NCBI RefSeq assembly: GCF_030848575.1
Contig: NZ_JAVDDX010000003.1
Span: forward strand, 186,001 to 250,000
Source of the DNA: Haloarcula sp. H-GB4
GTDB lineage: Archaea > Halobacteriota > Halobacteria > Halobacteriales > Haloarculaceae
Length of the DNA: 64,000 bases
Direction: 5' to 3'
Of this stretch, positions 1 to 64,000 are shown one piece after another; position 1 is the stretch's first letter, and each line of letters begins with the position of its first letter. The notes below the pieces were generated by a model. It was not told where the DNA came from, ran no database searches, and saw only the letters and a program-made list of their open reading frames with translations. The position numbers and the translations under genes were made by a program.

Positions 1-2
1 CC

Positions 3-581
3 CGGACGGCTGAAACCGTCGCGTCGCTGCTGGATATCGACTTTCACCGGCTCAACCTGCAGCCGGTACTGACGGCGTTCCAGCGGGTCGTCGGTGAAAC
101 AGGCGAGCCGACCGACGACCTCGTGGCGATGCAAAACGCCGGCGAACGCTTCCGGATGGCGTGTAAGTACTACGTCGCAAACACCAGAAACGAACTCGTT
201 GTCGGGACAGTCTCCCGGACTGACCGGCTGCTGGGTTCCGTTGCGAAACACGGCGAGAACGGCGTTGACCTGTCGCTATTTGGCGACCTCTATCGAACTG
301 AGATCGAGGTCCTTGCTGATGCGCTTGCGGTTCCATCGGACCTACTCGACCAGTCCTCACGTCCAATGGAGCACACTGGTGCAACTGATGCGGCGGAGCT
401 GGGCATCGACCAGCAGGACCTCGACAGCATCCTCCACTTCGCGATTGATAGGGGCTGTTCCGCGTCGACAGTGGCCGACAAAGTCGGTGTTGGCGAATCT
501 GTCGTTGAGCGAACGATTCAGTGGTGTGCCAGCACGCGGCACAAGCGACACACGCCACCAAAGCCCTCGATGGATAACTGA
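3..581 (+). CDS. NAD(+) synthetase-like protein, C-terminal part (5' end outside window)
   Basis: The window opens inside this gene, so the ATP-pyrophosphatase part is missing. The visible 192 residues match the C-terminal half of NH3-dependent NAD+ synthetase (NadE), which amidates deamido-NAD in the cytosol. Seen are the NAGERFRM helix and the GDLYRTEIEVLA segment, close to the family's GDLYKTEVxxLA. Two usually conserved loops differ: GTVSRTD stands where GTGNxSE is expected, and AKHGENGVD where TKYGDGGVD is expected. It may therefore be a divergent paralogue with altered activity. The last 60 residues look like a small helix-turn-helix-type tail (CSASTVADKVGVGESVVERT), which is an inference. 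The gene ends with TGA at 579-581. Confidence 0.6.
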   Translation, partial: RTAETVASLLDIDFHRLNLQPVLTAFQRVVGETGEPTDDLVAMQNAGERFRMACKYYVANTRNELVVGTVSRTDRLLGSVAKHGENGVDLSLFGDLYRTEIEVLADALAVPSDLLDQSSRPMEHTGATDAAELGIDQQDLDSILHFAIDRGCSASTVADKVGVGESVVERTIQWCASTRHKRHTPPKPSMDN

Positions 582-714
582 CGTCCGTCCGTGGCGTATT
601 TGGCCACCTAGGGTGACAAACCTCTCGAAATAGGGACGGCCAACAGTATGAGCCAAACGGTGGTCTTTCTGTGAGCAAAGCAGTTAACAGCTATACTCCG
701 CGATTCTCACATCC

Positions 715-912
715 ATGCAGGCCGATCCCAAGGAGATAATCGACATCGGCGACAGGCTACTGTCGGAGTACCCTGAACTGTTTACTGAGCAGTACGAGAC
801 AAACACTCGTCTCGTTCAGCGACTTGCCAGCGTGGATTCGTTTCGGACCCAGACTCGCCTCACCAGATATATCACCCGTGAAAAACGGACACGGAACGGC
901 TCGCAAAGCTGA
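715..912 (+). CDS. Ribosomal protein S17e-like small protein
   Basis: This 65-residue basic protein has the S17e pattern: a LLSEYPELFTEQYETN helix and loop, then LVQRLASVDSF and RLTRYITREKR. These match the archaeal S17e core (LLxRYxDxFxxDFExNK, LTNIxSKxVRNRIAGYxTRK). The RNRIAGY segment is changed to QTRLTRY, so this looks like a diverged copy rather than the housekeeping S17e. It stands alone, with no other ribosomal gene nearby. The ATG at 715 follows an A+T-richer stretch. A function in the 30S subunit or in a stress ribosome is inference. Confidence 0.6.
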   Translation: MQADPKEIIDIGDRLLSEYPELFTEQYETNTRLVQRLASVDSFRTQTRLTRYITREKRTRNGSQS

Positions 913-932
913 AGCCATTGCGAAGCACACGC

Positions 933-960
933 GCCACACGGAGTGCCACACGTCTGTGGC
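933..960. promoter_or_regulatory. Inverted repeat upstream of the 1032 aminohydrolase
   Basis: Two copies of GCCACAC (933-939 and 945-951) lie here. The second is part of a perfect inverted repeat with 6-base arms, GCCACA-CGTC-TGTGGC (945-960), 72 bases before the start of the aminohydrolase gene. Related GCCACA or GTGTGGC words occur in several other intergenic regions of the 1-34 kb island. It is a candidate operator only. Confidence 0.4.
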
Positions 961-1031
961 CGGATTGTCTGCACTCGGCGGCCATCCCGATATGAGGACC
1001 TTCTTTATGTAGAGACCGTCTTGCAGGACGT

Positions 1032-2366
1032 ATGCTACTCACTGGGACTGTCGTTGCGGATTCTGAGACCGTCCTGCAGGACGGGGCGGTTGTCGTCTCC
1101 GGGGACCGTATCGAGGCCGTGGGTTCCCGGGCCGAACTCGAATCGCAGTACGCCGACCACGAACACCAGTCATACGACGTGCTGCTACCGGGACTTGTCG
1201 GCGGTCATATCCACTCCGTGCAGAGTCTTGGCCGCGGCATCGCCGACGATACGGAACTACTCGATTGGCTGTTCGACTACATTCTACCGATGGAAGCCTC
1301 TCTAACGGCCGAGGAGATGGAAGTCGCGGCGAAACTGGGCTATCTGGAAATGATCGAAAGCGGGACGACGACCTGCATCGACCACCTGTCGGTTGCTCAC
1401 GCGGACCGCGCTTTTGAAGCGGCGGGTGAGATGGGCATCCGCGGCGTGCTCGGGAAAGTGCTGATGGACCAGCGCTCGCCGGACGGCCTGCTGGAGGACA
1501 CACAGGCCGCATTGGACGAGTCTGAACGCCTCATTCAGCAATACCACGGTGCCTACAACGACCGGATTCGGTACGCCGTCACACCCCGTTTTGCCGTCTC
1601 GTGTAGTGAGGCCTGCCTCCGCGGGGTGCGCGAGCTCGTGGACAAATACGACGGTGTCCGCATCCACACCCACGCTAGTGAGAACCAGAGCGAAATCGAG
1701 ACGGTGAAAGAAGACACTGGGATGCGCAACATCCACTGGCTCGACGAGGTAGGTCTCACCGGCGAGGACGTCGTTCTTGCGCACTGCGTCTGGACCGATG
1801 AGAGCGAGCGCGAAGTCCTCGCAGAGACAGGGACTCACGTCACACACTGCCCGTCCTCGAATATGAAACTTGCCAGCGGTATCGCACCGATCTGGGACTA
1901 CCGCGACCGTGGTATCAACGTCGCAATCGGCAACGACGGACCGCCCTGTAACAACACGCTTGACGCCTTTACCGAGATGCGACAGGCGAGCCTCTTACAG
2001 AAGGTCGACCAGCTAGACCCGACGGTGACGCCGGCAGCCGAAATCTTCGAGATGGCGACGCGAAACGGTGCGAAAGCCGCTGGCTTCGAGGAACTCGGTG
2101 CGATCCGGGAGGGATGGCGCGCTGACATTGTCGGCCTCGATACGGACCTCACGCGGGCGACGCCACTGCACGACGTGCTTTCCCATCTGGTGTTTGCGGC
2201 CCACGGAGACGATGTCCGCTTCACGATGGTCGACGGGAACGTCCTCATGGAACAGGGTGAGGTAACCACTATCGACGCCGACGCCGTCCGCTCTCAGGCC
2301 TCGACGATGGGTCTTGAGATGGACCTCGAAGACGCGCGCAAGTCCGCACAGGAACAGAAGCCCTGA
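1032..2366 (+). CDS. Amidohydrolase, cytosine/8-oxoguanine/5'-deoxyadenosine deaminase type
   Basis: This 444-residue TIM-barrel metal hydrolase belongs to the TrzA/AtzB-type deaminase branch. The metal ligands can be followed: GHIHS near residue 58, HTHASE, AHCVW and the late GNDG aspartate. The segment after the first motif (SLGRGIADDTELLDWL) is typical of purine-type deaminases in which a QTLFRGLADDLELLDWL sequence follows HxH. Members hydrolyse an exocyclic amino group of purines, pyrimidines or methylthioadenosine. With molybdenum hydroxylases and purine transport nearby, a purine base or nucleoside is the likeliest substrate, but this is inference. It converges on the phnE-like gene 26 bases downstream. 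Confidence 0.85.
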   Translation: MLLTGTVVADSETVLQDGAVVVSGDRIEAVGSRAELESQYADHEHQSYDVLLPGLVGGHIHSVQSLGRGIADDTELLDWLFDYILPMEASLTAEEMEVAAKLGYLEMIESGTTTCIDHLSVAHADRAFEAAGEMGIRGVLGKVLMDQRSPDGLLEDTQAALDESERLIQQYHGAYNDRIRYAVTPRFAVSCSEACLRGVRELVDKYDGVRIHTHASENQSEIETVKEDTGMRNIHWLDEVGLTGEDVVLAHCVWTDESEREVLAETGTHVTHCPSSNMKLASGIAPIWDYRDRGINVAIGNDGPPCNNTLDAFTEMRQASLLQKVDQLDPTVTPAAEIFEMATRNGAKAAGFEELGAIREGWRADIVGLDTDLTRATPLHDVLSHLVFAAHGDDVRFTMVDGNVLMEQGEVTTIDADAVRSQASTMGLEMDLEDARKSAQEQKP

Positions 2367-2392
2367 GAAGTCTGTTATCTCCCGTCTGACCG

Positions 2393-3271
2393 TCAGCCGA
2401 GCCGCGTCCGCAACTGAGAGCCGAGCCAGTCACTCGTGACGACCAGCGCAAACACGGCAAGGATGGCGGTCGAGAGTTTCCCGTACTGCAACCGCTGAAT
2501 GGTGATGACGAGATAGTATCCGACGCCGCCCGCCCCCACGAACCCGAGGATGGCGGCCGACCGGATGGTACACTCCCAGCGGTACAGCGTGTACGAGGCG
2601 ATTGTGGGTGTCACCTGGGGGACCATCCCGTGACAGACCGCCTGCAGGCGTGTCGCGCCACTTCCGGCAACTGCCTCGGTCGTCATCGGATCTGTGTCTT
2701 CGAGGAAATCGGCGTACAGTTTTCCCAAGACACCGGCGTTATGAACCGCAAGCGCGAGTACACCCGCAAACGGGCCGAGGCCGATAGCGGTAACGAACAG
2801 GAACCCCCAGACGATGCCGGGGACAGAGCGCAGAAAGCTGAGCACGGTTCGGCTGGCGTGATAGAGACCGCGTCCGACGGCGATACGGCCGGCTGAAGCG
2901 TTTCTGTATAGCGGGCCACGATGGGTGACAGTGGCGGCACTGGTCAGACCGAGTGGGACGGCGAGCGCGACGGCAAGCGTGGTTCCGACGACGCTGATAG
3001 CCAGGGTTTCGACGATAGCCCACAGCAGACCGTCCCGAAGGCTTCGTCCCAGCAGGTATTCACGGCCAGTCTCCGGTGGCACGCCCTCGGCAACGAACGC
3101 GGCCATCTGCTCACGAGCTCCGGTGGCGAACAGGGCCATCGGATCCACTTCGGCAATCCACGCCGCGGTCGCCAGGATGACACAGCCGCTGAGGAGTGTC
3201 GTGAGCTGGCGCTTCGACAGTCCGGAAGCAGCGTGCTGGGCGGCATCTGGACCGCTATATTTCTCAGACAT
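2393..3271 (-). CDS. PhnE-type ABC transporter permease
   Basis: This 292-residue integral membrane protein has about six hydrophobic segments. It has the binding-protein-dependent permease motif near its end ([17 protein letters not shown], the EAA-loop equivalent) followed by [20 protein letters not shown], typical of PhnE. It is the channel of the transporter encoded with the two genes upstream. The start at 3271 overlaps the end of the ATPase gene by 8 bases, which indicates translational coupling. The PhnCDE family carries phosphonates, phosphite and related oxyanions. Placement in an operon with SDMH genes makes a selenium or molybdenum oxyanion a candidate substrate (inference). Confidence 0.85.
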
Positions 3272-4085
3272 ACCGTGGAACCGGGGCGTCGCTCTCTTTC
3301 TCCGTTCGCGTCCGCTCGGCGTCGGTATCCGGTGTGGATGTGCCCGCTGCAAAGAGGGCATCCAGTTGGTCGTCGGTCACTGCCGATGCAGGCGTATCGA
3401 ACCTGACTCGGCCGTCAGCCATGCCGACGATTCTGTCGAAGTGCTTCAGTGCTAGATCGACTTCGTGGAGGACGGTGACCAGCAGTTCTCCATCGAGGAC
3501 AGCGTTGAGCACGTCGATAACGTTCCGACGGGAGCTGGGGTCGAGGTTCGCTGTCGGCTCGTCGGCCAACACGACCTCAGCATCCTGCATGAGGGCCCGT
3601 GCGAAGGCGACCCGCTGGCGTTCACCGGCACTCAACGACTTCACGGGGACATCGGCCCGGTCGACCAGCCCGACGGCATCGAGCCGTTCGAGGGCTGGCT
3701 CGGGATGCTTGGGCAGCAGTGGCTCGATGAAGCCACGGAGCCAGGACAGGGCTCCGAGGCGCCCAGTGAGGACGTTCGACAGTGCTGTCCGCCGGTCCAC
3801 GAGCGTCTCCCCCTGATACGCAAGCGTCGCGGTCGAACCCGTACTGCTGCTCCCGTCGAAGCGCACTGTTCCAACATCAGGCTGCAACGCGCCGGCTGCC
3901 AGCCTGAGAAGCGTGGTCTTGCCGGCACCCGACGGACCGATGACGGCGACCCGTTCACCAGCATCCAGTTTGAGCGAGACATCTTGTACCGCAACTTTCC
4001 CGCCGAATCGCTTGGTGACACTGTCGAAAACAAGTCCTTGTCCTGATTGTTTCCCCTCTGGCCGCGCTGTGTGCTTGTTCCTCAC
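3264..4085 (-). CDS. PhnC-type ABC transporter ATP-binding protein
   Basis: This 273-residue ATPase powers the PhnDCE-type importer at the cytoplasmic face. Visible motifs are Walker [10 protein letters not shown] (about residues 50-58), signature LSAGERQRV, Walker B VVLADEP and a later switch histidine (VLHEVD). The start is taken as GTG at 4085, because its GTGA overlaps the TGA stop (4082-4084) of the binding-protein gene. An upstream extension in the same frame would run through that gene and looks non-coding. The C-terminus carries an acidic, threonine-rich tail of about 25 residues. Confidence 0.85.
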
Positions 4086-4957
4086 CCGTCGCCTCCCTGT
4101 TCGATGCCAGCCATCTCGACAGCCGTTTCCAGCGAGGCGAACACGTCGTGGCTCACCCCGACGTACTGGTCGACGGCCTGCTGGTCGAGAATGTCCGTTC
4201 GCCCTTTCGAATCGAGAGTCGTGAACGCCCTCTGCACAGCGTCCGCTGTCGTTGCCTCCAGCGACGGGGCGACGGCCCACGGGTAGTCAGGGAAACCGGG
4301 GGTCCGCCAGAGCTCTTGCACCCCTTCAACAGCGTCCTCTGCGCGTAGTCTGTCGTAGATGCGGGCGTTCAGCGCCCCGACGACACCGCTCGTCCGGCCG
4401 ACTGTTGCTGCCGTTGCGTCGTGGGCACCGACGTGTGTGACCTGTGCGAACGCGTCGGTGTGTAGGCTGTACTCCGTCTGAAGGTGGTACGTCGGCATCA
4501 CGGTCCCGCTGGTCGAGAGTGGGTCGCCGAACACCAGTTCGATCTCGCTTGCGGTTTCGACTACATCTGCCATCTCTGTCAGGTCACTGTCTGACGGGGC
4601 GATGAACGCAGAGTGCCACTCCGTCTGTCCGTTCCGTGACCCGACGGCGACTGGCTTTGCGCCTGCTCGATGATGCGCCAGAATGTACGACACACCGCCG
4701 TAATAGGCGATGTCGACCTGCCCCGCAACCATCGCCTGTACCATACCGGCATAGTCAGCCGCTGTGCGTAGCTCGGTCTCGACGTCGAGTTCGGTCGCCA
4801 GATACGTCGCGAGTTCGGTGTTCTGTTCGATGGCGGTATCCGGGTCCACGTCGGGCACGACACCGACCGTCAGCGTCGCCGTCGCTGTCCTTCCGAGACA
4901 GCCCGACAGCGAGAGCGCTGCCGCTGTACCCAGGAATTCACGCCTCGTAGGTCGCAT
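4082..4957 (-). CDS. PhnD-type ABC transporter substrate-binding lipoprotein
   Basis: This 291-residue secreted binding protein starts with a twin-arginine lipoprotein signal: RPTRREFLG, a short hydrophobic run and a LSGC lipobox. The body matches the PhnD / phosphate-phosphonate binding family: [34 protein letters not shown], and a STSG loop that in PhnD contacts the oxyanion. It is the first of three coupled transporter genes. It lies 89 bases downstream of ridA, probably in one operon with yqeC and mocA. The start at 4957 places the RR motif 4-5 residues from the N-terminus, as is usual for Tat lipoproteins. Confidence 0.85.
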
Positions 4958-5046
4958 TACGCTGTGATGCGAGTCGCCGGGCTTGAAAGTTGTGTGCGCC
5001 ACATCCCGGCTGTGTGGCCCACGACAGCAGTGCGCGTCTGTCGGCC

Positions 5047-5427
5047 TCAGTCGTTCGTTGCGATGGCTTCGATTTCGACTCCCACGCCCTTTGGCAGGTT
5101 TGCGACCTCGACTGCGCTCCGGGCCGGCGGCTCTTCGTCGAAAAAGCCGGCATACGTGTCGTTCATCGACTCGAAATCGTCGATGTCGTCCAGATAGACG
5201 GTCACCTTCAATACGTCACTCATCTCCAGCCCCTCGGCTGCCAGCACCGCTTCGACGTTCGATAGCGCCTGTTCCGCCTGCGTCGCTATCGGCTCGTCGT
5301 CTAGCAGGTCGCCGTCGGGCGTCATCGGAATCTGGCCCGCGGTGAACACGAGCGAGCCGTTTGTCGTCGCCTGGCTGTACGCGCCAACCGCATCGGGTGC
5401 ATCGGCCGTGCTGATGGTCCGTTTCAT
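5047..5427 (-). CDS. ridA: RidA-family enamine/imine deaminase
   Basis: This 126-residue protein is the normal length for RidA (YjgF/YER057c/UK114), a trimeric cytosolic enzyme that hydrolyses reactive enamines and imines released by PLP enzymes. Seen are VGAYSQAT, LVFTAGQIP, QAEQALSNVEAVL, VLKVTVYLDD and the C-terminal PARSAVEVANLPKGVGVEIEA, which includes the conserved substrate-binding arginine. It sits between mocA (32 bases upstream) and the phnD-like gene. Rid proteins also occur in pyrimidine and purine catabolic operons, which fits this island. Confidence 0.92.
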   Translation of the reverse strand: MKRTISTADAPDAVGAYSQATTNGSLVFTAGQIPMTPDGDLLDDEPIATQAEQALSNVEAVLAAEGLEMSDVLKVTVYLDDIDDFESMNDTYAGFFDEEPPARSAVEVANLPKGVGVEIEAIATND

Positions 5428-5459
5428 CAGCCGAGTGTTCCACCATCAGTGTCTTAAAT

Positions 5460-6077
5460 TTACAGGCTGTCGCGGCGCTCGGTGAACTCGGCGAGATCAG
5501 TATCGGTATCGATATCCCAGTGGACGCCGGGGTCCGAAACCTCGATGAACGCTGTCCGCTCGGTGGTATCGATGAGATCTCGACCGCCGCGGTCGCCGGA
5601 GACAGTGGCGAGCCCATCGAAATGGCAGTTGTCGAAAAGCACCGGATTACCCCGTCTCCCCTCGTGCTCGGGAACAACAACGGTTGCCGTTCCTGTACGG
5701 TACGCTTCAAGAAGCTCCTCGATGGTTTCGACGCGTACGAACGGCATATCGCCCAGCAAGAACAGGACGGCGTCCCAGCCGGCCGAACGGGCGAACTCGA
5801 CACCGTGTCGAACTGACGTACTCTGGCCGGTCGCGTACTCGTCGTTATGCTGAACCGAGAGCGAGAGACCATCCAGCGCTGCAGCGACGGCCACTTTTTC
5901 ATGGCCGAGGACGGCGACAGCGTCCGACAGCGATGACTTGCAGGCGGTTTCGGCCACCTGTCGGACGACTGCTTTCCCATCGATAGTCGCCAGCAGTTTG
6001 TTACCCGACTCGTATCGAGAACCCTGCCCAGCAGCGAGGATGACACCGCCGACTCTGGTCCGATGTTGACCGCTCAT
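5460..6077 (-). CDS. mocA: Molybdenum cofactor cytidylyltransferase-like NTP transferase (MocA)
   Basis: This 205-residue nucleotidyltransferase has the MobA/MocA N-terminal loop (GGVILAAGQGSRYESGNKLL), FLLGDMP as the metal-binding aspartate motif and GRRGNPVLF. MocA transfers CMP from CTP to molybdopterin to give the cytosine dinucleotide used by xanthine-dehydrogenase-type hydroxylases. In SDMH clusters the same family (YgfJ) accompanies yqeB and yqeC, as here. It lies 46 bases after yqeC and 32 before ridA, so co-transcription is likely. Specificity for CTP rather than GTP is inferred from context. Confidence 0.85.
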   Translation of the reverse strand: MSGQHRTRVGGVILAAGQGSRYESGNKLLATIDGKAVVRQVAETACKSSLSDAVAVLGHEKVAVAAALDGLSLSVQHNDEYATGQSTSVRHGVEFARSAGWDAVLFLLGDMPFVRVETIEELLEAYRTGTATVVVPEHEGRRGNPVLFDNCHFDGLATVSGDRGGRDLIDTTERTAFIEVSDPGVHWDIDTDTDLAEFTERRDSL

Positions 6078-6123
6078 AATACCCCTCGTCTCGCAACACT
6101 ACCGGCTGTGCCCCCGCAGTCAG

Positions 6124-6906
6124 TCATCGCTGCTCCTCCTCTTGCACATCCGCTGTTGAGACCACCTCACAGACATCCGACGCAAACGATGTGATGACGC
6201 CCCGAGAACACCGCTCTGTCTGTGAAAGCGCGTGGGTGAGCACATCCGTAGCGATACGCCGCTGTGGTTCGGTATCCGCCTTGTTGACTAGCGGTATCAC
6301 AGACGCCTCGGCCGGCGCGTTTCGGAGGCCACCCTCCGGATGCGTGAGCACTATCCCGACAGCCGCCGCAGTAATCGTGTCGCCCACACGGAGGCCAGTG
6401 ATATCAGCGACCCGCTCCGGTCGATGGACCACGTCCGTCGTCAGCGCTTCACCGACGGCGGCGACCGAGGCGACCGGGACGACGTGGGTCGCTGTACTCG
6501 GGACGACTGGCTCCCCGTCGCCAGGCGCTTTGAACTCCCGCTTGCGTGCCCCGTCAGCCTTGACGAGGAGCCAGTCGAACAGTCCGGCATCGGATAGCTG
6601 CTCCACCACACTCGCCTCGAACCCACGGACCTTCCGGTCGACTCGTGCTGGGTTGGGAACCCTCTCACGAGCAACGGCAACTGGCGGGTCGTGGGCTTCG
6701 AGATTGGCGCGCCAATCGTTCGGACCCGTGAGCGTCAGCGGCAGGTCAGGCGGCGGTGGCATCGCCGTCGTCGTCGTGTAACCCACGTCGTACCCCCTGT
6801 CGGTCCCTTCGACAGTCAACTGTCCCATCGCAGTTTTCTTCCCACCGGCCCCGACGAAGGCGACAGCGGCGCTGGAACCCAGGCCCAGCGCAGCAGCCAG
6901 ATCCAT
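6124..6906 (-). CDS. yqeC: SDMH accessory protein YqeC
   Basis: This 260-residue protein has an N-terminal P-loop-like GAGGKKT (residues 19-25), then TTTTAMPPP, LVKADGARKREFKAPGDGEP and PLVNKADTE. This is the pattern of YqeC, a putative NTP-binding factor found almost only with selenium-dependent molybdenum hydroxylases. Its biochemical role is unknown. Insertion of selenium or of the metal cofactor has been suggested for the family. The start at 6906 leaves a 94-base divergent promoter region shared with the tusA-selD pair. It leads the operon yqeC-mocA-ridA-phnDCE. Confidence 0.85.
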   Translation of the reverse strand: MDLAAALGLGSSAAVAFVGAGGKKTAMGQLTVEGTDRGYDVGYTTTTAMPPPPDLPLTLTGPNDWRANLEAHDPPVAVARERVPNPARVDRKVRGFEASVVEQLSDAGLFDWLLVKADGARKREFKAPGDGEPVVPSTATHVVPVASVAAVGEALTTDVVHRPERVADITGLRVGDTITAAAVGIVLTHPEGGLRNAPAEASVIPLVNKADTEPQRRIATDVLTHALSQTERCSRGVITSFASDVCEVVSTADVQEEEQR

Positions 6907-7000
6907 ACGCTCGCTCCGCGCAAGACACACAAATAGCTTACCGGCGCAACCACGTGTGGCGGCGGTAGCGTTTTTGTGATCTAATGGCACACGTACCGGT
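6907..7000. promoter_or_regulatory. Divergent promoter region between yqeC and tusA-selD
   Basis: This 94-base gap separates two oppositely transcribed SDMH transcription units. A TATA-like TAAGCTATTTG on the minus strand (about 6930-6941) lies roughly 30 bases from the yqeC start. CCAC-GT-GTGG with the word GTGTGGC (6954-6960) repeats the sequence seen upstream of other genes of the island. One element could therefore control both arms. Confidence 0.45.
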
Positions 7001-7249
7001 ATGGCCCGCGTAGACGTTCGTGGTGAAATCTGTCCCCGGCCGGCACTCATTGTCCGGCGGGCGCTTGCAGACCTCGATACCGGCGAGACGCTCGTCGTGC
7101 GAGGCGATTACCCGCCGGCCGAAGAGAACCTCCGGCGGATGTGTACGACTCACGGTATCGACGTGACAACCGCGGAGACCGCTGGCGAGTCCGACGAGTT
7201 CGAACTCGAACTTCGGGTGACCGAGATGGCGTCGCTATCGGAGGCCTGA
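7001..7249 (+). CDS. TusA/SirA-like sulfur (or selenium) carrier protein
   Basis: This 82-residue protein has the TusA fold signature: DVRGEICPRPALIVRRAL, with the CPxP motif at residues 11-14 whose cysteine carries a persulfide, followed by a two-strand, two-helix pattern. TusA proteins hand sulfur between a cysteine desulfurase and acceptors. In selenium users a SirA-like domain (YedF) is linked to selenium metabolism. Its stop is two bases before the selD start, so the two are almost certainly co-translated. This favours a role in passing selenium or sulfur to the SelD/YqeB system (inference). Confidence 0.88.
   Translation: MARVDVRGEICPRPALIVRRALADLDTGETLVVRGDYPPAEENLRRMCTTHGIDVTTAETAGESDEFELELRVTEMASLSEA
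7240..7244 (+). promoter_or_regulatory. Shine-Dalgarno site deciding the selD GTG start
   Basis: GGAGG lies inside the end of the tusA-like gene, 7 bases before GTG at 7252. This supports that GTG as the selD start over longer in-frame extensions that would overlap the tusA-like gene. Confidence 0.7.
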
Positions 7250-7251
7250 GT

Positions 7252-8292
7252 GTGGGACCCGACGCGGTGACTGACGGTGATGACGAGACAACGCGCCTGA
7301 CGGAGTACACGGAACTCCACGGCTGCTCTTGCAAAGTCGGCCAGAGCGACCTCGATTCGCTGCTCGCCGATGCCGGCCTCACCGGTGAGAGCGACGCGTT
7401 GCTGTTCGGCATCGGTGAGGATGCCGCTGCGCGGAAACTCACTGACGACTTCGCGCTGGTTTCGACGGTGGATTTTTTCACACCTATTGTCGACGGCCCG
7501 TACGACTTCGGCCGTATCGCCGCCTGCAACGCCGCCAGCGATGCCTTCGCCACGGGTGCGGTGGAGAACGTCGACTGCCTGGTCGTTCTCGGCCTCCCGC
7601 GAGAACTAACCGAGAGCGCAGCGCCGATTCTCGCCGGCATGGCCGACGCGCTGGACGCGATGGACGGCGTCATCGCCGGCGGCCACACCATCATGAGTCC
7701 GTGGCCCTTCGCTGGCGGCGCCATCTCAGCGACGGCGCGTCCCGACGCTCTCCTCACATCACAGGGAGCCAGTCCTGGCGACCGGCTCTACCTGACCAAA
7801 CCGCTCGGGACTCAGCCAGCTATGGGGGCGACCCGCGTGACCGACGACCAGTTCGTCGAGACGGTCACCGACGCCACTGAGCGCCCGCTCGACCAAATCG
7901 AGTCGGAGGCCATCGCGTGGATGACGACACCGAACCGGGACGCGGCGCTCGCGTGCCGCGAACACGCGACAGCCGCCACCGATATTACCGGCTTCGGCCT
8001 CGCCGGCCAGAGCCGCGTGGTGGCCGCCCGCTCCAATGTCGGTATCGAACTGACGCACCTCCCGGTCATCGCGGGAACGCCCGCCCTCTCGACGCTTTTC
8101 GGATACGGACTGACTGAGGGTGAGAGCGCAGAGACCAGCGGGGGACTGTTCGTCTCCGTCCCGCCGGCTTCGGCTGACGCCGTCGAATCGGCATTCGACA
8201 ACGCCGGCGTATTCTATCGGGTTGTCGGCCGTGTTACGGCTGGACGCGGTGTCACGATTGACGACCCGGCCATCGAAGAAGTTCGTCGCTAA
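7252..8292 (+). CDS. selD: Selenide, water dikinase (selenophosphate synthetase)
   Basis: This 346-residue cytosolic enzyme makes selenophosphate from selenide and ATP. The active-site loop GCSCKVG (residues 24-30) aligns with E. coli GCGCKIS, keeping the catalytic Cys (C25) and Lys (K28). Downstream are GIGEDAAA, STVDFFTPIVDGPYDFGRIA, the AACNAASDAFATGA segment, AGGHT and ATDITGFGLAGQ, all diagnostic of SelD rather than of the PurM/HypE relatives. The active-site residue is Cys, not selenocysteine. No selA, selB, tRNA-Sec or ybbB is visible in the window, so it looks like an orphan SelD serving the SDMH system. The GTG start has a GGAGG site 7 bases upstream. Confidence 0.95.
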   Translation: MGPDAVTDGDDETTRLTEYTELHGCSCKVGQSDLDSLLADAGLTGESDALLFGIGEDAAARKLTDDFALVSTVDFFTPIVDGPYDFGRIAACNAASDAFATGAVENVDCLVVLGLPRELTESAAPILAGMADALDAMDGVIAGGHTIMSPWPFAGGAISATARPDALLTSQGASPGDRLYLTKPLGTQPAMGATRVTDDQFVETVTDATERPLDQIESEAIAWMTTPNRDAALACREHATAATDITGFGLAGQSRVVAARSNVGIELTHLPVIAGTPALSTLFGYGLTEGESAETSGGLFVSVPPASADAVESAFDNAGVFYRVVGRVTAGRGVTIDDPAIEEVRR

Positions 8293-8309
8293 CGTCGATT
8301 AGGTGCCTT

Positions 8310-9890
8310 CTACCGCAACCGGAGCACTGCCTCTAGCACGCCACCGCCGAGACACAACGCTTTGTCGGAGACTTTCGTTGGGTCGACAGACTCGCCGCGA
8401 GGGTCGACATCGCCGAGTTTGGTGCTCTCACTGACGCCGAGGCCGCCGTGAACTAAGCCGCGAACCAGTCCATCTATCTCGGTTTCGACCGGCCTATCAC
8501 CGACAGTGCCGACTACGTCGCCGGCTGTGACACTATCGCCGATGGCGACCGCCGGGGTCCACTCGCCATCGGTCGGGGCGCGAAGCACCCGCTCGTGGGT
8601 GTAGCCGCGCCGCTCGCCGGGCTCGCCGTCGTACTCGCTCGCTGCCCCCTCGTAGAACACGCGGCCAAGTTCGTGCCCGCGGTCTGTCTCGACGACCGCG
8701 TCCACGTCCTCGCCGGCCTCGAAACCGGGCCCCATCCCGACCACCACGTCGGCGTCTTCCCGGCGCGTATCGGTGTCGAACGCCCCTTTCGCCATGATCG
8801 CATCAATGAGGACTGCGGCGTCGAGGTCGTCAGCGACAGTCGCCTCGGGGTCGACGAGTACCGGCACGACATCGTCGGCGAGCAGTTCGAGTGCCTCGTC
8901 GATGTCCGCTGCTGCACGGCCAGTGACTCCTTCGACTTCCACCTCGTCTTCGTACAGCGCCGCGCCGAAGGCGACCGCCCGCCGGACGACTGTCGGTTGT
9001 TCGACTTCGGTGACGATAACCGGAAAGCCGGCCTGCTGAAGCCGATAGACGACGCCGCTCCCGAGGTCGCCGCCACCGCGGACGACGACGAGGTCGTCGA
9101 GATTCAGGCGCGTCGCCCGCTCACCGGTGGCGTCATGGCGGTCCATGGTGACCTCGGCGAGAATCGAGAGCGCCACGGCGGCCGGCCCACTCCCGCCGAG
9201 GTCGAGCCCCACCGGTGTCTGGACCCGGCTGAGGTCCCGACGGACGTACCCAGACTCGGCGAGCGAATCGAGCACGTGGTCGGCCTTTGTCTCGCTTGCG
9301 ACGAGGCCAACGTAGCCAGCCTCGCCGTCCAGCGCTGCGGCGACGGCAGCCTGATCGAACGTCCCGCTCCGCGTCGCGACGGCCACGGCTGTCTCTGTCC
9401 CCATCGGCAGGTCACTGAGCGCCTCACCGTAGTCGCCGTGAATCACGTCCGTATCGTCGGGGAACTGCGCCGGGTCGGCGTACGCCTCGCGGTCGTCGAC
9501 CACGGTGACGGCATAGCCCAGCCGCTCGGCCAATGGGGCCAGCTCGGCGCTTATATGGCCGCCGCCGGCGATGTAGAGCCGTGCTTGCCCGCGAACGCGG
9601 TCGATGAACACGTCCATCTCGCCGCCACAGACCATGCCCGTGTTGCCGCCTCGTTCGAGTTCGTACGTCTGGACGCCAGGCTCGTCGGCTCCCGAAAGCA
9701 CTGACCTGGCGTCCTGTACAGCGAGGTGCTCGACCGTGCCGCCGCCGATGGTCCCGTACTCGTCGTCGGCGGTGACGATCATCTTGTCCCCCACGTCCCG
9801 CGGCGCGCTGCCGTCCTTCCGGACGATAGTCAGGAGCGCCGCCGGCTCTCCCCGGGCAGCCAGTTCGTCGAGTCGTTCGAACAGGCTCAT
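8310..9890 (-). CDS. yqeB: Fused XdhC - YqeB (EF2563-type) SDMH maturation protein
   Basis: This 526-residue protein has two parts. Residues 1 to about 255 are XdhC/CoxI-like: RKDGSAPRDVGDKM, GTIGGGTVE, GMVCGGEMDVF with the sulfur-handling Cys, then a Rossmann part (LYIAGGGHISAELAPLA). XdhC binds Mo cofactor and helps make its sulfido ligand. Residues from about 267 to 526 are the YqeB domain (VVVRGGGDLGSGVVYRL, DAIMAKGAFDTDTR, VVGMGPGFEAGEDVDAVVET), a marker of selenium-dependent hydroxylases. In most SDMH gene sets the two are separate proteins. The ATGA overlap with dsrH shows coupling. It converges on selD with a 17-base gap. Confidence 0.88.
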   Translation of the reverse strand: MSLFERLDELAARGEPAALLTIVRKDGSAPRDVGDKMIVTADDEYGTIGGGTVEHLAVQDARSVLSGADEPGVQTYELERGGNTGMVCGGEMDVFIDRVRGQARLYIAGGGHISAELAPLAERLGYAVTVVDDREAYADPAQFPDDTDVIHGDYGEALSDLPMGTETAVAVATRSGTFDQAAVAAALDGEAGYVGLVASETKADHVLDSLAESGYVRRDLSRVQTPVGLDLGGSGPAAVALSILAEVTMDRHDATGERATRLNLDDLVVVRGGGDLGSGVVYRLQQAGFPVIVTEVEQPTVVRRAVAFGAALYEDEVEVEGVTGRAAADIDEALELLADDVVPVLVDPEATVADDLDAAVLIDAIMAKGAFDTDTRREDADVVVGMGPGFEAGEDVDAVVETDRGHELGRVFYEGAASEYDGEPGERRGYTHERVLRAPTDGEWTPAVAIGDSVTAGDVVGTVGDRPVETEIDGLVRGLVHGGLGVSESTKLGDVDPRGESVDPTKVSDKALCLGGGVLEAVLRLR

Positions 9891-10132
9891 ACGAAGCTCT
9901 TGACCTCCCGTTCGACGAGGCGATCAACGACGGCGTCGTAGGATATCCGGTCGATATCCGGCGGTAGCGAGACGCCACGCACGGCCACGTCTCTCGCGAC
10001 TGCTGAGATGGGTGTGTCGATATCCGGAGTGAGGTAGACGCCGTCCTGAATCAGGACGACATGTGCTTCAGGGTCCCCGGCGGCGGTACGCAGTCCGATT
10101 TCTGCCATCGGTTTATCGATGAGATATAGCAT
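9887..10132 (-). CDS. DsrH/TusB-like protein
   Basis: This 81-residue protein begins MLYLIDKPMAE and continues with HVVLIQDGVYLTPD, the short beta-alpha pattern of DsrH/TusB, the smallest subunit of the DsrEFH/TusBCD sulfur-transfer hexamer. It contains no cysteine at all, so it could only be structural here. It follows the DsrF-like gene by 2 bases and overlaps yqeB by ATGA. The neighbourhood links the trio to SDMH maturation rather than to tRNA thiolation (inference). Confidence 0.75.
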   Translation of the reverse strand: MLYLIDKPMAEIGLRTAAGDPEAHVVLIQDGVYLTPDIDTPISAVARDVAVRGVSLPPDIDRISYDAVVDRLVEREVKSFV

Positions 10133-10134
10133 TG

Positions 10135-10488
10135 TCAGAAGTCCAGTGTCTGGTCGGCGTCGCGAATACGGGCGGTGACACGGTCGTCCGACCAGACGGC
10201 CACATCGTCGGCGATTTCGGTCTCGTCAACGCCGCGCTCGGCCATTGCCGCCCCGTCCGCGACCATCTGTCCGTCCTGTTCCACAAGGTCGGCGACGTGC
10301 CCGCTCATGTTGAGCGCCTCGCGGTCGACGGCGTCCCGAGCTCCGTACACGCCGTCTTGGGTGAATATGACGGTCACGTCGTGCATATCGAAGCCGGCCG
10401 CGACGCCGCGGGCGGCGCGCAGTCCTTCTGGGATGTGGACTCGGCCGCACGGGGCGCGAGTGAGCAGTACCACGACATCTCGCTTCAT
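10135..10488 (-). CDS. DsrF/TusC-like DsrE-family protein
   Basis: This 117-residue member of the DsrE/F superfamily shows VVVLLTRAPCGRVHIPEGLRA, HDVTVIFTQDGVYGARDAVD and a C-terminal helical part. It has one cysteine, near residue 14. The ATGA overlap with the upstream DsrE-like gene shows that the three are made together. The family moves persulfide sulfur between carriers. Which member binds selenium or sulfur here is unknown. Confidence 0.75.
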   Translation of the reverse strand: MKRDVVVLLTRAPCGRVHIPEGLRAARGVAAGFDMHDVTVIFTQDGVYGARDAVDREALNMSGHVADLVEQDGQMVADGAAMAERGVDETEIADDVAVWSDDRVTARIRDADQTLDF

Positions 10489-10856
10489 AACGAAACCACC
10501 CGATCGGCCTCGCCGATGATGTCCGCGAGGTCCGGAAGCAGCCCGACCTCGACGCCCTCAGGGTAGTCGGCTGGCGCGTCGATTCCCCGTGCATCGACAC
10601 AGAGCCCACAGCAGATGACTTCCGCCCCGTCTGCGATGAGTTCCTGGAACTTCTCGGTCGGCATTTCGTCGTACAGCCCGCTGTCCGAACAGCCGGGCAG
10701 GGTCTGGTCCGCAACGGGGACGAGCGCGCCGTCGAGGTAGTGGAAGTAGCTCACCTCGTGGCCCTGATCCAGCGCCGCCCGCCCCAGCTCGTAGGCGGTG
10801 CGCCACCGCTCGCTGTCGAAGGGACCCCCTGTCAGCAGAAAGCCGATGTACGCCAT
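10485..10856 (-). CDS. DsrE/TusD-like sulfur (selenium) relay protein
   Basis: This 123-residue protein with a DsrE fold begins AYIGFLLTGGPFDSERW. It carries the catalytic-type cysteine loop VICCGLCVDARG near residues 85-96 and ends in a helical segment. Of the three Dsr-like proteins it is the only one with a cysteine-rich active loop, so it is the likely carrier. A TATA-like TATTAA lies about 30 bases upstream of the ATG at 10856, consistent with a leaderless transcript for dsrE-dsrF-dsrH-yqeB. In other selenium users a TusA and a DsrE domain are joined in YedF. Here they are separate genes on either side of selD-yqeB. Confidence 0.8.
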   Translation of the reverse strand: MAYIGFLLTGGPFDSERWRTAYELGRAALDQGHEVSYFHYLDGALVPVADQTLPGCSDSGLYDEMPTEKFQELIADGAEVICCGLCVDARGIDAPADYPEGVEVGLLPDLADIIGEADRVVSL

Positions 10857-10960
10857 ACTTTCGAGATTTTCACGAACAGCTCTTAATAGTTTGCTCGACA
10901 CAACGGAAAAACACTCCGTGTGTGATATTAACCGGGACAAAACTGCCCGAAACTAACCAA

Positions 10961-13438
10961 TCAATCGTCAGCAGACTGCCCGTCCAGTGCCGCCTTCAGG
11001 TCCGCCGCGGTGAACGGCAACTCGGTCAGCCGAACGCCGACGGCGTCGCGGATGGCATTCGAGAGCGCCGGCGGGACGCCGTTCGTTGGGAGTTCCGCGA
11101 TAGACTTCGCGCCGAATGGACCCGTGGGTTCGTGTGTTTCGACGAGAATCGTCTCCATTTCGGGGTGGTCCGTCGTCCGCGGCATCCCGTACTGGCGAAA
11201 GCCCAGCACCTCCGGGTTCCCGTCCTCATCGAAGGTCAGGTCGCCGCTCGTGGCGTATTCGAGGCTCATGTGTTCGCCGCCCTCTATCTGGCCTTCGACC
11301 AGCGCGGGATTAATAGCGACGCCGCAGTCTGCCGCAAAGACCAGCCTGTTGAGTTCGTACTCGCCGGTCTCCGTATCGACAGTCACGTCGACGAACTGCG
11401 CGCCGTAGGGCGGTGGGCTCTCGTCGGTTGAGTGGTTGCCGTCCCCGAGAATGTGTTCGCGCTCGTCGTCGCCGTAGGTCGCTTCGTAGCCGATGTCCTC
11501 CAGCGATACGCGGTTCCCGGTCCGCTCGCTGTACACGCCGCCGTCGCCGGTGTCGAGCACATCCGGCGGCTCGCCGAGCAGTTTCGATCCCCACTCCAGC
11601 AACCGCTCTTTGGCGTCCTCGGCGGCATTCTTTACTGCGCGGCCGCTGATGTACGTCGTCGAGGAGGCGTACGCCCCGTAGTCGAACGGCGTCAGGTCGG
11701 TGTCGGCGGCGATGACGACAACATCGTCCGGCGTACAACCGAGCACCTCGGCGGCAATCTGGGAGAACATCGTGTCCGCGCCGGTCCCAGTGTCGACGCC
11801 GCCGACCTGCAGGTGGAAGCTCCCGTCTTCGTTCATCTGTATCTGTGCCGCGCCGAGTTCCTTGCCCGCGACGCCGCTCCCCTGGGCGATGAGCGCCATT
11901 CCGACCCCGCGCTTGCGATGGTCTTCGTCGGGTTGTTCGATGCCGTCGTAGTCGATGGCTTCCTTCCCGCGTTGGACACATTCGCGGATGCCACACGAGC
12001 GAATCTCCCGGGTGAACCGGTCACCGTCTTTCAGAATCGCGACGCTCCGGTCGAGGTCGCCCTCCCGGACCGCGTTCTGCAGGCGAAACTCGATCGGGTC
12101 GAAGCCGAGGCGGCGGGCTACCTCATCCATGTGCGATTCAACGGCGAAATGCCCCTGTGGCGCGCCGTAGCCCCGCATGGCCGCCCCCATCGGGAGATTC
12201 GTATGGACCACATCCCCGGAAAATCTGACGTTCGGGACCCGTGGATAGAGGGGAAGCGGCTTCGTTCCAACGTTGTTCGCGACGGTCATGCCGTGGGTGC
12301 CGTAGGCCCCCGAGTTCGACAGCGTGTAGAGGTCCATCGCCTCGATGTCGCCGACGTCTGTCACTACGGTCCGCATCTGCATCTGCATCGGGTGCCGAAA
12401 GCGAAGCGCGGTGAACTCCTCCTGGCGGCTCATCTCCAGTTTGACCGGCCGCTCGGCCGCCAGATGCAGTGCGAACGTTATCGGCTCGATTGCCATCTCC
12501 TGTTTCGACCCGAACCCGGCACCGATGCGGGGCTTCTTCACCCGCACATCGCGAATAGGCACGTCGAACAGGTGCGCTATCTGGCGACGGGTGTGAAAGG
12601 GAACCTGTGTCGCCGTAATAAACACGTGCCGATTGTCCTCGTCGGTGTAGGCGATAGTCGCGTGCGGCTCCGGGACGCAGTGGGACTGGTATGGCGTTTC
12701 CCACTCCGTCTCGATGACGTGTCGCTCCTCGTCGTCGCTCGCCTGTTCGAACGCGCCCTCTACGTCACCGAGTTCGCCCTCGAAACCAGATTCGAGATTT
12801 TTACTGTAATCAGCCCCCGACTGTTTGTTTTCTACGTCATCAGCCTCGAACAGTTGCGGGGCGCCCTCGTTGAGGGCTTCTTCTGGGTCGAAGACGGCAT
12901 CCAGCTCTCGGTACTCGACTTCGATTTTCCGTGCAGCGCGGTCGGCTGTCTCCGCGTCGTCAGCCGCCACGGCGGCGACCGGGTCGCCGACGAAACGGAC
13001 GTGTTCGCGCAACACTTTCAGATCCCACGGGCTCGGCTCGGGGTAGGACTGGCCCGAACTGGAGTACAGTTTGTCCGGAACCACGTCATCGAACGGTGTG
13101 ATGACGGCGTTGACGCCGTCCATCGTCTCGGCGGCGCTTGTGTCGACCGATTCGACGTAGCCGTGGGCGATGTCGCTGCGAACCACCTTTCCGTGGGCGA
13201 GGTCCGGAAACCGGTCGCGGTAGTCCGCCGTGTAGCGGGCTTGCCCGGTGACGATTTTCCGTGCGTCGTCTTTCTCTTCGTCCACGGTGATGGCGTCGCG
13301 CTCGGCTTCGGGCTTCCGGTCAGGTTCGCGTGCCGCGCCCGTCGCTGACTCTCTGTCGGCTTCGGCTGGGTCCGATCCATTCCTCTCTGTCCCCTCTGGT
13401 TGCTTGCTCGTCTCCCGTACCCGGTCGGAATCGCTCAC
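10961..13438 (-). CDS. Molybdenum hydroxylase large (Mo-binding) subunit 1, xanthine dehydrogenase family
   Basis: This 825-residue catalytic subunit carries Mo-pterin and hydroxylates an N-heterocycle, probably a purine. An acidic, low-complexity N-terminus of about 40 residues is followed by the a/b hammerhead domain (KIVTGQARYTADY). The Mo-binding part has GAGFGSKQEM, AMRGYGAPQG, VGGVDTGTGADT, YGAYASSTTYISG and the C-terminal GPFGAKSIAE with the catalytic Glu position. There is no AYRCSFR loop, so it is not form I CO dehydrogenase. The start is a GTG that overlaps the TGA of the [2Fe-2S] gene. There is no FAD subunit next to it. SDMH context suggests a labile selenium ligand on Mo (inference). 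Confidence 0.9.
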   Translation of the reverse strand: MSDSDRVRETSKQPEGTERNGSDPAEADRESATGAAREPDRKPEAERDAITVDEEKDDARKIVTGQARYTADYRDRFPDLAHGKVVRSDIAHGYVESVDTSAAETMDGVNAVITPFDDVVPDKLYSSSGQSYPEPSPWDLKVLREHVRFVGDPVAAVAADDAETADRAARKIEVEYRELDAVFDPEEALNEGAPQLFEADDVENKQSGADYSKNLESGFEGELGDVEGAFEQASDDEERHVIETEWETPYQSHCVPEPHATIAYTDEDNRHVFITATQVPFHTRRQIAHLFDVPIRDVRVKKPRIGAGFGSKQEMAIEPITFALHLAAERPVKLEMSRQEEFTALRFRHPMQMQMRTVVTDVGDIEAMDLYTLSNSGAYGTHGMTVANNVGTKPLPLYPRVPNVRFSGDVVHTNLPMGAAMRGYGAPQGHFAVESHMDEVARRLGFDPIEFRLQNAVREGDLDRSVAILKDGDRFTREIRSCGIRECVQRGKEAIDYDGIEQPDEDHRKRGVGMALIAQGSGVAGKELGAAQIQMNEDGSFHLQVGGVDTGTGADTMFSQIAAEVLGCTPDDVVVIAADTDLTPFDYGAYASSTTYISGRAVKNAAEDAKERLLEWGSKLLGEPPDVLDTGDGGVYSERTGNRVSLEDIGYEATYGDDEREHILGDGNHSTDESPPPYGAQFVDVTVDTETGEYELNRLVFAADCGVAINPALVEGQIEGGEHMSLEYATSGDLTFDEDGNPEVLGFRQYGMPRTTDHPEMETILVETHEPTGPFGAKSIAELPTNGVPPALSNAIRDAVGVRLTELPFTAADLKAALDGQSADD

Positions 13439-14013
13439 TGATCGCCCTCCATGCAATTGCAGTTCTTGAATGAACACTCGGTCACAGCGGCGGCCCCGCC
13501 GTCGTTATCGACTGCTTGTCCACCGTCGGCGGCGACCGCTGTCCCGCTGTCCATCCGCTCAGCGGCGTCTAGCACCGCTTCGACAATTTTCTTGTAGCCA
13601 GTACACCGACAGAGATTGTCCGACAGCGCTTCCCGGACCTCTTGTTCGGTCGGGTCCGGGTTCTCCGCAAGTAGCGCCATCGAGCGCATAATCATCCCCG
13701 GAATACAAAACCCACACTGCAGCGCAGTATTGTCGACGAATGCCTGTTGCACCGGATGCAGGTCGTCCTGTTCGCCCAGACCCTCGATCGTCTCGACCGA
13801 TGCGTCCCGTACTTTCGTCACCGGTTCGACGCAGGACTTCACTGGCTCGCCGTCGACGTGCACCGTACAGAAGCCGCACGCGCCAGTGTCGCATCCCCGC
13901 TTCGCCCCAGTGTACCCGTTCCGTCGAAGGATATCGAGAAGCGAATCGGACTTCGATGCTTCGACCGTCCGTTCCACATCGTTAATTTCCAGTTCGATTT
14001 CCATATGGCTCAT
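13435..14013 (-). CDS. Molybdenum hydroxylase [2Fe-2S] subunit 1
   Basis: This 192-residue electron-transfer subunit has the two expected clusters. The plant-type cluster uses GCDTGACGFC plus a later SC. The helical one uses LQCGFCIPGM and CRCTGY. It passes electrons from the Mo site to an unknown acceptor. Beyond the usual 160 residues there is an extra acidic tail ending CSFKNCNCMEGD with three more cysteines, not standard for the family. The start is at 14013 (MSHMEIELEIN) or at the internal ATG at 14004. The large subunit overlaps its stop. Confidence 0.9.
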   Translation of the reverse strand: MSHMEIELEINDVERTVEASKSDSLLDILRRNGYTGAKRGCDTGACGFCTVHVDGEPVKSCVEPVTKVRDASVETIEGLGEQDDLHPVQQAFVDNTALQCGFCIPGMIMRSMALLAENPDPTEQEVREALSDNLCRCTGYKKIVEAVLDAAERMDSGTAVAADGGQAVDNDGGAAAVTECSFKNCNCMEGDQ

Positions 14014-14130
14014 CAGCTCGCTGGCTATGTCAGGTACATGACGAACAGAACGGTAAATAGCTATCGCGGATTTGTGATATGGCACGCCGACACACCGGCA
14101 CTGTAGCCGTGACTGTCCACGCACTCCGAT

Positions 14131-16581
14131 TCAGATTTCACGCTCGTCCAGTTTTGACCTGATTTTCTCGGCGGTGATGGGCATCTCTCGGACTCGGACG
14201 CCGACAGCGTCCCGGACGGCGTTTGACAGCGCCGGCGGGACTGTGTTAGTCGGAACTTCGGCGACCGATTTCGCGCCGAACGGACCGGTTGGTTCGTGGG
14301 TCTCGACCAGAATCGACTCGATGGGTGGCGTCTCGGTCGCCGACGGTAGTCCGTACTCGTCGAAGTCAGCTATCTCTGCCCGTCCCTCGTCATCGAGCGT
14401 GATCCCCTCACTGACGGCCATCTCGTAGCTCATGTGGTTCGCACCCTCGATCTGGCCCTCGGCCATGCCGGGGTTGATCGCGACGCCGCAGTCGACCGCG
14501 ACGACCAGTTTGTGGACCTCAAACTCGCCGGTGGTCTCGTCAACTGTCACGTCGGCGAACTGGGCAGCAAAGGGCGGGGGACTCTCTTCGGTGCAGTGGG
14601 TCCCCTTCCCCAGGATGTGTTCGCGTTCGTCGTCGCCGTAGGCGGCCTCATAGCCGATATCTTCGAGTGTGACCGAATCGCCGCTCGCTTCGCTGTACAC
14701 CGTTCCGTCGCCAGTTTCCAGATCACCGACCGGCTCCTCAAGCAGTTTCGATCCCCAGTCGAGAATCCTTTCTTTCGCGTCCTCTGCGGCCTTCTTGACC
14801 GCCATGCCGCTGATATACGTCGTCGAGGAGGCGTACGCCCCATAGTCGAAGGGCGTTACATCCGTATCGGAGGATTTGACGATTATGTCGTCCTCGTCAC
14901 AGCCCAGTACTTCGGCGGCGATCTGGAGGAACGCTGTGTCAGCGCCTGTCCCAATGTCGACGCCGCCGACCTGCAGGTGGAAGCTTCCGTCCTCGTTCAT
15001 CATTATTTGGGCGGCCCCGAGTTCGTCACCGGCGACGCCGGTCCCCTGTGCGGACAGCGCCATTCCGATGCCGCGGTGCAAGTGGTCTTCGTCGGGCTGT
15101 TCGAGGTCGTCGTAGCCGATAGCGTCTTTCCCACGCTCGATACACTCGTTGAGGCCACATGAGCGGATACGGCGGTTCGCTCCCTCTCCACCCATCATCC
15201 CCGCGATCTCGTCGAGGTCGCCCACCTCCATGTGGTGCCGCCGCCGGAATTCGATTGGGTCGAGATCGAGGTCGCGGGCGACCTCGTCGAGATGCCCTTC
15301 TAGCGCGAGCGTGCCCTGTGGTGCGCCGTAGCCACGCATTGCACCGGTCTGTGGCGTGTTCGTATGGACGATATCGGCCTCGAAGCGAGCGTTTGGTACC
15401 TTCGAGTACAGCGGCATCGGCTTGCTGCCGACGTTGCCCGCGACGGTCATGCCGTGGCTGCCGTACGCGCCGGTGTTCGACAGGGCGTAGATGTCGATGG
15501 CCTTGATGTCGCCGTCGTCGGTCACGGCCGTCTTCGCTTTGACCTTCATCGGGTGGCGCGAGCGCATCGCGTAGAACTCCTCCTCGCGGCTGGCTTCGTA
15601 TAGGACCGGGCGGTCAGTAGCGAGCGATAGTGCGAGCGGAATCGGCTCGACGACCATTGCCTGTTTCCCGCCGAAACCGCCGCCAACGCGCGGCTTGGTC
15701 ACCCGGATGTCGCGAATGGGAATATCGAACAGGTGGGCGAGCTGTCTCCGGGTGTGGTTTGGCACCTGCGTACTGGTGATGAGGACGTGGCGGTCGTCCT
15801 CGTTCGTGTAGGCCAGCGACGTGTGTTTCTCGACGTTGGCGTGGGATTGCCGAATCGTCTCCCATTCAGTCTCGTGCACGTGGGTGTCGCCGTCGAGTGC
15901 TGCATCCACATCGCCGAGTTCGCCCCCGATGTGGGCCATCCGGTTGCGGTCGTAGTCGTTGCCGACGATCTCGTTCTCGACCTCGCTGCCCTTGAACAAC
16001 TGCGGCGCGTCTTCGTCGAAGGCGTCCTCCGGATCGGTGACGTAGTCGTAATCCTCGTACGACACCTCGATAGCCTCGACGGCGGCGGTCGCGGTCGCCC
16101 GGTCTTCGGCTGCGACGGCGGCAATCGGGTCGCCAATGTAGCGGACGTGCTCGTTCAGCACGTGCATGTCCCACGGGCTCGGTTCGGGATAGGACTGCCC
16201 GGCGCTGGTGTATTTTGCGTCCGGCACTGCGTCGGACTCGGGTGTCAGGACCGCGTCGACGCCGTCCATCGCCTCGGCCGCGCTCGTGTCGATGTCGGTC
16301 ACGCGGCCGTGTGGGATGTCGCTCCGGACGACTGCCGCGTACGCGAGGTCGGGATACCGTTTCTCGTAGTCGGCGGTGTACTTCGCTTGCCCGGTGACGA
16401 GCTTTCTGTCGTCGTACTTCTCCGTCCGGTGGGAGACGCTGTCGCGCTCGTCGGGGGCCTTGTCGTTGTTCTCAGGCTCGTCCCATTCGAGCGGGTGCTC
16501 TTCGAACCGTTCGTCTTCGACAGTCTCTGACTGTGAGGCCGTTCCGCCGTCGGCCTTGGCTGTCTCGTCGTCGTTACTCAT
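14131..16581 (-). CDS. Molybdenum hydroxylase large (Mo-binding) subunit 2, xanthine dehydrogenase family
   Basis: This 816-residue paralogue of the subunit at 10961 shares the same architecture and an acidic N-terminal extension of about 60 residues. It has KLVTGQAKYTADY, VGGGFGGKQAM (the standard FGGK form, where paralogue 1 has FGSK), AMRGYGAPQG, VGGVDIGTGADT, YGAYASSTTYISG and GPFGAKSVAE. The two probably act on different or successive substrates, such as hypoxanthine and xanthine, but nothing in the sequence fixes this. It starts at 16581, overlapping its [2Fe-2S] partner by 8 bases. About 117 bases separate it from module 1. Confidence 0.9.
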   Translation of the reverse strand: MSNDDETAKADGGTASQSETVEDERFEEHPLEWDEPENNDKAPDERDSVSHRTEKYDDRKLVTGQAKYTADYEKRYPDLAYAAVVRSDIPHGRVTDIDTSAAEAMDGVDAVLTPESDAVPDAKYTSAGQSYPEPSPWDMHVLNEHVRYIGDPIAAVAAEDRATATAAVEAIEVSYEDYDYVTDPEDAFDEDAPQLFKGSEVENEIVGNDYDRNRMAHIGGELGDVDAALDGDTHVHETEWETIRQSHANVEKHTSLAYTNEDDRHVLITSTQVPNHTRRQLAHLFDIPIRDIRVTKPRVGGGFGGKQAMVVEPIPLALSLATDRPVLYEASREEEFYAMRSRHPMKVKAKTAVTDDGDIKAIDIYALSNTGAYGSHGMTVAGNVGSKPMPLYSKVPNARFEADIVHTNTPQTGAMRGYGAPQGTLALEGHLDEVARDLDLDPIEFRRRHHMEVGDLDEIAGMMGGEGANRRIRSCGLNECIERGKDAIGYDDLEQPDEDHLHRGIGMALSAQGTGVAGDELGAAQIMMNEDGSFHLQVGGVDIGTGADTAFLQIAAEVLGCDEDDIIVKSSDTDVTPFDYGAYASSTTYISGMAVKKAAEDAKERILDWGSKLLEEPVGDLETGDGTVYSEASGDSVTLEDIGYEAAYGDDEREHILGKGTHCTEESPPPFAAQFADVTVDETTGEFEVHKLVVAVDCGVAINPGMAEGQIEGANHMSYEMAVSEGITLDDEGRAEIADFDEYGLPSATETPPIESILVETHEPTGPFGAKSVAEVPTNTVPPALSNAVRDAVGVRVREMPITAEKIRSKLDEREI

Positions 16582-17128
16582 CGCAGTCACCTCCACAGCA
16601 ACTGGTCGACTCGTCTCCATGCTGTGCCACAGTGACCGGGTGGCCGCCGTCTGCGGCGACAGACTGCTCCCCCTGCATTCGTTCTGCTGCATCCAGAACA
16701 GCTTCGACAGGCTTCTGATAGCCGGTGCAGCGACAGACGTTGTCGTCCAGTGCCTCCCGGACTTCCTGCTCGGTTGGGTCGGGATTGGAATCCAGCAGTG
16801 CCACCGCCTGGATTACCATTCCCGGGATACAGAACCCGCACTGGACGGCAAAGTTGTCGACGAACGCCTGTTGCACCGGGTGCAGGTCTGCCTGTGTCCC
16901 GAGCGCCGCAACGGTCTGTATCTCACTCCCGTCGGCGTCTGTCGCCTCCATCCCGCAGGCCATCCGTACTTCGCCGTCGACGAATATCTTCGATGCACCG
17001 CAGGTTCCGCCGTCGCAGCCACATTTTACGTCGATGTAGCCGTGCTGTCTCAAAACCGTCGCCAGGTCATCTCCTGACCCGGCTTCGACTATCGTCCGCT
17101 CGCCGTTGATTGTGAGTTCAATATCCAC
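16574..17128 (-). CDS. Molybdenum hydroxylase [2Fe-2S] subunit 2, with a Cys-to-Ser change in the first cluster
   Basis: This 184-residue subunit pairs with large subunit 2. The second cluster is intact (VQCGFCIPGM, CRCTGY). In the first, the family pattern GCxxGxCGxC reads GCDGGTCGAS, so the third ligand is Ser46 (codon at 16991-16993) although C38, C43 and C58 remain. An extra Cys at 36 could substitute. A Cys-rich tail (STSCCGGDCDE) follows the normal end. GTG at 17128 is chosen because GGAGG lies 7 bases upstream (17136-17140 on the minus strand) and the protein then begins at the usual DIELTINGE. ATG codons at 17152 and 17164 are alternatives. Confidence 0.88.
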   Translation of the reverse strand: MDIELTINGERTIVEAGSGDDLATVLRQHGYIDVKCGCDGGTCGASKIFVDGEVRMACGMEATDADGSEIQTVAALGTQADLHPVQQAFVDNFAVQCGFCIPGMVIQAVALLDSNPDPTEQEVREALDDNVCRCTGYQKPVEAVLDAAERMQGEQSVAADGGHPVTVAQHGDESTSCCGGDCDE

Positions 17129-17135
17129 AGAGTAC

Positions 17136-17140
17136 CCTCC
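17136..17140 (-). promoter_or_regulatory. Shine-Dalgarno site for the [2Fe-2S] subunit 2 GTG start
   Basis: On the minus strand GGAGG is followed by 7 bases and GTG at 17128, the same arrangement as for selD. This decides the start over the upstream ATGs. Confidence 0.6.
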
Positions 17141-17152
17141 AGTTTTCGGCAT

Positions 17153-17358
17153 GCATACGAACACACGCCTGTTAGTGAACAGGTGTGCGACACCATCTCA
17201 TATATGTATGGTTCACAGGTGTTGATCGCCTGTTGCCAGACGAAGTTACGGGCATGGGCCACCACAAGACAACTGGATGACACAGGTGCGACAGACGAGG
17301 TTGTTACTGTGTGACGTGTGCCATATGTGTGGTGTTCACTCGCTGAAAACTGAACAGT
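17153..17358. promoter_or_regulatory. Promoter region of hydroxylase module 2 with ACAGGTG/CGCCTGT repeats
   Basis: A TATA-like CATATATG lies near 17199-17206. Around it are repeated words. One inverted repeat has 10-base arms with one mismatch (CACGCCTGTT at 17164-17173 and AACAGGTGTG at 17178-17187). A second pair is ACAGGTG ... CGCCTGT at about 17214-17232. A further ACAGGTG lies at about 17282. The clustering around a TATA box suggests binding sites for a regulator of this operon. No gene is visible here. Confidence 0.5.
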
Positions 17359-18591
17359 TCACTCGGCGGCCTTCGCCTGCACCGCGTTCAGCAGTACCTC
17401 AGTCCCGGTGACGATGTCATCCCATTCGGTGAATTCGCTCTCGCGATGGCTGATCCCGTCGACGCTCGGGACGAAAATCATGCTCGTCGGGGCTATCTTG
17501 TTGAGGTAGTTCGCATCGTGGCCCGCGCCGCTGACCAGTCGCGTGTACTCACAGCGGACCGTCTCGGCGGCCTCGACGACTGTGTCAATGCAGCCCTGAT
17601 CGAACGGGTCCGCGTCGACCCGCATTATCTCCTCTATCTCGTATTCAAGGCCTTCGCGCTCGGCCGCGTGGGCAACCTCTTCCCTGATCTGTTCGACGGC
17701 CGCGTCGACCACGGCGTCGTCGTACGAGCGGAAATCGAGCGTGAATTCCACCGTCTCGGGGATGACGTTGATGGCGTTTGGCCACACGTCGACACTGCCG
17801 ACCGTGCCGACGAGATCCGTTCCTTCGGTCGTTGTGATCCGCCGGACAGCGCGGGTTACGTCCGCCGTCGCTACGAACGCATCGTGGCGCATATCCATCG
17901 GCGTCGGTCCGGCATGGTTGGCCTGACCCTCGAAGGTAACGTTCAGCCAGGAAAAGCCGAACACGCCTTCGACGGCAGCGACGGGGATGTCCTGCTGTTC
18001 GAGAAACGGCCCCTGCTCGACGTGCATCTCGAAGTAGCAGTGGATATCGTCCGCTTCACAGGGCGTTTCGCCTTTGTAGCCGATGCGTTCGAGTTCGGCG
18101 CCGAATCGCCTGCCCTCCTTGTCCTCGCGCTCGTATGCGTAGTCGAGGTCGAAGATATCACAGTAGACACCGCTGCCGAGCATATCCGGCTGAAAACGGA
18201 CGCCCTCCTCGTTGCTCCAGGCGACGACCTCCAGCGGCCGTTCGGTCGTCACGCTGGCGTCGTTGAACGCCTCGATGACTTCCAGTCCACCGAGGACGCC
18301 GATAACGCCGTCGTACCGCCCGCCGCTGTACTGGCTGTCGATGTGTGAGCCGAACAGGACCGGCGCGGCGTCGTTGTCAGCTCCGTCTCGCCGACCGAAG
18401 ATGTTGCCCATCGTATCGATACGGACCTCCAGCCCGGCCTCGCGGAACCACTCAACCAGTGTGTCCCGGGCTGCCTTGTTCTCGTCGGACAGGCTCGGCC
18501 TATTCACGCCGCCCCGTTCTGTCGCGCCGATCTTGTTGAACGTATCGAAGCGCCGTCTGAACCGCTCGCTATCGAGACTGACGGATGGCAT
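17359..18591 (-). CDS. M20-family Zn-dependent amidohydrolase (N-carbamoyl-L-amino acid hydrolase / allantoate amidohydrolase type)
   Basis: This 410-residue cytosolic dinuclear metallohydrolase is of typical length for HyuC/AllC. Metal and substrate motifs seen are GSHIDSQYSGGRYDG, WSNEEGVRF, EMHVEQGPFLE, GQANHAGPTPMDMRHDA, SGAGHDA and GISHRESE. The family removes carbamoyl or ureido groups from N-carbamoyl amino acids, ureidoglycine-type compounds or allantoate. Together with the hydantoinase at 31291 it would open and clear a ring-derived ureide, which suits purine or hydantoin breakdown (inference). It is divergent from the D-aminoacylase-like gene. The intervening 149 bases contain GTGTGGC (18661-18667). 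Confidence 0.9.
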   Translation of the reverse strand: MPSVSLDSERFRRRFDTFNKIGATERGGVNRPSLSDENKAARDTLVEWFREAGLEVRIDTMGNIFGRRDGADNDAAPVLFGSHIDSQYSGGRYDGVIGVLGGLEVIEAFNDASVTTERPLEVVAWSNEEGVRFQPDMLGSGVYCDIFDLDYAYEREDKEGRRFGAELERIGYKGETPCEADDIHCYFEMHVEQGPFLEQQDIPVAAVEGVFGFSWLNVTFEGQANHAGPTPMDMRHDAFVATADVTRAVRRITTTEGTDLVGTVGSVDVWPNAINVIPETVEFTLDFRSYDDAVVDAAVEQIREEVAHAAEREGLEYEIEEIMRVDADPFDQGCIDTVVEAAETVRCEYTRLVSGAGHDANYLNKIAPTSMIFVPSVDGISHRESEFTEWDDIVTGTEVLLNAVQAKAAE

Positions 18592-18740
18592 TGGGTAGCT
18601 GTTCCGCGGTGTCGTCTTGAAGATTGTGTCGGGGTGGCACCACACAGATCGACAGACACGGTGTGGCACGCGCTCGCCCCCTGTCACACACGGTTGAGAC
18701 CACCGAAAGAGCCAAACGACCGTTCCGCGAGTCAGCAGAC

Positions 18741-20456
18741 ATGACCGAGCTGAGTGCCGCGTCTATCGCGTTCAGAGACGCGCGGGTGCTGGACGGGAGC
18801 GGTCGCTCTCCGTTCACTGCGAGCGTGCGTGTCGCCGACGGTCGAATCGATGCCATCAGCGAGGCCCCGCTAGACGCCGACCGCGTTATCGATCTCGACG
18901 GGTCGTATCTCGCGCCGGGGTTCATCGATATGCACGCGCATTCGGAGCTTCGACTGTTCGAGAACCCCGGTGCCAGGGAGAAACTGACGCAGGGGATCAC
19001 GACGGAGGTCCTCGGTCAGGACGGGGTCAGCGTCGCTCCGGTACCGCCGAACCTCACCGACGAGTGGGCGGAACGGGTCAAATCACTTGACGGCACGCTC
19101 GGCGAAACGTGGCCTTGGCACACCGTTTCCGGCTATCTTGAGGCGCTTGAATCCGCTGAACCCGCTGTCAACTGTGCGTACTACGCCCCACACGGCAACA
19201 TCAGGTCGATGCTGGCCGGATTCGAGGACCGCCCACTCAGCGGTGAACACGTCGTCGCTGCCGGGCCAGTCACCGGTCAACGGCTGGACAGACCAACGTC
19301 CGACCACGACATAGCGCCCGGTGAACTCGACGCGATCCGACAGGAACTCGAAGTAGCGCTGGAAGAAGGCGCGTTCGGTATGTCAAAGGGAATGATATAT
19401 CCGCCGAGTTCGTACGCTCGCGACGACGAACTGGTGGCGCTTGCGGACACCCTCGCCAAGCGCGACTCGTTCATGATCTCTCACGTCTGGAACGAGACGG
19501 ACCGCGTGGTCGAGTCCATAGACCGGTATCTCGATATATGCCGACGCGGCGGCTGTCACGCCCACGTTTCACATCTCAAGGTCGGCGGCCAACAGAACTG
19601 GGGGGACTCCGAGGCTGTGCTCGACCTGTTCGACGACGCTGTCGACCGGGGCCAGCGGGTCACCTTCGATCAGTATCCCTATACAGCCGGTTCGACGATG
19701 CTTACAGCACTGTTGCCGCCGTGGGCACGGCAGGGCGACTCAGAGGACATCCGTCACCGCCTCAACTCCGCGGCTGTTCGCGACCGCATTGCCGCTGATA
19801 TCTCCCAGCCGGGTGACTGGGAGAACCTCGCGTACGCCGCCGGGTCGTGGGATAATATTCTTATCACGCGGACGGGAAGCAGCCGCTACCAAGGTGATAC
19901 CATCGCGGACATGGCCGCCGAGATGGACCGTGAGCCGGTCGACGCGATGTGTGAACTACTCGTCGCGGAGAATCTGGACGTGACGATGGCTGATTTCGTG
20001 ATGGCCGAAGAAGACATCGAGCGGTTCCTCGCTGACGACCGCGGCACGTTCTGCACGGACGGTATCTTCGGCGGGAAGCCCCATCCCCGAGCTATCGGGG
20101 CGTTCAGCCGCATCCTCGAACGGTACGTCCGAGAGCGGAACGTACTCTCGCCGGAACTGCTGGCGTACAAGGCCGCAGGCAACCCGGCCGATATCCTCGG
20201 CCTCAGGGACCGCGGCTACATCCGCGAGGGCTACATTGCGGACCTCGTGGCCTTTGACCTCGACTCGGTGTCGGCGAACGCGACCTACGAGAACCCGTTC
20301 CAGTTCTCCGACGGGATGGAGTACGTCCTCGTCGGCGGCGAAATAGCTGTTCGGGTCGGCGAACTGACCGGCGAGCGAAACGGCGACGTGCTCCGCTCCT
20401 ACGAGGAATGGGGTGGTGCGACCCGTCCCGACCTCGACCGCACTGCCGACGACTGA
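18741..20456 (+). CDS. N-acyl-D-amino-acid deacylase-like amidohydrolase
   Basis: This 571-residue protein belongs to the D-aminoacylase branch of amidohydrolases. It has DMHAHSELRLF (metal HxH), KLTQGITTEVLGQDGVSVAP, GMSKGMIYPPSSYA, HVWNETDRVVESIDR, CHAHVSHLKVGG, FDQYPYTAGSTML and the late CTDG with GKPHPRAIGAF. These hydrolases cleave N-acyl, N-formyl or N-carbamoyl D-amino acids and dipeptide-like substrates. Its place between the M20 amidase and a nucleoside transporter suggests a catabolic role, but the substrate is not evident. ATG at 18741 is preferred over an in-frame upstream start because homology begins there. Confidence 0.85.
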   Translation: MTELSAASIAFRDARVLDGSGRSPFTASVRVADGRIDAISEAPLDADRVIDLDGSYLAPGFIDMHAHSELRLFENPGAREKLTQGITTEVLGQDGVSVAPVPPNLTDEWAERVKSLDGTLGETWPWHTVSGYLEALESAEPAVNCAYYAPHGNIRSMLAGFEDRPLSGEHVVAAGPVTGQRLDRPTSDHDIAPGELDAIRQELEVALEEGAFGMSKGMIYPPSSYARDDELVALADTLAKRDSFMISHVWNETDRVVESIDRYLDICRRGGCHAHVSHLKVGGQQNWGDSEAVLDLFDDAVDRGQRVTFDQYPYTAGSTMLTALLPPWARQGDSEDIRHRLNSAAVRDRIAADISQPGDWENLAYAAGSWDNILITRTGSSRYQGDTIADMAAEMDREPVDAMCELLVAENLDVTMADFVMAEEDIERFLADDRGTFCTDGIFGGKPHPRAIGAFSRILERYVRERNVLSPELLAYKAAGNPADILGLRDRGYIREGYIADLVAFDLDSVSANATYENPFQFSDGMEYVLVGGEIAVRVGELTGERNGDVLRSYEEWGGATRPDLDRTADD

Positions 20457-20563
20457 TTGACCGGGCTGCCTACTCTGACCGACTGTCCGGCGACGTGCCC
20501 ATCCGCCCGCTCGCTACCGGCAGGACGGTACCGACGGAACCGAAATCGTGGAACCGGGTTCCC

Positions 20564-21682
20564 TTACTCCGGCACTTCGCCCTCGACGGCGTCGACGAAA
20601 CTGTTCATGTTCTGGAAAAGGAACTCGTCGCTCTCGCCCTCGAACGGCGAGTCGGCCCAGACATCGAGTTCGCCGTTGACGATTTCTTCTTCCGTTTCGG
20701 CGACGGTGTCTTTGACCTCTTGCGGGACCTCTGGTCCCCACTCGTCGAGCGTGGGAAGGTTCGTCTCCATGCCGCCCCAGAAGGCATCGGATTCCCAGGT
20801 CCCGTCCCGAACCGCCGAAATGGTCGGGTCGTACACCTCTTCCCAGTTCCACACCGGCGAGATGAGGTAGTTGTCGCCGCCGAATTCGCCCATCGGCGCG
20901 TTGTAGCCGGAGGCCCATACGTCTGCCTCGTTTGCGGCTCTGACCGGAGCGGGGGAGTCCTGCTCCTGTGAGATGACGTCACATCCCTCATCGATAAGCG
21001 AGTTGGCCGCCTGCTTTGAGGTCTGTGGGTCGAACCACGCGTTGACCCACCGGATTTTGAACGTCGCGTCCGGATTCACAGACCGCGCGCCGAGCGCCAT
21101 TGCGTTGATGGAGCGAATGACTTCGGGGATCGGGAACGCGGCGACGTAGCCGATGGTGTTGTTCTCGGTCACCATCCCGGCCGCCTGCCCGGCCAGATAT
21201 CGGGGCTGGTAGATCCGGCCCATGTATCGTCCCATGTTCTCCCGGGTGCGATAGCCGGTCGCGTGTTCGAAGTACGTGTCGGGGTACTGTTCCGCAATGT
21301 TGAACATCGGGTCCTGGTAGCCAAACGTCGTTCCAAAGACGATGTCGGCGTCACCCTGTGCGTACTGCTCGAAAACACGCTCCGAGTCTTCTGGCGCGAC
21401 AGCCTCCGTATACTCGGTTTCCAGCCAGTCGTACTTTTCGTCGACCGCCTTTCGCCCCTCGTCATGGGCGTGGGACCACCCGAGGTCGCCAACCTCTGAG
21501 ATGTACACCCAGGCAGCGGTGACGGAGTCCGACCCGGAGCCCCCATCGTCACTGGTCGTCGTGCCGTCAGCCGTGTTTGTGTCGTCGCTCCCGCCACTAC
21601 AGCCGGCTAGTGCGGTTATTCCTGTCGCCCCAAGCGCACCCAGCATCTCCCGCCGCGATATCGTTCGGTTGGTATTCACCAT
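20564..21682 (-). CDS. BMP-family ABC substrate-binding lipoprotein 1 (nucleoside/purine type)
   Basis: This 372-residue exported binding protein has a Tat signal RTISRREMLG and lipobox LAGC, followed by a Gly/Ser/Thr/Asp-rich linker. The mature part matches BMP/PnrA proteins: VTAAWVYISEVGDLGWSHAH, FEQYAQGDADIVFGT, YMGRIYQPRYLAGQAAG, IGYVAAFPIPEVIRSINA and a W/N-rich pocket. PnrA proteins bind purine nucleosides. It is a near copy of the protein at 21879-23021 and lies on the same strand just downstream, which indicates a tandem duplication. The permease and ATPase genes lie on the opposite strand at 23330-27083. Confidence 0.9.
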   Translation of the reverse strand: MVNTNRTISRREMLGALGATGITALAGCSGGSDDTNTADGTTTSDDGGSGSDSVTAAWVYISEVGDLGWSHAHDEGRKAVDEKYDWLETEYTEAVAPEDSERVFEQYAQGDADIVFGTTFGYQDPMFNIAEQYPDTYFEHATGYRTRENMGRYMGRIYQPRYLAGQAAGMVTENNTIGYVAAFPIPEVIRSINAMALGARSVNPDATFKIRWVNAWFDPQTSKQAANSLIDEGCDVISQEQDSPAPVRAANEADVWASGYNAPMGEFGGDNYLISPVWNWEEVYDPTISAVRDGTWESDAFWGGMETNLPTLDEWGPEVPQEVKDTVAETEEEIVNGELDVWADSPFEGESDEFLFQNMNSFVDAVEGEVPE

Positions 21683-21878
21683 TACTGAACTGGGTAGAGG
21701 TAGCGGAAACTCCTACTTAAGCGATACCATTCTCGACCTTGCAGCGAAGGAATACATTGGAACAAAATTGGTCGTAATTTCCATTAATACTGCAATAATC
21801 CTACGAACGTTGTTGCAACCGTCGGACAGTCACAGTGATATTCAGGTGTGGTACTGTCGGTGGAGACGGGTAGCGGGG

Positions 21879-23021
21879 TCAGCTCGGGACCTCGCCCTCG
21901 ACGGCGTCGACGTAGCTACTCATTTCTTGGAAGAGGAATTCGTCGCTCTCGCCCTCGAACGCCGAACCGGCCCAGACCTCCAGCTCTCCGTCGAGTATTG
22001 CTGACTGCGACTCCGAAACGGCGTCTTTCGCCTCCTGTGGTACGCCTGGCCCCCAGTCGTCCAGACTACAGATGCCCGACTCGATGCCCTCCCAGTACGC
22101 GTCGGATTCCCAGCTGCCGTCCCTGACAGACTCGATGGTCGGACCGTAGAACTCCTCCCAGTGCCAGATCGGGGACGTGAGATAGTTCTCGCCGGCGATG
22201 TCGCCCATCGGGGCGTCGTAGCCGGTCGCCCAGACACCTGCATCGGAAGCTGCACGGAGTGCAGCGGGAGAGTCTTGATGCTGGGCCATCACGTCGACGT
22301 CCTCGTCCAGTAGGGCGTTCGCCGCCTCGCTCTCGGTCGGCGGGTCAAACCAGGAGTTCGTCCATCTGACCTTCAGTGTCGCACTGTCGTTAACCGACGC
22401 GGCCCCGAGCGCGTCGGCGTTGATGCCACGGATGACCTCTGGAATCGGGAACGCCGCCACGTATCCCAGCGTGTCGGTCTCCGTTACAGTCCCGGCCGCT
22501 TGCCCGGCGAGATACCGGGGCTGATAGATTCGGCCCATGTACCGCCCCATGTTCTCCATCGTCAGGTAGCCCGTATTGTGCTCGAAGTACGTATTGGGGT
22601 ACTGCTCCGCCACGGACGCCATCGGGTCCTGATACTCGAACGTACAGCCGAAGATGATATCGGCGTCTCCCTGCGCGTACTGTTCGAACACCCGCTCGGA
22701 ATCAGCGGGGGCGACAGCCTCGGTGTACTCGGTCTCTAACCAGTCGAACTCTTCTGCGACCGCCTTCCGCCCTTCGTTGTGGGCCCAGGACCAGCCGAGG
22801 TCGCCAACCTCTGAATTATACACCCACGCGGCGGTGAGCGAATCCATGCCGTTACTGCTGGTCGCAGTCCCCTCAGCAGCCCCGTCTCCGGCGGTATCGG
22901 TGGCTACCTCGCCATCGCCCCCGTCACCACCACTGCTACAACCAGCCAGCCCGGCTATCCCCGCCGCCCCAAGTGCTGTCAGTAGCTCCCGTCTCGATTT
23001 GGTATGTTTGTTGTCAACCAT
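21879..23021 (-). CDS. BMP-family ABC substrate-binding lipoprotein 2 (nucleoside/purine type)
   Basis: This 380-residue Tat lipoprotein (TKSRRELLT, hydrophobic run, LAGC) has the same fold and most motifs of BMP 1: WVYNSEVGDLGWSWAH, GRYMGRIYQPRYLAGQAAG, GYVAAFPIPEVIRGINA. Differences cluster in the mid region (NDSATLKVRWTNSWFD) and the linker, so the two may differ in ligand. Start 23021 is chosen so that the RR motif sits near the N-terminus. It is divergent from the ABC ATPase across a 308-base region and is the copy next to the transporter. Confidence 0.9.
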   Translation of the reverse strand: MVDNKHTKSRRELLTALGAAGIAGLAGCSSGGDGGDGEVATDTAGDGAAEGTATSSNGMDSLTAAWVYNSEVGDLGWSWAHNEGRKAVAEEFDWLETEYTEAVAPADSERVFEQYAQGDADIIFGCTFEYQDPMASVAEQYPNTYFEHNTGYLTMENMGRYMGRIYQPRYLAGQAAGTVTETDTLGYVAAFPIPEVIRGINADALGAASVNDSATLKVRWTNSWFDPPTESEAANALLDEDVDVMAQHQDSPAALRAASDAGVWATGYDAPMGDIAGENYLTSPIWHWEEFYGPTIESVRDGSWESDAYWEGIESGICSLDDWGPGVPQEAKDAVSESQSAILDGELEVWAGSAFEGESDEFLFQEMSSYVDAVEGEVPS

Positions 23022-23329
23022 TAACGAACCGAATAGCCATTTCGGAAACAATAACTTAAATCGTTCCGTTCACGCAGCTTTCTCTACCCTATTATCAAAA
23101 TATGTGCCACAAAAATAGCCCCATCGAACTCTAACTGGAGACAATATGTAGTATACGTTCATATGACTGGGTATCTCGACAGACTGCGTGAGCGTCGACA
23201 ACGAACACTGGCACACAACAACTAACACTTGGCAAATGTTCGGCATTTCCCGCTCTGGACGGCGAATATGGCTACCTTTGGAAACAATTATGCCACTACA
23301 TTGTTGATACCCGCTCAAGATCAGAGAGC
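23022..23329. promoter_or_regulatory. Divergent intergenic region, BMP 2 / nucleoside ABC operon
   Basis: This 308-base non-coding, A+T-richer stretch holds the promoters of the BMP lipoprotein gene (leftward) and of the ATPase-permease operon (rightward). TTATCAAAATATG and GAAACAATTATG resemble A+T promoter boxes, and a GCCACA word occurs at 23106-23111. No open frame with protein-like composition was seen. Confidence 0.5.
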
Positions 23330-24991
23330 ATGTCCGAACACACCACGCTCAGGATGGAGGGGATTCTGAAGGAGTTCCCTGGGGTCGTCGCCAACGACCA
23401 CGTCAACCTCTCCGTCGAGCGCGGGGAAATCCACGGTCTCCTCGGCGAAAACGGCGCGGGAAAGAGTACGCTGATGAAGATTCTGTACGGGCTCTACTCG
23501 CAGGACGACGGTGATATCTATCTCGACGGCAAGCGACTCGATCTTGGGTCGCCACAGGACGCCATCGACGCTGGGATTGGGATGGTCCACCAGCACTTCA
23601 TGCTGATTCCACGCCTGACCGTCGCCGAGAACGTCGTGCTCGGCGAACGTGAACCGGCCACGGCGTTCCGCAGCGATGTGGAAGACAGCTGGCTCCCGGC
23701 AGCGATCCGGAACAATAGCCTCGTCCAGTCGCTTGCTGGACAGTTTTCATTGGGCCTTGATGTGCCCGAACAACGGATTCAGGAACTAGCGGATCAGTAC
23801 GGATTCGACATCGACGTGAGCGCGAAGATATGGGAGCTTGATGTCGGCCAGCAACAGCGCGTCGAGATCCTCAAGGCGCTGTACCGGGATGTCGACCTCC
23901 TGATTCTCGATGAACCCACAGCAGTTCTCACGCCGACCGAGGCGGAGCGGCTCTTCGACTCGCTCGAACGGCTGACCGATGAGGGGCTCTCGATAATCTT
24001 CATTACGCACAAGCTCACTGAGGTCGACGCCATCGTCGACCGGGTAACGGTGCTTCGGGAGGGTGAAAACGTCGGTACCGCTGAGGTGTCGTCAGTCTCC
24101 CGGGCGGACCTCGCGGAGATGATGGTTGGCCGCGAAGTCCTGTTTGAAATAGACAGGGACGCAGTCGACCTAGGCGACCCAGTTTTGCGCGCACGCGGGG
24201 TCAAGGCCACCGATAATCGAGACATCGAAGCCCTCTCCGGTGTCGACCTGACGGTTCGACAGGGTGAAATCGTTGGCATTGCGGGGGTAAGCGGCAACGG
24301 ACAGAAGGAACTCGCGGAGGTCATGGCCGGCATTCGGGACGTGACGGCCGGCGAGCTCGTCGTCAACGGTGAGGACATTACCGGCGCGAAACCGAAGACG
24401 TTCGTTGATAGCGGCGTCTCGTTCGTCCCCGAGGACCGACTCCAGTACGGCTGTGCCGAGGACCTCTCGGTGATGCACAACGCCACGATGAAAGACTTCA
24501 GGGATAGCCGGTTCGGCGACCGGCCGTTTCTGGACTACGGAGAACTCCGTGACTACGCCGAAACACTGGTTGAGGAGTTCGACGTTCGCGGCGTCAGCGA
24601 CGTAACCGACACACAGGCCGGCGACCTCTCTGGAGGGAACCTCCAGAAACTCATTCTGGCGCGGGAGATCTACCGCGACCCGGACCTGCTCATCGCGAAC
24701 CAACCGACTCGCGGTGTCGACGTCGGGGCAATCGAGTTCATCAGGGAGACGCTGCTCGAACAGCGCAAGGCGGGAACCGGCATAATCCTGCTCTCAGAGG
24801 ACCTCGACGAGATATTCGACCTGAGCGACAGAATTCTTGTCGTGTACGAGGGCGAGTTCGTTTACGAGACGACACCGGCCGAGGCCGACCGGGAACGGAT
24901 CGGTCTGGAGATGACTGGTGGCGGCGACGACGAAGGCCAGATGGAAACAGCGCCACCCCCATCCGGAGTCACACAGGAGAGTGAGAGCTGA
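23330..24991 (+). CDS. Nucleoside-type ABC transporter ATP-binding protein (two NBDs)
   Basis: This 553-residue protein has two ATPase domains, like RbsA or NupA. Domain 1 has Walker A GENGAGKST (about residue 40), signature LDVGQQQRVEIL and Walker B LLILDEPT. Domain 2 has the degenerate Walker A GVSGNGQKE usual in this family, signature LSGGNLQK and LLIANQPTRGVD. It energises uptake through the two permeases encoded directly downstream, whose first start codon overlaps its TGA. The tail is Pro/Glu-rich. With BMP-type binding proteins upstream, the expected cargo is purine nucleosides. Confidence 0.93.
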   Translation: MSEHTTLRMEGILKEFPGVVANDHVNLSVERGEIHGLLGENGAGKSTLMKILYGLYSQDDGDIYLDGKRLDLGSPQDAIDAGIGMVHQHFMLIPRLTVAENVVLGEREPATAFRSDVEDSWLPAAIRNNSLVQSLAGQFSLGLDVPEQRIQELADQYGFDIDVSAKIWELDVGQQQRVEILKALYRDVDLLILDEPTAVLTPTEAERLFDSLERLTDEGLSIIFITHKLTEVDAIVDRVTVLREGENVGTAEVSSVSRADLAEMMVGREVLFEIDRDAVDLGDPVLRARGVKATDNRDIEALSGVDLTVRQGEIVGIAGVSGNGQKELAEVMAGIRDVTAGELVVNGEDITGAKPKTFVDSGVSFVPEDRLQYGCAEDLSVMHNATMKDFRDSRFGDRPFLDYGELRDYAETLVEEFDVRGVSDVTDTQAGDLSGGNLQKLILAREIYRDPDLLIANQPTRGVDVGAIEFIRETLLEQRKAGTGIILLSEDLDEIFDLSDRILVVYEGEFVYETTPAEADRERIGLEMTGGGDDEGQMETAPPPSGVTQESES

Positions 24992-26091
24992 TGAACGTCG
25001 CAGTAACCGTCGACGCACGCGAAGATATTCCGGCCTGGCTGGCCTACGGGACGCCTGTATTCACCGTGCTGGCTGCACTGGCGGTGAGCGCCATCGCGCT
25101 GGTCGTTCTCAACGTGGATCCCGTCGCGGCGTACACGACAATGTTCGTCGACACGCTCGTGACCGAATTCGGTCTCAGTGAGACGCTGACAAAGGCAGTT
25201 CCGTTGATTCTTACGGGCCTGGCGGTGTATCTCCCGTTGAAAGCGGGCCTGTTCAATATCGGTGCCGAGGGACAACTCGTCGCCGGTGCGCTTGCAGGGA
25301 CGTGGATCGGGCTGAACGTCTCGCTCACGGGGCTCGCACTGATTCCGCTGATGTTCGTCGCCGCAGCCGTAGCCGGCGGCATCTGGGCTGGCATCCCGGC
25401 GTACCTGCGTGCGAAGTGGGACGTCAACGAGATCATCACGTCGCTACTGCTGACGTTCGTCGCGCTTGAAATCCAGAGCTACCTGCTCCGGGGACCGATG
25501 CAGGGCGGGACCGGGAACTTCCCGCAGTCGGACCGGTTCTCCGAGGCCGCGACGATTCCGGAACTGTTCGGCGGCGTCCACGCCGGTCTGCTCGCCGCCG
25601 TCTGCATGGTCGTAGTGACATATGTTCTGATGACGAGAACCCGGCTCGGGTTCGAAATCACGTTCGTCGGCTCGAACGACGAGGCCGCCCAGCAGGCCGG
25701 GATGAGCAAGTTCTACGTGTACCTCTTCGTGTTTGTCGTCGGGGGCGCGTTCGCGGCCATGGGCGGCATCAGCGAAATCGCCGGTGCGCAAGGTCGATAC
25801 CGTGCCGGGTTCGAACCCGGATACGGCTTCACGGCCATTCCGGTTGCGCTGCTTGGTCGCAACAGCGCGTTCAAAGTGATGCTCGCTGGCCTGTTTTTCG
25901 CCGTGCTGTTCGTCGGCGGGTCGAGTATGGAAGTGGCGTTCGGTGTGCCTGCGGCGCTGGTCGAGATCATTCAAGCGCTGGTCATTCTCTTCCTGATCAC
26001 GGCGGAGTTCTTCAAGAGCTACCGTGTCGGTATCGACCTCAAACGCGGGCCAGCGGAGACGCCAGCTCAGCCACAGCGAGGTGACGACTGA
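24991..26091 (+). CDS. Nucleoside-type ABC transporter permease 1
   Basis: This 366-residue membrane protein with roughly ten hydrophobic segments belongs to the BPD_transp_2 family. It has VPLILTGLAVYLPLKAGLFN, GAEGQLVAGA, WDVNEIITSLLLTFVALEI and GGISEIAGAQGRY, as in YufP/NupP permeases. Its ATG overlaps the TGA of the ATPase gene (ATGA), and its own stop overlaps the start of permease 2. The C-terminal 20 residues are hydrophilic. Confidence 0.92.
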   Translation: MNVAVTVDAREDIPAWLAYGTPVFTVLAALAVSAIALVVLNVDPVAAYTTMFVDTLVTEFGLSETLTKAVPLILTGLAVYLPLKAGLFNIGAEGQLVAGALAGTWIGLNVSLTGLALIPLMFVAAAVAGGIWAGIPAYLRAKWDVNEIITSLLLTFVALEIQSYLLRGPMQGGTGNFPQSDRFSEAATIPELFGGVHAGLLAAVCMVVVTYVLMTRTRLGFEITFVGSNDEAAQQAGMSKFYVYLFVFVVGGAFAAMGGISEIAGAQGRYRAGFEPGYGFTAIPVALLGRNSAFKVMLAGLFFAVLFVGGSSMEVAFGVPAALVEIIQALVILFLITAEFFKSYRVGIDLKRGPAETPAQPQRGDD

Positions 26092-27083
26092 TGGTGAGCT
26101 TCATCGCCGGTCTGCTGGATGCGACCGTTCAAGCGGCGACCGTGCTACTCCTCGCTGGGATGGGCGAACTCATCAGTGAGCGGGCGGGCGTCCTCAACCT
26201 CGGCGTCGAGGGCATGATGCTCGTCGGCGCACTCGGGGGATTCATCACGACCGTCCTCACGGGGAGCCACTGGCTTGGATTCGCCGTCGGCATCCTCCTC
26301 GGAATGGTGCTGGCGCTGGTCCACGCGTTCCTCTGTATCTCGCTGAAGTCGAATCAGGTCATCAGCGGCGTCATGCTGACGCTGCTTGGGACCGGGCTGA
26401 CGACGTTCTTTGGCTCCGGCTGGGTCGAAGAGTCGATCAGCGGCTTCCCGCAGATCACGTTCCCGCTTATCGGACAGTACCTCGTCGGTATCCCGGTCAT
26501 CGGCGAGGCCCTCTTCCGGAGCACGGCAACGGACTACCTCGCGCTTGGTCTACTGGTCGTGGTCTGGTACTTCCTGCACCACTCGAACCTCGGGCTAGAG
26601 ATGATAGCCGTTGGTGAGGACCCAGAGATGGCGGACACGATGGGCGTGTCCGTGTTCAGGCTGCGGTATCTCGCGGTGCTCATCGGTGGCGGGTTCGCCG
26701 GCGCGGCCGGCGCTCACCTCTCACTGGCCTTCTCGCAGCTCTGGGTCCCTGGCATGACCGCGGGCCGGGGTTGGATCGCCGTCGCGCTGGTCATCTTCGC
26801 GCAGTGGCGACCCCGTCGGATGCTCGTGGGAGCGTACCTGTTCGGGCTACTTGACGCGCTCCGCATTCGCTCCCAGTCGATTTCGTTGACACTGGGTCCC
26901 GATGCTCCCCTCGCGGGTGTCATCAATCCTGTCGTCGAGTTCCTCATGACGCCACAGATCATGGGGACGTACCCGTATCTGGCGACGATTATCGTGCTGG
27001 CCTACGCCGTCATCCGGACCAAGAGCGACCAGCTCGCGGTCCCCTCGGCGCTGTTGCAGTCCTACAGCCGCGAGACGGACTGA
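26091..27083 (+). CDS. Nucleoside-type ABC transporter permease 2
   Basis: This 330-residue membrane protein with about eight to nine hydrophobic segments belongs to the same family as permease 1 (YufQ/NupQ branch). It has GMGELISERAGVLNLGVEGMM, SLKSNQVISGVMLTLLGTGL, AVGEDPEMADTMGVSVFRLR and PGMTAGRGWIAVALVIFAQW. It forms the channel with permease 1 and is the last gene of the ATPase-permease operon. A 98-base gap with its own TATA box precedes the next gene. Confidence 0.92.
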   Translation: MVSFIAGLLDATVQAATVLLLAGMGELISERAGVLNLGVEGMMLVGALGGFITTVLTGSHWLGFAVGILLGMVLALVHAFLCISLKSNQVISGVMLTLLGTGLTTFFGSGWVEESISGFPQITFPLIGQYLVGIPVIGEALFRSTATDYLALGLLVVVWYFLHHSNLGLEMIAVGEDPEMADTMGVSVFRLRYLAVLIGGGFAGAAGAHLSLAFSQLWVPGMTAGRGWIAVALVIFAQWRPRRMLVGAYLFGLLDALRIRSQSISLTLGPDAPLAGVINPVVEFLMTPQIMGTYPYLATIIVLAYAVIRTKSDQLAVPSALLQSYSRETD

Positions 27084-27181
27084 GCGGTCGGCGAGCGGGT
27101 CAATACTGGCGGCCACACCTCCCACAGACCGTGTGTGTGGCCAAATCTATTTATCGGTATTCGGAGAATCCAGTATGTCTC

Positions 27182-28216
27182 ATGAGCGCCAATCAGGTCT
27201 TCGAGAGAGGCGACCGCGTCGGTATCTACTTGCAGGACAAACACTCGCTAGAAGAGAACGTGGACCTTGTGCAGTACGCGGAGGAGCAAGGCATCGACGA
27301 GATCTGGCAGGCCGAATCACGACTCGCACGCGACGCCGTCTCCCCGCTCGGCGCGTACGCCGCAGTCACCGATGACATCAAACTCGGCACCGGCGTCATC
27401 AACAACTGGACGCGCAACGCAGCGTTGATAGCGCAGTCGATGAGCACGCTGGAGGAACTCGCCGGCCCGGACCGCATCATGTGCGGCATCGGCGCGTGGT
27501 GGGACCCGCTGGCAGAGAAAGTCGGTATCGACCGTAGCGGCGCACTGCGGGCGATGCGTGAGTGCGTCGAAGTAACTCAGGATCTGCTGGACATGGAGAA
27601 CGTCACCTACGACGGTGAGTTCGTCCAGATGCGGGACGTAGAACTGGACGTGGTCCACGGCGACGACGGACCGCGAACTGTTCCCGTCTACGTCGGTGGG
27701 ACCGGGTTCAAGATGCTGGAACTCACCGGCCACTTCGCCGACGGCGCACTGCTGAACTACCTCGTCAGCCCGGAGTACAACGAGAAAGCCCTTGATGCAC
27801 TGGAGACCGGGGCGGAGCGCGGTGGTCGCTCGCTTGACGACATCGACCGACCACAACTGGTCGTCTGTTCGATGGACCACGACGAGGAGCAGGCTCTGGA
27901 CAACGCCCGCGAACTCATCACACAGTACCTCGGGCAACAGCCCCACATCATGAAGGCCAGCGGCGTCAGTCAGGACCTCATTGACGAGGTGGGCGATACC
28001 ATCGGCGGGTGGCCGGCCGACAAGGACGACATCAAGGAGGGGATGCACCTCATTCCGGACGACGTGGTTCACAAACTCACTGCTAGCGGCACGCCGGAAC
28101 AGTGCCGAGAGAAAGTTAGGGAATACGCCGAGACGGGCTGTCAGTGTCCGATCCTCTATCCGCTGGGTGACGATCGGCGGCTGATGATCGACGAGTTCGC
28201 GGACGGCTATCTGTAG
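27182..28216 (+). CDS. F420-dependent luciferase-like (LLM) oxidoreductase
   Basis: This 344-residue TIM-barrel flavin/F420 enzyme of the Mer/LLM class has YLQDKHSLEENVDLVQYAEEQGIDEIWQAES, IKLGTGVINNWTRN, CGIGAWWDPLAEKVG and VPVYVGGTGFKMLELTG. Family members transfer hydride with reduced F420, for example methylenetetrahydromethanopterin reductase. The specific substrate cannot be read here. The start at 27182 is 31 bases downstream of the centre of TATTTAT (27148-27154), consistent with a leaderless message. GTGTGGC (27135-27141) abuts this promoter. Confidence 0.85.
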   Translation: MSANQVFERGDRVGIYLQDKHSLEENVDLVQYAEEQGIDEIWQAESRLARDAVSPLGAYAAVTDDIKLGTGVINNWTRNAALIAQSMSTLEELAGPDRIMCGIGAWWDPLAEKVGIDRSGALRAMRECVEVTQDLLDMENVTYDGEFVQMRDVELDVVHGDDGPRTVPVYVGGTGFKMLELTGHFADGALLNYLVSPEYNEKALDALETGAERGGRSLDDIDRPQLVVCSMDHDEEQALDNARELITQYLGQQPHIMKASGVSQDLIDEVGDTIGGWPADKDDIKEGMHLIPDDVVHKLTASGTPEQCREKVREYAETGCQCPILYPLGDDRRLMIDEFADGYL

Positions 28217-28232
28217 TTCGTCGGCTCGACTC

Positions 28233-29639
28233 TCAATCGTCGTCGACCGGCGGCGCGCCCGCTCCCGTCTCGACAGGATCGGGTTCCAGTCCTGCGGTGT
28301 ACTCGGTCGGCCCCGTCCCGACACTCCCGCCGGGGAACACAATATTGAGAATGAGGGCGGCCATCCCCCCGGTGACAAGTGCGGACCCGAACAGCGTCTG
28401 TACCTCAGACGGGAAGTTCTGGAGGATTTCGGGGCGGAACGCGACACCGAGGCCGAGCGCCATCGACATCGCGAGGATGGTCGAATTGCGGTGGTCTAAC
28501 TCGACGTTTTGCGTGATGAGGCGTGCGCCCGAGGAGAATATCATCGCGAACAGGATGAGCGCGCCGCCGCCCAGCACGGCATCAGGCATCGCCGAGACGA
28601 CTGCCCCAACTTTCGGGACAAACCCGAGTGCAAGCAGCACGACGCCCCCGATGCCGGCGACGTACCGGCTGGCGACGCCGGTGAAGTTCACGAGCCCGAC
28701 GTTCTGCGAGAACGACGTGTTCGGGAGCGCGTTGAACACTGCACCGAAAACGCTCATCACGCCATCGGCGACGAGGCCACCACGGATTTCCTCCCGCGTG
28801 GCGTTCCGACCGGTTGCGGATACCGTCCCAGAGATGTCCCCGATAGTTTCCATGCCGGTAATGATGTAGAGGAAGGCTACGGTGACGATGGCGCTCGGCT
28901 CGAACGCGAGGCCGTATTTGAGCGGAACGGGAACCGTCACCCAGCCGGCAGCGGCGACCGCCGAGAGGTCAACCACGCCCAGTGCGAGCGCGGCGAGGTA
29001 GCCGACGATGATGCCCACGAACACGCTGATGACGCGGAGAAAGCCCTCGAAGAACTGGTTCAGCCCGACAGTGACGACTAGAACGAGCCCGGCGAGGCCG
29101 AGGTTGACGAAGGAGCCGTATCCCTCCGCTGACGGACCGGCCGAGGCCCCCGCAGCGTAGTTCATTCCCGTGGGGATGAGCGTTAGTCCGATGAGCATCA
29201 CGACGATGCCGGTGACAAGCGGGGGGAAGAACCGCCGGAACCGGTCGAACGAGACACCCATGATGATCTCGACCGGCGCAGCAAGCAGTGATGCGCCGAA
29301 CACGGCGGCGATACCGAACTGATTGCCGATGCCGATAAGCGGCCCGAGAAACGCGAAACTGGTCCCCATGACGACCGGGAGCCTCGCGCCGACGGGGCCG
29401 ACCGGGTACGCTTGGACCATGGTCGCGACACCGGCGACGATGAGTGCCATCTGGACGAGAAACGTCGTCTCCCCCGTGACGGAGCCGACGGCCCCCGCAA
29501 GGATGAGTGGGGGCGCGACGTTGCCCAGAAACATCGCGAGCACGTGCTGGATGCCGAGTGGGATGGCCTTCCCAAGCGGCGGTTTGTCTTCGATATCGTA
29601 CAGTACGACTGACTGCTGGTCTGTCTCTGGACCGCTCAT
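28233..29639 (-). CDS. NCS2-family uracil/xanthine (urate-type) permease
   Basis: This 468-residue transporter has about fourteen hydrophobic segments. NCS2 landmarks are present: PLGIQHVLAMFLGNVAPPL, a QAYPVGPVGARLPVVMGTSFAFLGP segment read as two adjacent pieces, and a TM8-TM10 region with IITGMETIGDISGT and LPNTSFSQNVGL. The TM8 Glu and the N-x-S motif in TM10 mark substrate-binding positions in xanthine and urate permeases such as UapA and YgfU. Start 29639 avoids a hydrophilic, unlike-family extension. It converges on the LLM gene. In this island xanthine or urate is the likely cargo. Confidence 0.9.
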   Translation of the reverse strand: MSGPETDQQSVVLYDIEDKPPLGKAIPLGIQHVLAMFLGNVAPPLILAGAVGSVTGETTFLVQMALIVAGVATMVQAYPVGPVGARLPVVMGTSFAFLGPLIGIGNQFGIAAVFGASLLAAPVEIIMGVSFDRFRRFFPPLVTGIVVMLIGLTLIPTGMNYAAGASAGPSAEGYGSFVNLGLAGLVLVVTVGLNQFFEGFLRVISVFVGIIVGYLAALALGVVDLSAVAAAGWVTVPVPLKYGLAFEPSAIVTVAFLYIITGMETIGDISGTVSATGRNATREEIRGGLVADGVMSVFGAVFNALPNTSFSQNVGLVNFTGVASRYVAGIGGVVLLALGFVPKVGAVVSAMPDAVLGGGALILFAMIFSSGARLITQNVELDHRNSTILAMSMALGLGVAFRPEILQNFPSEVQTLFGSALVTGGMAALILNIVFPGGSVGTGPTEYTAGLEPDPVETGAGAPPVDDD

Positions 29640-29871
29640 GGGACGCCATCCAGCCCCTATCTTTTCAATCCACCTACTAGAATCCTTATACCAATATATG
29701 TGTTTAATTCTGTCCGAGATCATTATCCGTATGTCTCATTAAAATTTGATACTCGTTGGATGTGCGACCTGATATACTTTGGAACTGCAGCTCCCCCGAC
29801 TCGACAGTGTGTCGAAACCGCTCGTAAAACGACAGCGCGCTGGCCCGTGTCGTGGCAACTGTCCGGTGGCG

Positions 29872-31131
29872 TCAGTCGTCGGCCGCGGCTTCCTCGGCCG
29901 TGCCGTACAGACCCTCGACCTCCGTGATTTCTGGATCGATTCGATCCACCCCCCCGGTCGCCCTCTCGGCGCTTTTCGTGTCCTTCAGGCCGAAGCCGGT
30001 GGACACCACGACGACGGTTTCGTCTTGCTCGATTATCCCCCGGTCGAGCGCCGTCTGGACGCCGGCAACGGGCGTTGCGCCTGCCGGCTCGGAGTAGATT
30101 CCCTCGGTGCTGCCAAGCAGTTTCTCGGCGTCCAGAATCTCGTCGTCGGAGACCAGTACGCTCGTCCCCCCGCTCTGTTCCAGCGCACGGCATGCTTTGA
30201 TCGTGTTCCGTGGCCGTCCAACAGCGATTGAATCGGCCAGCGTTTCGGCAATATCGTCGATGTCCTCGTGGTCGTGGAAAGCGTCGTGGATGGCCGACGC
30301 CCCCTCGGCCTGGACGCCGAGCATCTTCGGGTGGTCGTCGACGTAGCCGAGGTCGTAGAACTCTTTGAACCCCTTCCATGCCCCGGCAATCGTACAGCCG
30401 TCACCCATCGAGAAGACGACCCAGTCGGGGACGTGTCCGCGAGCGATAGACTGGTCGGCGAGTTCGTGACCGACGGTTCGCTTACCCTCGACTTGGAACG
30501 GATTGATGGCCGCGTTGCGGTTGTACCAGCCGTACTTCTCGGTGACTTCGACGCTGAGGTCGTAGGCTTCGTCGTAGCTGCCGTTGACAGCGAGGACGTC
30601 CGCGCCGTAGACGAGCGGCTGTGCAAGCTTGCCTGTCGGGGCGTCGCCAGGAACGAAAATACGACAGTCCATCCCCCCGCGGGCGGCATAGCCCGATAGC
30701 GACGCGGCAGCGTTCCCGGTCGAGGCGCAGGTGATGATGTCGCGACCGGCGTGTCTGGCTTTCGTGACAGCGATAGCGCTGGCACGGTCCTTGAAACACC
30801 CAGTCGGGTTCCGTCCGTCGTCTTTGACCAGTGTTTCGACGCCCAGCGCGTCGCTGAGGTTTGGGGCGTCGAAGAGGTCCGTTCCGCCCTCGTTGAGCGT
30901 CACGACATCGGCGTCCGCTGCGACTGGTAGAAACGCCTCGTACTTCCATTGACTTGCGATCGGCCCGCCGAGGTCGCCATCGAACGCGTCATCGATAGCA
31001 TCGTAGTCGTATGTTACTTCGAGGATGCCCTTCACGCCCTCGTGTTCAGGACAGGTGTAGATGATCTGATTCGGATCGTACTCCGCCCCACAGAGTGTAC
31101 ACTCGAGGGTTGTGACTTGCGTCATGCCCAT
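29872..31131 (-). CDS. thrC: Threonine synthase-family PLP enzyme
   Basis: This 419-residue fold-type II PLP enzyme has an N-terminal zinc-ribbon-like part (LECTLCGAEYDP, YTCPEHEG). The PLP lysine motif is NPTGCFKDRA, with STGNAAASLSGYAA, the MGDGCTIAGAWKGFKE phosphate loop and VSTGFGLKDT. Threonine synthase makes threonine from O-phosphohomoserine. Because haloarchaea often have several thrC-like genes and this one lies among purine genes, another beta/gamma-elimination role is possible. TTTATA centred at 31158 is 27 bases upstream of the ATG at 31131, indicating a leaderless start. GCCACAC (31241-31247) lies further upstream. Confidence 0.82.
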   Translation of the reverse strand: MGMTQVTTLECTLCGAEYDPNQIIYTCPEHEGVKGILEVTYDYDAIDDAFDGDLGGPIASQWKYEAFLPVAADADVVTLNEGGTDLFDAPNLSDALGVETLVKDDGRNPTGCFKDRASAIAVTKARHAGRDIITCASTGNAAASLSGYAARGGMDCRIFVPGDAPTGKLAQPLVYGADVLAVNGSYDEAYDLSVEVTEKYGWYNRNAAINPFQVEGKRTVGHELADQSIARGHVPDWVVFSMGDGCTIAGAWKGFKEFYDLGYVDDHPKMLGVQAEGASAIHDAFHDHEDIDDIAETLADSIAVGRPRNTIKACRALEQSGGTSVLVSDDEILDAEKLLGSTEGIYSEPAGATPVAGVQTALDRGIIEQDETVVVVSTGFGLKDTKSAERATGGVDRIDPEITEVEGLYGTAEEAAADD

Positions 31132-31290
31132 ACTACTTCCTCAGTACAACTGGGTATAAAACCGTACTGCGGCTTCAGCTTGATTGTGGGGGGACCGATC
31201 TCTGCCATTGATGGCATACCTTCACACACTGGTCACACACGCCACACATCTATTTGTGAACTGATAATCAGGTCAATGGACAGCAAAACG

Positions 31291-32634
31291 CTACAGCGGG
31301 CGGTCCAGGAACTGGCCACGGCCCGCCGTTGACTGGACCCTGTGGTCCTTTGCGACAATCTCACCGCCAGCGATGACTGTGTCCACGCGTGCGCTCCAGT
31401 GCTGTCCCTCGTACGGCGTCCAGCCACCGACGAACGTGTGGTCGTCGGCGGTGACCTCGTACTCCTCGGTCCGGACGAGCATCACATCCGCATCCGTTCC
31501 GACCTGCAGCGATCCTTTCCGTGGATAGATTGCGGCGTTCCGTGCCGGAGCTGTACACACGAGTTCGCGGAGCCGCGGCCACGAGAGTCGGCCTTCGTGG
31601 ACGCCTTCGCTGGCGAGGTACTCGACCATCGTTTCGACGCCCGGGAGGCCGGCATAGGGCTCCCAGATATCCTCCCAGCCGGCTTCCCGTGCTTCACGGT
31701 ACGTCGGGAAGTGGTCCGTGCCGATGAGGTCGATCGTCCCGTCCTGCACTGCATCCCAGAGCCGCTCCCGCTCGGTGTCGGATTTGAGGCTGGGATTGAC
31801 CTTCAGGAATGGTCCCTTATCGGCAACGTCACCCTTCGAGAAGGCCAGATACTGTGGACAGGTTTCGAGCGTCACTGGGACGTTCGCTCGTGATTTGAAG
31901 CGGTTCCCCTCATGCGCGCCGCTCCCACTTGAGATGTGGACGACGTGCAGCGGACAGTCGGCGTACTCCGCAAAATAGCCCGCCCGTGAAATAGCGTCTA
32001 GTTCGGCTTCGAGGGGTCGTGAGTCCATGTACACGTCGGGTTCATCGCCGTCGATAGTCGATCGCGCGTCGTCGAGCAGTCCCTGTGTTTCGCAGTGAAC
32101 GCGAACCGTACCCCCGGCATTGCCGACACGCCTCATGAGCGCTGCGATGGCCTCGTCGTCGGCCAGGTACGGGTCAGCGGTAAATGTCTTGAAATCCGCT
32201 GTTCCGGCGTCCATGATGCCGGCCACGTCGATGTCGGGATCCTGAACGTTGCCGGCAACGAGGCCGAAATCGACGTGTGCGAGCGCCGAACACGTCTCCG
32301 CTTTCTCATGCAGTGCGTCGGGAGTTGTGACAGGTGTCTGCGTCGGTAATTCGATGACCGTCGTCACCCCACCGGCGACCGCACTCGCCGTCTGGGACGC
32401 GAAGTCGATCCCATCCGGAAAGAGTTCGTCGTCGTGCATATGTGTGTGCACGTCGATAGCACCCGGAAGCGCGACCATGCCGTCTGCGTCAATGACAGTA
32501 TCTGGATCACTGGGGCCTGTGACCGACGATGCTGGACCAGCAGCGTCTATCGTCCCGCCGGATATCGTGATTTCACCGTGCTGGATGCCCGACGCTGTCA
32601 CCACCTGTGCCCCTTTGATGTGAATGTCTGTCAT
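31291..32634 (-). CDS. Dihydroorotase-like hydantoinase/allantoinase
   Basis: This 447-residue cyclic amidohydrolase has the metal site DVHTHMHDDEL, the lysine to be carboxylated in DAGTADFKTFT, VHCET, HVVHISSG and the late GTDHFPTYREA. The family opens five- or six-membered cyclic ureides such as allantoin, hydantoins and dihydropyrimidines. The equivalent gene in the E. coli SDMH/purine region is hyuA (ygeZ). Start 32634 is the first ATG at which homology begins (MTDIHIKGAQVV). It is divergent from ssnA across 144 bases containing GCCACAT and GCACAC words. Confidence 0.88.
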   Translation of the reverse strand: MTDIHIKGAQVVTASGIQHGEITISGGTIDAAGPASSVTGPSDPDTVIDADGMVALPGAIDVHTHMHDDELFPDGIDFASQTASAVAGGVTTVIELPTQTPVTTPDALHEKAETCSALAHVDFGLVAGNVQDPDIDVAGIMDAGTADFKTFTADPYLADDEAIAALMRRVGNAGGTVRVHCETQGLLDDARSTIDGDEPDVYMDSRPLEAELDAISRAGYFAEYADCPLHVVHISSGSGAHEGNRFKSRANVPVTLETCPQYLAFSKGDVADKGPFLKVNPSLKSDTERERLWDAVQDGTIDLIGTDHFPTYREAREAGWEDIWEPYAGLPGVETMVEYLASEGVHEGRLSWPRLRELVCTAPARNAAIYPRKGSLQVGTDADVMLVRTEEYEVTADDHTFVGGWTPYEGQHWSARVDTVIAGGEIVAKDHRVQSTAGRGQFLDRPL

Positions 32635-32778
32635 GCTGTAACAGCCCGGGCGAATGACGAAAACAGTTGGTGTGTGTGAGACGCCACATCTGTCGCACAC
32701 GGTGGTTGTGATAGAGTGGCTGGTAGGGCCGTTCTGGGGCGGAGTAGCTTTTAGTCGGTTGACGGTTTCCCCCAACCT

Positions 32779-34077
32779 GTGATACTGAACGCAGGGACGC
32801 TCATCACGATGGACGATGAGCGCACGGTCCGGTCCGAGGCACACGTCGTCGTCGAAGATGGTGAAATCGTCGCTATCGAGGACGGGTACGCGTCCGGTGC
32901 TGACGTGATAGATGCCACTGACGAGGTCGTCATCCCGGGATTGGTGAACTGTCACACCCACATGTACGCGCTCCCGATCCGCGGTGCGCCGCTCGCTGCG
33001 TCACCCGAGAGTTTCTACGAATCGCTCGTCGACATCTGGTGGAACGTTGACGAGGCGTTTACCGAGCGCGACGCTCGCCTGTCTGCACTGGGCTCCTCTG
33101 TCGAGATGCTCCAGAGCGGCGTCACTACCTTTTGTGACAACTACTCCGGGCCGAATACGCTGCCGGGCGGTCTCGACGCCGTCGCAGAGGGTGTCGCACA
33201 GACCCCGATCCGTGGGATGATTTCCTTCGAGACGACAGCCCGGAACTCTGAAGCCCAGGCCAGAGACGGAATCGCGGAGAATCAGCGATTCATCGACGAA
33301 GCGGAAGACGAGTACGACACTGTATCCGGCCACTACTGCCTCCACACGCTGTTTACCAACACCGAAGACATCGTTAGGGAGTGTGTTGACAGGGCTACTG
33401 ACGACGACCGCCCAATCCAGATCCATCTTGAAGAGGGGCTGGTCGACGTTCATGAATCAATCGCCGACTACGGGAAACGACCGGTACCAGCGTTAGAAGA
33501 CATGGGCTTTTTCGACGCCGAAGTCATCGCTGCTCACTGCGTCCATTCTACCGAGTCCGAGATCGAAATACTCGCAGCAAACGATGTTTCCGTCGCCCAC
33601 AACCCGTATTCCAACATCAATAACGCCGTCGGTATCGCCGATGTCGAAACCATGCAAGCCCACGAGATGACAATCGGGCTCGGTGACGACGGATGGGATC
33701 CGGATATGTTCGAGACCATGCGTTCAGCCGTCGGTATCCACAACCTCAAGCAGCGCAACCCGAGCGGCTTCGACATGGCCACTGCTCTTGAATGGGCGAC
33801 AATCGGCAGTGCGGCGGTGCTGGGAATGGAGGACGCTGTCGGCAGTATCGAGGTCGGTAAACGCGGTGATTTCGTCACGTTGGATCTGGGGCCAAACCCG
33901 GTGTTGGACGGGAGTGCGCCCTACTACGTCGTCAGCGCCGCAAGCCGTGCGGACGTTACCCGGACAATTATCGACGGAGAGCCTGTGTATGATCAGACAT
34001 CAGGTATCACCGGCGTCGATGATTCGGATATGACTGCTGTCGGCGATGCGAGTGCCGAACTCTGGGAACGGTTGTAG
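32779..34077 (+). CDS. ssnA: SsnA-type aminohydrolase
   Basis: This 432-residue amidohydrolase has features of SsnA, an aminohydrolase found in SDMH/purine clusters: NCHTHMYALPIRG, DIWWNVDEAFTERD (SsnA has LWWRLDRAL), SFETTARN, AHNPYSNINNAVG and IGLGDDGWDPDMFETM. Metal ligands HTH, QIHLEE, AAHCVH and the late DD are in place. The start is GTG at 32779, 29 bases after TTTTAG, so the message is probably leaderless. Its presence beside the hydantoinase strengthens the link of the whole island to SDMH-dependent purine degradation. The exact substrate of SsnA is not settled here. Confidence 0.85.
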   Translation: MILNAGTLITMDDERTVRSEAHVVVEDGEIVAIEDGYASGADVIDATDEVVIPGLVNCHTHMYALPIRGAPLAASPESFYESLVDIWWNVDEAFTERDARLSALGSSVEMLQSGVTTFCDNYSGPNTLPGGLDAVAEGVAQTPIRGMISFETTARNSEAQARDGIAENQRFIDEAEDEYDTVSGHYCLHTLFTNTEDIVRECVDRATDDDRPIQIHLEEGLVDVHESIADYGKRPVPALEDMGFFDAEVIAAHCVHSTESEIEILAANDVSVAHNPYSNINNAVGIADVETMQAHEMTIGLGDDGWDPDMFETMRSAVGIHNLKQRNPSGFDMATALEWATIGSAAVLGMEDAVGSIEVGKRGDFVTLDLGPNPVLDGSAPYYVVSAASRADVTRTIIDGEPVYDQTSGITGVDDSDMTAVGDASAELWERL

Positions 34078-34383
34078 GGCAGTTCTTGGATAGGTATGAC
34101 TTCAGTTCGCTGTCATTGGGGACCTATCTGATATACGCCCTGAAGGTGTGAACACAATCTGCTGATAAATTTTGGAAAGTAGCTTCTGTGACTGTAGAAA
34201 AGACACACCCTTAGGGTGTAAAAATTTGGGAAATATTTTGATATTCCGGTCAATGTGCACATTCTGTACACATGGTATTTGGACTGCAGCGTGGTTGAGG
34301 AACCAAATCTGCCTATTTCGTGTATTGTGGAAAATATTTCCGCTTCCCGTATGTAATAGTGGGACTGTGAGCGTGAATGGCAT
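34078..34383. promoter_or_regulatory. A+T-rich intergenic region with a 15-base inverted repeat
   Basis: This 306-base region has clearly lower G+C than its neighbours. ACACCC-TTA-GGGTGT (34205-34219) is a perfect inverted repeat and ATGTGCACA ... TGTACACAT words lie near 34253-34272. It probably carries the promoter and operator of the gene at 34384. I found no credible gene in it. Confidence 0.4.
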
Positions 34384-35310
34384 ATGGTAGTTAGTGACGC
34401 CTTTGAGACGTTCACGCAGGTACTCGAATGCCTAGATTCGTCTGACACTGAGGTCAAGTCGGTCTCAGTCAGGGGCCAGACGACCGCGGATAACGACGAA
34501 ATCAGTGCCGACCTGACGCTCACGACGCCGGTATTCGGTGGCGTATCGATACATGATGACGTCTCTGTCGACGCTGAGGAGTTTGATGTGACTGACAAAC
34601 GAATTGAGATTGATGTGACGGTTACCGTCCCCGTCGGAACCGACATACCGGTCCCATCAGACGATCAGAAAGACACGTCCGACGAACTAGTGGAAACGCT
34701 CTCGCAGTCGGACTCCGTGCCAGCATACAAGGACCCCGAGGCACTTCAGGCGGCCTACGACGCCTGCGATACGTTCCCGGAGATGACCGAGGCGCTTGAT
34801 GCCGACGTGACTTCCGAAACTGTGCGTCGGTATATGGTGGAGTACGATATCCACGATCCAACTGACACGACGCCACAGGCAGGCGGACTCAGCCTTGCGG
34901 ACGTGCAGACAGATTCCGATACTGGCACCGATGCAGACCCCGCTGCCGGTTCAGACCCTTCTGACGACAGGGTGAGCGACAACAATCCGCCCAAAGAATC
35001 GGACGGACTGGGAGCCAGGTCTGTCGCTGACCTGCTTGCCGAGGCTGACTCGCAGGACAGCGACGACAACCTCGTTGCGGATGGACTCGGTATCTCCCGG
35101 GACGTGACTGTGGCCGAGCTCGCACAGACTGTTACCCAGTCCACTTCTCTGGACGAGGTGACCCAGCGTCTCGATCTGAGTCAGACACATGCACGCAGAC
35201 TACTGTCAGAACTGGACCTCCTTGATCTCGTCACTCATCGGCTGGCAGCCAACCAGATACGTGTCTCGAACGCCGAAATCAAGCGGCGTATCTCTGCTGC
35301 CAGTCATTAA
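34384..35310 (+). CDS. Haloarchaeal protein with two helix-turn-helix-like segments
   Basis: I do not recognise a named family for this 308-residue protein. The first 100 residues are beta-rich and acidic. Residues from about 120 to 155 (PEALQAAYDACDTFPEMTEA and the following helix) look like a helix-turn-helix. An Asp/Ser/Pro linker follows, and residues from about 250 to 305 (DVTVAELAQTVTQSTSLDEV onward, LSQTHARRLLSELDLL) form a second candidate DNA-binding segment. A role as a transcription regulator is inferred. It is transcribed rightward from the A+T-rich region and followed by another orphan gene 87 bases on. Confidence 0.6.
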   Translation: MVVSDAFETFTQVLECLDSSDTEVKSVSVRGQTTADNDEISADLTLTTPVFGGVSIHDDVSVDAEEFDVTDKRIEIDVTVTVPVGTDIPVPSDDQKDTSDELVETLSQSDSVPAYKDPEALQAAYDACDTFPEMTEALDADVTSETVRRYMVEYDIHDPTDTTPQAGGLSLADVQTDSDTGTDADPAAGSDPSDDRVSDNNPPKESDGLGARSVADLLAEADSQDSDDNLVADGLGISRDVTVAELAQTVTQSTSLDEVTQRLDLSQTHARRLLSELDLLDLVTHRLAANQIRVSNAEIKRRISAASH

Positions 35311-35397
35311 CGGATCTCTACGTGGTGGTTGTGCGCGAAGATTAATCCTCATTATCAAAGGAAACAGTTTTTGTAGCCCGGTTTGAATGTGTGATAA

Positions 35398-36246
35398 ATG
35401 GCAACTATCCGCGTACGTGACTGGACGAAAGAACAGATAGAGAAGATACGTGACACGGAGTCGCACTCCTCGCACGATTCGGTTATCAAGTCGCTGCTGA
35501 AAGACCGAAAGCTGGCAAAATACGCAGACGACGCCGCAGAGGCTGCTCCGGAGTCGATATCCGAGTCCCAAACAAACAACCCCGACACCGCGTTTGATGA
35601 CCTGACTGTGCTCGGCGAACTATCCGGTGCAGACAGCGGGGTGTTGTTTCTCTGGTGTCCCAGTTGCGGGAACGAACTGGCGCACTTGACCGCTGATAAC
35701 CCACTTGGTCTGTCCGTATTCGAGATCGAATGCCAGCGCTGTCTCACCCATCTTGACCGACACGCTATCGTTGCCATCGAAATCGGCTACCCGATCGAGC
35801 AGAAACTGGTCGAGGACTGTCTGCAAGACGACCTCAAGGAATGCGTCGTCGACTACTGGGACCGGACGCTCGATTCTCCCACTGTGGGTGCGCTTGACGA
35901 TGATCTTGACCCATCACATCTCGTCTGGCAGTTCGATCAGTATCTTCGGCAGTTCTCATGGGCGTGGCCTGTGGATGTCCCTGTCGTCGGATTTGCTACG
36001 GGCGAAACCTATCACAATACCACCACCGGTGAGTACCTCGAAGTTATCGAACCGGTCTCGGAGAATCGCAACGCGATGGACTCGTTCAAGATACGACGGT
36101 ACGCTGGCGACCCAGAAACCCACGACGGTGAGACAGAAATTCTCGATAGTACTACTGTTGTCGATCACATTGTTAATCGGCGACTTCTAATCGAAGCCCG
36201 TACCGACTCGGAGTCACTACCCGCGTCGACTGAAACGACAACGTGA
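35398..36246 (+). CDS. Unknown haloarchaeal protein with ribbon-helix-helix-like start and zinc ribbon
   Basis: This 282-residue protein is of unknown function. Residues 1-45 (ATIRVRDWTKEQIEKIRDTE, then HDSVIKSLLKDRKLA) resemble the ribbon-helix-helix-like N-terminus of haloarchaeal DNA-binding proteins. A CPSCGNE ... CQRC pair at about residues 85-120 can bind one zinc. The rest is acidic and unassigned. It may form a unit with the upstream HTH protein. Codon use is like that of the surroundings, but the flanking DNA is A+T-rich. Confidence 0.6.
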   Translation: MATIRVRDWTKEQIEKIRDTESHSSHDSVIKSLLKDRKLAKYADDAAEAAPESISESQTNNPDTAFDDLTVLGELSGADSGVLFLWCPSCGNELAHLTADNPLGLSVFEIECQRCLTHLDRHAIVAIEIGYPIEQKLVEDCLQDDLKECVVDYWDRTLDSPTVGALDDDLDPSHLVWQFDQYLRQFSWAWPVDVPVVGFATGETYHNTTTGEYLEVIEPVSENRNAMDSFKIRRYAGDPETHDGETEILDSTTVVDHIVNRRLLIEARTDSESLPASTETTT

Positions 36247-36457
36247 CCAACGCGGTTGGTCCACATGGGTATCCCTCTCTACTTTCAGTTCTTAACAGAC
36301 TAGATAACTGAATATGTGGCTAATATACGCGTAGCACAATCAAAACAGATGAGAAATAATACTAGTTGCCAATCGCACGAATTATTTGATGTTGGACTGT
36401 CTGGATACAAATATGTTATGTCGATATCTGCCTTGATTTGAAAATATATGCGGAGTA

Positions 36458-37228
36458 CTAGCTTGTCTCGTCTGTTGGACGGGAGCACCGAAGGCACACA
36501 ACGCTCTCTGCGACCCAGTTCACATCTGTCGAACCACAGTGTGGGCAGCGATGGTGGTCGGTGTCGTACTCCGTCGTTCCGCGGGGGGTCGCAAGGAAGC
36601 CGTCGTCGATCACCTGCTCGATGAGACTTGGGAACCGTTGACGCTTGACGATGGCCCGCTGTGCGAGGAACCTGCCGGGGTCATCCGGATCTGTGCCGTG
36701 GAGGTCTTCCCAAGGAAGAGCGATTTCACCATTGGCGGGGCCACGGGCAACCTGCTGGATGAGCGTTGCAGCGGCCTCGAACAGCGGCGTGGTCCCCCAC
36801 GCCTGTGGGTTGTCAACAGTACTTCCAGCGTCTCTGTAGGCTGATTCCGCTTCGCGGTACGCCGCCTCGATACCGTCAAGCCCTGCGACGGCCCGGAAAT
36901 CCGCGACGAATTCATCGAGACAAGCGTGCTGAACCGGATGCTCGAGCCCGTTGGTCAAATCCTTGGCCACGGCGACGCCCTCGACGCCACGACGGGTGGC
37001 GCGCGTGTCTTTTCCAGCGACGCGGTAACAGACCGCGCTTGTTGCGAGGTACTGCAGCCCGTCACCGACCCAGCCCTTCTCGTCAGCACCGAACGGCTCA
37101 ATCCCTTCTCGCGGGTCCGAGAGAACACGCCACCCAGCCCGCGTGTATTCATCTCCAGCCCGCCGGTAATCGCGGTCAGCGATGGCAGCGACTGCTGCCG
37201 CTCGGTGTCCCGCATCCTGTGTGCGCAT
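36458..37228 (-). CDS. Haloarchaeal helical-repeat protein with C-terminal zinc ribbon
   Basis: This 256-residue protein starts MRTQDAGHRAAAVAAI. It consists of alpha-helical pairs rich in Ala, Tyr and Arg (DRDYRRAGDEYTRAGWRVL, AAYREAESAYRDAGS) that resemble tetratricopeptide repeats. It ends in a zinc ribbon, CPHCGSTDVNWVAESVVCLRC. Such a layout suggests a scaffold or adaptor protein, and no enzymatic motif is visible. Start 37228 is preferred because a longer in-frame extension is cysteine- and proline-rich and unlike the rest. It is divergent from the membrane protein at 37335. Confidence 0.65.
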   Translation of the reverse strand: MRTQDAGHRAAAVAAIADRDYRRAGDEYTRAGWRVLSDPREGIEPFGADEKGWVGDGLQYLATSAVCYRVAGKDTRATRRGVEGVAVAKDLTNGLEHPVQHACLDEFVADFRAVAGLDGIEAAYREAESAYRDAGSTVDNPQAWGTTPLFEAAATLIQQVARGPANGEIALPWEDLHGTDPDDPGRFLAQRAIVKRQRFPSLIEQVIDDGFLATPRGTTEYDTDHHRCPHCGSTDVNWVAESVVCLRCSRPTDETS

Positions 37229-37334
37229 GAAGCCCTTACGGGGTACGCCCTGACAGGCTTTCGCACCCAACAAATCGGTATCACTGTCAGCCTGAATCGT
37301 CAGACAAAATACAGCCCCGTCCTCTCAGTGTTAC

Positions 37335-37808
37335 ATGGAGTCGGTACCTCTCGTCACGGCGCTTACAGTGTCACTGAGATTTGTGATTGGGGTGGCCGCC
37401 GGTGTCGTCGCGACGGTTGTGATGGATCTGGTGATGGCCAGACTACCGGAAGGCGAAACACCGCCGTTCATTGCCTCCGGTGTATTGACCGATAGCGCCC
37501 CGCAGAAGGCCCCCGGACGGCTCGCGAGCGTGGTCCACTACATCGCCGGCTGGCTAACTGGCCCGCTGTTCGTCTGGGTACTTTTCACCAGCGAAGGGCT
37601 GCTGAGCGGGCCATCGATACTCGCGGCGGTCCTCGCTGCCGTTGTCCTGTACACGCTGATGATCGGTTTCTTCGTCTTCGTCGTGCTCCCGCGATCCCGA
37701 CTGCCGTCGGCCCGGATTCCGGATATCCGACGTGACTGGGCTATCTCGGCAGCTGCGTATCTGCTCGTTCTCGTGCCGCTCGTGGCACTCGGGTTTCGGT
37801 TCGTCTGA
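37335..37808 (+). CDS. Four-helix membrane protein of unknown function
   Basis: This 157-residue protein has four hydrophobic segments (about residues 12-32, 65-85, 92-118 and 135-155) and a short polar loop (PEGETPPFIASGVLTDSAPQ) after the first. The gene order and composition are typical of small haloarchaeal integral membrane proteins. I see no transporter or enzyme motif. Confidence 0.65.
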   Translation: MESVPLVTALTVSLRFVIGVAAGVVATVVMDLVMARLPEGETPPFIASGVLTDSAPQKAPGRLASVVHYIAGWLTGPLFVWVLFTSEGLLSGPSILAAVLAAVVLYTLMIGFFVFVVLPRSRLPSARIPDIRRDWAISAAAYLLVLVPLVALGFRFV

Positions 37809-37868
37809 CTCGGCCTAGCCGCGATACCGTTTGATTACGCGACAATCGAGTCTGCTTACCGCCAGCGC

Positions 37869-39704
37869 TCACTCGGCGAGCGACAATTTGCCGTCCGGTC
37901 CTACTTCCCCGACTTCATTGGTATGGTACCAGTCGTCTCGGAGCGTCTGTGCGCCAGTCCGGTCGTTGTCAAGGAACCCACCGAGGACGGTCGGCCCGCG
38001 GACCAGTAGTTCTCTGTTTTCGGAGACAGCGATTTCAACCCCTGGCATCGGGTCGCCAATTGACCCCTGGACGAAGGATTCTGCCGGGTTCAGCGCGCCG
38101 ACACCGGTTGTTCCGACGGAGCCGTATAGTTCGCATATTGGAACGCCAAGCCCCCGGAAGAAGTACAGCAGATGATCGTCGAGTCGACCAGTCCCGGAGA
38201 GAGCGTAGGTAAGGTTTGATAGCCCCGCTTCTTGCCGCAGCGGCTTGTACACGAGCCGGTTGGCGGCTCTGTATTTCAGCGGCGTTCCCCGTCCCTCGAC
38301 GATTCCCTCTCCGTAGGACGCCACTCGACCGCCGACCTTCCGTTTCATCCAGCCCATGTCGCCGAGACGGTCCTGTATCGTCCCGTAGAGCTGCTGGTAC
38401 ATCTTCGGGACACCGACGAGCACGTTGGGGTTGACGGCCGCGAGCTGGTCGACGAAGTCCTCGGCCCCAAGGTAGGCGACGGCGCTCCCGGTCGCCCAGA
38501 GATAGTACGTCGAAACACGCTGGTAGATGTGCGCCAGCGGAAGCGAACAGGTCCCAGTCGCTTCGGGGCCGGTAGGAAGCGCCTCGCGGAGGCTCTCTGC
38601 GGCAGCCAAGAGGTTTCGGTGTGTCAGCGCACAGCCGGCCTTCTCTGCGGGGGAAGCCACGTCGAACGCGACTGTTGCAACCCCGTCGCCGTCAGTCTGC
38701 AGGCCGGGCAGCACTCTCGCCTCCTCGGTCGGTAAGTCCTCGAAATCGAGCACGGTCCCGACAGCCATCGCGAGGTCTTCGGCCACGTCTCCTGCTGCCA
38801 CGAGTCCGGTTGCGCCGGTCCGTTCGATAATCTGGGCTGCTCGGTCGTCGCTCGCAGACGGGTAGAGTGCGACCGGGACCAGCCCGGCGAAGTGACAGGC
38901 CAGGTCGAGCACGGACCATTTGTACTGAGACTGTGCTCTGATTGCCAGTCGGTCCCCGGGGCGCAGTTCCGTTGCGAGAAGTCCGCCTGCGACTGCCTTC
39001 GCCCGCTCGGCCAGCTCCTCGAAACTCCGCTTGGCGAACTCGTCGTCATCTCGGACAAGCGCCGCGGTCCGGTCCCCGTGGTCCGAAACGATGTCCTCGA
39101 ACCAGGCCGCTACTGACCCGTCCGGGACCGAAAGCGAGCCTCCGTCGTAGATGTCGCTGTCGAGGCGCACGCCGGCGTCCTCGCTCTGGCGGTCAACTGG
39201 GACGGGGTCTTCTGATGCCGTCCGGTCATGATAGAGCTGCCCGGGTTCGTACTCGTAGTCGTCGCTGACCTCGGTCTGGAAGTAGTCAGCGTAGTTCTGG
39301 TCCTCGTCGCCGGCGGCGATGTGTGCATCGAGCCAGTCCCGGGCGACTGTCAGGACCTCCATCGTGACGTACTTCCCGTTCTCGTGTTTCTTGCGGAGTT
39401 CCTGTACTTTCCCGGCGAACTCTTCGTGCATTTCACGATGGTTGTAGAAACAGTCGCTGCAGTCCATAGCGTAGCCACAGTTCTGCATGAACTCCTCTTC
39501 GTCACCGAAATGGTACTCCGTGTAACGTTCGAGTTCCCGGAGAATGTCACCGACCTCCTCCTCGGAATGGCCCTCGTTCATCGCCGTGTGGAGGTCGTTC
39601 AGCAGCCCGAACAGGCGCTTGTGCTGCTCATCGAACCGCTCGACATTTGTGCTGTACCGTTCTTCATCCCACTCGGCGAATTTCCCCGTCGAATCTGTTC
39701 CCAT
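37869..39704 (-). CDS. Hemerythrin domain fused to a degenerate acyl-CoA synthetase (AMP-binding) domain
   Basis: Residues 1-140 of this 611-residue protein are a bacteriohemerythrin with all seven diiron ligands: H28, H65, E69, H89, H93, H128 and D133. A three-Cys insertion (CGYAMDCSDC) lies before H89. Residues from about 195 to 611 have the fold of a long-chain fatty acyl-CoA ligase, but the ATP motifs are lost. The P-loop before LTHRN reads VAFDVASPAEKAGCA (345-359) instead of YTSGTTGxPKG. YGxTE is YGSVG (527-531). WFHTGD is WYHTNE (592-597), and the C-terminal domain with the catalytic Lys is absent. It is probably an oxygen- or iron-sensing pseudoenzyme (inference). Start 39704 was chosen over 39722 and 39743. 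Confidence 0.85.
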   Translation of the reverse strand: MGTDSTGKFAEWDEERYSTNVERFDEQHKRLFGLLNDLHTAMNEGHSEEEVGDILRELERYTEYHFGDEEEFMQNCGYAMDCSDCFYNHREMHEEFAGKVQELRKKHENGKYVTMEVLTVARDWLDAHIAAGDEDQNYADYFQTEVSDDYEYEPGQLYHDRTASEDPVPVDRQSEDAGVRLDSDIYDGGSLSVPDGSVAAWFEDIVSDHGDRTAALVRDDDEFAKRSFEELAERAKAVAGGLLATELRPGDRLAIRAQSQYKWSVLDLACHFAGLVPVALYPSASDDRAAQIIERTGATGLVAAGDVAEDLAMAVGTVLDFEDLPTEEARVLPGLQTDGDGVATVAFDVASPAEKAGCALTHRNLLAAAESLREALPTGPEATGTCSLPLAHIYQRVSTYYLWATGSAVAYLGAEDFVDQLAAVNPNVLVGVPKMYQQLYGTIQDRLGDMGWMKRKVGGRVASYGEGIVEGRGTPLKYRAANRLVYKPLRQEAGLSNLTYALSGTGRLDDHLLYFFRGLGVPICELYGSVGTTGVGALNPAESFVQGSIGDPMPGVEIAVSENRELLVRGPTVLGGFLDNDRTGAQTLRDDWYHTNEVGEVGPDGKLSLAE

Positions 39705-39806
39705 ACCTGTTCTGTTACCCATTATTTGAAAAGCAACTCTCACGTTCCCACCGAGTGAAAATGCGGTTTGCTTTCCAAGTAGCTACCAGTCAACATTGAA
39801 TTCGGG

Positions 39807-40238
39807 ATGCAAGAATTACGTGACGAAGCGGTCGTTGACGTCCTCACTGACAACGGAATCGGCGTGCTGGCACTGTCCAGCCCAACGGGAGCGGCCCCGT
39901 ATCCGTTCCCGGTCGCGTTCGGGTATGACCCGGCGACGGATAGCCTGGCGTTTCACCTGTCAGAGAGCGACGATAGCCAGAAACATCGCTATCTAACCGC
40001 GGACGCCACCGTCGGGTTCACGGTGTATGAGGAGACCGAACCCAAATCGGTCTGGCGAAGCGTCGTGGTCACGGGTGAGTTGGTAGAGACGACGTACAGC
40101 GATGTAGAGCCGGCCCTTGCCTCGTTGGCCAGCAACACACAGTTCGCCCCCAACCCAGTCAGCTGGGACGATACATCGACGACGCCGTACGAACTTCGAA
40201 TCGACGACTGGTGCGGACGTGAATTCCGAGTCGGGTGA
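39807..40238 (+). CDS. Pyridoxamine 5'-phosphate oxidase-like FMN-binding protein
   Basis: This 143-residue protein has the split-barrel fold of the haloarchaeal PPOX-like family: VLTDNGIGVLALSS, PYPFPVAFGYDPATDSLAFHL, KHRYLTADATVGFTVYEE and WRSVVVTGELVET. Such proteins bind FMN or F420 and reduce or sense small redox molecules, and the actual substrate is unknown. It is divergent from the hemerythrin fusion gene, 102 bases away, which may point to a shared redox stress response. Confidence 0.85.
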   Translation: MQELRDEAVVDVLTDNGIGVLALSSPTGAAPYPFPVAFGYDPATDSLAFHLSESDDSQKHRYLTADATVGFTVYEETEPKSVWRSVVVTGELVETTYSDVEPALASLASNTQFAPNPVSWDDTSTTPYELRIDDWCGREFRVG

Positions 40239-40390
40239 CACCGGTGCCGCAAGCCACTAGCAGTGGCGTCTATCGACCCCTTGTAGTGCTGCGTTCGTTG
40301 CTCTTCGTCGCGGTTTACGTTCTCAGTCTGCGGGAACCAGCGACCGTAGTTATGCCGTGAAGGCAGTATCTACAAACAGAGGTGTCCCAG

Positions 40391-40669
40391 ATGCTTTCGC
40401 CAACAACTGCGCTACTCCAGCATGGACCGATGGGCCCCCACGGCGGGGCAACGGGCATGGGCATGGCCCCCGGCGGCTGGTGGCTGTTGCTCATAGCGTT
40501 CATCATCGGTGCTGTGGCGGTCGGCGCTTTGCTGTACGTACAGCTACAGGGCGAGGCAACTGCCGAGCCGGATTCGCTGGAGACGCTTAAACAACAGTAC
40601 GCATCGGGCGAGATTGACGAGACCGAACTCGAAACGCGGGCTGACCGATTGCTCCAGCACGAGTCATAG
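40391..40669 (+). CDS. Small SHOCT-domain membrane protein
   Basis: This 92-residue protein has a Gly/Met/His-rich N-terminus (HGPMGPHGGATGMGMAPGG), one transmembrane helix (WWLLLIAFIIGAVAVGALLY) and a C-terminal SHOCT motif (LETLKQQYASGEIDETELET). SHOCT helices are found at protein ends and are thought to aid oligomerisation. ATG 40391 is favoured because GAGGTG lies 6 bases upstream. GTG at 40382 is an alternative. The Met/His-rich start could bind metal (inference). Confidence 0.75.
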   Translation: MLSPTTALLQHGPMGPHGGATGMGMAPGGWWLLLIAFIIGAVAVGALLYVQLQGEATAEPDSLETLKQQYASGEIDETELETRADRLLQHES

Positions 40670-40807
40670 GCCACGTCACTGGTAGTTTTACCGGCTATCA
40701 GTCTGGCAGGATGGCCACTTGCAGAACTGTGAGACCCCTTACCCGCGCCCACGGCTGTCCGACGCGCACTTCGTGGTACATTTATTCTGCAACGGTGTAC
40801 CGTGGGT

Positions 40808-41425
40808 ATGGACCCGGACGATGTTCGAGACGACTGGGCCTCCCGCTCTGGGAAGTTCTCACCGGCGTACTACGCTGAACTCGGACCAAACGAGGTGAGT
40901 GAGACGCTGGTCAACGTACTCGACCACTACGTCCACGACGACGCCCGGATCCTCGAACTGGGCTGTGGCTCGGGCCGCCATCTGGCACACCTGCAGACCA
41001 GCGGATACGGGAATCTCACCGGTATCGACATCAACGAGGAATCCTTCGACGTGATGGCCGAGCACTATCCTCGGCTCGCGGATTCGGGGACGTTCCACAC
41101 CGGTGCCCTCGAAGACATCGTCACCGAGTTCGAGGACGACGCCTTTGATGTCGTCTATTCGGTTGAAACGCTCCAGCACATCCACCCCGATGACGCATGG
41201 GTGTTCGAAGAGATCGCTCGCATCGCTGGCGACCTCCTCGTTATCGCCGAAAACGAAGGCAACAGCCCCGAACGTGGACGCGCAGACACTGACGTGAGCT
41301 ACGTCGACGATGATTTCCCGCTGTATCACCGCAACTGGAAGCAGGTATTCTCGGAACTCGGGTTTGCGCAGCTAATTCGAGAACCGACGTCCCGAGACAC
41401 CATTCGCGTGTTCCGTGCGCCGTAG
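40808..41425 (+). CDS. SAM-dependent class I methyltransferase
   Basis: This 205-residue protein has a Rossmann methyltransferase core: motif I ILELGCGSGRHL (about residues 46-57), the acidic residue ending motif II (TGIDINEES), FDVVYSVETLQHI as motif IV, and LLVIAENEG. It belongs to the UbiE/Tam-like group, with no clue to the methyl acceptor. ATG 40808 follows an in-frame GTG at 40802, and either may be used. Confidence 0.85.
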   Translation: MDPDDVRDDWASRSGKFSPAYYAELGPNEVSETLVNVLDHYVHDDARILELGCGSGRHLAHLQTSGYGNLTGIDINEESFDVMAEHYPRLADSGTFHTGALEDIVTEFEDDAFDVVYSVETLQHIHPDDAWVFEEIARIAGDLLVIAENEGNSPERGRADTDVSYVDDDFPLYHRNWKQVFSELGFAQLIREPTSRDTIRVFRAP

Positions 41426-41550
41426 CCCTCACCTGTATCTGTCACTTTCTCGTGATGCTGTGCTTGAACAGCTAGCCGTCGGTACATTCACAATCGATAA
41501 CCGGGCAGCAACTATTTGTGTCACGGTATCATGGGTCAATTTGGATCGCT

Positions 41551-41820
41551 ATGCAACTGTGCCAAAACTGTCAGGCGGCTATCGACGAGTACCTCTTGGA
41601 CAAACAACTCGAACCCCTGCGAGACCTCACAGTCGACGACTTCAATCTCTGTGCAGACTGCGTGACAGTCGTCGCGGACGCCTGTGTGGAGTGTGACGGC
41701 GCGGTGTACGTTCCCCGGTCTGAAACTGCTGTCCCTGACTGCTGTCCGGCGTGCCGGTCCGAGCACATTGACGAAACTGGGACCGACCCGGGCTGGCATT
41801 TCGATACGATGTCGACCTGA
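41551..41820 (+). CDS. Small zinc-ribbon protein
   Basis: This 89-residue protein has four CxxC pairs: CQNC at the start, CADC, CVEC and CCPAC. These would form two zinc ribbons, as in many small haloarchaeal zinc-finger proteins. The helix between the first two pairs (QAAIDEYLLDKQLEPLRDLT) is acidic. The function is unknown. ATG 41551 is chosen because the metal motif begins at residue 4. Confidence 0.7.
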   Translation: MQLCQNCQAAIDEYLLDKQLEPLRDLTVDDFNLCADCVTVVADACVECDGAVYVPRSETAVPDCCPACRSEHIDETGTDPGWHFDTMST

Positions 41821-42124
41821 CTCGGGTCATACTTGGATGCTGATCCGGAGCATCCGTTCGGGACTGCCGACGTGGGCATCACCCTCGTTTTTGACGCTAC
41901 TGACAGTGAGCTGAAAGACTGTTCGGTGGCCGAATGAGAACTCCGTGGTACGGAGTCGAGGAGAACGATACGTCTCGGTACAACTGGCTTCGATAGCACT
42001 GCGGATACACACTGTTCTCGGGAATTTCTGAACAGCAGACGTGGCCGTAGAGGCCGTGCGTGTGCGTCACAGTGGCGATAGAAGCTTCATACTCCTCCAG
42101 CACATATAGTTGATCTCTACTGGA
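41821..42124. other. Intergenic region without a recognised gene
   Basis: This 304-base region lies between the zinc-ribbon gene and the DMT transporter. Short open frames occur on both strands, but none has family resemblance or an evident start signal. A TATA-like CACATATAG at 42101-42109 lies about 20 bases before the start of the DMT gene. Confidence 0.4.
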
Positions 42125-43114
42125 ATGACACGCTCGACACGACATATTGGCTTGCTGTTTGCTGCGCTCGCACTCATCTGGGGACTTTCCTTTGTGGCGA
42201 TCAAGACTGGTCTCGAAAGCGTCCCGCCGGTGCTGTTGGCAGCTGTCCGACACGATATTGCTGCAGTCGTCCTGCTTGGCTATGCCCTCTGGCGCGGCCG
42301 GTCACTGCGCCCACAGACTCGCGATGACTGGTCGCTGATTCTCATCGGCGGGACTGTCCTCATCGGCGCACACTTCGCGCTCTTGTTCCTTGGACAGCAG
42401 TACGTCCCGAGTTCCTTCGGCGCAATCCTGCTCAGTCTCACGCCGGTTGTGACACCGGCGTTCGCATCGACGCTGATACCGAGCTACAGGGCTCGACCGC
42501 ACGAACTCATCGGCACCGTCTGTGGGTTCATCGGCGTAGTTATCATTGCGAACCCCACACCGGGAGCGGTCGGTGGCCGACTGCTCGGCGTCGCCCTCCT
42601 CATCGGTTCGGCTGTGGCCTTCGCCGTCGGCGCAGTCCTGACCGAACGCTACACCAGTTCACTCCCGCTCGTGAGCATGCAGGCTTGGATGACGCTGCTC
42701 GGTGCGGGCATCCTGCACGTTGTCAGTGCGGGGCTGCCCTCGGAGCGACTCGGAACCGTCACCGTTGGGCTCGAACAGATAGCCGCGATCGCGTATCTCG
42801 GCATCGTCGCCAGCGCAATCGGGTTCCTCCTCTACTTCCGCCTGATCAGCACAGTCGGGGCCGCTGAAACCAGCTTGGTTTCCTACGTAGTCCCAGCAGT
42901 GACGGCTATCAGCGGCTGGCTCCTGCTCGGTGAAACACTCGGCCCGGTGACCGTCGCCGGCTTCGCCGTAATTGTGGTCGGCTTCGCGTGGGTGAAAGCC
43001 GACGTACTCCGGTCGCTACGCCGTCGCCGAACAGACTCGCCGTCGTACCGACCGTACGGACCACAGGACGACTGCGTCGTCGTCAGCGGGAACGCGTACA
43101 CGACACGGGAGTGA
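42125..43114 (+). CDS. EamA/DMT-superfamily transporter
   Basis: This 329-residue membrane protein has ten hydrophobic segments arranged as two EamA repeats. The first begins LLFAALALIWGLSFVAIKTGL, and the second ends VVPAVTAISGWLLLGETLGP and TVAGFAVIVVGFAWVK, the usual end of each repeat. DMT proteins export or import small metabolites such as amino acids or nucleosides, and specificity cannot be predicted. The C-terminal 40 residues are polar. ATG 42125 is the start nearest to the TATA-like sequence. Confidence 0.88.
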   Translation: MTRSTRHIGLLFAALALIWGLSFVAIKTGLESVPPVLLAAVRHDIAAVVLLGYALWRGRSLRPQTRDDWSLILIGGTVLIGAHFALLFLGQQYVPSSFGAILLSLTPVVTPAFASTLIPSYRARPHELIGTVCGFIGVVIIANPTPGAVGGRLLGVALLIGSAVAFAVGAVLTERYTSSLPLVSMQAWMTLLGAGILHVVSAGLPSERLGTVTVGLEQIAAIAYLGIVASAIGFLLYFRLISTVGAAETSLVSYVVPAVTAISGWLLLGETLGPVTVAGFAVIVVGFAWVKADVLRSLRRRRTDSPSYRPYGPQDDCVVVSGNAYTTRE

Positions 43115-43167
43115 TACCCTGATAGCATGGGCGTCAGGGCTTAGCCCCTGTCACCCATTGTACCGGT

Positions 43168-44628
43168 ATGACTTCTCACCCTGGGTTCCACTCGCTACAC
43201 GACGAGACAGCAACATCGATACCCGTGACCGGTGGCCTCCCGGACTGGCTCCGCGGCAGTCTTATCCGGAACGGACCCGGCGCGTTCTCCCTTCCAAACG
43301 GTAGCAGTGTCGACCACTGGTTCGACGGATTCGCGATGCTGTACCGGTTCACCTTTGACCCCGACAGTGACGCCGTGCACTACCGGAACAGCTTCCTCCG
43401 GACGGACGCGTACGAGGCGGCGACGAGCGGTGAGTTTGAGGGCGGCTTTGCGACCGGCGAGACGACGCTTCGCTCGCGGCTGGCGACGTTCCTGACTGAC
43501 CCGTACGACAACACGAACATTATCGCCGAGCGGTTTGGTGGCGAGTACTTCGCCTTGACCGAATCGCCCCGCAAGGTGCGTTTCGACCCGAACACGCTCG
43601 AAACGACAGGCCACCTCGAACACGACGACGATGTGCCGACAGGGCAACTCTCCTGTGCCCACGTCAAACGCGACCCGACGAGCGGTGTCCTCGTGAACGT
43701 CGACACGGCGTTCGGACGGACCAGCCAGTACCACGTCAGTGCTATGTCGCCCGATGGAACCCGGAAACACATCGGGAGCGTCGACACCGACCAGCCGACG
43801 TATATGCACAGCTTCGCGCTCACACCCCGGTATGTCGTATTAACGGAGTTCCCACTCCGGCTTGACCCACGACGGTTTCTCAAGCCTGGCCGACAGGCAC
43901 CCTTCATTGAGCAGTTCGAGTGGGAACCCGACCGCGGGACACGAATCATCGTCATGGAGCGCACTACGGGGACCGTCGTCGCTAAGCCGGTCATCGACGC
44001 CGTGTTCGGGTTCCACCACGTCAACGCGTTCGAGCGAGCCGGCGGCAGGGAACTTGTGTTCGACCTCGAAACAGTACCAGACGCGACGACCATCGACTCG
44101 CTGTATTTGGATAATCTCCGTGCGGGCGAGATGGGCGCTATCGTCGGCCGCATCGAGCGGTTCACCGTGGACCTTGGTACCGGAAGTGGTGTGACTCGCT
44201 ACGGCGATGCCGATACGACGGTCTCACGCGAGATGCTGTACCCTGACGGCAGCGCGCTGCCGACCGTTTCACCGTCTCGATGGTGTCGCCCGCACCGCTA
44301 CGTGTACGCGATGGGGATGGATACGCCCATCACCGAGTGGGCCCGACACGTCCTGAAACTCGACACAGACACAGGTACTGTCGAGACGTTCGACGACGGC
44401 GGGGACTACTTCGGTGAGCCGGTGTTCGTCCCCGCACCCGACGGCGACACCGAGGATGACGGCGTGGTGCTAGTCGTTGCGCTGGACGCAGACGCCGACC
44501 GGTCCCGGCTACTCGTACTCGATGGTCAGACGTTCGAGGAGCGCGCCAAGGCGTCGCTTCCCCACGCAGCCCCGTTCGACTTTCACGGTCGATACTTCCC
44601 CGAGCTTCGAGTGGCAGCCGGCGACTGA
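43168..44628 (+). CDS. Carotenoid cleavage oxygenase family protein
   Basis: This 486-residue seven-bladed propeller iron enzyme has the RGSLIRNGPGAF motif and the four iron-binding histidines: CAHVK, TYMHSFAL, FGFHHVNAF and, near the C-terminus, PFDFHGRYFP. Such enzymes cleave carotenoids oxidatively, for example beta-carotene to retinal. In a carotenoid-rich haloarchaeon this could feed retinal synthesis or apocarotenoid turnover (inference). The length is normal for the family. Confidence 0.9.
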   Translation: MTSHPGFHSLHDETATSIPVTGGLPDWLRGSLIRNGPGAFSLPNGSSVDHWFDGFAMLYRFTFDPDSDAVHYRNSFLRTDAYEAATSGEFEGGFATGETTLRSRLATFLTDPYDNTNIIAERFGGEYFALTESPRKVRFDPNTLETTGHLEHDDDVPTGQLSCAHVKRDPTSGVLVNVDTAFGRTSQYHVSAMSPDGTRKHIGSVDTDQPTYMHSFALTPRYVVLTEFPLRLDPRRFLKPGRQAPFIEQFEWEPDRGTRIIVMERTTGTVVAKPVIDAVFGFHHVNAFERAGGRELVFDLETVPDATTIDSLYLDNLRAGEMGAIVGRIERFTVDLGTGSGVTRYGDADTTVSREMLYPDGSALPTVSPSRWCRPHRYVYAMGMDTPITEWARHVLKLDTDTGTVETFDDGGDYFGEPVFVPAPDGDTEDDGVVLVVALDADADRSRLLVLDGQTFEERAKASLPHAAPFDFHGRYFPELRVAAGD

Positions 44629-44763
44629 GCTGTCGGTAGGAACGCTTCTTGATACGACTTCCTCACTTCTCAAATTCGCTCAGCCAGACGTGCCGTTCTG
44701 ACCGAAACAGCAGATAGCTTACATTATGTTCGGTCTGCCTAAACTTCGAAAACGCTTTATCCA

Positions 44764-44779
44764 TTTAGGGTGGCCTAAA
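44764..44779. promoter_or_regulatory. Iron-box-like palindrome upstream of the siderophore operon
   Basis: TTTAGG-GTGG-CCTAAA is a perfect inverted repeat with 6-base arms. It lies about 100 bases before the FAD-protein start and just downstream of a TATA-like CTTTATCC. The half-sites match the TTAGG/CCTAA halves of DtxR-family iron boxes, and the same halves occur in the palindrome at 47993-48010. Iron-dependent repression is inferred. Confidence 0.7.
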
Positions 44780-44863
44780 CAGTATGTTAAACGAATCGAC
44801 CAGCACCTCTGCACAGTCACATCGACTGTCGGTGCCACAGACACTGAACGGAGCGTCGTGACT

Positions 44864-45844
44864 ATGGTGTCAGTGGGGAACCAAACGGGGACGACGTTCG
44901 ACCGTGATGTGATCATCGTTGGGGGCGGCCCGTCGGGTTGTGCGGCGGGTGTGTTCACGGCCAGAGCGGACCTCGATACGGCTATCTACGACCGCGGCCG
45001 CTCGTCCCTCAAGCGCTGTGCCTACCTCGAAAACTACCTCGGCTTCCCGGACGGCATCGATATAGAGACGCTGTACGACCGTATTCAGGACCACGCCGAA
45101 ACCGCCGGCTGTACAGTCGTCTCTGAGCTGGTCGACTCGCTCGACAGAACCGATGATGGGGAGGGGTTTGTCGTCGAGATGCAGGACGGGGAGACAGCCA
45201 CGACTCGTCGTGTCATCGCGGCAACCCGCTACAACGGCGAGTATATGCGGGGCTTGGACGACGACGCGGCGATGTTCGAGACGCACGAACACGATGGCGA
45301 GGAACGCGAGACCTTCGACCGCGAGTATGCTGATGCGGACGGCACGACACCGGTTCCGGGTCTCTACGTTGCGTCACCGTCCGAGGCGGCGGATATGCAG
45401 GCGATTATTGCGGCCGGCCGGGGTGCGCGGGTCGCACGTCGGGTAATCGCGGATGCGAGAATTGACGACGGCTGGTGGGAGGCTGTCGCTGACGGCGTGG
45501 ACTGGGTCCGCCGTGAGGCCGAGCTAGACGACGAATGGACTGAACGAGCAACCTGGGTCGAATATTTCGACGACCGGTACGCCGAGGATGCCCCCGTCGA
45601 GTCGGACTCGGACCGCTTCCAGCGGGTCCGTGCGGCGGCCATCGATGAACGGCGGTCGGCGTATATCACCTCCGACGAGATAGCTGCCCGGACCGAAACA
45701 GGCCAGGAAGCGCTAGCGGGCTACCTAGACCCTGCGGCGGTCGTTTCGGGGCTCGACCAGACCGCTGTTCTCGATGCGATGGACGACGAAACGATCCGGG
45801 ACTATCTCGGCGCAAGCGACGGACGCGCGGAGGTGAGCGAGTAA
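44864..45844 (+). CDS. FAD/NAD(P)-binding oxidoreductase of the iron-uptake operon
   Basis: This 326-residue protein has the N-terminal dinucleotide-binding motif VIIVGGGPSGCAAGVFTARA and a thioredoxin-reductase-like core (RCAYLENYLGFPDGID, PVPGLYVASPSEAADMQA). It lacks a redox CxxC. Its C-terminal third is acidic and unlike thioredoxin reductase. First in an operon with siderophore ABC genes, it may reduce or process the ferric-siderophore in the cytosol (inference). ATG 44864 is favoured because the dinucleotide fold then starts near residue 12. An ATG at 44726 lies upstream of the iron box and is unlikely. The permease start overlaps its TAA. Confidence 0.78.
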   Translation: MVSVGNQTGTTFDRDVIIVGGGPSGCAAGVFTARADLDTAIYDRGRSSLKRCAYLENYLGFPDGIDIETLYDRIQDHAETAGCTVVSELVDSLDRTDDGEGFVVEMQDGETATTRRVIAATRYNGEYMRGLDDDAAMFETHEHDGEERETFDREYADADGTTPVPGLYVASPSEAADMQAIIAAGRGARVARRVIADARIDDGWWEAVADGVDWVRREAELDDEWTERATWVEYFDDRYAEDAPVESDSDRFQRVRAAAIDERRSAYITSDEIAARTETGQEALAGYLDPAAVVSGLDQTAVLDAMDDETIRDYLGASDGRAEVSE

Positions 45845-46959
45845 TGGCCAGCGAGACACGGAGGGCCACCGATGCGTGGTCACGAGCCAGATCTTGGCTC
45901 GACACTCTCGACGGGTCTCTGTTCGGGCTGTGTGTTGCGAGCGTTGCCGTCGCCTTCGGGGCCGGTCTCCTTCAGGTGAGCTTCGGAGCGTACTCGATGA
46001 CGATCCTCGAGGCGTGGCAGGCCGTGTTCGATCCGAAGGTGTGGTTCAGCGTTCAGGCATGGCAGTCGTTTTTCCTCGGGGCCGAGCTTCCCGAACTGCC
46101 GAAACGGACGCTCATTGTCTGGAACATCCGGATGCCGCGGGTAATCGTCGCCGTGCTTGCGGGGATGTGTCTCGCCGTCTCCGGGGCGATATTCCAGGCC
46201 GTAACGCGAAACGAACTGGCAAGTCCGTTCGTGCTGGGCGTGAGTTCTGGGGCAGGACTCACCGTACTGCTGACTCTCGTTCTGTTCAGCAGTCTCGCCC
46301 CGTTCCTCCCGCTGTTTGCCGCGGTCGGTGGTTCCATCGCGTTCCTGCTCGTATACATGATTGCGTGGAAGGGCGGAACGAGTCCGGTTAGACTGGTCTT
46401 GGCCGGTGTCATCGTCAACATGGTGTTTACCTCCCTCCAGCGGGGGCTGTTCTTCTTCGCCGACGATCTGGGCGTTGTCCAGTCAGCACTGGCTTGGATT
46501 ACCGGTTCGCTCACGGGTGTCGGCTGGGAAGAGTTCCGAATCGCTATTATTCCGACGCTGGCCGCGACGCTACTCGCGCTGGCCGGCGCACGACAATTGA
46601 ATCTCCTCCTGCTCGGCGAGGAGACCGCACGCTCGCTCGGGATGAGTGTTGAGCGGGTCCGGTTCATGCTGTCTGGAGTTGCTATTCTGGCTGCCAGTAC
46701 GGCAATCTCCGTTGCGGGGATCATCGGGTTCTTCGGCCTCGTGGTTCCACACATCGTCCGACTCATCGTCGGGAGCGACTACCGCCGGCTCCTCATCGGC
46801 TGCGTGTTCGTCGGTCCGGCGCTGATGGTTGTTGCAGATGTCGGTGCACGGCTGGCTTTGAACCCCGCGCAGGTTCCGGTCGGCGTCGTCACCGGCGTCG
46901 TCGGCGGCCCGTACTTCCTCTACTTGATGCGGCGACAGGAACAGATGGGTGAGATCTAA
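45844..46959 (+). CDS. FecCD/BtuC-type iron-siderophore ABC permease
   Basis: This 371-residue protein has about ten transmembrane segments and the FecCD family markers: WNIRMPRVIVAVLAGMCLAVSG, FQAVTRNELASPFVLGVSSG, ARSLGMSVERVR, and GIIGFFGLVVPHIVRLIVGSDYR given in two pieces. It forms the membrane channel for a ferric siderophore or cobalamin-like complex. The TAATG overlap at both ends couples it to the FAD protein and the ATPase. Confidence 0.93.
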   Translation: MASETRRATDAWSRARSWLDTLDGSLFGLCVASVAVAFGAGLLQVSFGAYSMTILEAWQAVFDPKVWFSVQAWQSFFLGAELPELPKRTLIVWNIRMPRVIVAVLAGMCLAVSGAIFQAVTRNELASPFVLGVSSGAGLTVLLTLVLFSSLAPFLPLFAAVGGSIAFLLVYMIAWKGGTSPVRLVLAGVIVNMVFTSLQRGLFFFADDLGVVQSALAWITGSLTGVGWEEFRIAIIPTLAATLLALAGARQLNLLLLGEETARSLGMSVERVRFMLSGVAILAASTAISVAGIIGFFGLVVPHIVRLIVGSDYRRLLIGCVFVGPALMVVADVGARLALNPAQVPVGVVTGVVGGPYFLYLMRRQEQMGEI

Positions 46960-47888
46960 TGTCACAGAACAATACTAACTCGGATGGTATCGCCACGACA
47001 AATAACACCCCTACTGGGTCTCATTCCAGTCACCAGGACCGGCCGCTGGTCGGCGACGATGTGGTACTCTCCTACTCTGGAACGGATGACCCGGTCATCG
47101 ACGGTGAATCGATCACCGCCGAACCTGGGGCCGTGACTGCGCTCGTCGGCCCGAATGGGTCGGGCAAGAGCACGCTGCTGAAAGGCCTCGCCAATCAGCT
47201 CGAACCGGATGCGGGATCGGTACTGCTGGACGGGCAAGACATCCAGACGCTGGAGACCAAAGCGATCGCTCGAAAGCTCGGGCTGCTCTCTCAGGAGAGT
47301 ACGTCACCAAACAGTATCTCGGTTGAGGAGCTGGTGTATCACGGTCGGTACCCACACCGTGGGTTCTTCGACAGTGTCACCGAGGAAGACGAGGCCGCCG
47401 TTGAACGGGCGATTGACCTGGCCGGCTGTGGACACATCCGCGAGCGCGAAGTCGGCAGCCTCAGTGGCGGCCAGAAACAGCTCGCCTGGATCGCGATGGT
47501 TCTCGCACAGGACACCGACGTGCTGTTGCTCGATGAGCCGACGACGTTCCTTGACCTGCACCACCAGCTTGAGGTCATGGAGATTATCGAAACGCTCCGG
47601 GATGAGAGTGATATCACCATCGTAGTCGTCCTCCATGACCTCGAGCAGGCTGCTCGCCTCGCTGATCAGATGGTCGCCCTCAAAAACGGTGAGATACAGG
47701 CTAGGGGGAAGCCAGATGCCGTCGTGACGGAGCAACTACTCGCGGACGTTTTCGAAATCGAGGCAGAGGTCTCGGCCACGCCCCATGGCCCGCGCGTGAA
47801 CCCAATCCGGGCCCGCCACGATGGTGACGAACACACTGGTGGTGACGATACTGCCGAGCCGGACCGCGAGGAAGTCGTTGCCGAATAG
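46959..47888 (+). CDS. FecE-type iron-siderophore ABC ATPase
   Basis: This 309-residue ATP-binding subunit has Walker A GPNGSGKST, LLSQESTSPNSISVEELVYHGRYP (typical of the siderophore/B12 group, cited here as two adjoining parts), signature LSGGQKQ, Walker B VLLLDEPTTFLDL and the switch VVVLHDLEQA. It has a longer than usual polar N-terminus of about 45 residues and a Glu/Asp/Thr tail. It drives the FecCD permease encoded just upstream. Confidence 0.93.
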   Translation: MSQNNTNSDGIATTNNTPTGSHSSHQDRPLVGDDVVLSYSGTDDPVIDGESITAEPGAVTALVGPNGSGKSTLLKGLANQLEPDAGSVLLDGQDIQTLETKAIARKLGLLSQESTSPNSISVEELVYHGRYPHRGFFDSVTEEDEAAVERAIDLAGCGHIREREVGSLSGGQKQLAWIAMVLAQDTDVLLLDEPTTFLDLHHQLEVMEIIETLRDESDITIVVVLHDLEQAARLADQMVALKNGEIQARGKPDAVVTEQLLADVFEIEAEVSATPHGPRVNPIRARHDGDEHTGGDDTAEPDREEVVAE

Positions 47889-47983
47889 GGGCCACGAAAT
47901 CGAGCTCTGCCGACGGGTTCTTGACACGGACGCTGGAGTCTGCGCTTGAGATCGGATTGTCCTGGCTCGGTGAACCGGAACAA

Positions 47984-47992
47984 TTATATAAT
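47984..47992 (+). promoter_or_regulatory. TATA box of the iron-siderophore binding-protein gene
   Basis: TTATATAAT is centred about 25 bases before the ATG at 48013, the spacing expected for a leaderless haloarchaeal transcript. The iron-box palindrome begins at the next base, so repressor binding would block the promoter. Confidence 0.7.
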
Positions 47993-48010
47993 TTTTAGGC
48001 TAGCCTAAAA
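47993..48010. promoter_or_regulatory. 18-base perfect iron-box palindrome
   Basis: TTTTAGGCTAGCCTAAAA is a perfect 18-base palindrome lying between the TATA box and the ATG of the siderophore-binding lipoprotein gene. It contains the TTAGGCTAGCCTAA core expected for DtxR/IdeR-family regulators and shares both half-sites with 44764-44779. Confidence 0.8.
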
Positions 48011-48012
48011 TA

Positions 48013-49218
48013 ATGATTGACGACGCTACAGACACCGAGACACCGACGCGGAGAGAGTACGTGAAGTACGGGGGAACGGTTCTTAGCGCCGGGCTACTTG
48101 CGGGATGTACCAGCGACGCCGAGGGGGGAGCTGGAGCCACACGGGCGGAGTCCGAAGTGGAGACAGACACACCCACTGGCAACGGTTCGTACTCCGTGTC
48201 GATGTCACCGGTGGGAGAGGTGACGTTCGAATCGCCCCCGGAAACCGTCTTCACTCGGCTCACACACCACGCCGACATGGCGTTCGCGCTGGGGCATGGG
48301 GATACCGTCACGGCCATGCACGCCCCAGATTACTACAGTGGGCTATGGAACCAGTTCGTCGAACGGCTGCCGGGGGTGTCGCTGGACTGGACCGGGCTGT
48401 ACTCCTCATGGAAGCCGAGCAAGGAGAAACTGTATGAACTGGATAGCGATATCCACTTAGCAGACCCAGCCTGGATCGCCAAACAGGACAACTGGGGTCG
48501 AGAGGACTTCGAGGAAATCGCTACCAACGTCTCACCCTGGTTCGGCAACTCACTGAGTGACCGGCACGCCGAACCGCCGTCCGGATGGGCGGACTACGAG
48601 TACTACACCCTCTGGGAGCAGTTCGAACTCGTGGCCAAGGCGTTTCAGGAACAGGCTCGCTACGAGGCGCTCGCGGCTATCCACGACGAAATGCGCTCGA
48701 CCATCGACGTGAACTTACCGCCCGAGTCAGAGCGCCCGTCGGCGGTGATGATCGCCGCAGCTGATCTTGACGAGATCTACGCGTACACACTTGACAACCC
48801 CGGCTTCCTGACCGCGCATACCCGTCCATTCAGCGCACGGGACGCTTTCGAGGGCTCGGTCGAGACCAACTCTGTGGTCGACTTCGAGACGCTACTTGCG
48901 GCTGACCCCGACGTAATCCTGCACCTCGGTGGATTCGAACCGAGTACGAGCCTTCCGGAGCGGCGGGAGGCGTTCAAATCCGACCCAGTTGGATCAGAAA
49001 TCACAGCCGTACAGAACGACCGGATCTATCCGCAGGGAGCGAGATATCAGGGTCCGATCCTGCATCTCTTCCAGTTGGAGATGACCGCAAAGCAACTGTA
49101 CCCGGAGAAGTTCGGTGAGTGGCCGACCTACACTGAGGGGCCGTATCCTGAGATTCCGCCGGAGGAGCAGCTGTTCGACCGCCAGCGGGTCGCGGACATC
49201 GTGAACGGCGACATCTAG
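48013..49218 (+). CDS. Iron-siderophore ABC substrate-binding lipoprotein
   Basis: This 401-residue exported protein has the Tat/lipobox start TRREYVKYGG ... LLAGC at residues 12 to about 36, then a Glu/Thr/Gly linker. The mature part is a FepB/BtuF-type periplasmic-binding fold: FESPPETVFTRLTHHADMAFALGHGDT, split here by a clear loop, LAADPDVILHLGGFE and the YPEKFGEWP C-terminal helix. It captures the ferric chelate outside the membrane. Although 124 bases separate it from the ATPase gene, it has its own iron-box promoter. Confidence 0.92.
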   Translation: MIDDATDTETPTRREYVKYGGTVLSAGLLAGCTSDAEGGAGATRAESEVETDTPTGNGSYSVSMSPVGEVTFESPPETVFTRLTHHADMAFALGHGDTVTAMHAPDYYSGLWNQFVERLPGVSLDWTGLYSSWKPSKEKLYELDSDIHLADPAWIAKQDNWGREDFEEIATNVSPWFGNSLSDRHAEPPSGWADYEYYTLWEQFELVAKAFQEQARYEALAAIHDEMRSTIDVNLPPESERPSAVMIAAADLDEIYAYTLDNPGFLTAHTRPFSARDAFEGSVETNSVVDFETLLAADPDVILHLGGFEPSTSLPERREAFKSDPVGSEITAVQNDRIYPQGARYQGPILHLFQLEMTAKQLYPEKFGEWPTYTEGPYPEIPPEEQLFDRQRVADIVNGDI

Positions 49219-49383
49219 CTGATACCATCTAAACTCTTAGAACGACAGTATTGAGGCATACGCTAGATTATCTGGATGAATGGGATGAAAAATCCGACAT
49301 CGTTAGCAGTATATAGGGAATATAAGGATATAGACATTGACTTGTCCAGAAAAGTTTTATACCACCATGTCATCTACTAACAT

Positions 49384-49521
49384 ATGCTAGTACACGAAGG
49401 AAACACGCACTCATACACCACTGGCTCCGACCGATATTGCCGTCACTGCAACGACGTTGCGCTCGCTTATGACCCGTCGGCTGACAGCCCTCGCTGTCGG
49501 TCGTGCGGAAAACTAGTCTAG
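49384..49521 (+). CDS. 45-residue small zinc-finger protein
   Basis: This short frame encodes 45 residues with two zinc-binding pairs, CRHC at about 19-22 and CRSC at about 38-41, separated by an acidic loop. It reads like the small CxxC proteins of haloarchaea. A TATA-like TTTTATA at 49353-49359 lies 28 bases upstream of ATG 49384, so it is probably leaderless. The flanking DNA is A+T-rich, which isolates it as a separate unit. The function is unknown. Confidence 0.65.
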   Translation: MLVHEGNTHSYTTGSDRYCRHCNDVALAYDPSADSPRCRSCGKLV

Positions 49522-49661
49522 CGCCATTCAGGGTCTGCACTCGTATAGAAGGATAACACTGGCTACACGGAGGCCTGTCCCGTGGGCATTGTTTTAGAAT
49601 TATCCACAGAACGTCTGACAAGTTACGTAGCGATTTGATGGCTCCAACCGACGCAGACCGA

Positions 49662-50702
49662 CTACAACTTGACGAGAACTTTGATTGCCTCACGCTCGTC
49701 CATCGCCCGATATCCTTCTGGAACGCCGTCGAGATCGACGGTTTTCGTGAATATCGGTGACGGGTCGAGCGTCCCCTGCAACACGTCGGCCAGTAGTTCG
49801 TCGGCGTAGGCACGAACCGGTGCCACGCCGCCGTTGAGCGCGATATTATCGCCGAACAGAGAGAACACATCCAATCCGGAGTCGTCAACGCCATGCGGGA
49901 CACCGACGTAGCCGACGGTCCCGCCCGGCCGACAGACGTCGATGGCGGTCTCCATTGCTGAGGCCGCACCGACACATTCGAGCACGTGGTTTGCACCGCC
50001 GTCAGTCAGGTCATCCGCGGCGTCCACGGCATCTTGGCCACGGGCGGCGATGGTTTCGGTCGCACCGAACGACTCTGCGAGTTCAAGACGGTCCTCGTGG
50101 TGGCCCATCGCAATGATGCGTTCTGCCCCGAGGCGACGCGCCGCGAGGACGCCACACAGCCCGACGGCGCCGTCACCAACGACAATACAGGTGTCGCCTT
50201 CACCGACGCCGGCGCTCACCGCCGCGTGGTGACCGGTTCCCATCACGTCTGTCAGCGGCAGAATTGCTTCCAGCGTGTCTTCATCATCGGCGTGGCGGTC
50301 CGGGACGCGGACGAGCGTCCCGTCGGCCTCCGTCGCCCGGACGTACTCGCCCTGGCCGCCGCCGTTGTCGCCGCCCCACGAATCGCCGTTGACACAGGAC
50401 GTGTGCAGTCCCTTCCGACAGAACTCACACCGGCCACAGCTGATGACGAACGGGGCGAACACCCGGTCGCCGGGTTCGACTGAGCGCACGTCGTCTCCGA
50501 CTTCCTCAACGATACCCATCGGCTCGTGGCCGACGCGGGACCCCTCTTCACGGTCGCTCTGGCCACGATAGAACCAGAGGTCGGAGCCACAGACAGCCGT
50601 GTGAGTCACGCGTACAATCGCGTCGGTTGGCGATTCGATTTCCGGTCGGGGAACCTCTTCGACGGTAATCTCACCGGGGCCACGGTAGATGGCTGCGCGC
50701 AT
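49662..50702 (-). CDS. Zinc-dependent alcohol dehydrogenase family protein
   Basis: This 346-residue medium-chain dehydrogenase has the catalytic zinc site CGSD with GHEPMG, a structural zinc site CGRCEFCRKGLHTSC, the NAD(P) fold VVGDGAVGLCGVLAARRLGA, and GTGHHAA. It oxidises an alcohol or reduces an aldehyde in the cytosol, and the substrate is not evident. It belongs to the same superfamily as the partial gene at the window end but is clearly distinct. Confidence 0.9.
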   Translation of the reverse strand: MRAAIYRGPGEITVEEVPRPEIESPTDAIVRVTHTAVCGSDLWFYRGQSDREEGSRVGHEPMGIVEEVGDDVRSVEPGDRVFAPFVISCGRCEFCRKGLHTSCVNGDSWGGDNGGGQGEYVRATEADGTLVRVPDRHADDEDTLEAILPLTDVMGTGHHAAVSAGVGEGDTCIVVGDGAVGLCGVLAARRLGAERIIAMGHHEDRLELAESFGATETIAARGQDAVDAADDLTDGGANHVLECVGAASAMETAIDVCRPGGTVGYVGVPHGVDDSGLDVFSLFGDNIALNGGVAPVRAYADELLADVLQGTLDPSPIFTKTVDLDGVPEGYRAMDEREAIKVLVKL

Positions 50703-50814
50703 ATGACCGCTTCGGGGTGGCTGTGGAAAACCGTTCTCATGCCGTCTGCCGAATCCGACTGACCGTTTTATTGGATGGAAACAATTACCAGCGATGGAAT
50801 ATAATTACAGAAAC

Positions 50815-51393
50815 ATGACGGATATTCTCATCGTCGGGGGCGGCCCCGCCGGCCTGAGCGCGGCACTGTTTGCACAGAAAAACGGGCTGGAAACGACAGT
50901 CTTCGACACTGATGGGACCTGGATGCACAAAGCACATCTGTTCAACTATCTCGGGGTAGGCTCTCAGGATGGGTCTGCGTTCATGGAAACCGCCCGGTCA
51001 CAGGTGGATAGCTTCGGTGTCGACCGAAAACAGGGTACAGAAGTGACAGACGTGCAGCAAACTGATGGCGGATTTGAGGCTACAACTGAGGACGAGACAT
51101 ATGAAGCAGACTACCTCGTCCTCGCGACGGGTGCTAACCGCGACCTCGCTGCGTCGCTTGGCTGTGAGATGACTGCTGAAGATGTCGTTGACGTGGACGT
51201 GACGATGGAGACGAGTGTTGACGACGCCTACGCGACAGGGGGAATGGTCCGAGCCGAGGAGTGGCAGGCGGTTATCTCTGCCGGCGACGGTGCAGCGGCA
51301 GCCCTGAACATTCTCACAAAGGAGAAAGGAGAGCATTTCCACGACTTCGATACGCCCGCCGATGCAGACGCGGTATTCGGTCCCAAAGAGTAG
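50815..51393 (+). CDS. Small FAD-dependent oxidoreductase, thioredoxin reductase-like half
   Basis: This 192-residue protein has the FAD-binding start DILIVGGGPAGLSAALFAQ and a second glycine-containing segment YLVLATGANRDLAASL, ending VDDAYATGGMVRAEEWQAVIS. It looks like a thioredoxin reductase reduced to its FAD domain, with no NAD(P) domain and no CxxC. This is seen in several haloarchaeal proteins of unknown role. ATG 50815 begins directly at the dinucleotide fold. An ATG 21 bases upstream is less likely. Confidence 0.82.
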   Translation: MTDILIVGGGPAGLSAALFAQKNGLETTVFDTDGTWMHKAHLFNYLGVGSQDGSAFMETARSQVDSFGVDRKQGTEVTDVQQTDGGFEATTEDETYEADYLVLATGANRDLAASLGCEMTAEDVVDVDVTMETSVDDAYATGGMVRAEEWQAVISAGDGAAAALNILTKEKGEHFHDFDTPADADAVFGPKE

Positions 51394-51611
51394 GCCCCGA
51401 AACGGTTCCGGACGGGTCTATCTCATTTCTAACCATGCAGCAACGTTCTACCGGCCGTTGCCCCGCGTGTCTGGGCCGTGTTCGACACTGATCCGCCCCG
51501 GTCTAACTGGTGCTAAGCAGGTCCGTAAACTGCGACAGCGAGCCGTTACTTCGTCGCTGCAGCAGGTTCGAGATTCTGAAGCCGTGCGACAGTTTTATCG
51601 ACTGATTCACT

Positions 51612-52181
51612 ATGGCAACACAGAGCAGTGTGTTTGCTGTGAAGGAGTTCGAGTTCAACCTCAGGTTCACTGCGGGTGCTGATCCGGTTATGGACCTGTT
51701 TCACGAGTATCCGACGCTACGACTCCGGAACGCCACGTGTACGGTGACTGAAAACGCCATGTGGCGCATCGATCACGTAGACGGTCCCCCTGCCGCAATC
51801 TCCGCGTTCGATGAGATGTTTCTCGATGACGCACGCTGTAACGAGTGTCTCGACGAACGCGGCTGTTCTGGGACGCGAGAATACCAGGTTCTTGATTGCC
51901 AACCGGCCGCCAGAACTGTATATACGTATCACGCCCGGACTGACCGGTGTTGTACGGTGCCCACCGTCGTTACCGATTACATCGGCGACGGTGTCGTCTT
52001 CGAATCGGAACGCACCGGCGGTGCGTATCGGTGGCGGGTGCTGTCACCGGTCGAGACGTCGCTTGATCCGCTGTTCGATCATCTCGAATCGGTACTTCCG
52101 ACCGAGGTGCAACTCGATGTAAACCATCTGGGAAACGCTGAACGATGGCGGGAGAAAACACAGCCTGCGTTTCCACAGTAA
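51612..52181 (+). CDS. Bacterio-opsin-activator-like sensor domain lacking the C-terminal HTH
   Basis: This 189-residue protein resembles the N-terminal half of the Bat/HTH-10 regulators of haloarchaea: EFEFNLRFTAGADPVMDLF, an acidic middle with DARCNECLDERGCSG and DRCCTV, and RWRVLSPVETSLDPLFDHL. Full-length relatives continue with an LTxRQxExLxxAxxxGYF helix-turn-helix. Here the frame stops just where it should begin, and no HTH remnant is seen in the next 80 bases. It may be a free-standing Cys-rich sensor or a truncated gene. Confidence 0.65.
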   Translation: MATQSSVFAVKEFEFNLRFTAGADPVMDLFHEYPTLRLRNATCTVTENAMWRIDHVDGPPAAISAFDEMFLDDARCNECLDERGCSGTREYQVLDCQPAARTVYTYHARTDRCCTVPTVVTDYIGDGVVFESERTGGAYRWRVLSPVETSLDPLFDHLESVLPTEVQLDVNHLGNAERWREKTQPAFPQ

Positions 52182-52269
52182 CGACATCGAGTCCAGATCC
52201 GAATGTATACGAAGTATTAAAAAGTATGCGCCTCGGCGGAATCTAGTTCCGCTGAACCCGATGCCGAAA

Positions 52270-53010
52270 TCAGTGGACCGACCGCTCGTCGCTTTCGTCA
52301 ATGTCCTCAATCGGGTCGGCGTTGCCAAACGATGGCTCCGGACCGTCCCCAGCCGTGGCCCACTCACAGGCATTGGCGAGGACCTGCTGGACCGCGTCGT
52401 TGTGGTAAATCGGATAGGTCTCGTGGCCCGGGCGGAAATAGAATATTCGGCCCGCTCCGCGGCGGTAGCAACACCCTGACCGGAACACCTCGCCGCCCTC
52501 AAACCAAGAGTTGAACACGAGCGTGTCCGGCGCGGGGATGTCAAAGCGCTCGCCGTACATCTCGGTTTCTGGGAGTTCGATGTACTCGTCGACGCCGTCG
52601 GTGACGGGGTGACCTGGTTCGACGACCCACAACCGCTCGGTTTCGGCGGCTTCGCGCCATTTCAGACTGCAGGTCGTTCCCATCAGTTCGCGGAAGATCT
52701 TGGAATAGTGGCCCGAGTGGAGGACGATGAGCCCCATGCCGTCGAGGACCCGCTCTTTCACTCGGGCGACAACCTCGTCAGCAACGTCGTCGTGCGCGGC
52801 GTGGCCCCACCAGGTCAGAACATCCGTTTCTGCCAGTACATCCTCGGTGAGCCCGTGTTCGGGTTCCTGAAGTGTCGCGGTTTCCGTGTCGAACCCGCGC
52901 TCTTCGAGTGCTGTGGCAATAGCGCCGTGAATCCCGTTGGGGTAGAGGTCCGCGACAGCTTCGTGTTCCTGCTCGTGGACGTTCTCGTTCCAGACCGTGA
53001 CACGTGTCAT
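52270..53010 (-). CDS. ThuA-like domain protein
   Basis: This 246-residue protein matches the ThuA (trehalose utilisation) / class I glutamine amidotransferase-like fold: [81 protein letters not shown] (two adjacent segments) and [11 protein letters not shown]. In bacteria ThuA acts on oxidised sugar derivatives, and the archaeal role is unknown. Start 53010 (MTRVTVW) is where homology begins. Confidence 0.85.
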
Positions 53011-53297
53011 AGTCGTGATTTTGACCTCCGCCGTAACGGCGTTCGCCAAGCGGCAATCCGTGCGATTAGTGAGCGCTATGCGTTTCACCGCTGTTGAACA
53101 GTCGCTGAGAACCTTCCACGAGATATTCATCTGTCTCAGATACGGTTTTGCGCATCTCGGCCCTGAGTATCCGGCTCATGTCTACCGCGCGCCAGCGCCG
53201 CGCCACAGTGGCCATGACAATCGCAATGTTGAACGCCAATACAACTCGATTTCCAACTATATCCACAAGACTGTGAATAACGACCTGAAACGACCAA

Positions 53298-53313
53298 ATA
53301 CAGACGACTGTAT
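53298..53313. promoter_or_regulatory. Candidate lactate-regulon operator 1
   Basis: ATACAG-ACGA-CTGTAT is a perfect inverted repeat with 6-base arms. Its core TACAGACGACTGTA fits the 14-base motif TACANACGACTGTA that recurs at 53373-53386 and, on the minus strand, at 61359-61372. Confidence 0.7.
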
Positions 53314-53329
53314 GGCTCTTCCGTAGGAG

Positions 53330-53343
53330 TACAGTCGAGTGAA
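53330..53343 (-). promoter_or_regulatory. Degenerate lactate-regulon operator copy
   Basis: On the minus strand TTCACTCGACTGTA matches TACANACGACTGTA with two mismatches and keeps the CGACTGTA half. It is centred 31 bases from operator 1 and 43 from operator 2. Confidence 0.4.
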
Positions 53344-53370
53344 ATCGCCGCGTAAAGCACTGCTATACCG

Positions 53371-53388
53371 GATACACACGACTGTATC
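53371..53388. promoter_or_regulatory. Candidate lactate-regulon operator 2
   Basis: GATACA-CACGAC-TGTATC is a perfect inverted repeat containing TACACACGACTGTA, the second exact copy of the TACANACGACTGTA motif, 110 bases upstream of the lctP TATA box. The distance suits an activator or an upstream repressor site. Confidence 0.7.
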
Positions 53389-53496
53389 CCATCCCGCCAG
53401 TACATACATGATAAACCCTGATTTTAATCTCGTCAGGGCTTCTCGCTTCCCTTCTGTCGTTATTCTGAACAGAGGATAATGTAAACAGTAGATAGG

Positions 53497-53504
53497 TATA
53501 AATA
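53497..53504 (+). promoter_or_regulatory. TATA box of the lactate permease operon
   Basis: TATAAATA is centred 27 bases before the ATG of a 24-codon frame at 53528, so that frame would be translated from the very 5' end of the message. The lctP start is a further 156 bases downstream. Confidence 0.6.
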
Positions 53505-53527
53505 CTCCCTGCCAGACGACGCGACTG

Positions 53528-53602
53528 ATGCACCCTACCAGAAACCGCTGCAACAGAGGGTCACGAGGGATAGAACCACGTATTGAGGTGGTTCCGAAAT
53601 GA
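53528..53602 (+). CDS. Possible leader peptide 1 upstream of lctP
   Basis: This 24-codon frame begins about 27 bases after the TATA centre. Its TGA overlaps the ATG of the next small frame (ATGA). The peptide (MHPTRNRCNRGSRGIEPRIE...) is basic, unlike the acidic proteome, so it may be an upstream frame with a regulatory role, or chance. Confidence 0.3.
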   Translation: MHPTRNRCNRGSRGIEPRIEVVPK

Positions 53603-53691
53603 GACTACGATACCATCTCCGGAATTGGGTGGCTGGTGAAAGTTTGGCCTGTCCGGACGAACGGATTGTGGGGGTGAGAACCAATGTCTGA
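53599..53691 (+). CDS. Possible leader peptide 2 overlapping the lctP start
   Basis: This 30-codon frame starts inside the stop of leader 1 and ends at TGA 53689-53691, five bases into lctP (ATG 53684). The three frames could be linked by translational coupling. The composition (MRLRYHLRNWVAGES...) is not typical of a haloarchaeal protein. Confidence 0.28.
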   Translation: MRLRYHLRNWVAGESLACPDERIVGVRTNV

Positions 53692-55462
53692 ACACACACT
53701 GGTGCTGATGGCACTGCTACCGCTGGCGACGATTGCAGTGTTGATGGTCGGGCTGTACCAGCCTGCAACACGGACGATGCCTATTGCGTGGGCGGTGGCA
53801 GCTATCGCCGCTTTCGTCGGCTGGCAGATGTCCCCCCGGCTGATTGCCGCCGCGTCGATACGCGGAGCGCTGACAGCGACCAGAATCCTGGTCATCGTCT
53901 TTGGGGCGATACTCCTGCTGTACACGCTGAAACAGTCAGGCGCGTTCGAGGTAATCAACGCAGGGTTCTCCTCGATTAGCGACGACCGGCGCGTGCAGGT
54001 CATCCTGCTCGTCTTCCTCATGGGCTCGTTCATCGAGGGCGCGGCCGGATTCGGGACGCCCGCGGCGATCGTCGGCCCGCTGCTGGTCGGTCTGGGCTTT
54101 CCCCCACTGGCCGCAGTGGTCGTTGCGCTCACGGGGAACATCCTCGCGATCACGTTCGGTGCGGTCGGGACGCCGCTGATCATCGGATTGCGTGACGTGG
54201 TGTTCGCAGAGGGCACGGGCGCCTCACAGCAGGTGCTGCAACAGGGTGGCTTCGAGAGCGTCGGCGCGTACGTCGCTCAGATCGGTCTGTGGGCGGCGCT
54301 CATCCACGCTATCGTCGGTATCGCTATTCCGTTTATCGGCGTGGCGATGATGACCCGGTTCTTCGGCGAGGAGCGATCGATCAAGCCGGCGCTTGAAGTC
54401 CTGCCGCTGTGCCTCTTCGCGTGGGCTTCCTTCGCAATCCCATACGTCGCGACTGCGTACTTCCTCGGGCCGACGTTCCCGGCACTGCTGGGTGCGATGG
54501 TTGGGCTACTCGTGGTCACGACCACGCTACGTGCCGGTTACTTCCTCCCCGACGAGGAATGGGACTTCGGCCCGCAGGCCCAGTGGCCGGACCACTGGAT
54601 CGGCAGCATCGAACCCGGAGAGGGTGTCGGCACCACGTCGGGTGGCAGCCGAGAAGGAACTGTCGCAGCCGACGGTGGCACGGCAACGTTTGAAGACTCG
54701 CACTCGCAGGATATGTCGCTGGGGATGGCCTGGCTGCCCTATCTCCTCGTCGCCGCGCTGCTCGTCGTGACCCGCGTTGTCAGTCCGATTCAGGAGTTCC
54801 TCTCGACGAACGGTGTTCTGCTGTGGAATAACATCCTCGGCACGCCGTTCTCGGAGGGCGTCGAGATGTTCTACCTTCCCGGGAGTCTCTTCGTCCTCGT
54901 GGCCGTGATTACCTACGCGCTCCATGGGATGTCCACGGACGATATCAAGGCCTCGTGGAGCGAGGCGCTTCGAAACATTGCGCCGGCTGTCGTGGCGCTG
55001 TGGTTCGCTGTCGCGACAGTCATGATTATGCAACGGACCGGCAGTGCTGTCGTGCTGGAGGCCGCGCCGACCAACGCCGGGATGCTTGGCCTGCTGTCGG
55101 AAATAACAGCAAGTGGGACCGGACAGATGTTCCCGTTCTTCTCGGGCTTCATCGGCGCGTTCGGCGCGTTCATCGCCGGCTCGAACACGGTCAGCGACAT
55201 CCTGTTCGGGCTGTTCCAGTTCCAGGCCGCTCAGCAGATCGGTGCGCCGACACAGATCGTCGTTGCCGCACAGGCAGTCGGCGGCGCAATCGGCAACCTC
55301 ATCGCGATTCACAACGTGGTCGCCGCCCTTACCGTGGTCGGCCTTATCGGTGAGGAGGGGCGTGTCATCCGTCTCGAACTGATACCGGTGCTGTACTACG
55401 GCGTGTTCACGGGCATACTGACGCTCATCTTGGCCTACGTCGTGGCTCCAGGCGCGTTCTAA
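53684..55462 (+). CDS. lctP: L-lactate permease (LctP family)
   Basis: This 592-residue transporter has about twelve to fourteen hydrophobic segments and LctP motifs: GSFIEGAAGFGTPAAIVGPL, GAVGTPLIIGLRDVVF, FPFFSGFIGAFGAFIAGSNT and QAVGGAIGNLIAIHNVVAAL. It imports lactate (or glycolate) with protons or sodium. A Gly/Thr-rich loop of about 50 residues (VGTTSGGSREGTVAADGGTA) interrupts the middle. The dehydrogenase gene follows 42 bases later on the same strand, so the two form a lactate-utilisation operon. Confidence 0.93.
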   Translation: MSEHTLVLMALLPLATIAVLMVGLYQPATRTMPIAWAVAAIAAFVGWQMSPRLIAAASIRGALTATRILVIVFGAILLLYTLKQSGAFEVINAGFSSISDDRRVQVILLVFLMGSFIEGAAGFGTPAAIVGPLLVGLGFPPLAAVVVALTGNILAITFGAVGTPLIIGLRDVVFAEGTGASQQVLQQGGFESVGAYVAQIGLWAALIHAIVGIAIPFIGVAMMTRFFGEERSIKPALEVLPLCLFAWASFAIPYVATAYFLGPTFPALLGAMVGLLVVTTTLRAGYFLPDEEWDFGPQAQWPDHWIGSIEPGEGVGTTSGGSREGTVAADGGTATFEDSHSQDMSLGMAWLPYLLVAALLVVTRVVSPIQEFLSTNGVLLWNNILGTPFSEGVEMFYLPGSLFVLVAVITYALHGMSTDDIKASWSEALRNIAPAVVALWFAVATVMIMQRTGSAVVLEAAPTNAGMLGLLSEITASGTGQMFPFFSGFIGAFGAFIAGSNTVSDILFGLFQFQAAQQIGAPTQIVVAAQAVGGAIGNLIAIHNVVAALTVVGLIGEEGRVIRLELIPVLYYGVFTGILTLILAYVVAPGAF

Positions 55463-55504
55463 CCCGACTCACCTTCCCACCTACCCTCCACCTACTCCCT
55501 ACTC

Positions 55505-58500
55505 ATGGCATACGATTCCCGACTCCCCGAGCAACGTGACCCGGCGACAGACCCGAGCGCGAACTACGACTATCAGGGCGACAGCGTCAACCGGCCGGAC
55601 CTCGTCACGGCCCTGGAGCGCCGCGTAAACGGCGACGTGCGCTTCGATACGTACACCCGTGAGCTGTTCGCAACCGACGCGAGCGCGTACGAACAGCTCC
55701 CCATCGGCGTCGTCTCGCCGGTCTCGACCGAGGACGTGGTCGCGGTGATGGAGTACTGCGACAGGCAGGATATTCCGGTGCTTCCCCGGGGTGGCGGGAC
55801 CAGCCTCGCCGGACAGGCCGTCAACGAGGCGGTCGTCCTCGATTTCAAGCGGCACATGGCCGAGACGCTGTCGATCGACCCCGAGGCCGAGCGGGCTCGT
55901 GCGCAGGTCGGTATCACTATCGCCCGGCTCAACGACCAACTCGAACCCCACGGGCTGAAGTTCGCGCCGGACCCCGCGTGGGGTGACAAAAGCGTTCTCG
56001 GCGGTGCAATCGGGAACAACACGACCGGCGCACACTCGCTGAAATACGGCAAAACGGACGCCTATATCGAGGAATGTGAGGTCGTCCTCGCGGACGGAAC
56101 CCGGACGACCTTCGGCTGGGTAGACGTCGACGACCTCGAAGCACGGGCGACCGAGGCCGGCCCGGACGCCGACCTCGAAACCCGGATTTATGCCGAAGTC
56201 GCGAAAATTCTCTCAGAAGACGCTACCAAGATCGACGACAAATATCCGGAGCTCAAACGCAACGTCTCCGGGTACAATCTGGACGAATTGGTTCACAGCG
56301 CCAGGGAGCGCGGCGAAGTCAACCTCGCCCGATTGCTCGCCGGGAGCGAGGGGACCCTGGCCGTCGTGACGGAGGCGACGGTCTCGCTTGAACCCGTACC
56401 CGACGCCACGGCCGTCGCCATGCTGACCTACGACAACATCATCTCGGCGATGCGGGACGTCGCTCCGATTCTCGATCACGACCCGTCGGCCGTCGAAGTG
56501 ATGGACGACGTGCTTCTGGACCTCGCCGCGGAGACGCCGGAGTTCGCCGACGTTGTTGGCATGCTCCCAGAACAGACGGATTCGACGCTGCTCGTGGAGT
56601 TCTACGCCAATTCGCCCGATGACGGCGCACAGAAGGTCGCCAACTTGCTCGCCGACCGACTTCCGGGCTACGACGCCAGAGAGTCGCCAAGTGACGGGGC
56701 GGGTTCGGTCACCGACGCCTCGGTTCACGCTGTCGATGCGCTGGAGGCTTACGACGCAGACCGGCAGGCGAAGTTCTGGAAGATGCGCAAGGCCGGGCTG
56801 CCGATTCTCTTGTCGCGGACGGGCGACGACAAGCACTGGCCGTTCGTCGAAGATACAGCGGTCCCGGCCGAGAACCTCCCGGAGTACGTCGCTGACATCC
56901 GGGAGTTGTTCGATGAGCACGACACGTTCGCCTCATACTACGCCCATGCCGGCCCCGGCGTCCTGCATATCAGACCGCTGTTAAACCTGAAATCCGGGGA
57001 CGGCATCGAGACGATGGAAACCATCTCCGACGCTATCACGGATCTCGTCGTCCAGTACGACGGGTCCGTGTCGGGCGAACATGGCGACGGGCGTGCCCGA
57101 ACCCAGTGGAACCGCAAGCTCTACGGCGACGACCTCTGGGAGACGTTCCGCGACCTGAAGTCGGCGTTCGACCCCGACTGGCGGCTGAACCCGGGCAACA
57201 TCTGTGGTGAGCACGACCCGGCTGAGAATCTCCGGTACGACCCCGACTACGAGTTCGACGCGGGCTTCGACCCCGCGCTCAACTGGGACAACGAAAACGG
57301 GTTTCAGGGGATGGTCGAACTCTGCCACGGCTGTGCGGGCTGTACCGGCCATCAGGAGACCACCGGCGGCGTGATGTGCCCGACCTACCGCGCCGCAGAG
57401 GAAGAAATCACGAGCACCCGCGGCCGAGCCAATATGCTCAGGTCGGCGATGGACGGTGACCTCCCCGACGACCCCTTTGAGGAGGAGTTCGTCACGGAGG
57501 TTCTTGACCTCTGTATCGGCTGTAAGGGCTGTAAAAAGGATTGCCCGAGCGGCGTCGACATGGCGAAGCTCAAAGCCGAAGTGGTCCACGAGCATCACCA
57601 GCGAGAGGGTATTTCGTTGCGTGATCGGCTGTTTGCCAACGTCGAGACGGTGCTCTCGCTTGGAAGCACGTTCGCCCCGGTGTCGAACTGGCTGATGGAC
57701 CTGCCGGGCTCGGGACTCCTCATGGAGAAAACAGTCGGCATCACGGAAGAGCGGACGCTACCCGGCTTCCACCGGACCACGTTCCGGGACTGGTGGGCTG
57801 ACCGCGGCGGAGCAATGGTTGCGGCGAACAAAGCTGACCGGAAGGCACTCTTGCTCGCCGACCCTTACACGAACTACAGCCATCCGGATGTCGGGAAAGC
57901 CGCTGTAGAAGTGCTGGAGGCGGCGGGCGTCCACGTGGTCGTGCCTGACGACGTGACCGACAGCGGTCGTCCTGCGTTCTCCAAGAGTATGCTGGACCAC
58001 GCCCGCGAGACGGCACGGGCGAACGTGGACGCGCTCGCGCCGCGAATCCGCGACGGCTGGGACGTGGTCACCATCGAGCCCTCGGACGCAGTGATGTATC
58101 AGGTCGACTACCGTGACTTGCTCTCCGGCGACGACGTCGACACTGTCGCGGAGAACACGTATGGTGTCTGCGAGTATCTTGACACGTACCGGTTGGGGGA
58201 GGCTATCTCCTTCGACGATTCGGGCGACTCGCTGGCGTACCACGGCCACTGCCACCAGAAGGCAACGAAGAAAGACCACCATGCCGTCGGCGTTCTGCGC
58301 CGTGCTGGCTACGCCGTTGACCCGCTCGATTCGGGCTGTTGTGGCATGGCCGGTAGTTTCGGCTACGAGGCCGAACACTACTCGATGAGTGAGGGCATCG
58401 CGGACCTCCTGCTGGGACAGATAGATGACTCGCCCGCCGAGCAAGTCGTCGCGCCCGGCGCATCCTGTCGGTCCCAGATTGACGACTTCGGCGACAGTGA

Positions 58501-58549
58501 CGCGGAGCCGCCACATCCCATTGAGCTGGTTGCGGCGGCGATACGGTAA
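55505..58549 (+). CDS. FAD/Fe-S D-lactate dehydrogenase-type oxidoreductase (GlcD-GlpC fusion)
   Basis: This 1014-residue membrane-associated enzyme probably oxidises lactate to pyruvate and feeds the respiratory chain. Residues from about 40 to 240 form the FAD-binding PCMH domain (VLPRGGGTSLAGQAVNEAVV, FAPDPAWGDKSVLGGAIGNN). Residues from about 280 to 560 are the FAD-linked oxidase C domain (GEHGDGRART). Two [4Fe-4S] motifs follow, CHGCAGC ... CP and CIGCKGCKKDCP, then CCG-type heterodisulfide-reductase-like domains (HGHCHQKA, SGCCGMAGSFGYE). The first cluster has compressed C-x2-C-x2-C spacing. It is encoded directly after lctP. Confidence 0.9.
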   Translation: MAYDSRLPEQRDPATDPSANYDYQGDSVNRPDLVTALERRVNGDVRFDTYTRELFATDASAYEQLPIGVVSPVSTEDVVAVMEYCDRQDIPVLPRGGGTSLAGQAVNEAVVLDFKRHMAETLSIDPEAERARAQVGITIARLNDQLEPHGLKFAPDPAWGDKSVLGGAIGNNTTGAHSLKYGKTDAYIEECEVVLADGTRTTFGWVDVDDLEARATEAGPDADLETRIYAEVAKILSEDATKIDDKYPELKRNVSGYNLDELVHSARERGEVNLARLLAGSEGTLAVVTEATVSLEPVPDATAVAMLTYDNIISAMRDVAPILDHDPSAVEVMDDVLLDLAAETPEFADVVGMLPEQTDSTLLVEFYANSPDDGAQKVANLLADRLPGYDARESPSDGAGSVTDASVHAVDALEAYDADRQAKFWKMRKAGLPILLSRTGDDKHWPFVEDTAVPAENLPEYVADIRELFDEHDTFASYYAHAGPGVLHIRPLLNLKSGDGIETMETISDAITDLVVQYDGSVSGEHGDGRARTQWNRKLYGDDLWETFRDLKSAFDPDWRLNPGNICGEHDPAENLRYDPDYEFDAGFDPALNWDNENGFQGMVELCHGCAGCTGHQETTGGVMCPTYRAAEEEITSTRGRANMLRSAMDGDLPDDPFEEEFVTEVLDLCIGCKGCKKDCPSGVDMAKLKAEVVHEHHQREGISLRDRLFANVETVLSLGSTFAPVSNWLMDLPGSGLLMEKTVGITEERTLPGFHRTTFRDWWADRGGAMVAANKADRKALLLADPYTNYSHPDVGKAAVEVLEAAGVHVVVPDDVTDSGRPAFSKSMLDHARETARANVDALAPRIRDGWDVVTIEPSDAVMYQVDYRDLLSGDDVDTVAENTYGVCEYLDTYRLGEAISFDDSGDSLAYHGHCHQKATKKDHHAVGVLRRAGYAVDPLDSGCCGMAGSFGYEAEHYSMSEGIADLLLGQIDDSPAEQVVAPGASCRSQIDDFGDSDAEPPHPIELVAAAIR

Positions 58550-58578
58550 CTGGGTCCGGCGACATCTCCCGGCAGTGG

Positions 58579-59016
58579 TCAGAACCCGAACCCGTCTCTT
58601 TGTCTGACCGTGACGTCGTGTCCGTCAACTGTTGACCGAAGCGCCTGTGTGAACGGTTCGGGGTCGAACTGGCCGTGGACTCGAACCGTCGTCGCGGAGT
58701 CTGTCCGGGGCTGTGCGGTGATTTTTGGCCGACCGATCCGGCCACCAGTGTGGATATCGACGCTGTCGAGCGTGTCGTATGACTGTGTCTCGACCTGTTC
58801 GGCCATCTCGATTGCCGTGGGGACGCCCTCCTCGACCACCTGTGAGGCGAATGCGGCGGCCCGCTGATCCGGCGACCCGAACAACAGGTCGACGGGTGTC
58901 AGATAGTCATATTCGACGAAGTAAGCCCGGTCCGTACAGAACAACACGTCGATAAGTCGGAGCGGGTACGAGCCCCGCATCGTGTAGTGCAAGTGGACGC
59001 GGAGTTCGTCGGTCAC
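58579..59016 (-). CDS. Unknown haloarchaeal protein downstream of the Nramp-like gene
   Basis: This 145-residue protein is one I do not recognise. It is rich in beta-strand-like segments (ELRVHLHYTMRGSYPLRLID, AYFVEYDYLTPVDLLFGSPD) and acidic, without membrane segments or Cys motifs. The GTG at 59016 overlaps the TGA of the transporter gene (59013-59015), so it is translated with it. Its job is likely tied to the transporter or the lactate regulon. It converges on the dehydrogenase gene. Confidence 0.6.
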   Translation of the reverse strand: MTDELRVHLHYTMRGSYPLRLIDVLFCTDRAYFVEYDYLTPVDLLFGSPDQRAAAFASQVVEEGVPTAIEMAEQVETQSYDTLDSVDIHTGGRIGRPKITAQPRTDSATTVRVHGQFDPEPFTQALRSTVDGHDVTVRQRDGFGF

Positions 59017-60767
59017 GAAAACCACCCTTTCGCAGTGGCTGCGTCAGTGACTGTTCCGTCCGCCGCGACTTTTGCACGCCCCACTCGGTACATCGTATAC
59101 ACCTGCACCAGCAGGTATATCACCCAGAGCACGTACCCGCCCAGTCCGCTCCCGAGTACGGCCGTCTGGACGGCAAACGCCTGCAGCCCCAGTCGTGTCG
59201 CCAGCCCAGTTCCAATCAGGAGGACGCTGAAATAGCCGAAAAACGCGGCGGCGACCCACATTGCGACGATCCGACCCCAGCCCGGCATTGTGTGCTCCGG
59301 GAGCCGGACTGTATTGACGAGTTGGACGATAACGATATACGGCCACATCAACAGACCGGACATCGACGCTCCGACGACGAGCAGCCCGAAGGGGTCGTCT
59401 ATCGATATCGGAAGGATGAGAATGAGAATCCCCCAGCCACAGAAGACGGTCAGCAGTCCCCAGAACAACCGCGGCAGGCTCCAGCCCGCCTCCCGCCCGT
59501 ACAGCTCGTAGATGATGTCGGAGCTGTTCCGGACGAACGACTCGATAATCGCGTATTCGGTCGTGAACAGGGCGAGAAACAGCGTGACGTAGATGACGCT
59601 CGTCGTGAACCCGCCGACCGACGGCGCAATCTCAATCAGCCACATATCGACCGCGTCGCTCGTCGCGCCCGGTGCCTGTGACACCGCGATGACGACCAGC
59701 ATCGTCGTGACCAGCAGGAGGCCCAGTAGGAAGGTCAACAGGTGTTCGAGCTGTGTCACGCGCCACCAGCCGCGCCACCGTTTGAGGTTCTGCGTATCCG
59801 GAGTGAACGTGAACCCGTCCTCGTGGACTGTCTCAGGGTCGTCGCCGGCGAAGGGGTTCTTGATCCGGCCCTGATACCGGCCCATTCCGTAGCCCTTCTC
59901 CCGTATCCAGAGGCTCTGTGAGAGGTTGAGGTAGCCGCCAGCGCCGGCGTAGGCCAGCGCTCCAACCAGCACGGCGATAGTCCCGACCGGTGAGTAGTCG
60001 CCCACCTCAGTCAGACTCCCTGGGACGCTGACCAGCACGTCCACCGATCCGATGAGAACGAATAGCAGCAGTGTGAACGCAATAGACAGCGCTACCAGGA
60101 TTAGCTGGAGGCTCTCGACGACGTTGTACATCAGCGGCGTCACCTGGTAGGTAACCCAGATGAACACCATGAGCCCGATGCCAAACAGTCGCCAGCCAAC
60201 GATGTTGACGCCGGCAAATTCATAGGTGCCGAGGGAGAGGCCCTGAGCACCGATTTGCGCGGCGCTTGCGGCCCACCCCGGCCAGCCGAGACTGACAAAC
60301 CCGCCTATGAGCATGGCTAGTGGGAGGACCGGGTGGACTCGCTCGAACGCTCGAAACACGCTCTCACCGGTCGCGAGTGTCCACCGCTGTATCTCCGTGT
60401 TGATGACGAAGTGGAGACAGACAGCCACGAGGAACAGCCAGTACAGTCCCCACCCGTAGCTGGCGACCAGATTCGGCCAGAACAGCGTCTCACCGCTGCC
60501 GAGCGACGCCCCAAGCATGATCGCGCTGGGACCGACGACGTGGCGGAGCTTCGGTACTTTCGGCAACGAGAGTTCTCTGAACCGCCCGCCGGTGCCCGTG
60601 TCCGGATGGTCGTCGCTCTCCGGTGCTACCTCGAGGTTGTCGTACGCGACCGGGGTGTACGACGAGATTGGATACCGTTGCTCTTTGCGAGAAGCGTACA
60701 CCTCCGATGTCTCTGACTCCGTCTCTTCCGCTACGTCCGACTGTTCCGTCGGCTTTTCCTCTGACAT
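59013..60767 (-). CDS. Nramp-like membrane transporter lacking the metal-binding motifs
   Basis: This 584-residue protein has a polar acidic N-terminus of about 70 residues and about eleven transmembrane segments in an Nramp/LeuT-type arrangement. The first segment reads GPSAIMLGASLGSGETLFWP, where true Nramp proteins have a DPGN motif, and the sixth reads GGYLNLSQSLWIREKG, where they have MPHNLYLHS. The Asp, Asn, Met and His metal ligands are therefore all absent, so import of Mn2+ or Fe2+ is unlikely. The gene order regulator, this gene, unknown protein, opposite lctP, suggests a carboxylate or amine cargo (inference). Confidence 0.75.
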   Translation of the reverse strand: MSEEKPTEQSDVAEETESETSEVYASRKEQRYPISSYTPVAYDNLEVAPESDDHPDTGTGGRFRELSLPKVPKLRHVVGPSAIMLGASLGSGETLFWPNLVASYGWGLYWLFLVAVCLHFVINTEIQRWTLATGESVFRAFERVHPVLPLAMLIGGFVSLGWPGWAASAAQIGAQGLSLGTYEFAGVNIVGWRLFGIGLMVFIWVTYQVTPLMYNVVESLQLILVALSIAFTLLLFVLIGSVDVLVSVPGSLTEVGDYSPVGTIAVLVGALAYAGAGGYLNLSQSLWIREKGYGMGRYQGRIKNPFAGDDPETVHEDGFTFTPDTQNLKRWRGWWRVTQLEHLLTFLLGLLLVTTMLVVIAVSQAPGATSDAVDMWLIEIAPSVGGFTTSVIYVTLFLALFTTEYAIIESFVRNSSDIIYELYGREAGWSLPRLFWGLLTVFCGWGILILILPISIDDPFGLLVVGASMSGLLMWPYIVIVQLVNTVRLPEHTMPGWGRIVAMWVAAAFFGYFSVLLIGTGLATRLGLQAFAVQTAVLGSGLGGYVLWVIYLLVQVYTMYRVGRAKVAADGTVTDAATAKGWFS

Positions 60768-60775
60768 CGGTTAAC

Positions 60776-61348
60776 TCACCCACCGACGTAGTGCCAGACG
60801 TGTTCGTGGTCGGCAGCTAAATCAACCTGTGGGAGATCCTCCAGTGCAGGCCCGATGGCGTCCCACCACTCGTCAGCGGTCTTGTAGCCCGCTGGATGCT
60901 CCTGAAACACTTCGGTAATGAGTTCCCCGGCATCGGTGTCGGGGTTTTCGCGGAGATAGTCGTACGCAGCCCGCAGCGCTGCACGCCGGTCGTCGAGTAC
61001 ATCCCCTGTCCCTGGAAGGTCCGCGTCGGCGATACTGTGCTCGACTGGGGGCTCTCGTTCCTGTTGTGGTTCCGCGCCCGAGCCGACAAGCTGGGAGAAC
61101 GGGATCCACCAGACCCGACTCCGTGCCCCGACCTTCCGCGTTTCCAGATCCCCTCGTTCCACGAGTACGTCGAGCTTGTTGTGTGCCGTCTTCCGGGAAC
61201 AGCCGAGTGCGTCCATCACATCGGTTGCCGTCAACGGCTTCGCCTGGTCCGCCCGATCTTGAAACACCGAGAGCACTCGCTCCGGTGTGAACTCTGCCGT
61301 GGACGGTGGCGACCCGTCAGCCCGACCATCGTCCGCGGTATTGCTCAT
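60776..61348 (-). CDS. Winged-helix regulator, candidate controller of the lactate regulon
   Basis: This 190-residue protein has a helix-turn-helix with wing at residues from about 20 to 85 (ERVLSVFQDRADQAKPLTAT, DVMDALGCSRKTAHNKLDVL, VERGDLETRKVGARSRVWWI). An acidic C-terminal domain follows (RAALRAAYDYLRENPDTDAG, DEWWDAIGPALEDLPQVDL). It heads an operon with the Nramp-like gene, 8 bases away. The motif TACANACGACTGTA lies 11 bases before its ATG and twice upstream of lctP, so autoregulation and control of lactate genes are strongly suggested but not shown. Confidence 0.75.
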   Translation of the reverse strand: MSNTADDGRADGSPPSTAEFTPERVLSVFQDRADQAKPLTATDVMDALGCSRKTAHNKLDVLVERGDLETRKVGARSRVWWIPFSQLVGSGAEPQQEREPPVEHSIADADLPGTGDVLDDRRAALRAAYDYLRENPDTDAGELITEVFQEHPAGYKTADEWWDAIGPALEDLPQVDLAADHEHVWHYVGG

Positions 61349-61356
61349 ACGTAGCC

Positions 61357-61374
61357 ATTACAGTCGTATGTAAT
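61357..61374. promoter_or_regulatory. Candidate operator of the winged-helix regulator gene
   Basis: ATTACA-GTCGTA-TGTAAT is a perfect inverted repeat. Its minus strand contains TACATACGACTGTA, the third exact match to TACANACGACTGTA. It overlaps the A+T stretch (CTATTACAT on the minus strand) expected to be the TATA box, the classic position for autorepression. Confidence 0.7.
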
Positions 61375-61565
61375 AGACTTTTCTGCAGCGATCTCCGTTT
61401 CGGGAGCAAACGATCTCCATCCGTCTGACGCTCGATAGGTCCCAATCACGCACGAAGGCAGGTATTACGACTTTTCAGTCGACGTACCGACAATGGCTGG
61501 TTCAGATCTCCCTGCTCCGGTTCATCTCCGACAGCGGCCACGCTCCTGTCGGACCGGTCTACCCA

Positions 61566-62900
61566 TTACTCGGCCGGCTCCGGCACAGGCTTCGACTGCT
61601 CAGTTTCCACGACTGCACGCTCCGGAAGTTCGGGGTTCGGTGTCCGACCGAGCGTCAGCAGGCGCTCGGTGAGTGTCAACTCCTCCGGGCTAGGGCTTGG
61701 TTTCTGGACTTCCTCGTAGTCGACGATTACCTGCCCCGCCTCGGCGGTGATGCGCACTGCACAGAGCTGGTAGGAGGGATAAAACACCGGGGGGAGCAGC
61801 CCGATGACACCATCCCGCCGGTGGAGCCGTTTGAGCCAGGTCCCGGTGTTAACGACCAGACCACCGTCGACTGACTGCACACTCGGTCGGTGTGTGTGAC
61901 CGTAGCAGAAGACGACCACGTCGTCTTCCTGTTCGAATATTTTCTGCGCGGCTTCCGTGTACGTCGTCTGGGTATCGACCGTGAGGTCTGTCTCGAAGAC
62001 GCCAAAGCGGTTGATTGTCTTCTTGATGTCCCGCCGCAGGAGATACAGTGGGATGCCCACGAGCAACAGGAGCCCGGCCAGCGACGCGTTCACTACGAGC
62101 AGCATCCAGATGGCGGTCCCGACGGTGCCGAACTGACCCAGAAACGATGTGGTCGTTTCCACCGGCGCGGACCAGACACCGAGAAGATTCAGCGCTGCCA
62201 GGATCGCCAAGATAGCGCTAATGTTGAACAGCAACAGGAACGGGACAAGTGCGTACCGCAACAGCGGGTTCATCTCCCGGTAGAAATACTTCGAGAGCAT
62301 CCACACTGGGACCCGTTCCGTCGGCGTCACCGCCTGTACGTCCTTGAGCCAGTTGTACCGACCCCGGTCCGAGAGCTGGCCGGCCCGGCTCGTCACGAGC
62401 GTGTTGTAGTAATAACCGAGCGGCGTCACATTGGTATCGCCCCAGTCTTCGATACGGTTGTTCGGGTCCTGTTGATTGCCGTGTTCGAAGTGGATGGCCT
62501 GGTCCCCCACCGGACGGGTAATCGACTTCGACTGAACGAGCGTGACGTTGTACGCCGCGAACCGCTCCACGTACTCGTCGTAGGCTGCGAGGTCGTGGTC
62601 GTGATTGCCCGGTATCAGGGTAATCTGGATGTTTTCGCCGGTCTTTCGCAGCTGCTCGAACAGCGACGGATAGGTCTCCTCGAGGACGTCGAACTTCTCT
62701 AGTCCCGACATCCCGGTGAATTCCCACAGCCCGAACGCGTCGCCGTTAATGAGTAGCTCGACGTTCTCCTCAGTGGTCTCCAGCCGCGATAGAAAATCAA
62801 GCAGTTCATCGAGAAACTCCACCTCCTCTAGCTGTTCGTCGCCGCCGATATGGAGGTCGCTGATGACGTAATAGACGCGGTCGTCGGCGGTGCGGTCCAT
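61566..62900 (-). CDS. Calcineurin-like metallophosphoesterase with a transmembrane insertion
   Basis: This 444-residue protein has metallophosphoesterase motifs at both ends of the sequence: SDLHIGG, NGDAFGLWEF, PGNHDHDL and HFEHGNQQD in the N-terminal 160 residues, and YGHTHRP near residue 348. Between them, at about residues 215-290, lie two hydrophobic membrane segments (LLRYALVPFLLLFNISAILA, WMLLVVNASLAGLLLLVGIP). The active site would therefore sit at a membrane surface, as in phospholipid or UDP-diacylglucosamine-type hydrolases. The substrate is unknown. Confidence 0.85.
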   Translation of the reverse strand: MDRTADDRVYYVISDLHIGGDEQLEEVEFLDELLDFLSRLETTEENVELLINGDAFGLWEFTGMSGLEKFDVLEETYPSLFEQLRKTGENIQITLIPGNHDHDLAAYDEYVERFAAYNVTLVQSKSITRPVGDQAIHFEHGNQQDPNNRIEDWGDTNVTPLGYYYNTLVTSRAGQLSDRGRYNWLKDVQAVTPTERVPVWMLSKYFYREMNPLLRYALVPFLLLFNISAILAILAALNLLGVWSAPVETTTSFLGQFGTVGTAIWMLLVVNASLAGLLLLVGIPLYLLRRDIKKTINRFGVFETDLTVDTQTTYTEAAQKIFEQEDDVVVFCYGHTHRPSVQSVDGGLVVNTGTWLKRLHRRDGVIGLLPPVFYPSYQLCAVRITAEAGQVIVDYEEVQKPSPSPEELTLTERLLTLGRTPNPELPERAVVETEQSKPVPEPAE

Positions 62901-63024
62901 TGAATATGGGTTCTTGACCCACAGACAAAGGCGTTGCTCTCCGGAATATCACTGCGGGAGGGTGTAGTTTCAAGTGGGTGTGTCGTTGGAATACGCATTC
63001 TCGCCGGTAGCGCAACCTGCCCGA

Positions 63025-64000
63025 TTACAGTTCCAGCACGGCCCGGAATCGCGCTTCGTTGTCGATCATCCGTCCATAAGCCTCGCTGACATCTTCAAGC
63101 GGGTAGGTCTCTATCTCAGGAGAGATGTCGCGGAGCGAACTGAACTCCAGCGTGTCCTGTGAGTCACGGGCGTGTCCGGAGGCCCAGCCCTCAACAGCGC
63201 CCCGGTTCTGGACGAGTTGCTGTGCGCTCACGCCCACCGGCTCACCGGGGACGCCCACAACCACGACAGAGCCGTCGACACCGATGCCGCTGACGATAGA
63301 ACTGATGGCGTCACTTGACGGTGCCGTCGCCAGCACCACGTCGGCCCCACCGAGTTCCTGTAGTCGCTGACCAGCATCTGTCTCCGCCGCGTTGATGAAG
63401 TGGTCGGCTCCCAGGTCTTTCGCCAGCGATTCTTTCTCCGGCGTTCGGGAGATAGCGGCCGTCTCGAAGCCGGCCGCGTGTGCATACTGGATGCCGAGGT
63501 GACCGAGGCCGCCGACGCCCTGTACGGCGACGAGGTCTCCGACGCTCGCATCGCTGTTCCGGAGCGCATTGAACGTCGTCACGCCCGCACAAAGCAGCGG
63601 CGCCGCGGCCGCCGCATCGAGTGACTCCGGAATCTTCGCGAGCGCCTCCGACGGTGCGGTCATGTACTCGGCGTACCCGCCGTCGTAGCTCAGTCCGGTA
63701 ATTTCGCCGTTCTCACACTGGAGGAAGTTCCCCTGTCGACACTGGTCACACGTCGAACAGTGGCCGCCGTGCCAGCCGACGCCGACTCTGTCGCCCACGT
63801 CCCAGGCGTCAACAGCGTCGCCAACGGCGTCCACGTGGCCTGCCACCTCGTGACCGGGAACCCGTGGATAGGAGACAACCGGGTTGGTCCCCTCTTTTGC
63901 GTACACGTCGCTGTGACAGATGCCACAGGCGTCGACCGAAACCCGCACCTCGCCGGGGTCCGGCTCGGGCACGTCTCGTTCGACGACCTCGAAGTCAGCC
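63025..64000 (-). CDS. Zinc-dependent alcohol dehydrogenase (N-terminus outside window)
   Basis: The visible 324 residues contain ACGICHSDVYAKEG (catalytic zinc), GHEVAGHVDAVG, GVGWHGGHCSTCDQCRQGNF with the structural zinc Cys, and GGLGHLGIQYAHAAGF for NAD(P) binding. This is the CAD/AdhA-like branch that reduces aldehydes. About 12 or more N-terminal residues lie beyond base 64000, since the frame stays open through ADFEVVERDV. It lies 124 bases from the metallophosphoesterase gene on the same strand. Confidence 0.9.
   Translation of the reverse strand, partial: ADFEVVERDVPEPDPGEVRVSVDACGICHSDVYAKEGTNPVVSYPRVPGHEVAGHVDAVGDAVDAWDVGDRVGVGWHGGHCSTCDQCRQGNFLQCENGEITGLSYDGGYAEYMTAPSEALAKIPESLDAAAAAPLLCAGVTTFNALRNSDASVGDLVAVQGVGGLGHLGIQYAHAAGFETAAISRTPEKESLAKDLGADHFINAAETDAGQRLQELGGADVVLATAPSSDAISSIVSGIGVDGSVVVVGVPGEPVGVSAQQLVQNRGAVEGWASGHARDSQDTLEFSSLRDISPEIETYPLEDVSEAYGRMIDNEARFRAVLEL

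Follow-up and report, generated by a model that had tools for sequence, protein, structure and literature searches.

How the labile selenium of selenium-dependent molybdenum hydroxylases (SDMH) reaches these enzymes is a standing question, in which YqeB is the accessory factor with a clear genetic phenotype: in Clostridioides difficile, whose protein shares the YqeB family and the SDMH setting with the one described here, a ΔyqeB strain responds to xanthine and uric acid as a selD mutant does (PMC11448449). XdhC has been studied in Rhodobacter capsulatus, where it binds Mo-MPT, carries one conserved Cys (C82), and holds the Moco while the latter is sulfurated (PMC2997495). R. capsulatus XdhC, proven for sulfur and not for selenium, and 2we8 of M. 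smegmatis belong to the XdhC family, have a CGG motif like that of the Haloarcula protein, and lack a YqeB half. Conversely, YqeB of the Enterococcus faecalis EF2563 type is of the same family and SDMH setting, but its plasmid copy is a stand-alone protein of 276 aa without an XdhC half.

Proteins with both halves are also known, and the XdhC-YqeB fusion was already published in 2008. Haft and Self (2008; PMC2276186) described the orthologue of Haloarcula marismortui as a fusion, called the XdhC fusion of YqeB "frequent", and inferred from it that YqeB functions at XdhC/Moco maturation. Zhang et al. (2008; PMC2432076, Table 1) marked positions 248032-249609 of pNG700 with "(F)", for fusion genes, in the HP1 (YqeB) and XdhC columns; Aeromonas hydrophila bears the same mark. 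The family namesake, E. coli K-12 YqeB (b2875, NP_417351; 541 aa), has been discussed as an XdhC homologue (PMC2997495) and likewise consists of XdhC followed by TIGR03309 (417 bits). An earlier note on the DNA analysed here, made from the sequence alone, had taken XdhC and YqeB to be normally separate genes, which is contradicted by the fused architecture of E. coli YqeB and by the Haloarcula fusion published in 2008; a rare or new fusion is rejected on the same grounds. The note had also read the fusion as a clue to the function of YqeB, which is sensible, as the fusion hints that YqeB acts on the XdhC-bound cofactor, but this hint has been in print since the work of Haft and Self (2008). 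Of possible further use are the likelihood that the fusion arose more than once, the prediction of a YqeB fold that lacks the carrier lysine, and the Dsr/Tus-like neighbours in haloarchaea, which could donate the chalcogen.

The fused gene and its product

The stretch analysed (the window) comprises 64,000 nucleotides of Haloarcula sp. H-GB4. In it, positions 8310..9890 of the minus strand form a single unbroken ORF of 526 aa, which NCBI names selenium-dependent molybdenum cofactor biosynthesis protein YqeB. The assignment of the first half to XdhC and of the second to YqeB, proposed earlier from the motifs GTIGGGTVE, GMVCGGEMDV, GGGDLGSGVV and MAKGAFDTDTR, all of which are found in the ORF, agrees with a domain search. 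PF02625 (XdhC_CoxI; residues 11-76, 69.1 bits) and PF13478 (XdhC_C; residues 105-247, 122.8 bits) match above their Pfam cut-offs, and TIGR03309 (YqeB, NCBIfam) matches residues 268-525 over positions 1-256 of its 256-position profile with 369 bits against a cut-off of 220. The XdhC half thus spans residues ~1-258 (9117..9890, minus strand), where homology to 2we7/2we8 is also found, and the YqeB half residues 268-526 (8310..9089, minus strand). Both the window protein (123.9 bits) and E. coli YqeB (111 bits) miss the cut-off of the XdhC equivalog TIGR02964 (161.6 bits), so that the first half is to be called an XdhC-family domain and not an XdhC equivalog. Cys88, in the GMVCGG motif of this half, is invariant across the 22 fused sequences aligned and, judged by the common motif, may be the counterpart of C82 in R. 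capsulatus XdhC. A search of a defence-system library gave no match.

The protein is confirmed as an XdhC-YqeB fusion in one polypeptide. A missed stop codon or a frameshift was rejected as its source, the ORF being intact and equally long in other Haloarcula genomes. The H. marismortui orthologue on pNG700 is annotated as a single 1581-nt gene, yqeB, and the fusion ORF is open in every other haloarchaeal copy found, so that an artefact of sequencing or frame is excluded. H. hispanica also has this gene. This orthologue, pNG7241 (RR_RS03335), is 94.9% identical across 526 residues, lies in the same neighbourhood, and shows no difference of note. Identity to E. coli YqeB is ~39-40% overall, as estimated through close Escherichia/Citrobacter copies.

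The full-length structure prediction (pLDDT 91.6, pTM 0.73) has two well-folded halves and a linker, residues 254-260, that is predicted to be flexible (pLDDT < 50). The best structural match of the XdhC half is 2we8. When the YqeB half was modelled alone with AlphaFold2 (pLDDT 94.2, pTM 0.90), it was predicted to consist of a Rossmann-like part and a barrel-sandwich part like that of biotinyl carriers, the latter comparable with BCCPs at Z 10-11 across ~65 residues. No solved structure for the YqeB half was found by sequence (best E = 0.019) or as a full-length structural match, which does not prove that none exists. A similarity of YqeB to AccB had been remarked in the C. difficile paper (PMC11448449), which prompted a test of the half as a carrier. 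Although the predicted barrel has the fold of biotinyl/lipoyl carrier proteins, no conserved carrier Lys occurs in the barrel hairpin (YqeB-half positions 186-222) of 49 sequences, and a role as biotin or lipoyl carrier was rejected for this reason. The alignment of the YqeB half also contains no universally conserved Cys, and this half therefore offers no evident residue to carry selenium by itself.

The locus and the genome around it

The fusion gene lies in a locus that holds an SDMH accessory set, with selD, yqeB, yqeC and molybdenum hydroxylase genes together. Convergent with it are selD for selenophosphate synthetase (7252..8292, plus strand; TIGR00476, 272 bits against a cut-off of 125; GTG start inferred from the length of the H. 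marismortui gene) and a gene for a TusA-like sulfur carrier with a CPRP motif (7001..7249, plus strand; PF01206, 62 bits). Beyond these, on the strand of yqeB, are yqeC for an SDMH accessory protein (6124..6906, minus strand; TIGR03172, 197 bits against a cut-off of 73; start likewise taken from the H. marismortui gene length) and a gene for a MocA/YgfJ-like nucleotidyltransferase (5460..6077, minus strand; TIGR03310, 146 bits, below its cut-off of 186; PF12804 above cut-off). Genes for yqeC and mocA also adjoin yqeB in E. coli K-12, but no selD, TusA or DsrE/F/H is annotated in the surrounding 30-kb stretch, unlike in the window.

Upstream of yqeB, all on the minus strand, come genes for three small proteins, similar to DsrH/TusB (9887..10132; PF04077, 22.6 bits, just below the cut-off of 24.4, with orthologues annotated DsrH/TusB), DsrF/TusC (10135..10488; PF02635, 36.7 bits) and DsrE/TusD (10485..10856; PF02635, 72.9 bits). 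Next come two subunit pairs of the xanthine dehydrogenase family, arranged in tandem (10961-17164, minus strand), each with a molybdenum-binding and a [2Fe-2S] member. The first pair comprises the molybdopterin-binding subunit of a putative SDMH (10961..13477; PF02738, PF20256, PF01315) and its [2Fe-2S] partner (13435..14124; PF00111, PF01799), both with uncertain start codons; the second comprises another molybdopterin-binding subunit (14131..16692; NF043082, 667 bits, below the cut-off of 780) and another [2Fe-2S] subunit (16574..17164; PF00111, PF01799). No gene for an FAD subunit is annotated in the orthologous stretch of H. marismortui. Farther along the window are genes for a xanthine permease (28233-29723, minus strand) and an SsnA-like aminohydrolase (32779-34077, plus strand; TIGR03314, 257 bits, below the cut-off of 455), and a hydantoinase/allantoinase-like protein is encoded within the window as well; the presence of these genes around the selenium cluster fits purine breakdown.

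In the whole genome, no second XdhC_CoxI domain was detected, so the only XdhC domain found is that of the fusion. The genome gave no match for selenouridine synthase and none above cut-off for SelB, which makes its selD an 'orphan'. Among 16 haloarchaeal genomes checked, the six that carry YqeB all have a SelD above cut-off, whereas the ten from the same family that lack YqeB do not; selD and yqeB thus co-occur.

Proposed working and possible source of selenium

The window gene is very probably the Haloarcula version of the fused YqeB already known, a two-domain SDMH maturation factor that would work as follows. First, the XdhC half would bind and protect the molybdenum cofactor, with Cys88 beside the metal or serving as a chalcogen carrier. 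Second, the equatorial ligand would be exchanged for selenium, or for sulfur that is later replaced by selenium, with SelD as the selenium source. Third, the YqeB half, with its Rossmann-like part and its barrel devoid of the carrier lysine, would give the selenium-specific step or dock the selenium donor. Finally, the finished cofactor would be inserted into the neighbouring enzyme of the xanthine dehydrogenase type. This working is the likeliest since Moco is sulfurated on XdhC, Cys88 is present, and yqeB and selD mutants of C. difficile share a phenotype; the single XdhC domain in the genome and the co-occurrence of selD and yqeB are supporting context. We infer both a supporting role of the YqeB half in the selenium-specific step and the chemistry that it would contribute. 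The literature examined contained neither biochemical work on the fused protein nor a selenium measurement on any haloarchaeal hydroxylase. In C. difficile, yqeB functions as a separate gene, which shows that the fusion is not indispensable.

The selenium might reach the protein by another route. DsrF- and DsrH-like genes lie immediately upstream of yqeB in all 12 haloarchaeal loci, with a DsrE-like gene in every one whose sequence extends far enough, and TusA adjoins selD in 11 of the 12, the sequence of the twelfth being too short; in the window, the DsrH-like gene even overlaps the start of yqeB by 4 nt. This conserved haloarchaeal DsrE-DsrF-DsrH/TusA gene set around the fusion appears to be a new, if modest, finding. 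Zhang et al. (2008; PMC2432076) mention the TusA (SirA-like) gene, and a discussion of the Dsr trio beside yqeB was not found in the literature examined, which is a partial selection. The arrangement suggests that the trio and TusA are a selenium or sulfur donor of the sulfur-relay type for the haloarchaeal fused protein. It has a stronger version, in which the fused protein is chiefly an acceptor of sulfur or selenium relayed by a TusDCB-like DsrE-DsrF-DsrH complex and TusA, instead of a direct user of selenophosphate; this we consider rather unlikely. A phmmer search showed no DsrE/F/H-like proteins beside bacterial yqeB, so that such a relay is no general requirement.

Distribution and origin of the fusion

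A survey of the fusion, as the earlier note had proposed, was made on 93 YqeB rows, 80 of them taken from a scan across species genomes of bacteria and archaea and the others from separate searches; since those 80 are the top query matches out of > 550, the proportions do not amount to a census. In this sample 38 rows are fused and 55 split. Both forms are common, the fused one being fixed in the sampled Halobacteria (12/12) and almost fixed in Gammaproteobacteria (23/24). The gammaproteobacterial exception is one Psychromonas assembly with a stand-alone YqeB (L084, 3926-4783) within an otherwise fused clade, where the XdhC half may have been lost or the assembly or frame may be broken. Another fused group, in which the XdhC part is longer, consists of three spirochaetes (L076, 2981-4783; L085, 1747-3549; L106, 3-1799). 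The split form is found in Firmicutes, Chloroflexota, Actinomycetota and two other archaeal genomes of the phylum of Haloarcula, often with xdhC adjacent. Within 393 genomes drawn from this phylum, YqeB scored above cut-off in eight, namely the two with split genes and six haloarchaea, in each of which it is fused.

The trees favour repeated fusion. In the YqeB-domain tree, the haloarchaeal clade branches within a set of split Chloroflexota genes (97/87 support), away from the gammaproteobacterial clade, and the fused/split label needs 5 changes, of which at least 4 are forced by well-supported branches. A tree constrained to unite the haloarchaeal fusions with the gammaproteobacterial ones is 42 log-likelihood units worse, a difference that is only borderline (AU p = 0.053). 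Their XdhC halves are also apart in the XdhC-half tree, where long branches meet and give long-branch warnings. More than one fusion event is therefore the better reading of these sequences and probable, a single origin being not firmly rejected. XdhC comes first in all fusions sampled. A broader proposal, which we hold tentatively, is that at least two independent fusions (in Halobacteria, in Gammaproteobacteria and perhaps in spirochaetes), always with XdhC first, mean that both halves act jointly on one cofactor, and that a DsrE/F/H-TusA relay would in addition feed the haloarchaeal fusion with selenium or sulfur.

The fusion may also be neutral, side-by-side genes having been joined without functional change, with the halves acting independently, XdhC sulfurating the cofactor and YqeB acting elsewhere. 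Split genes are frequent and often lie side by side or with a single gene between them (L035, L046, L053, L060, L066, L105, L109, L110, L112), the linker is predicted to be flexible, and the whole protein has a lower pTM than the YqeB half modelled alone. However, probable repeated fusion in separate lineages, in one invariable order, and near-complete retention in Halobacteria and Gammaproteobacteria speak against a neutral event, which we likewise consider rather unlikely.

XdhC itself also varies in domain order. A reversed form, with the Rossmann part first and the CoxI part last, is encoded beside split yqeB in four loci (L041, 4847-5926; L109, 2828-3994; L110, 4814-5827; L099, 4144-5817), and the three spirochaete genomes have a second XdhC gene of reversed domain order just downstream of the fusion.
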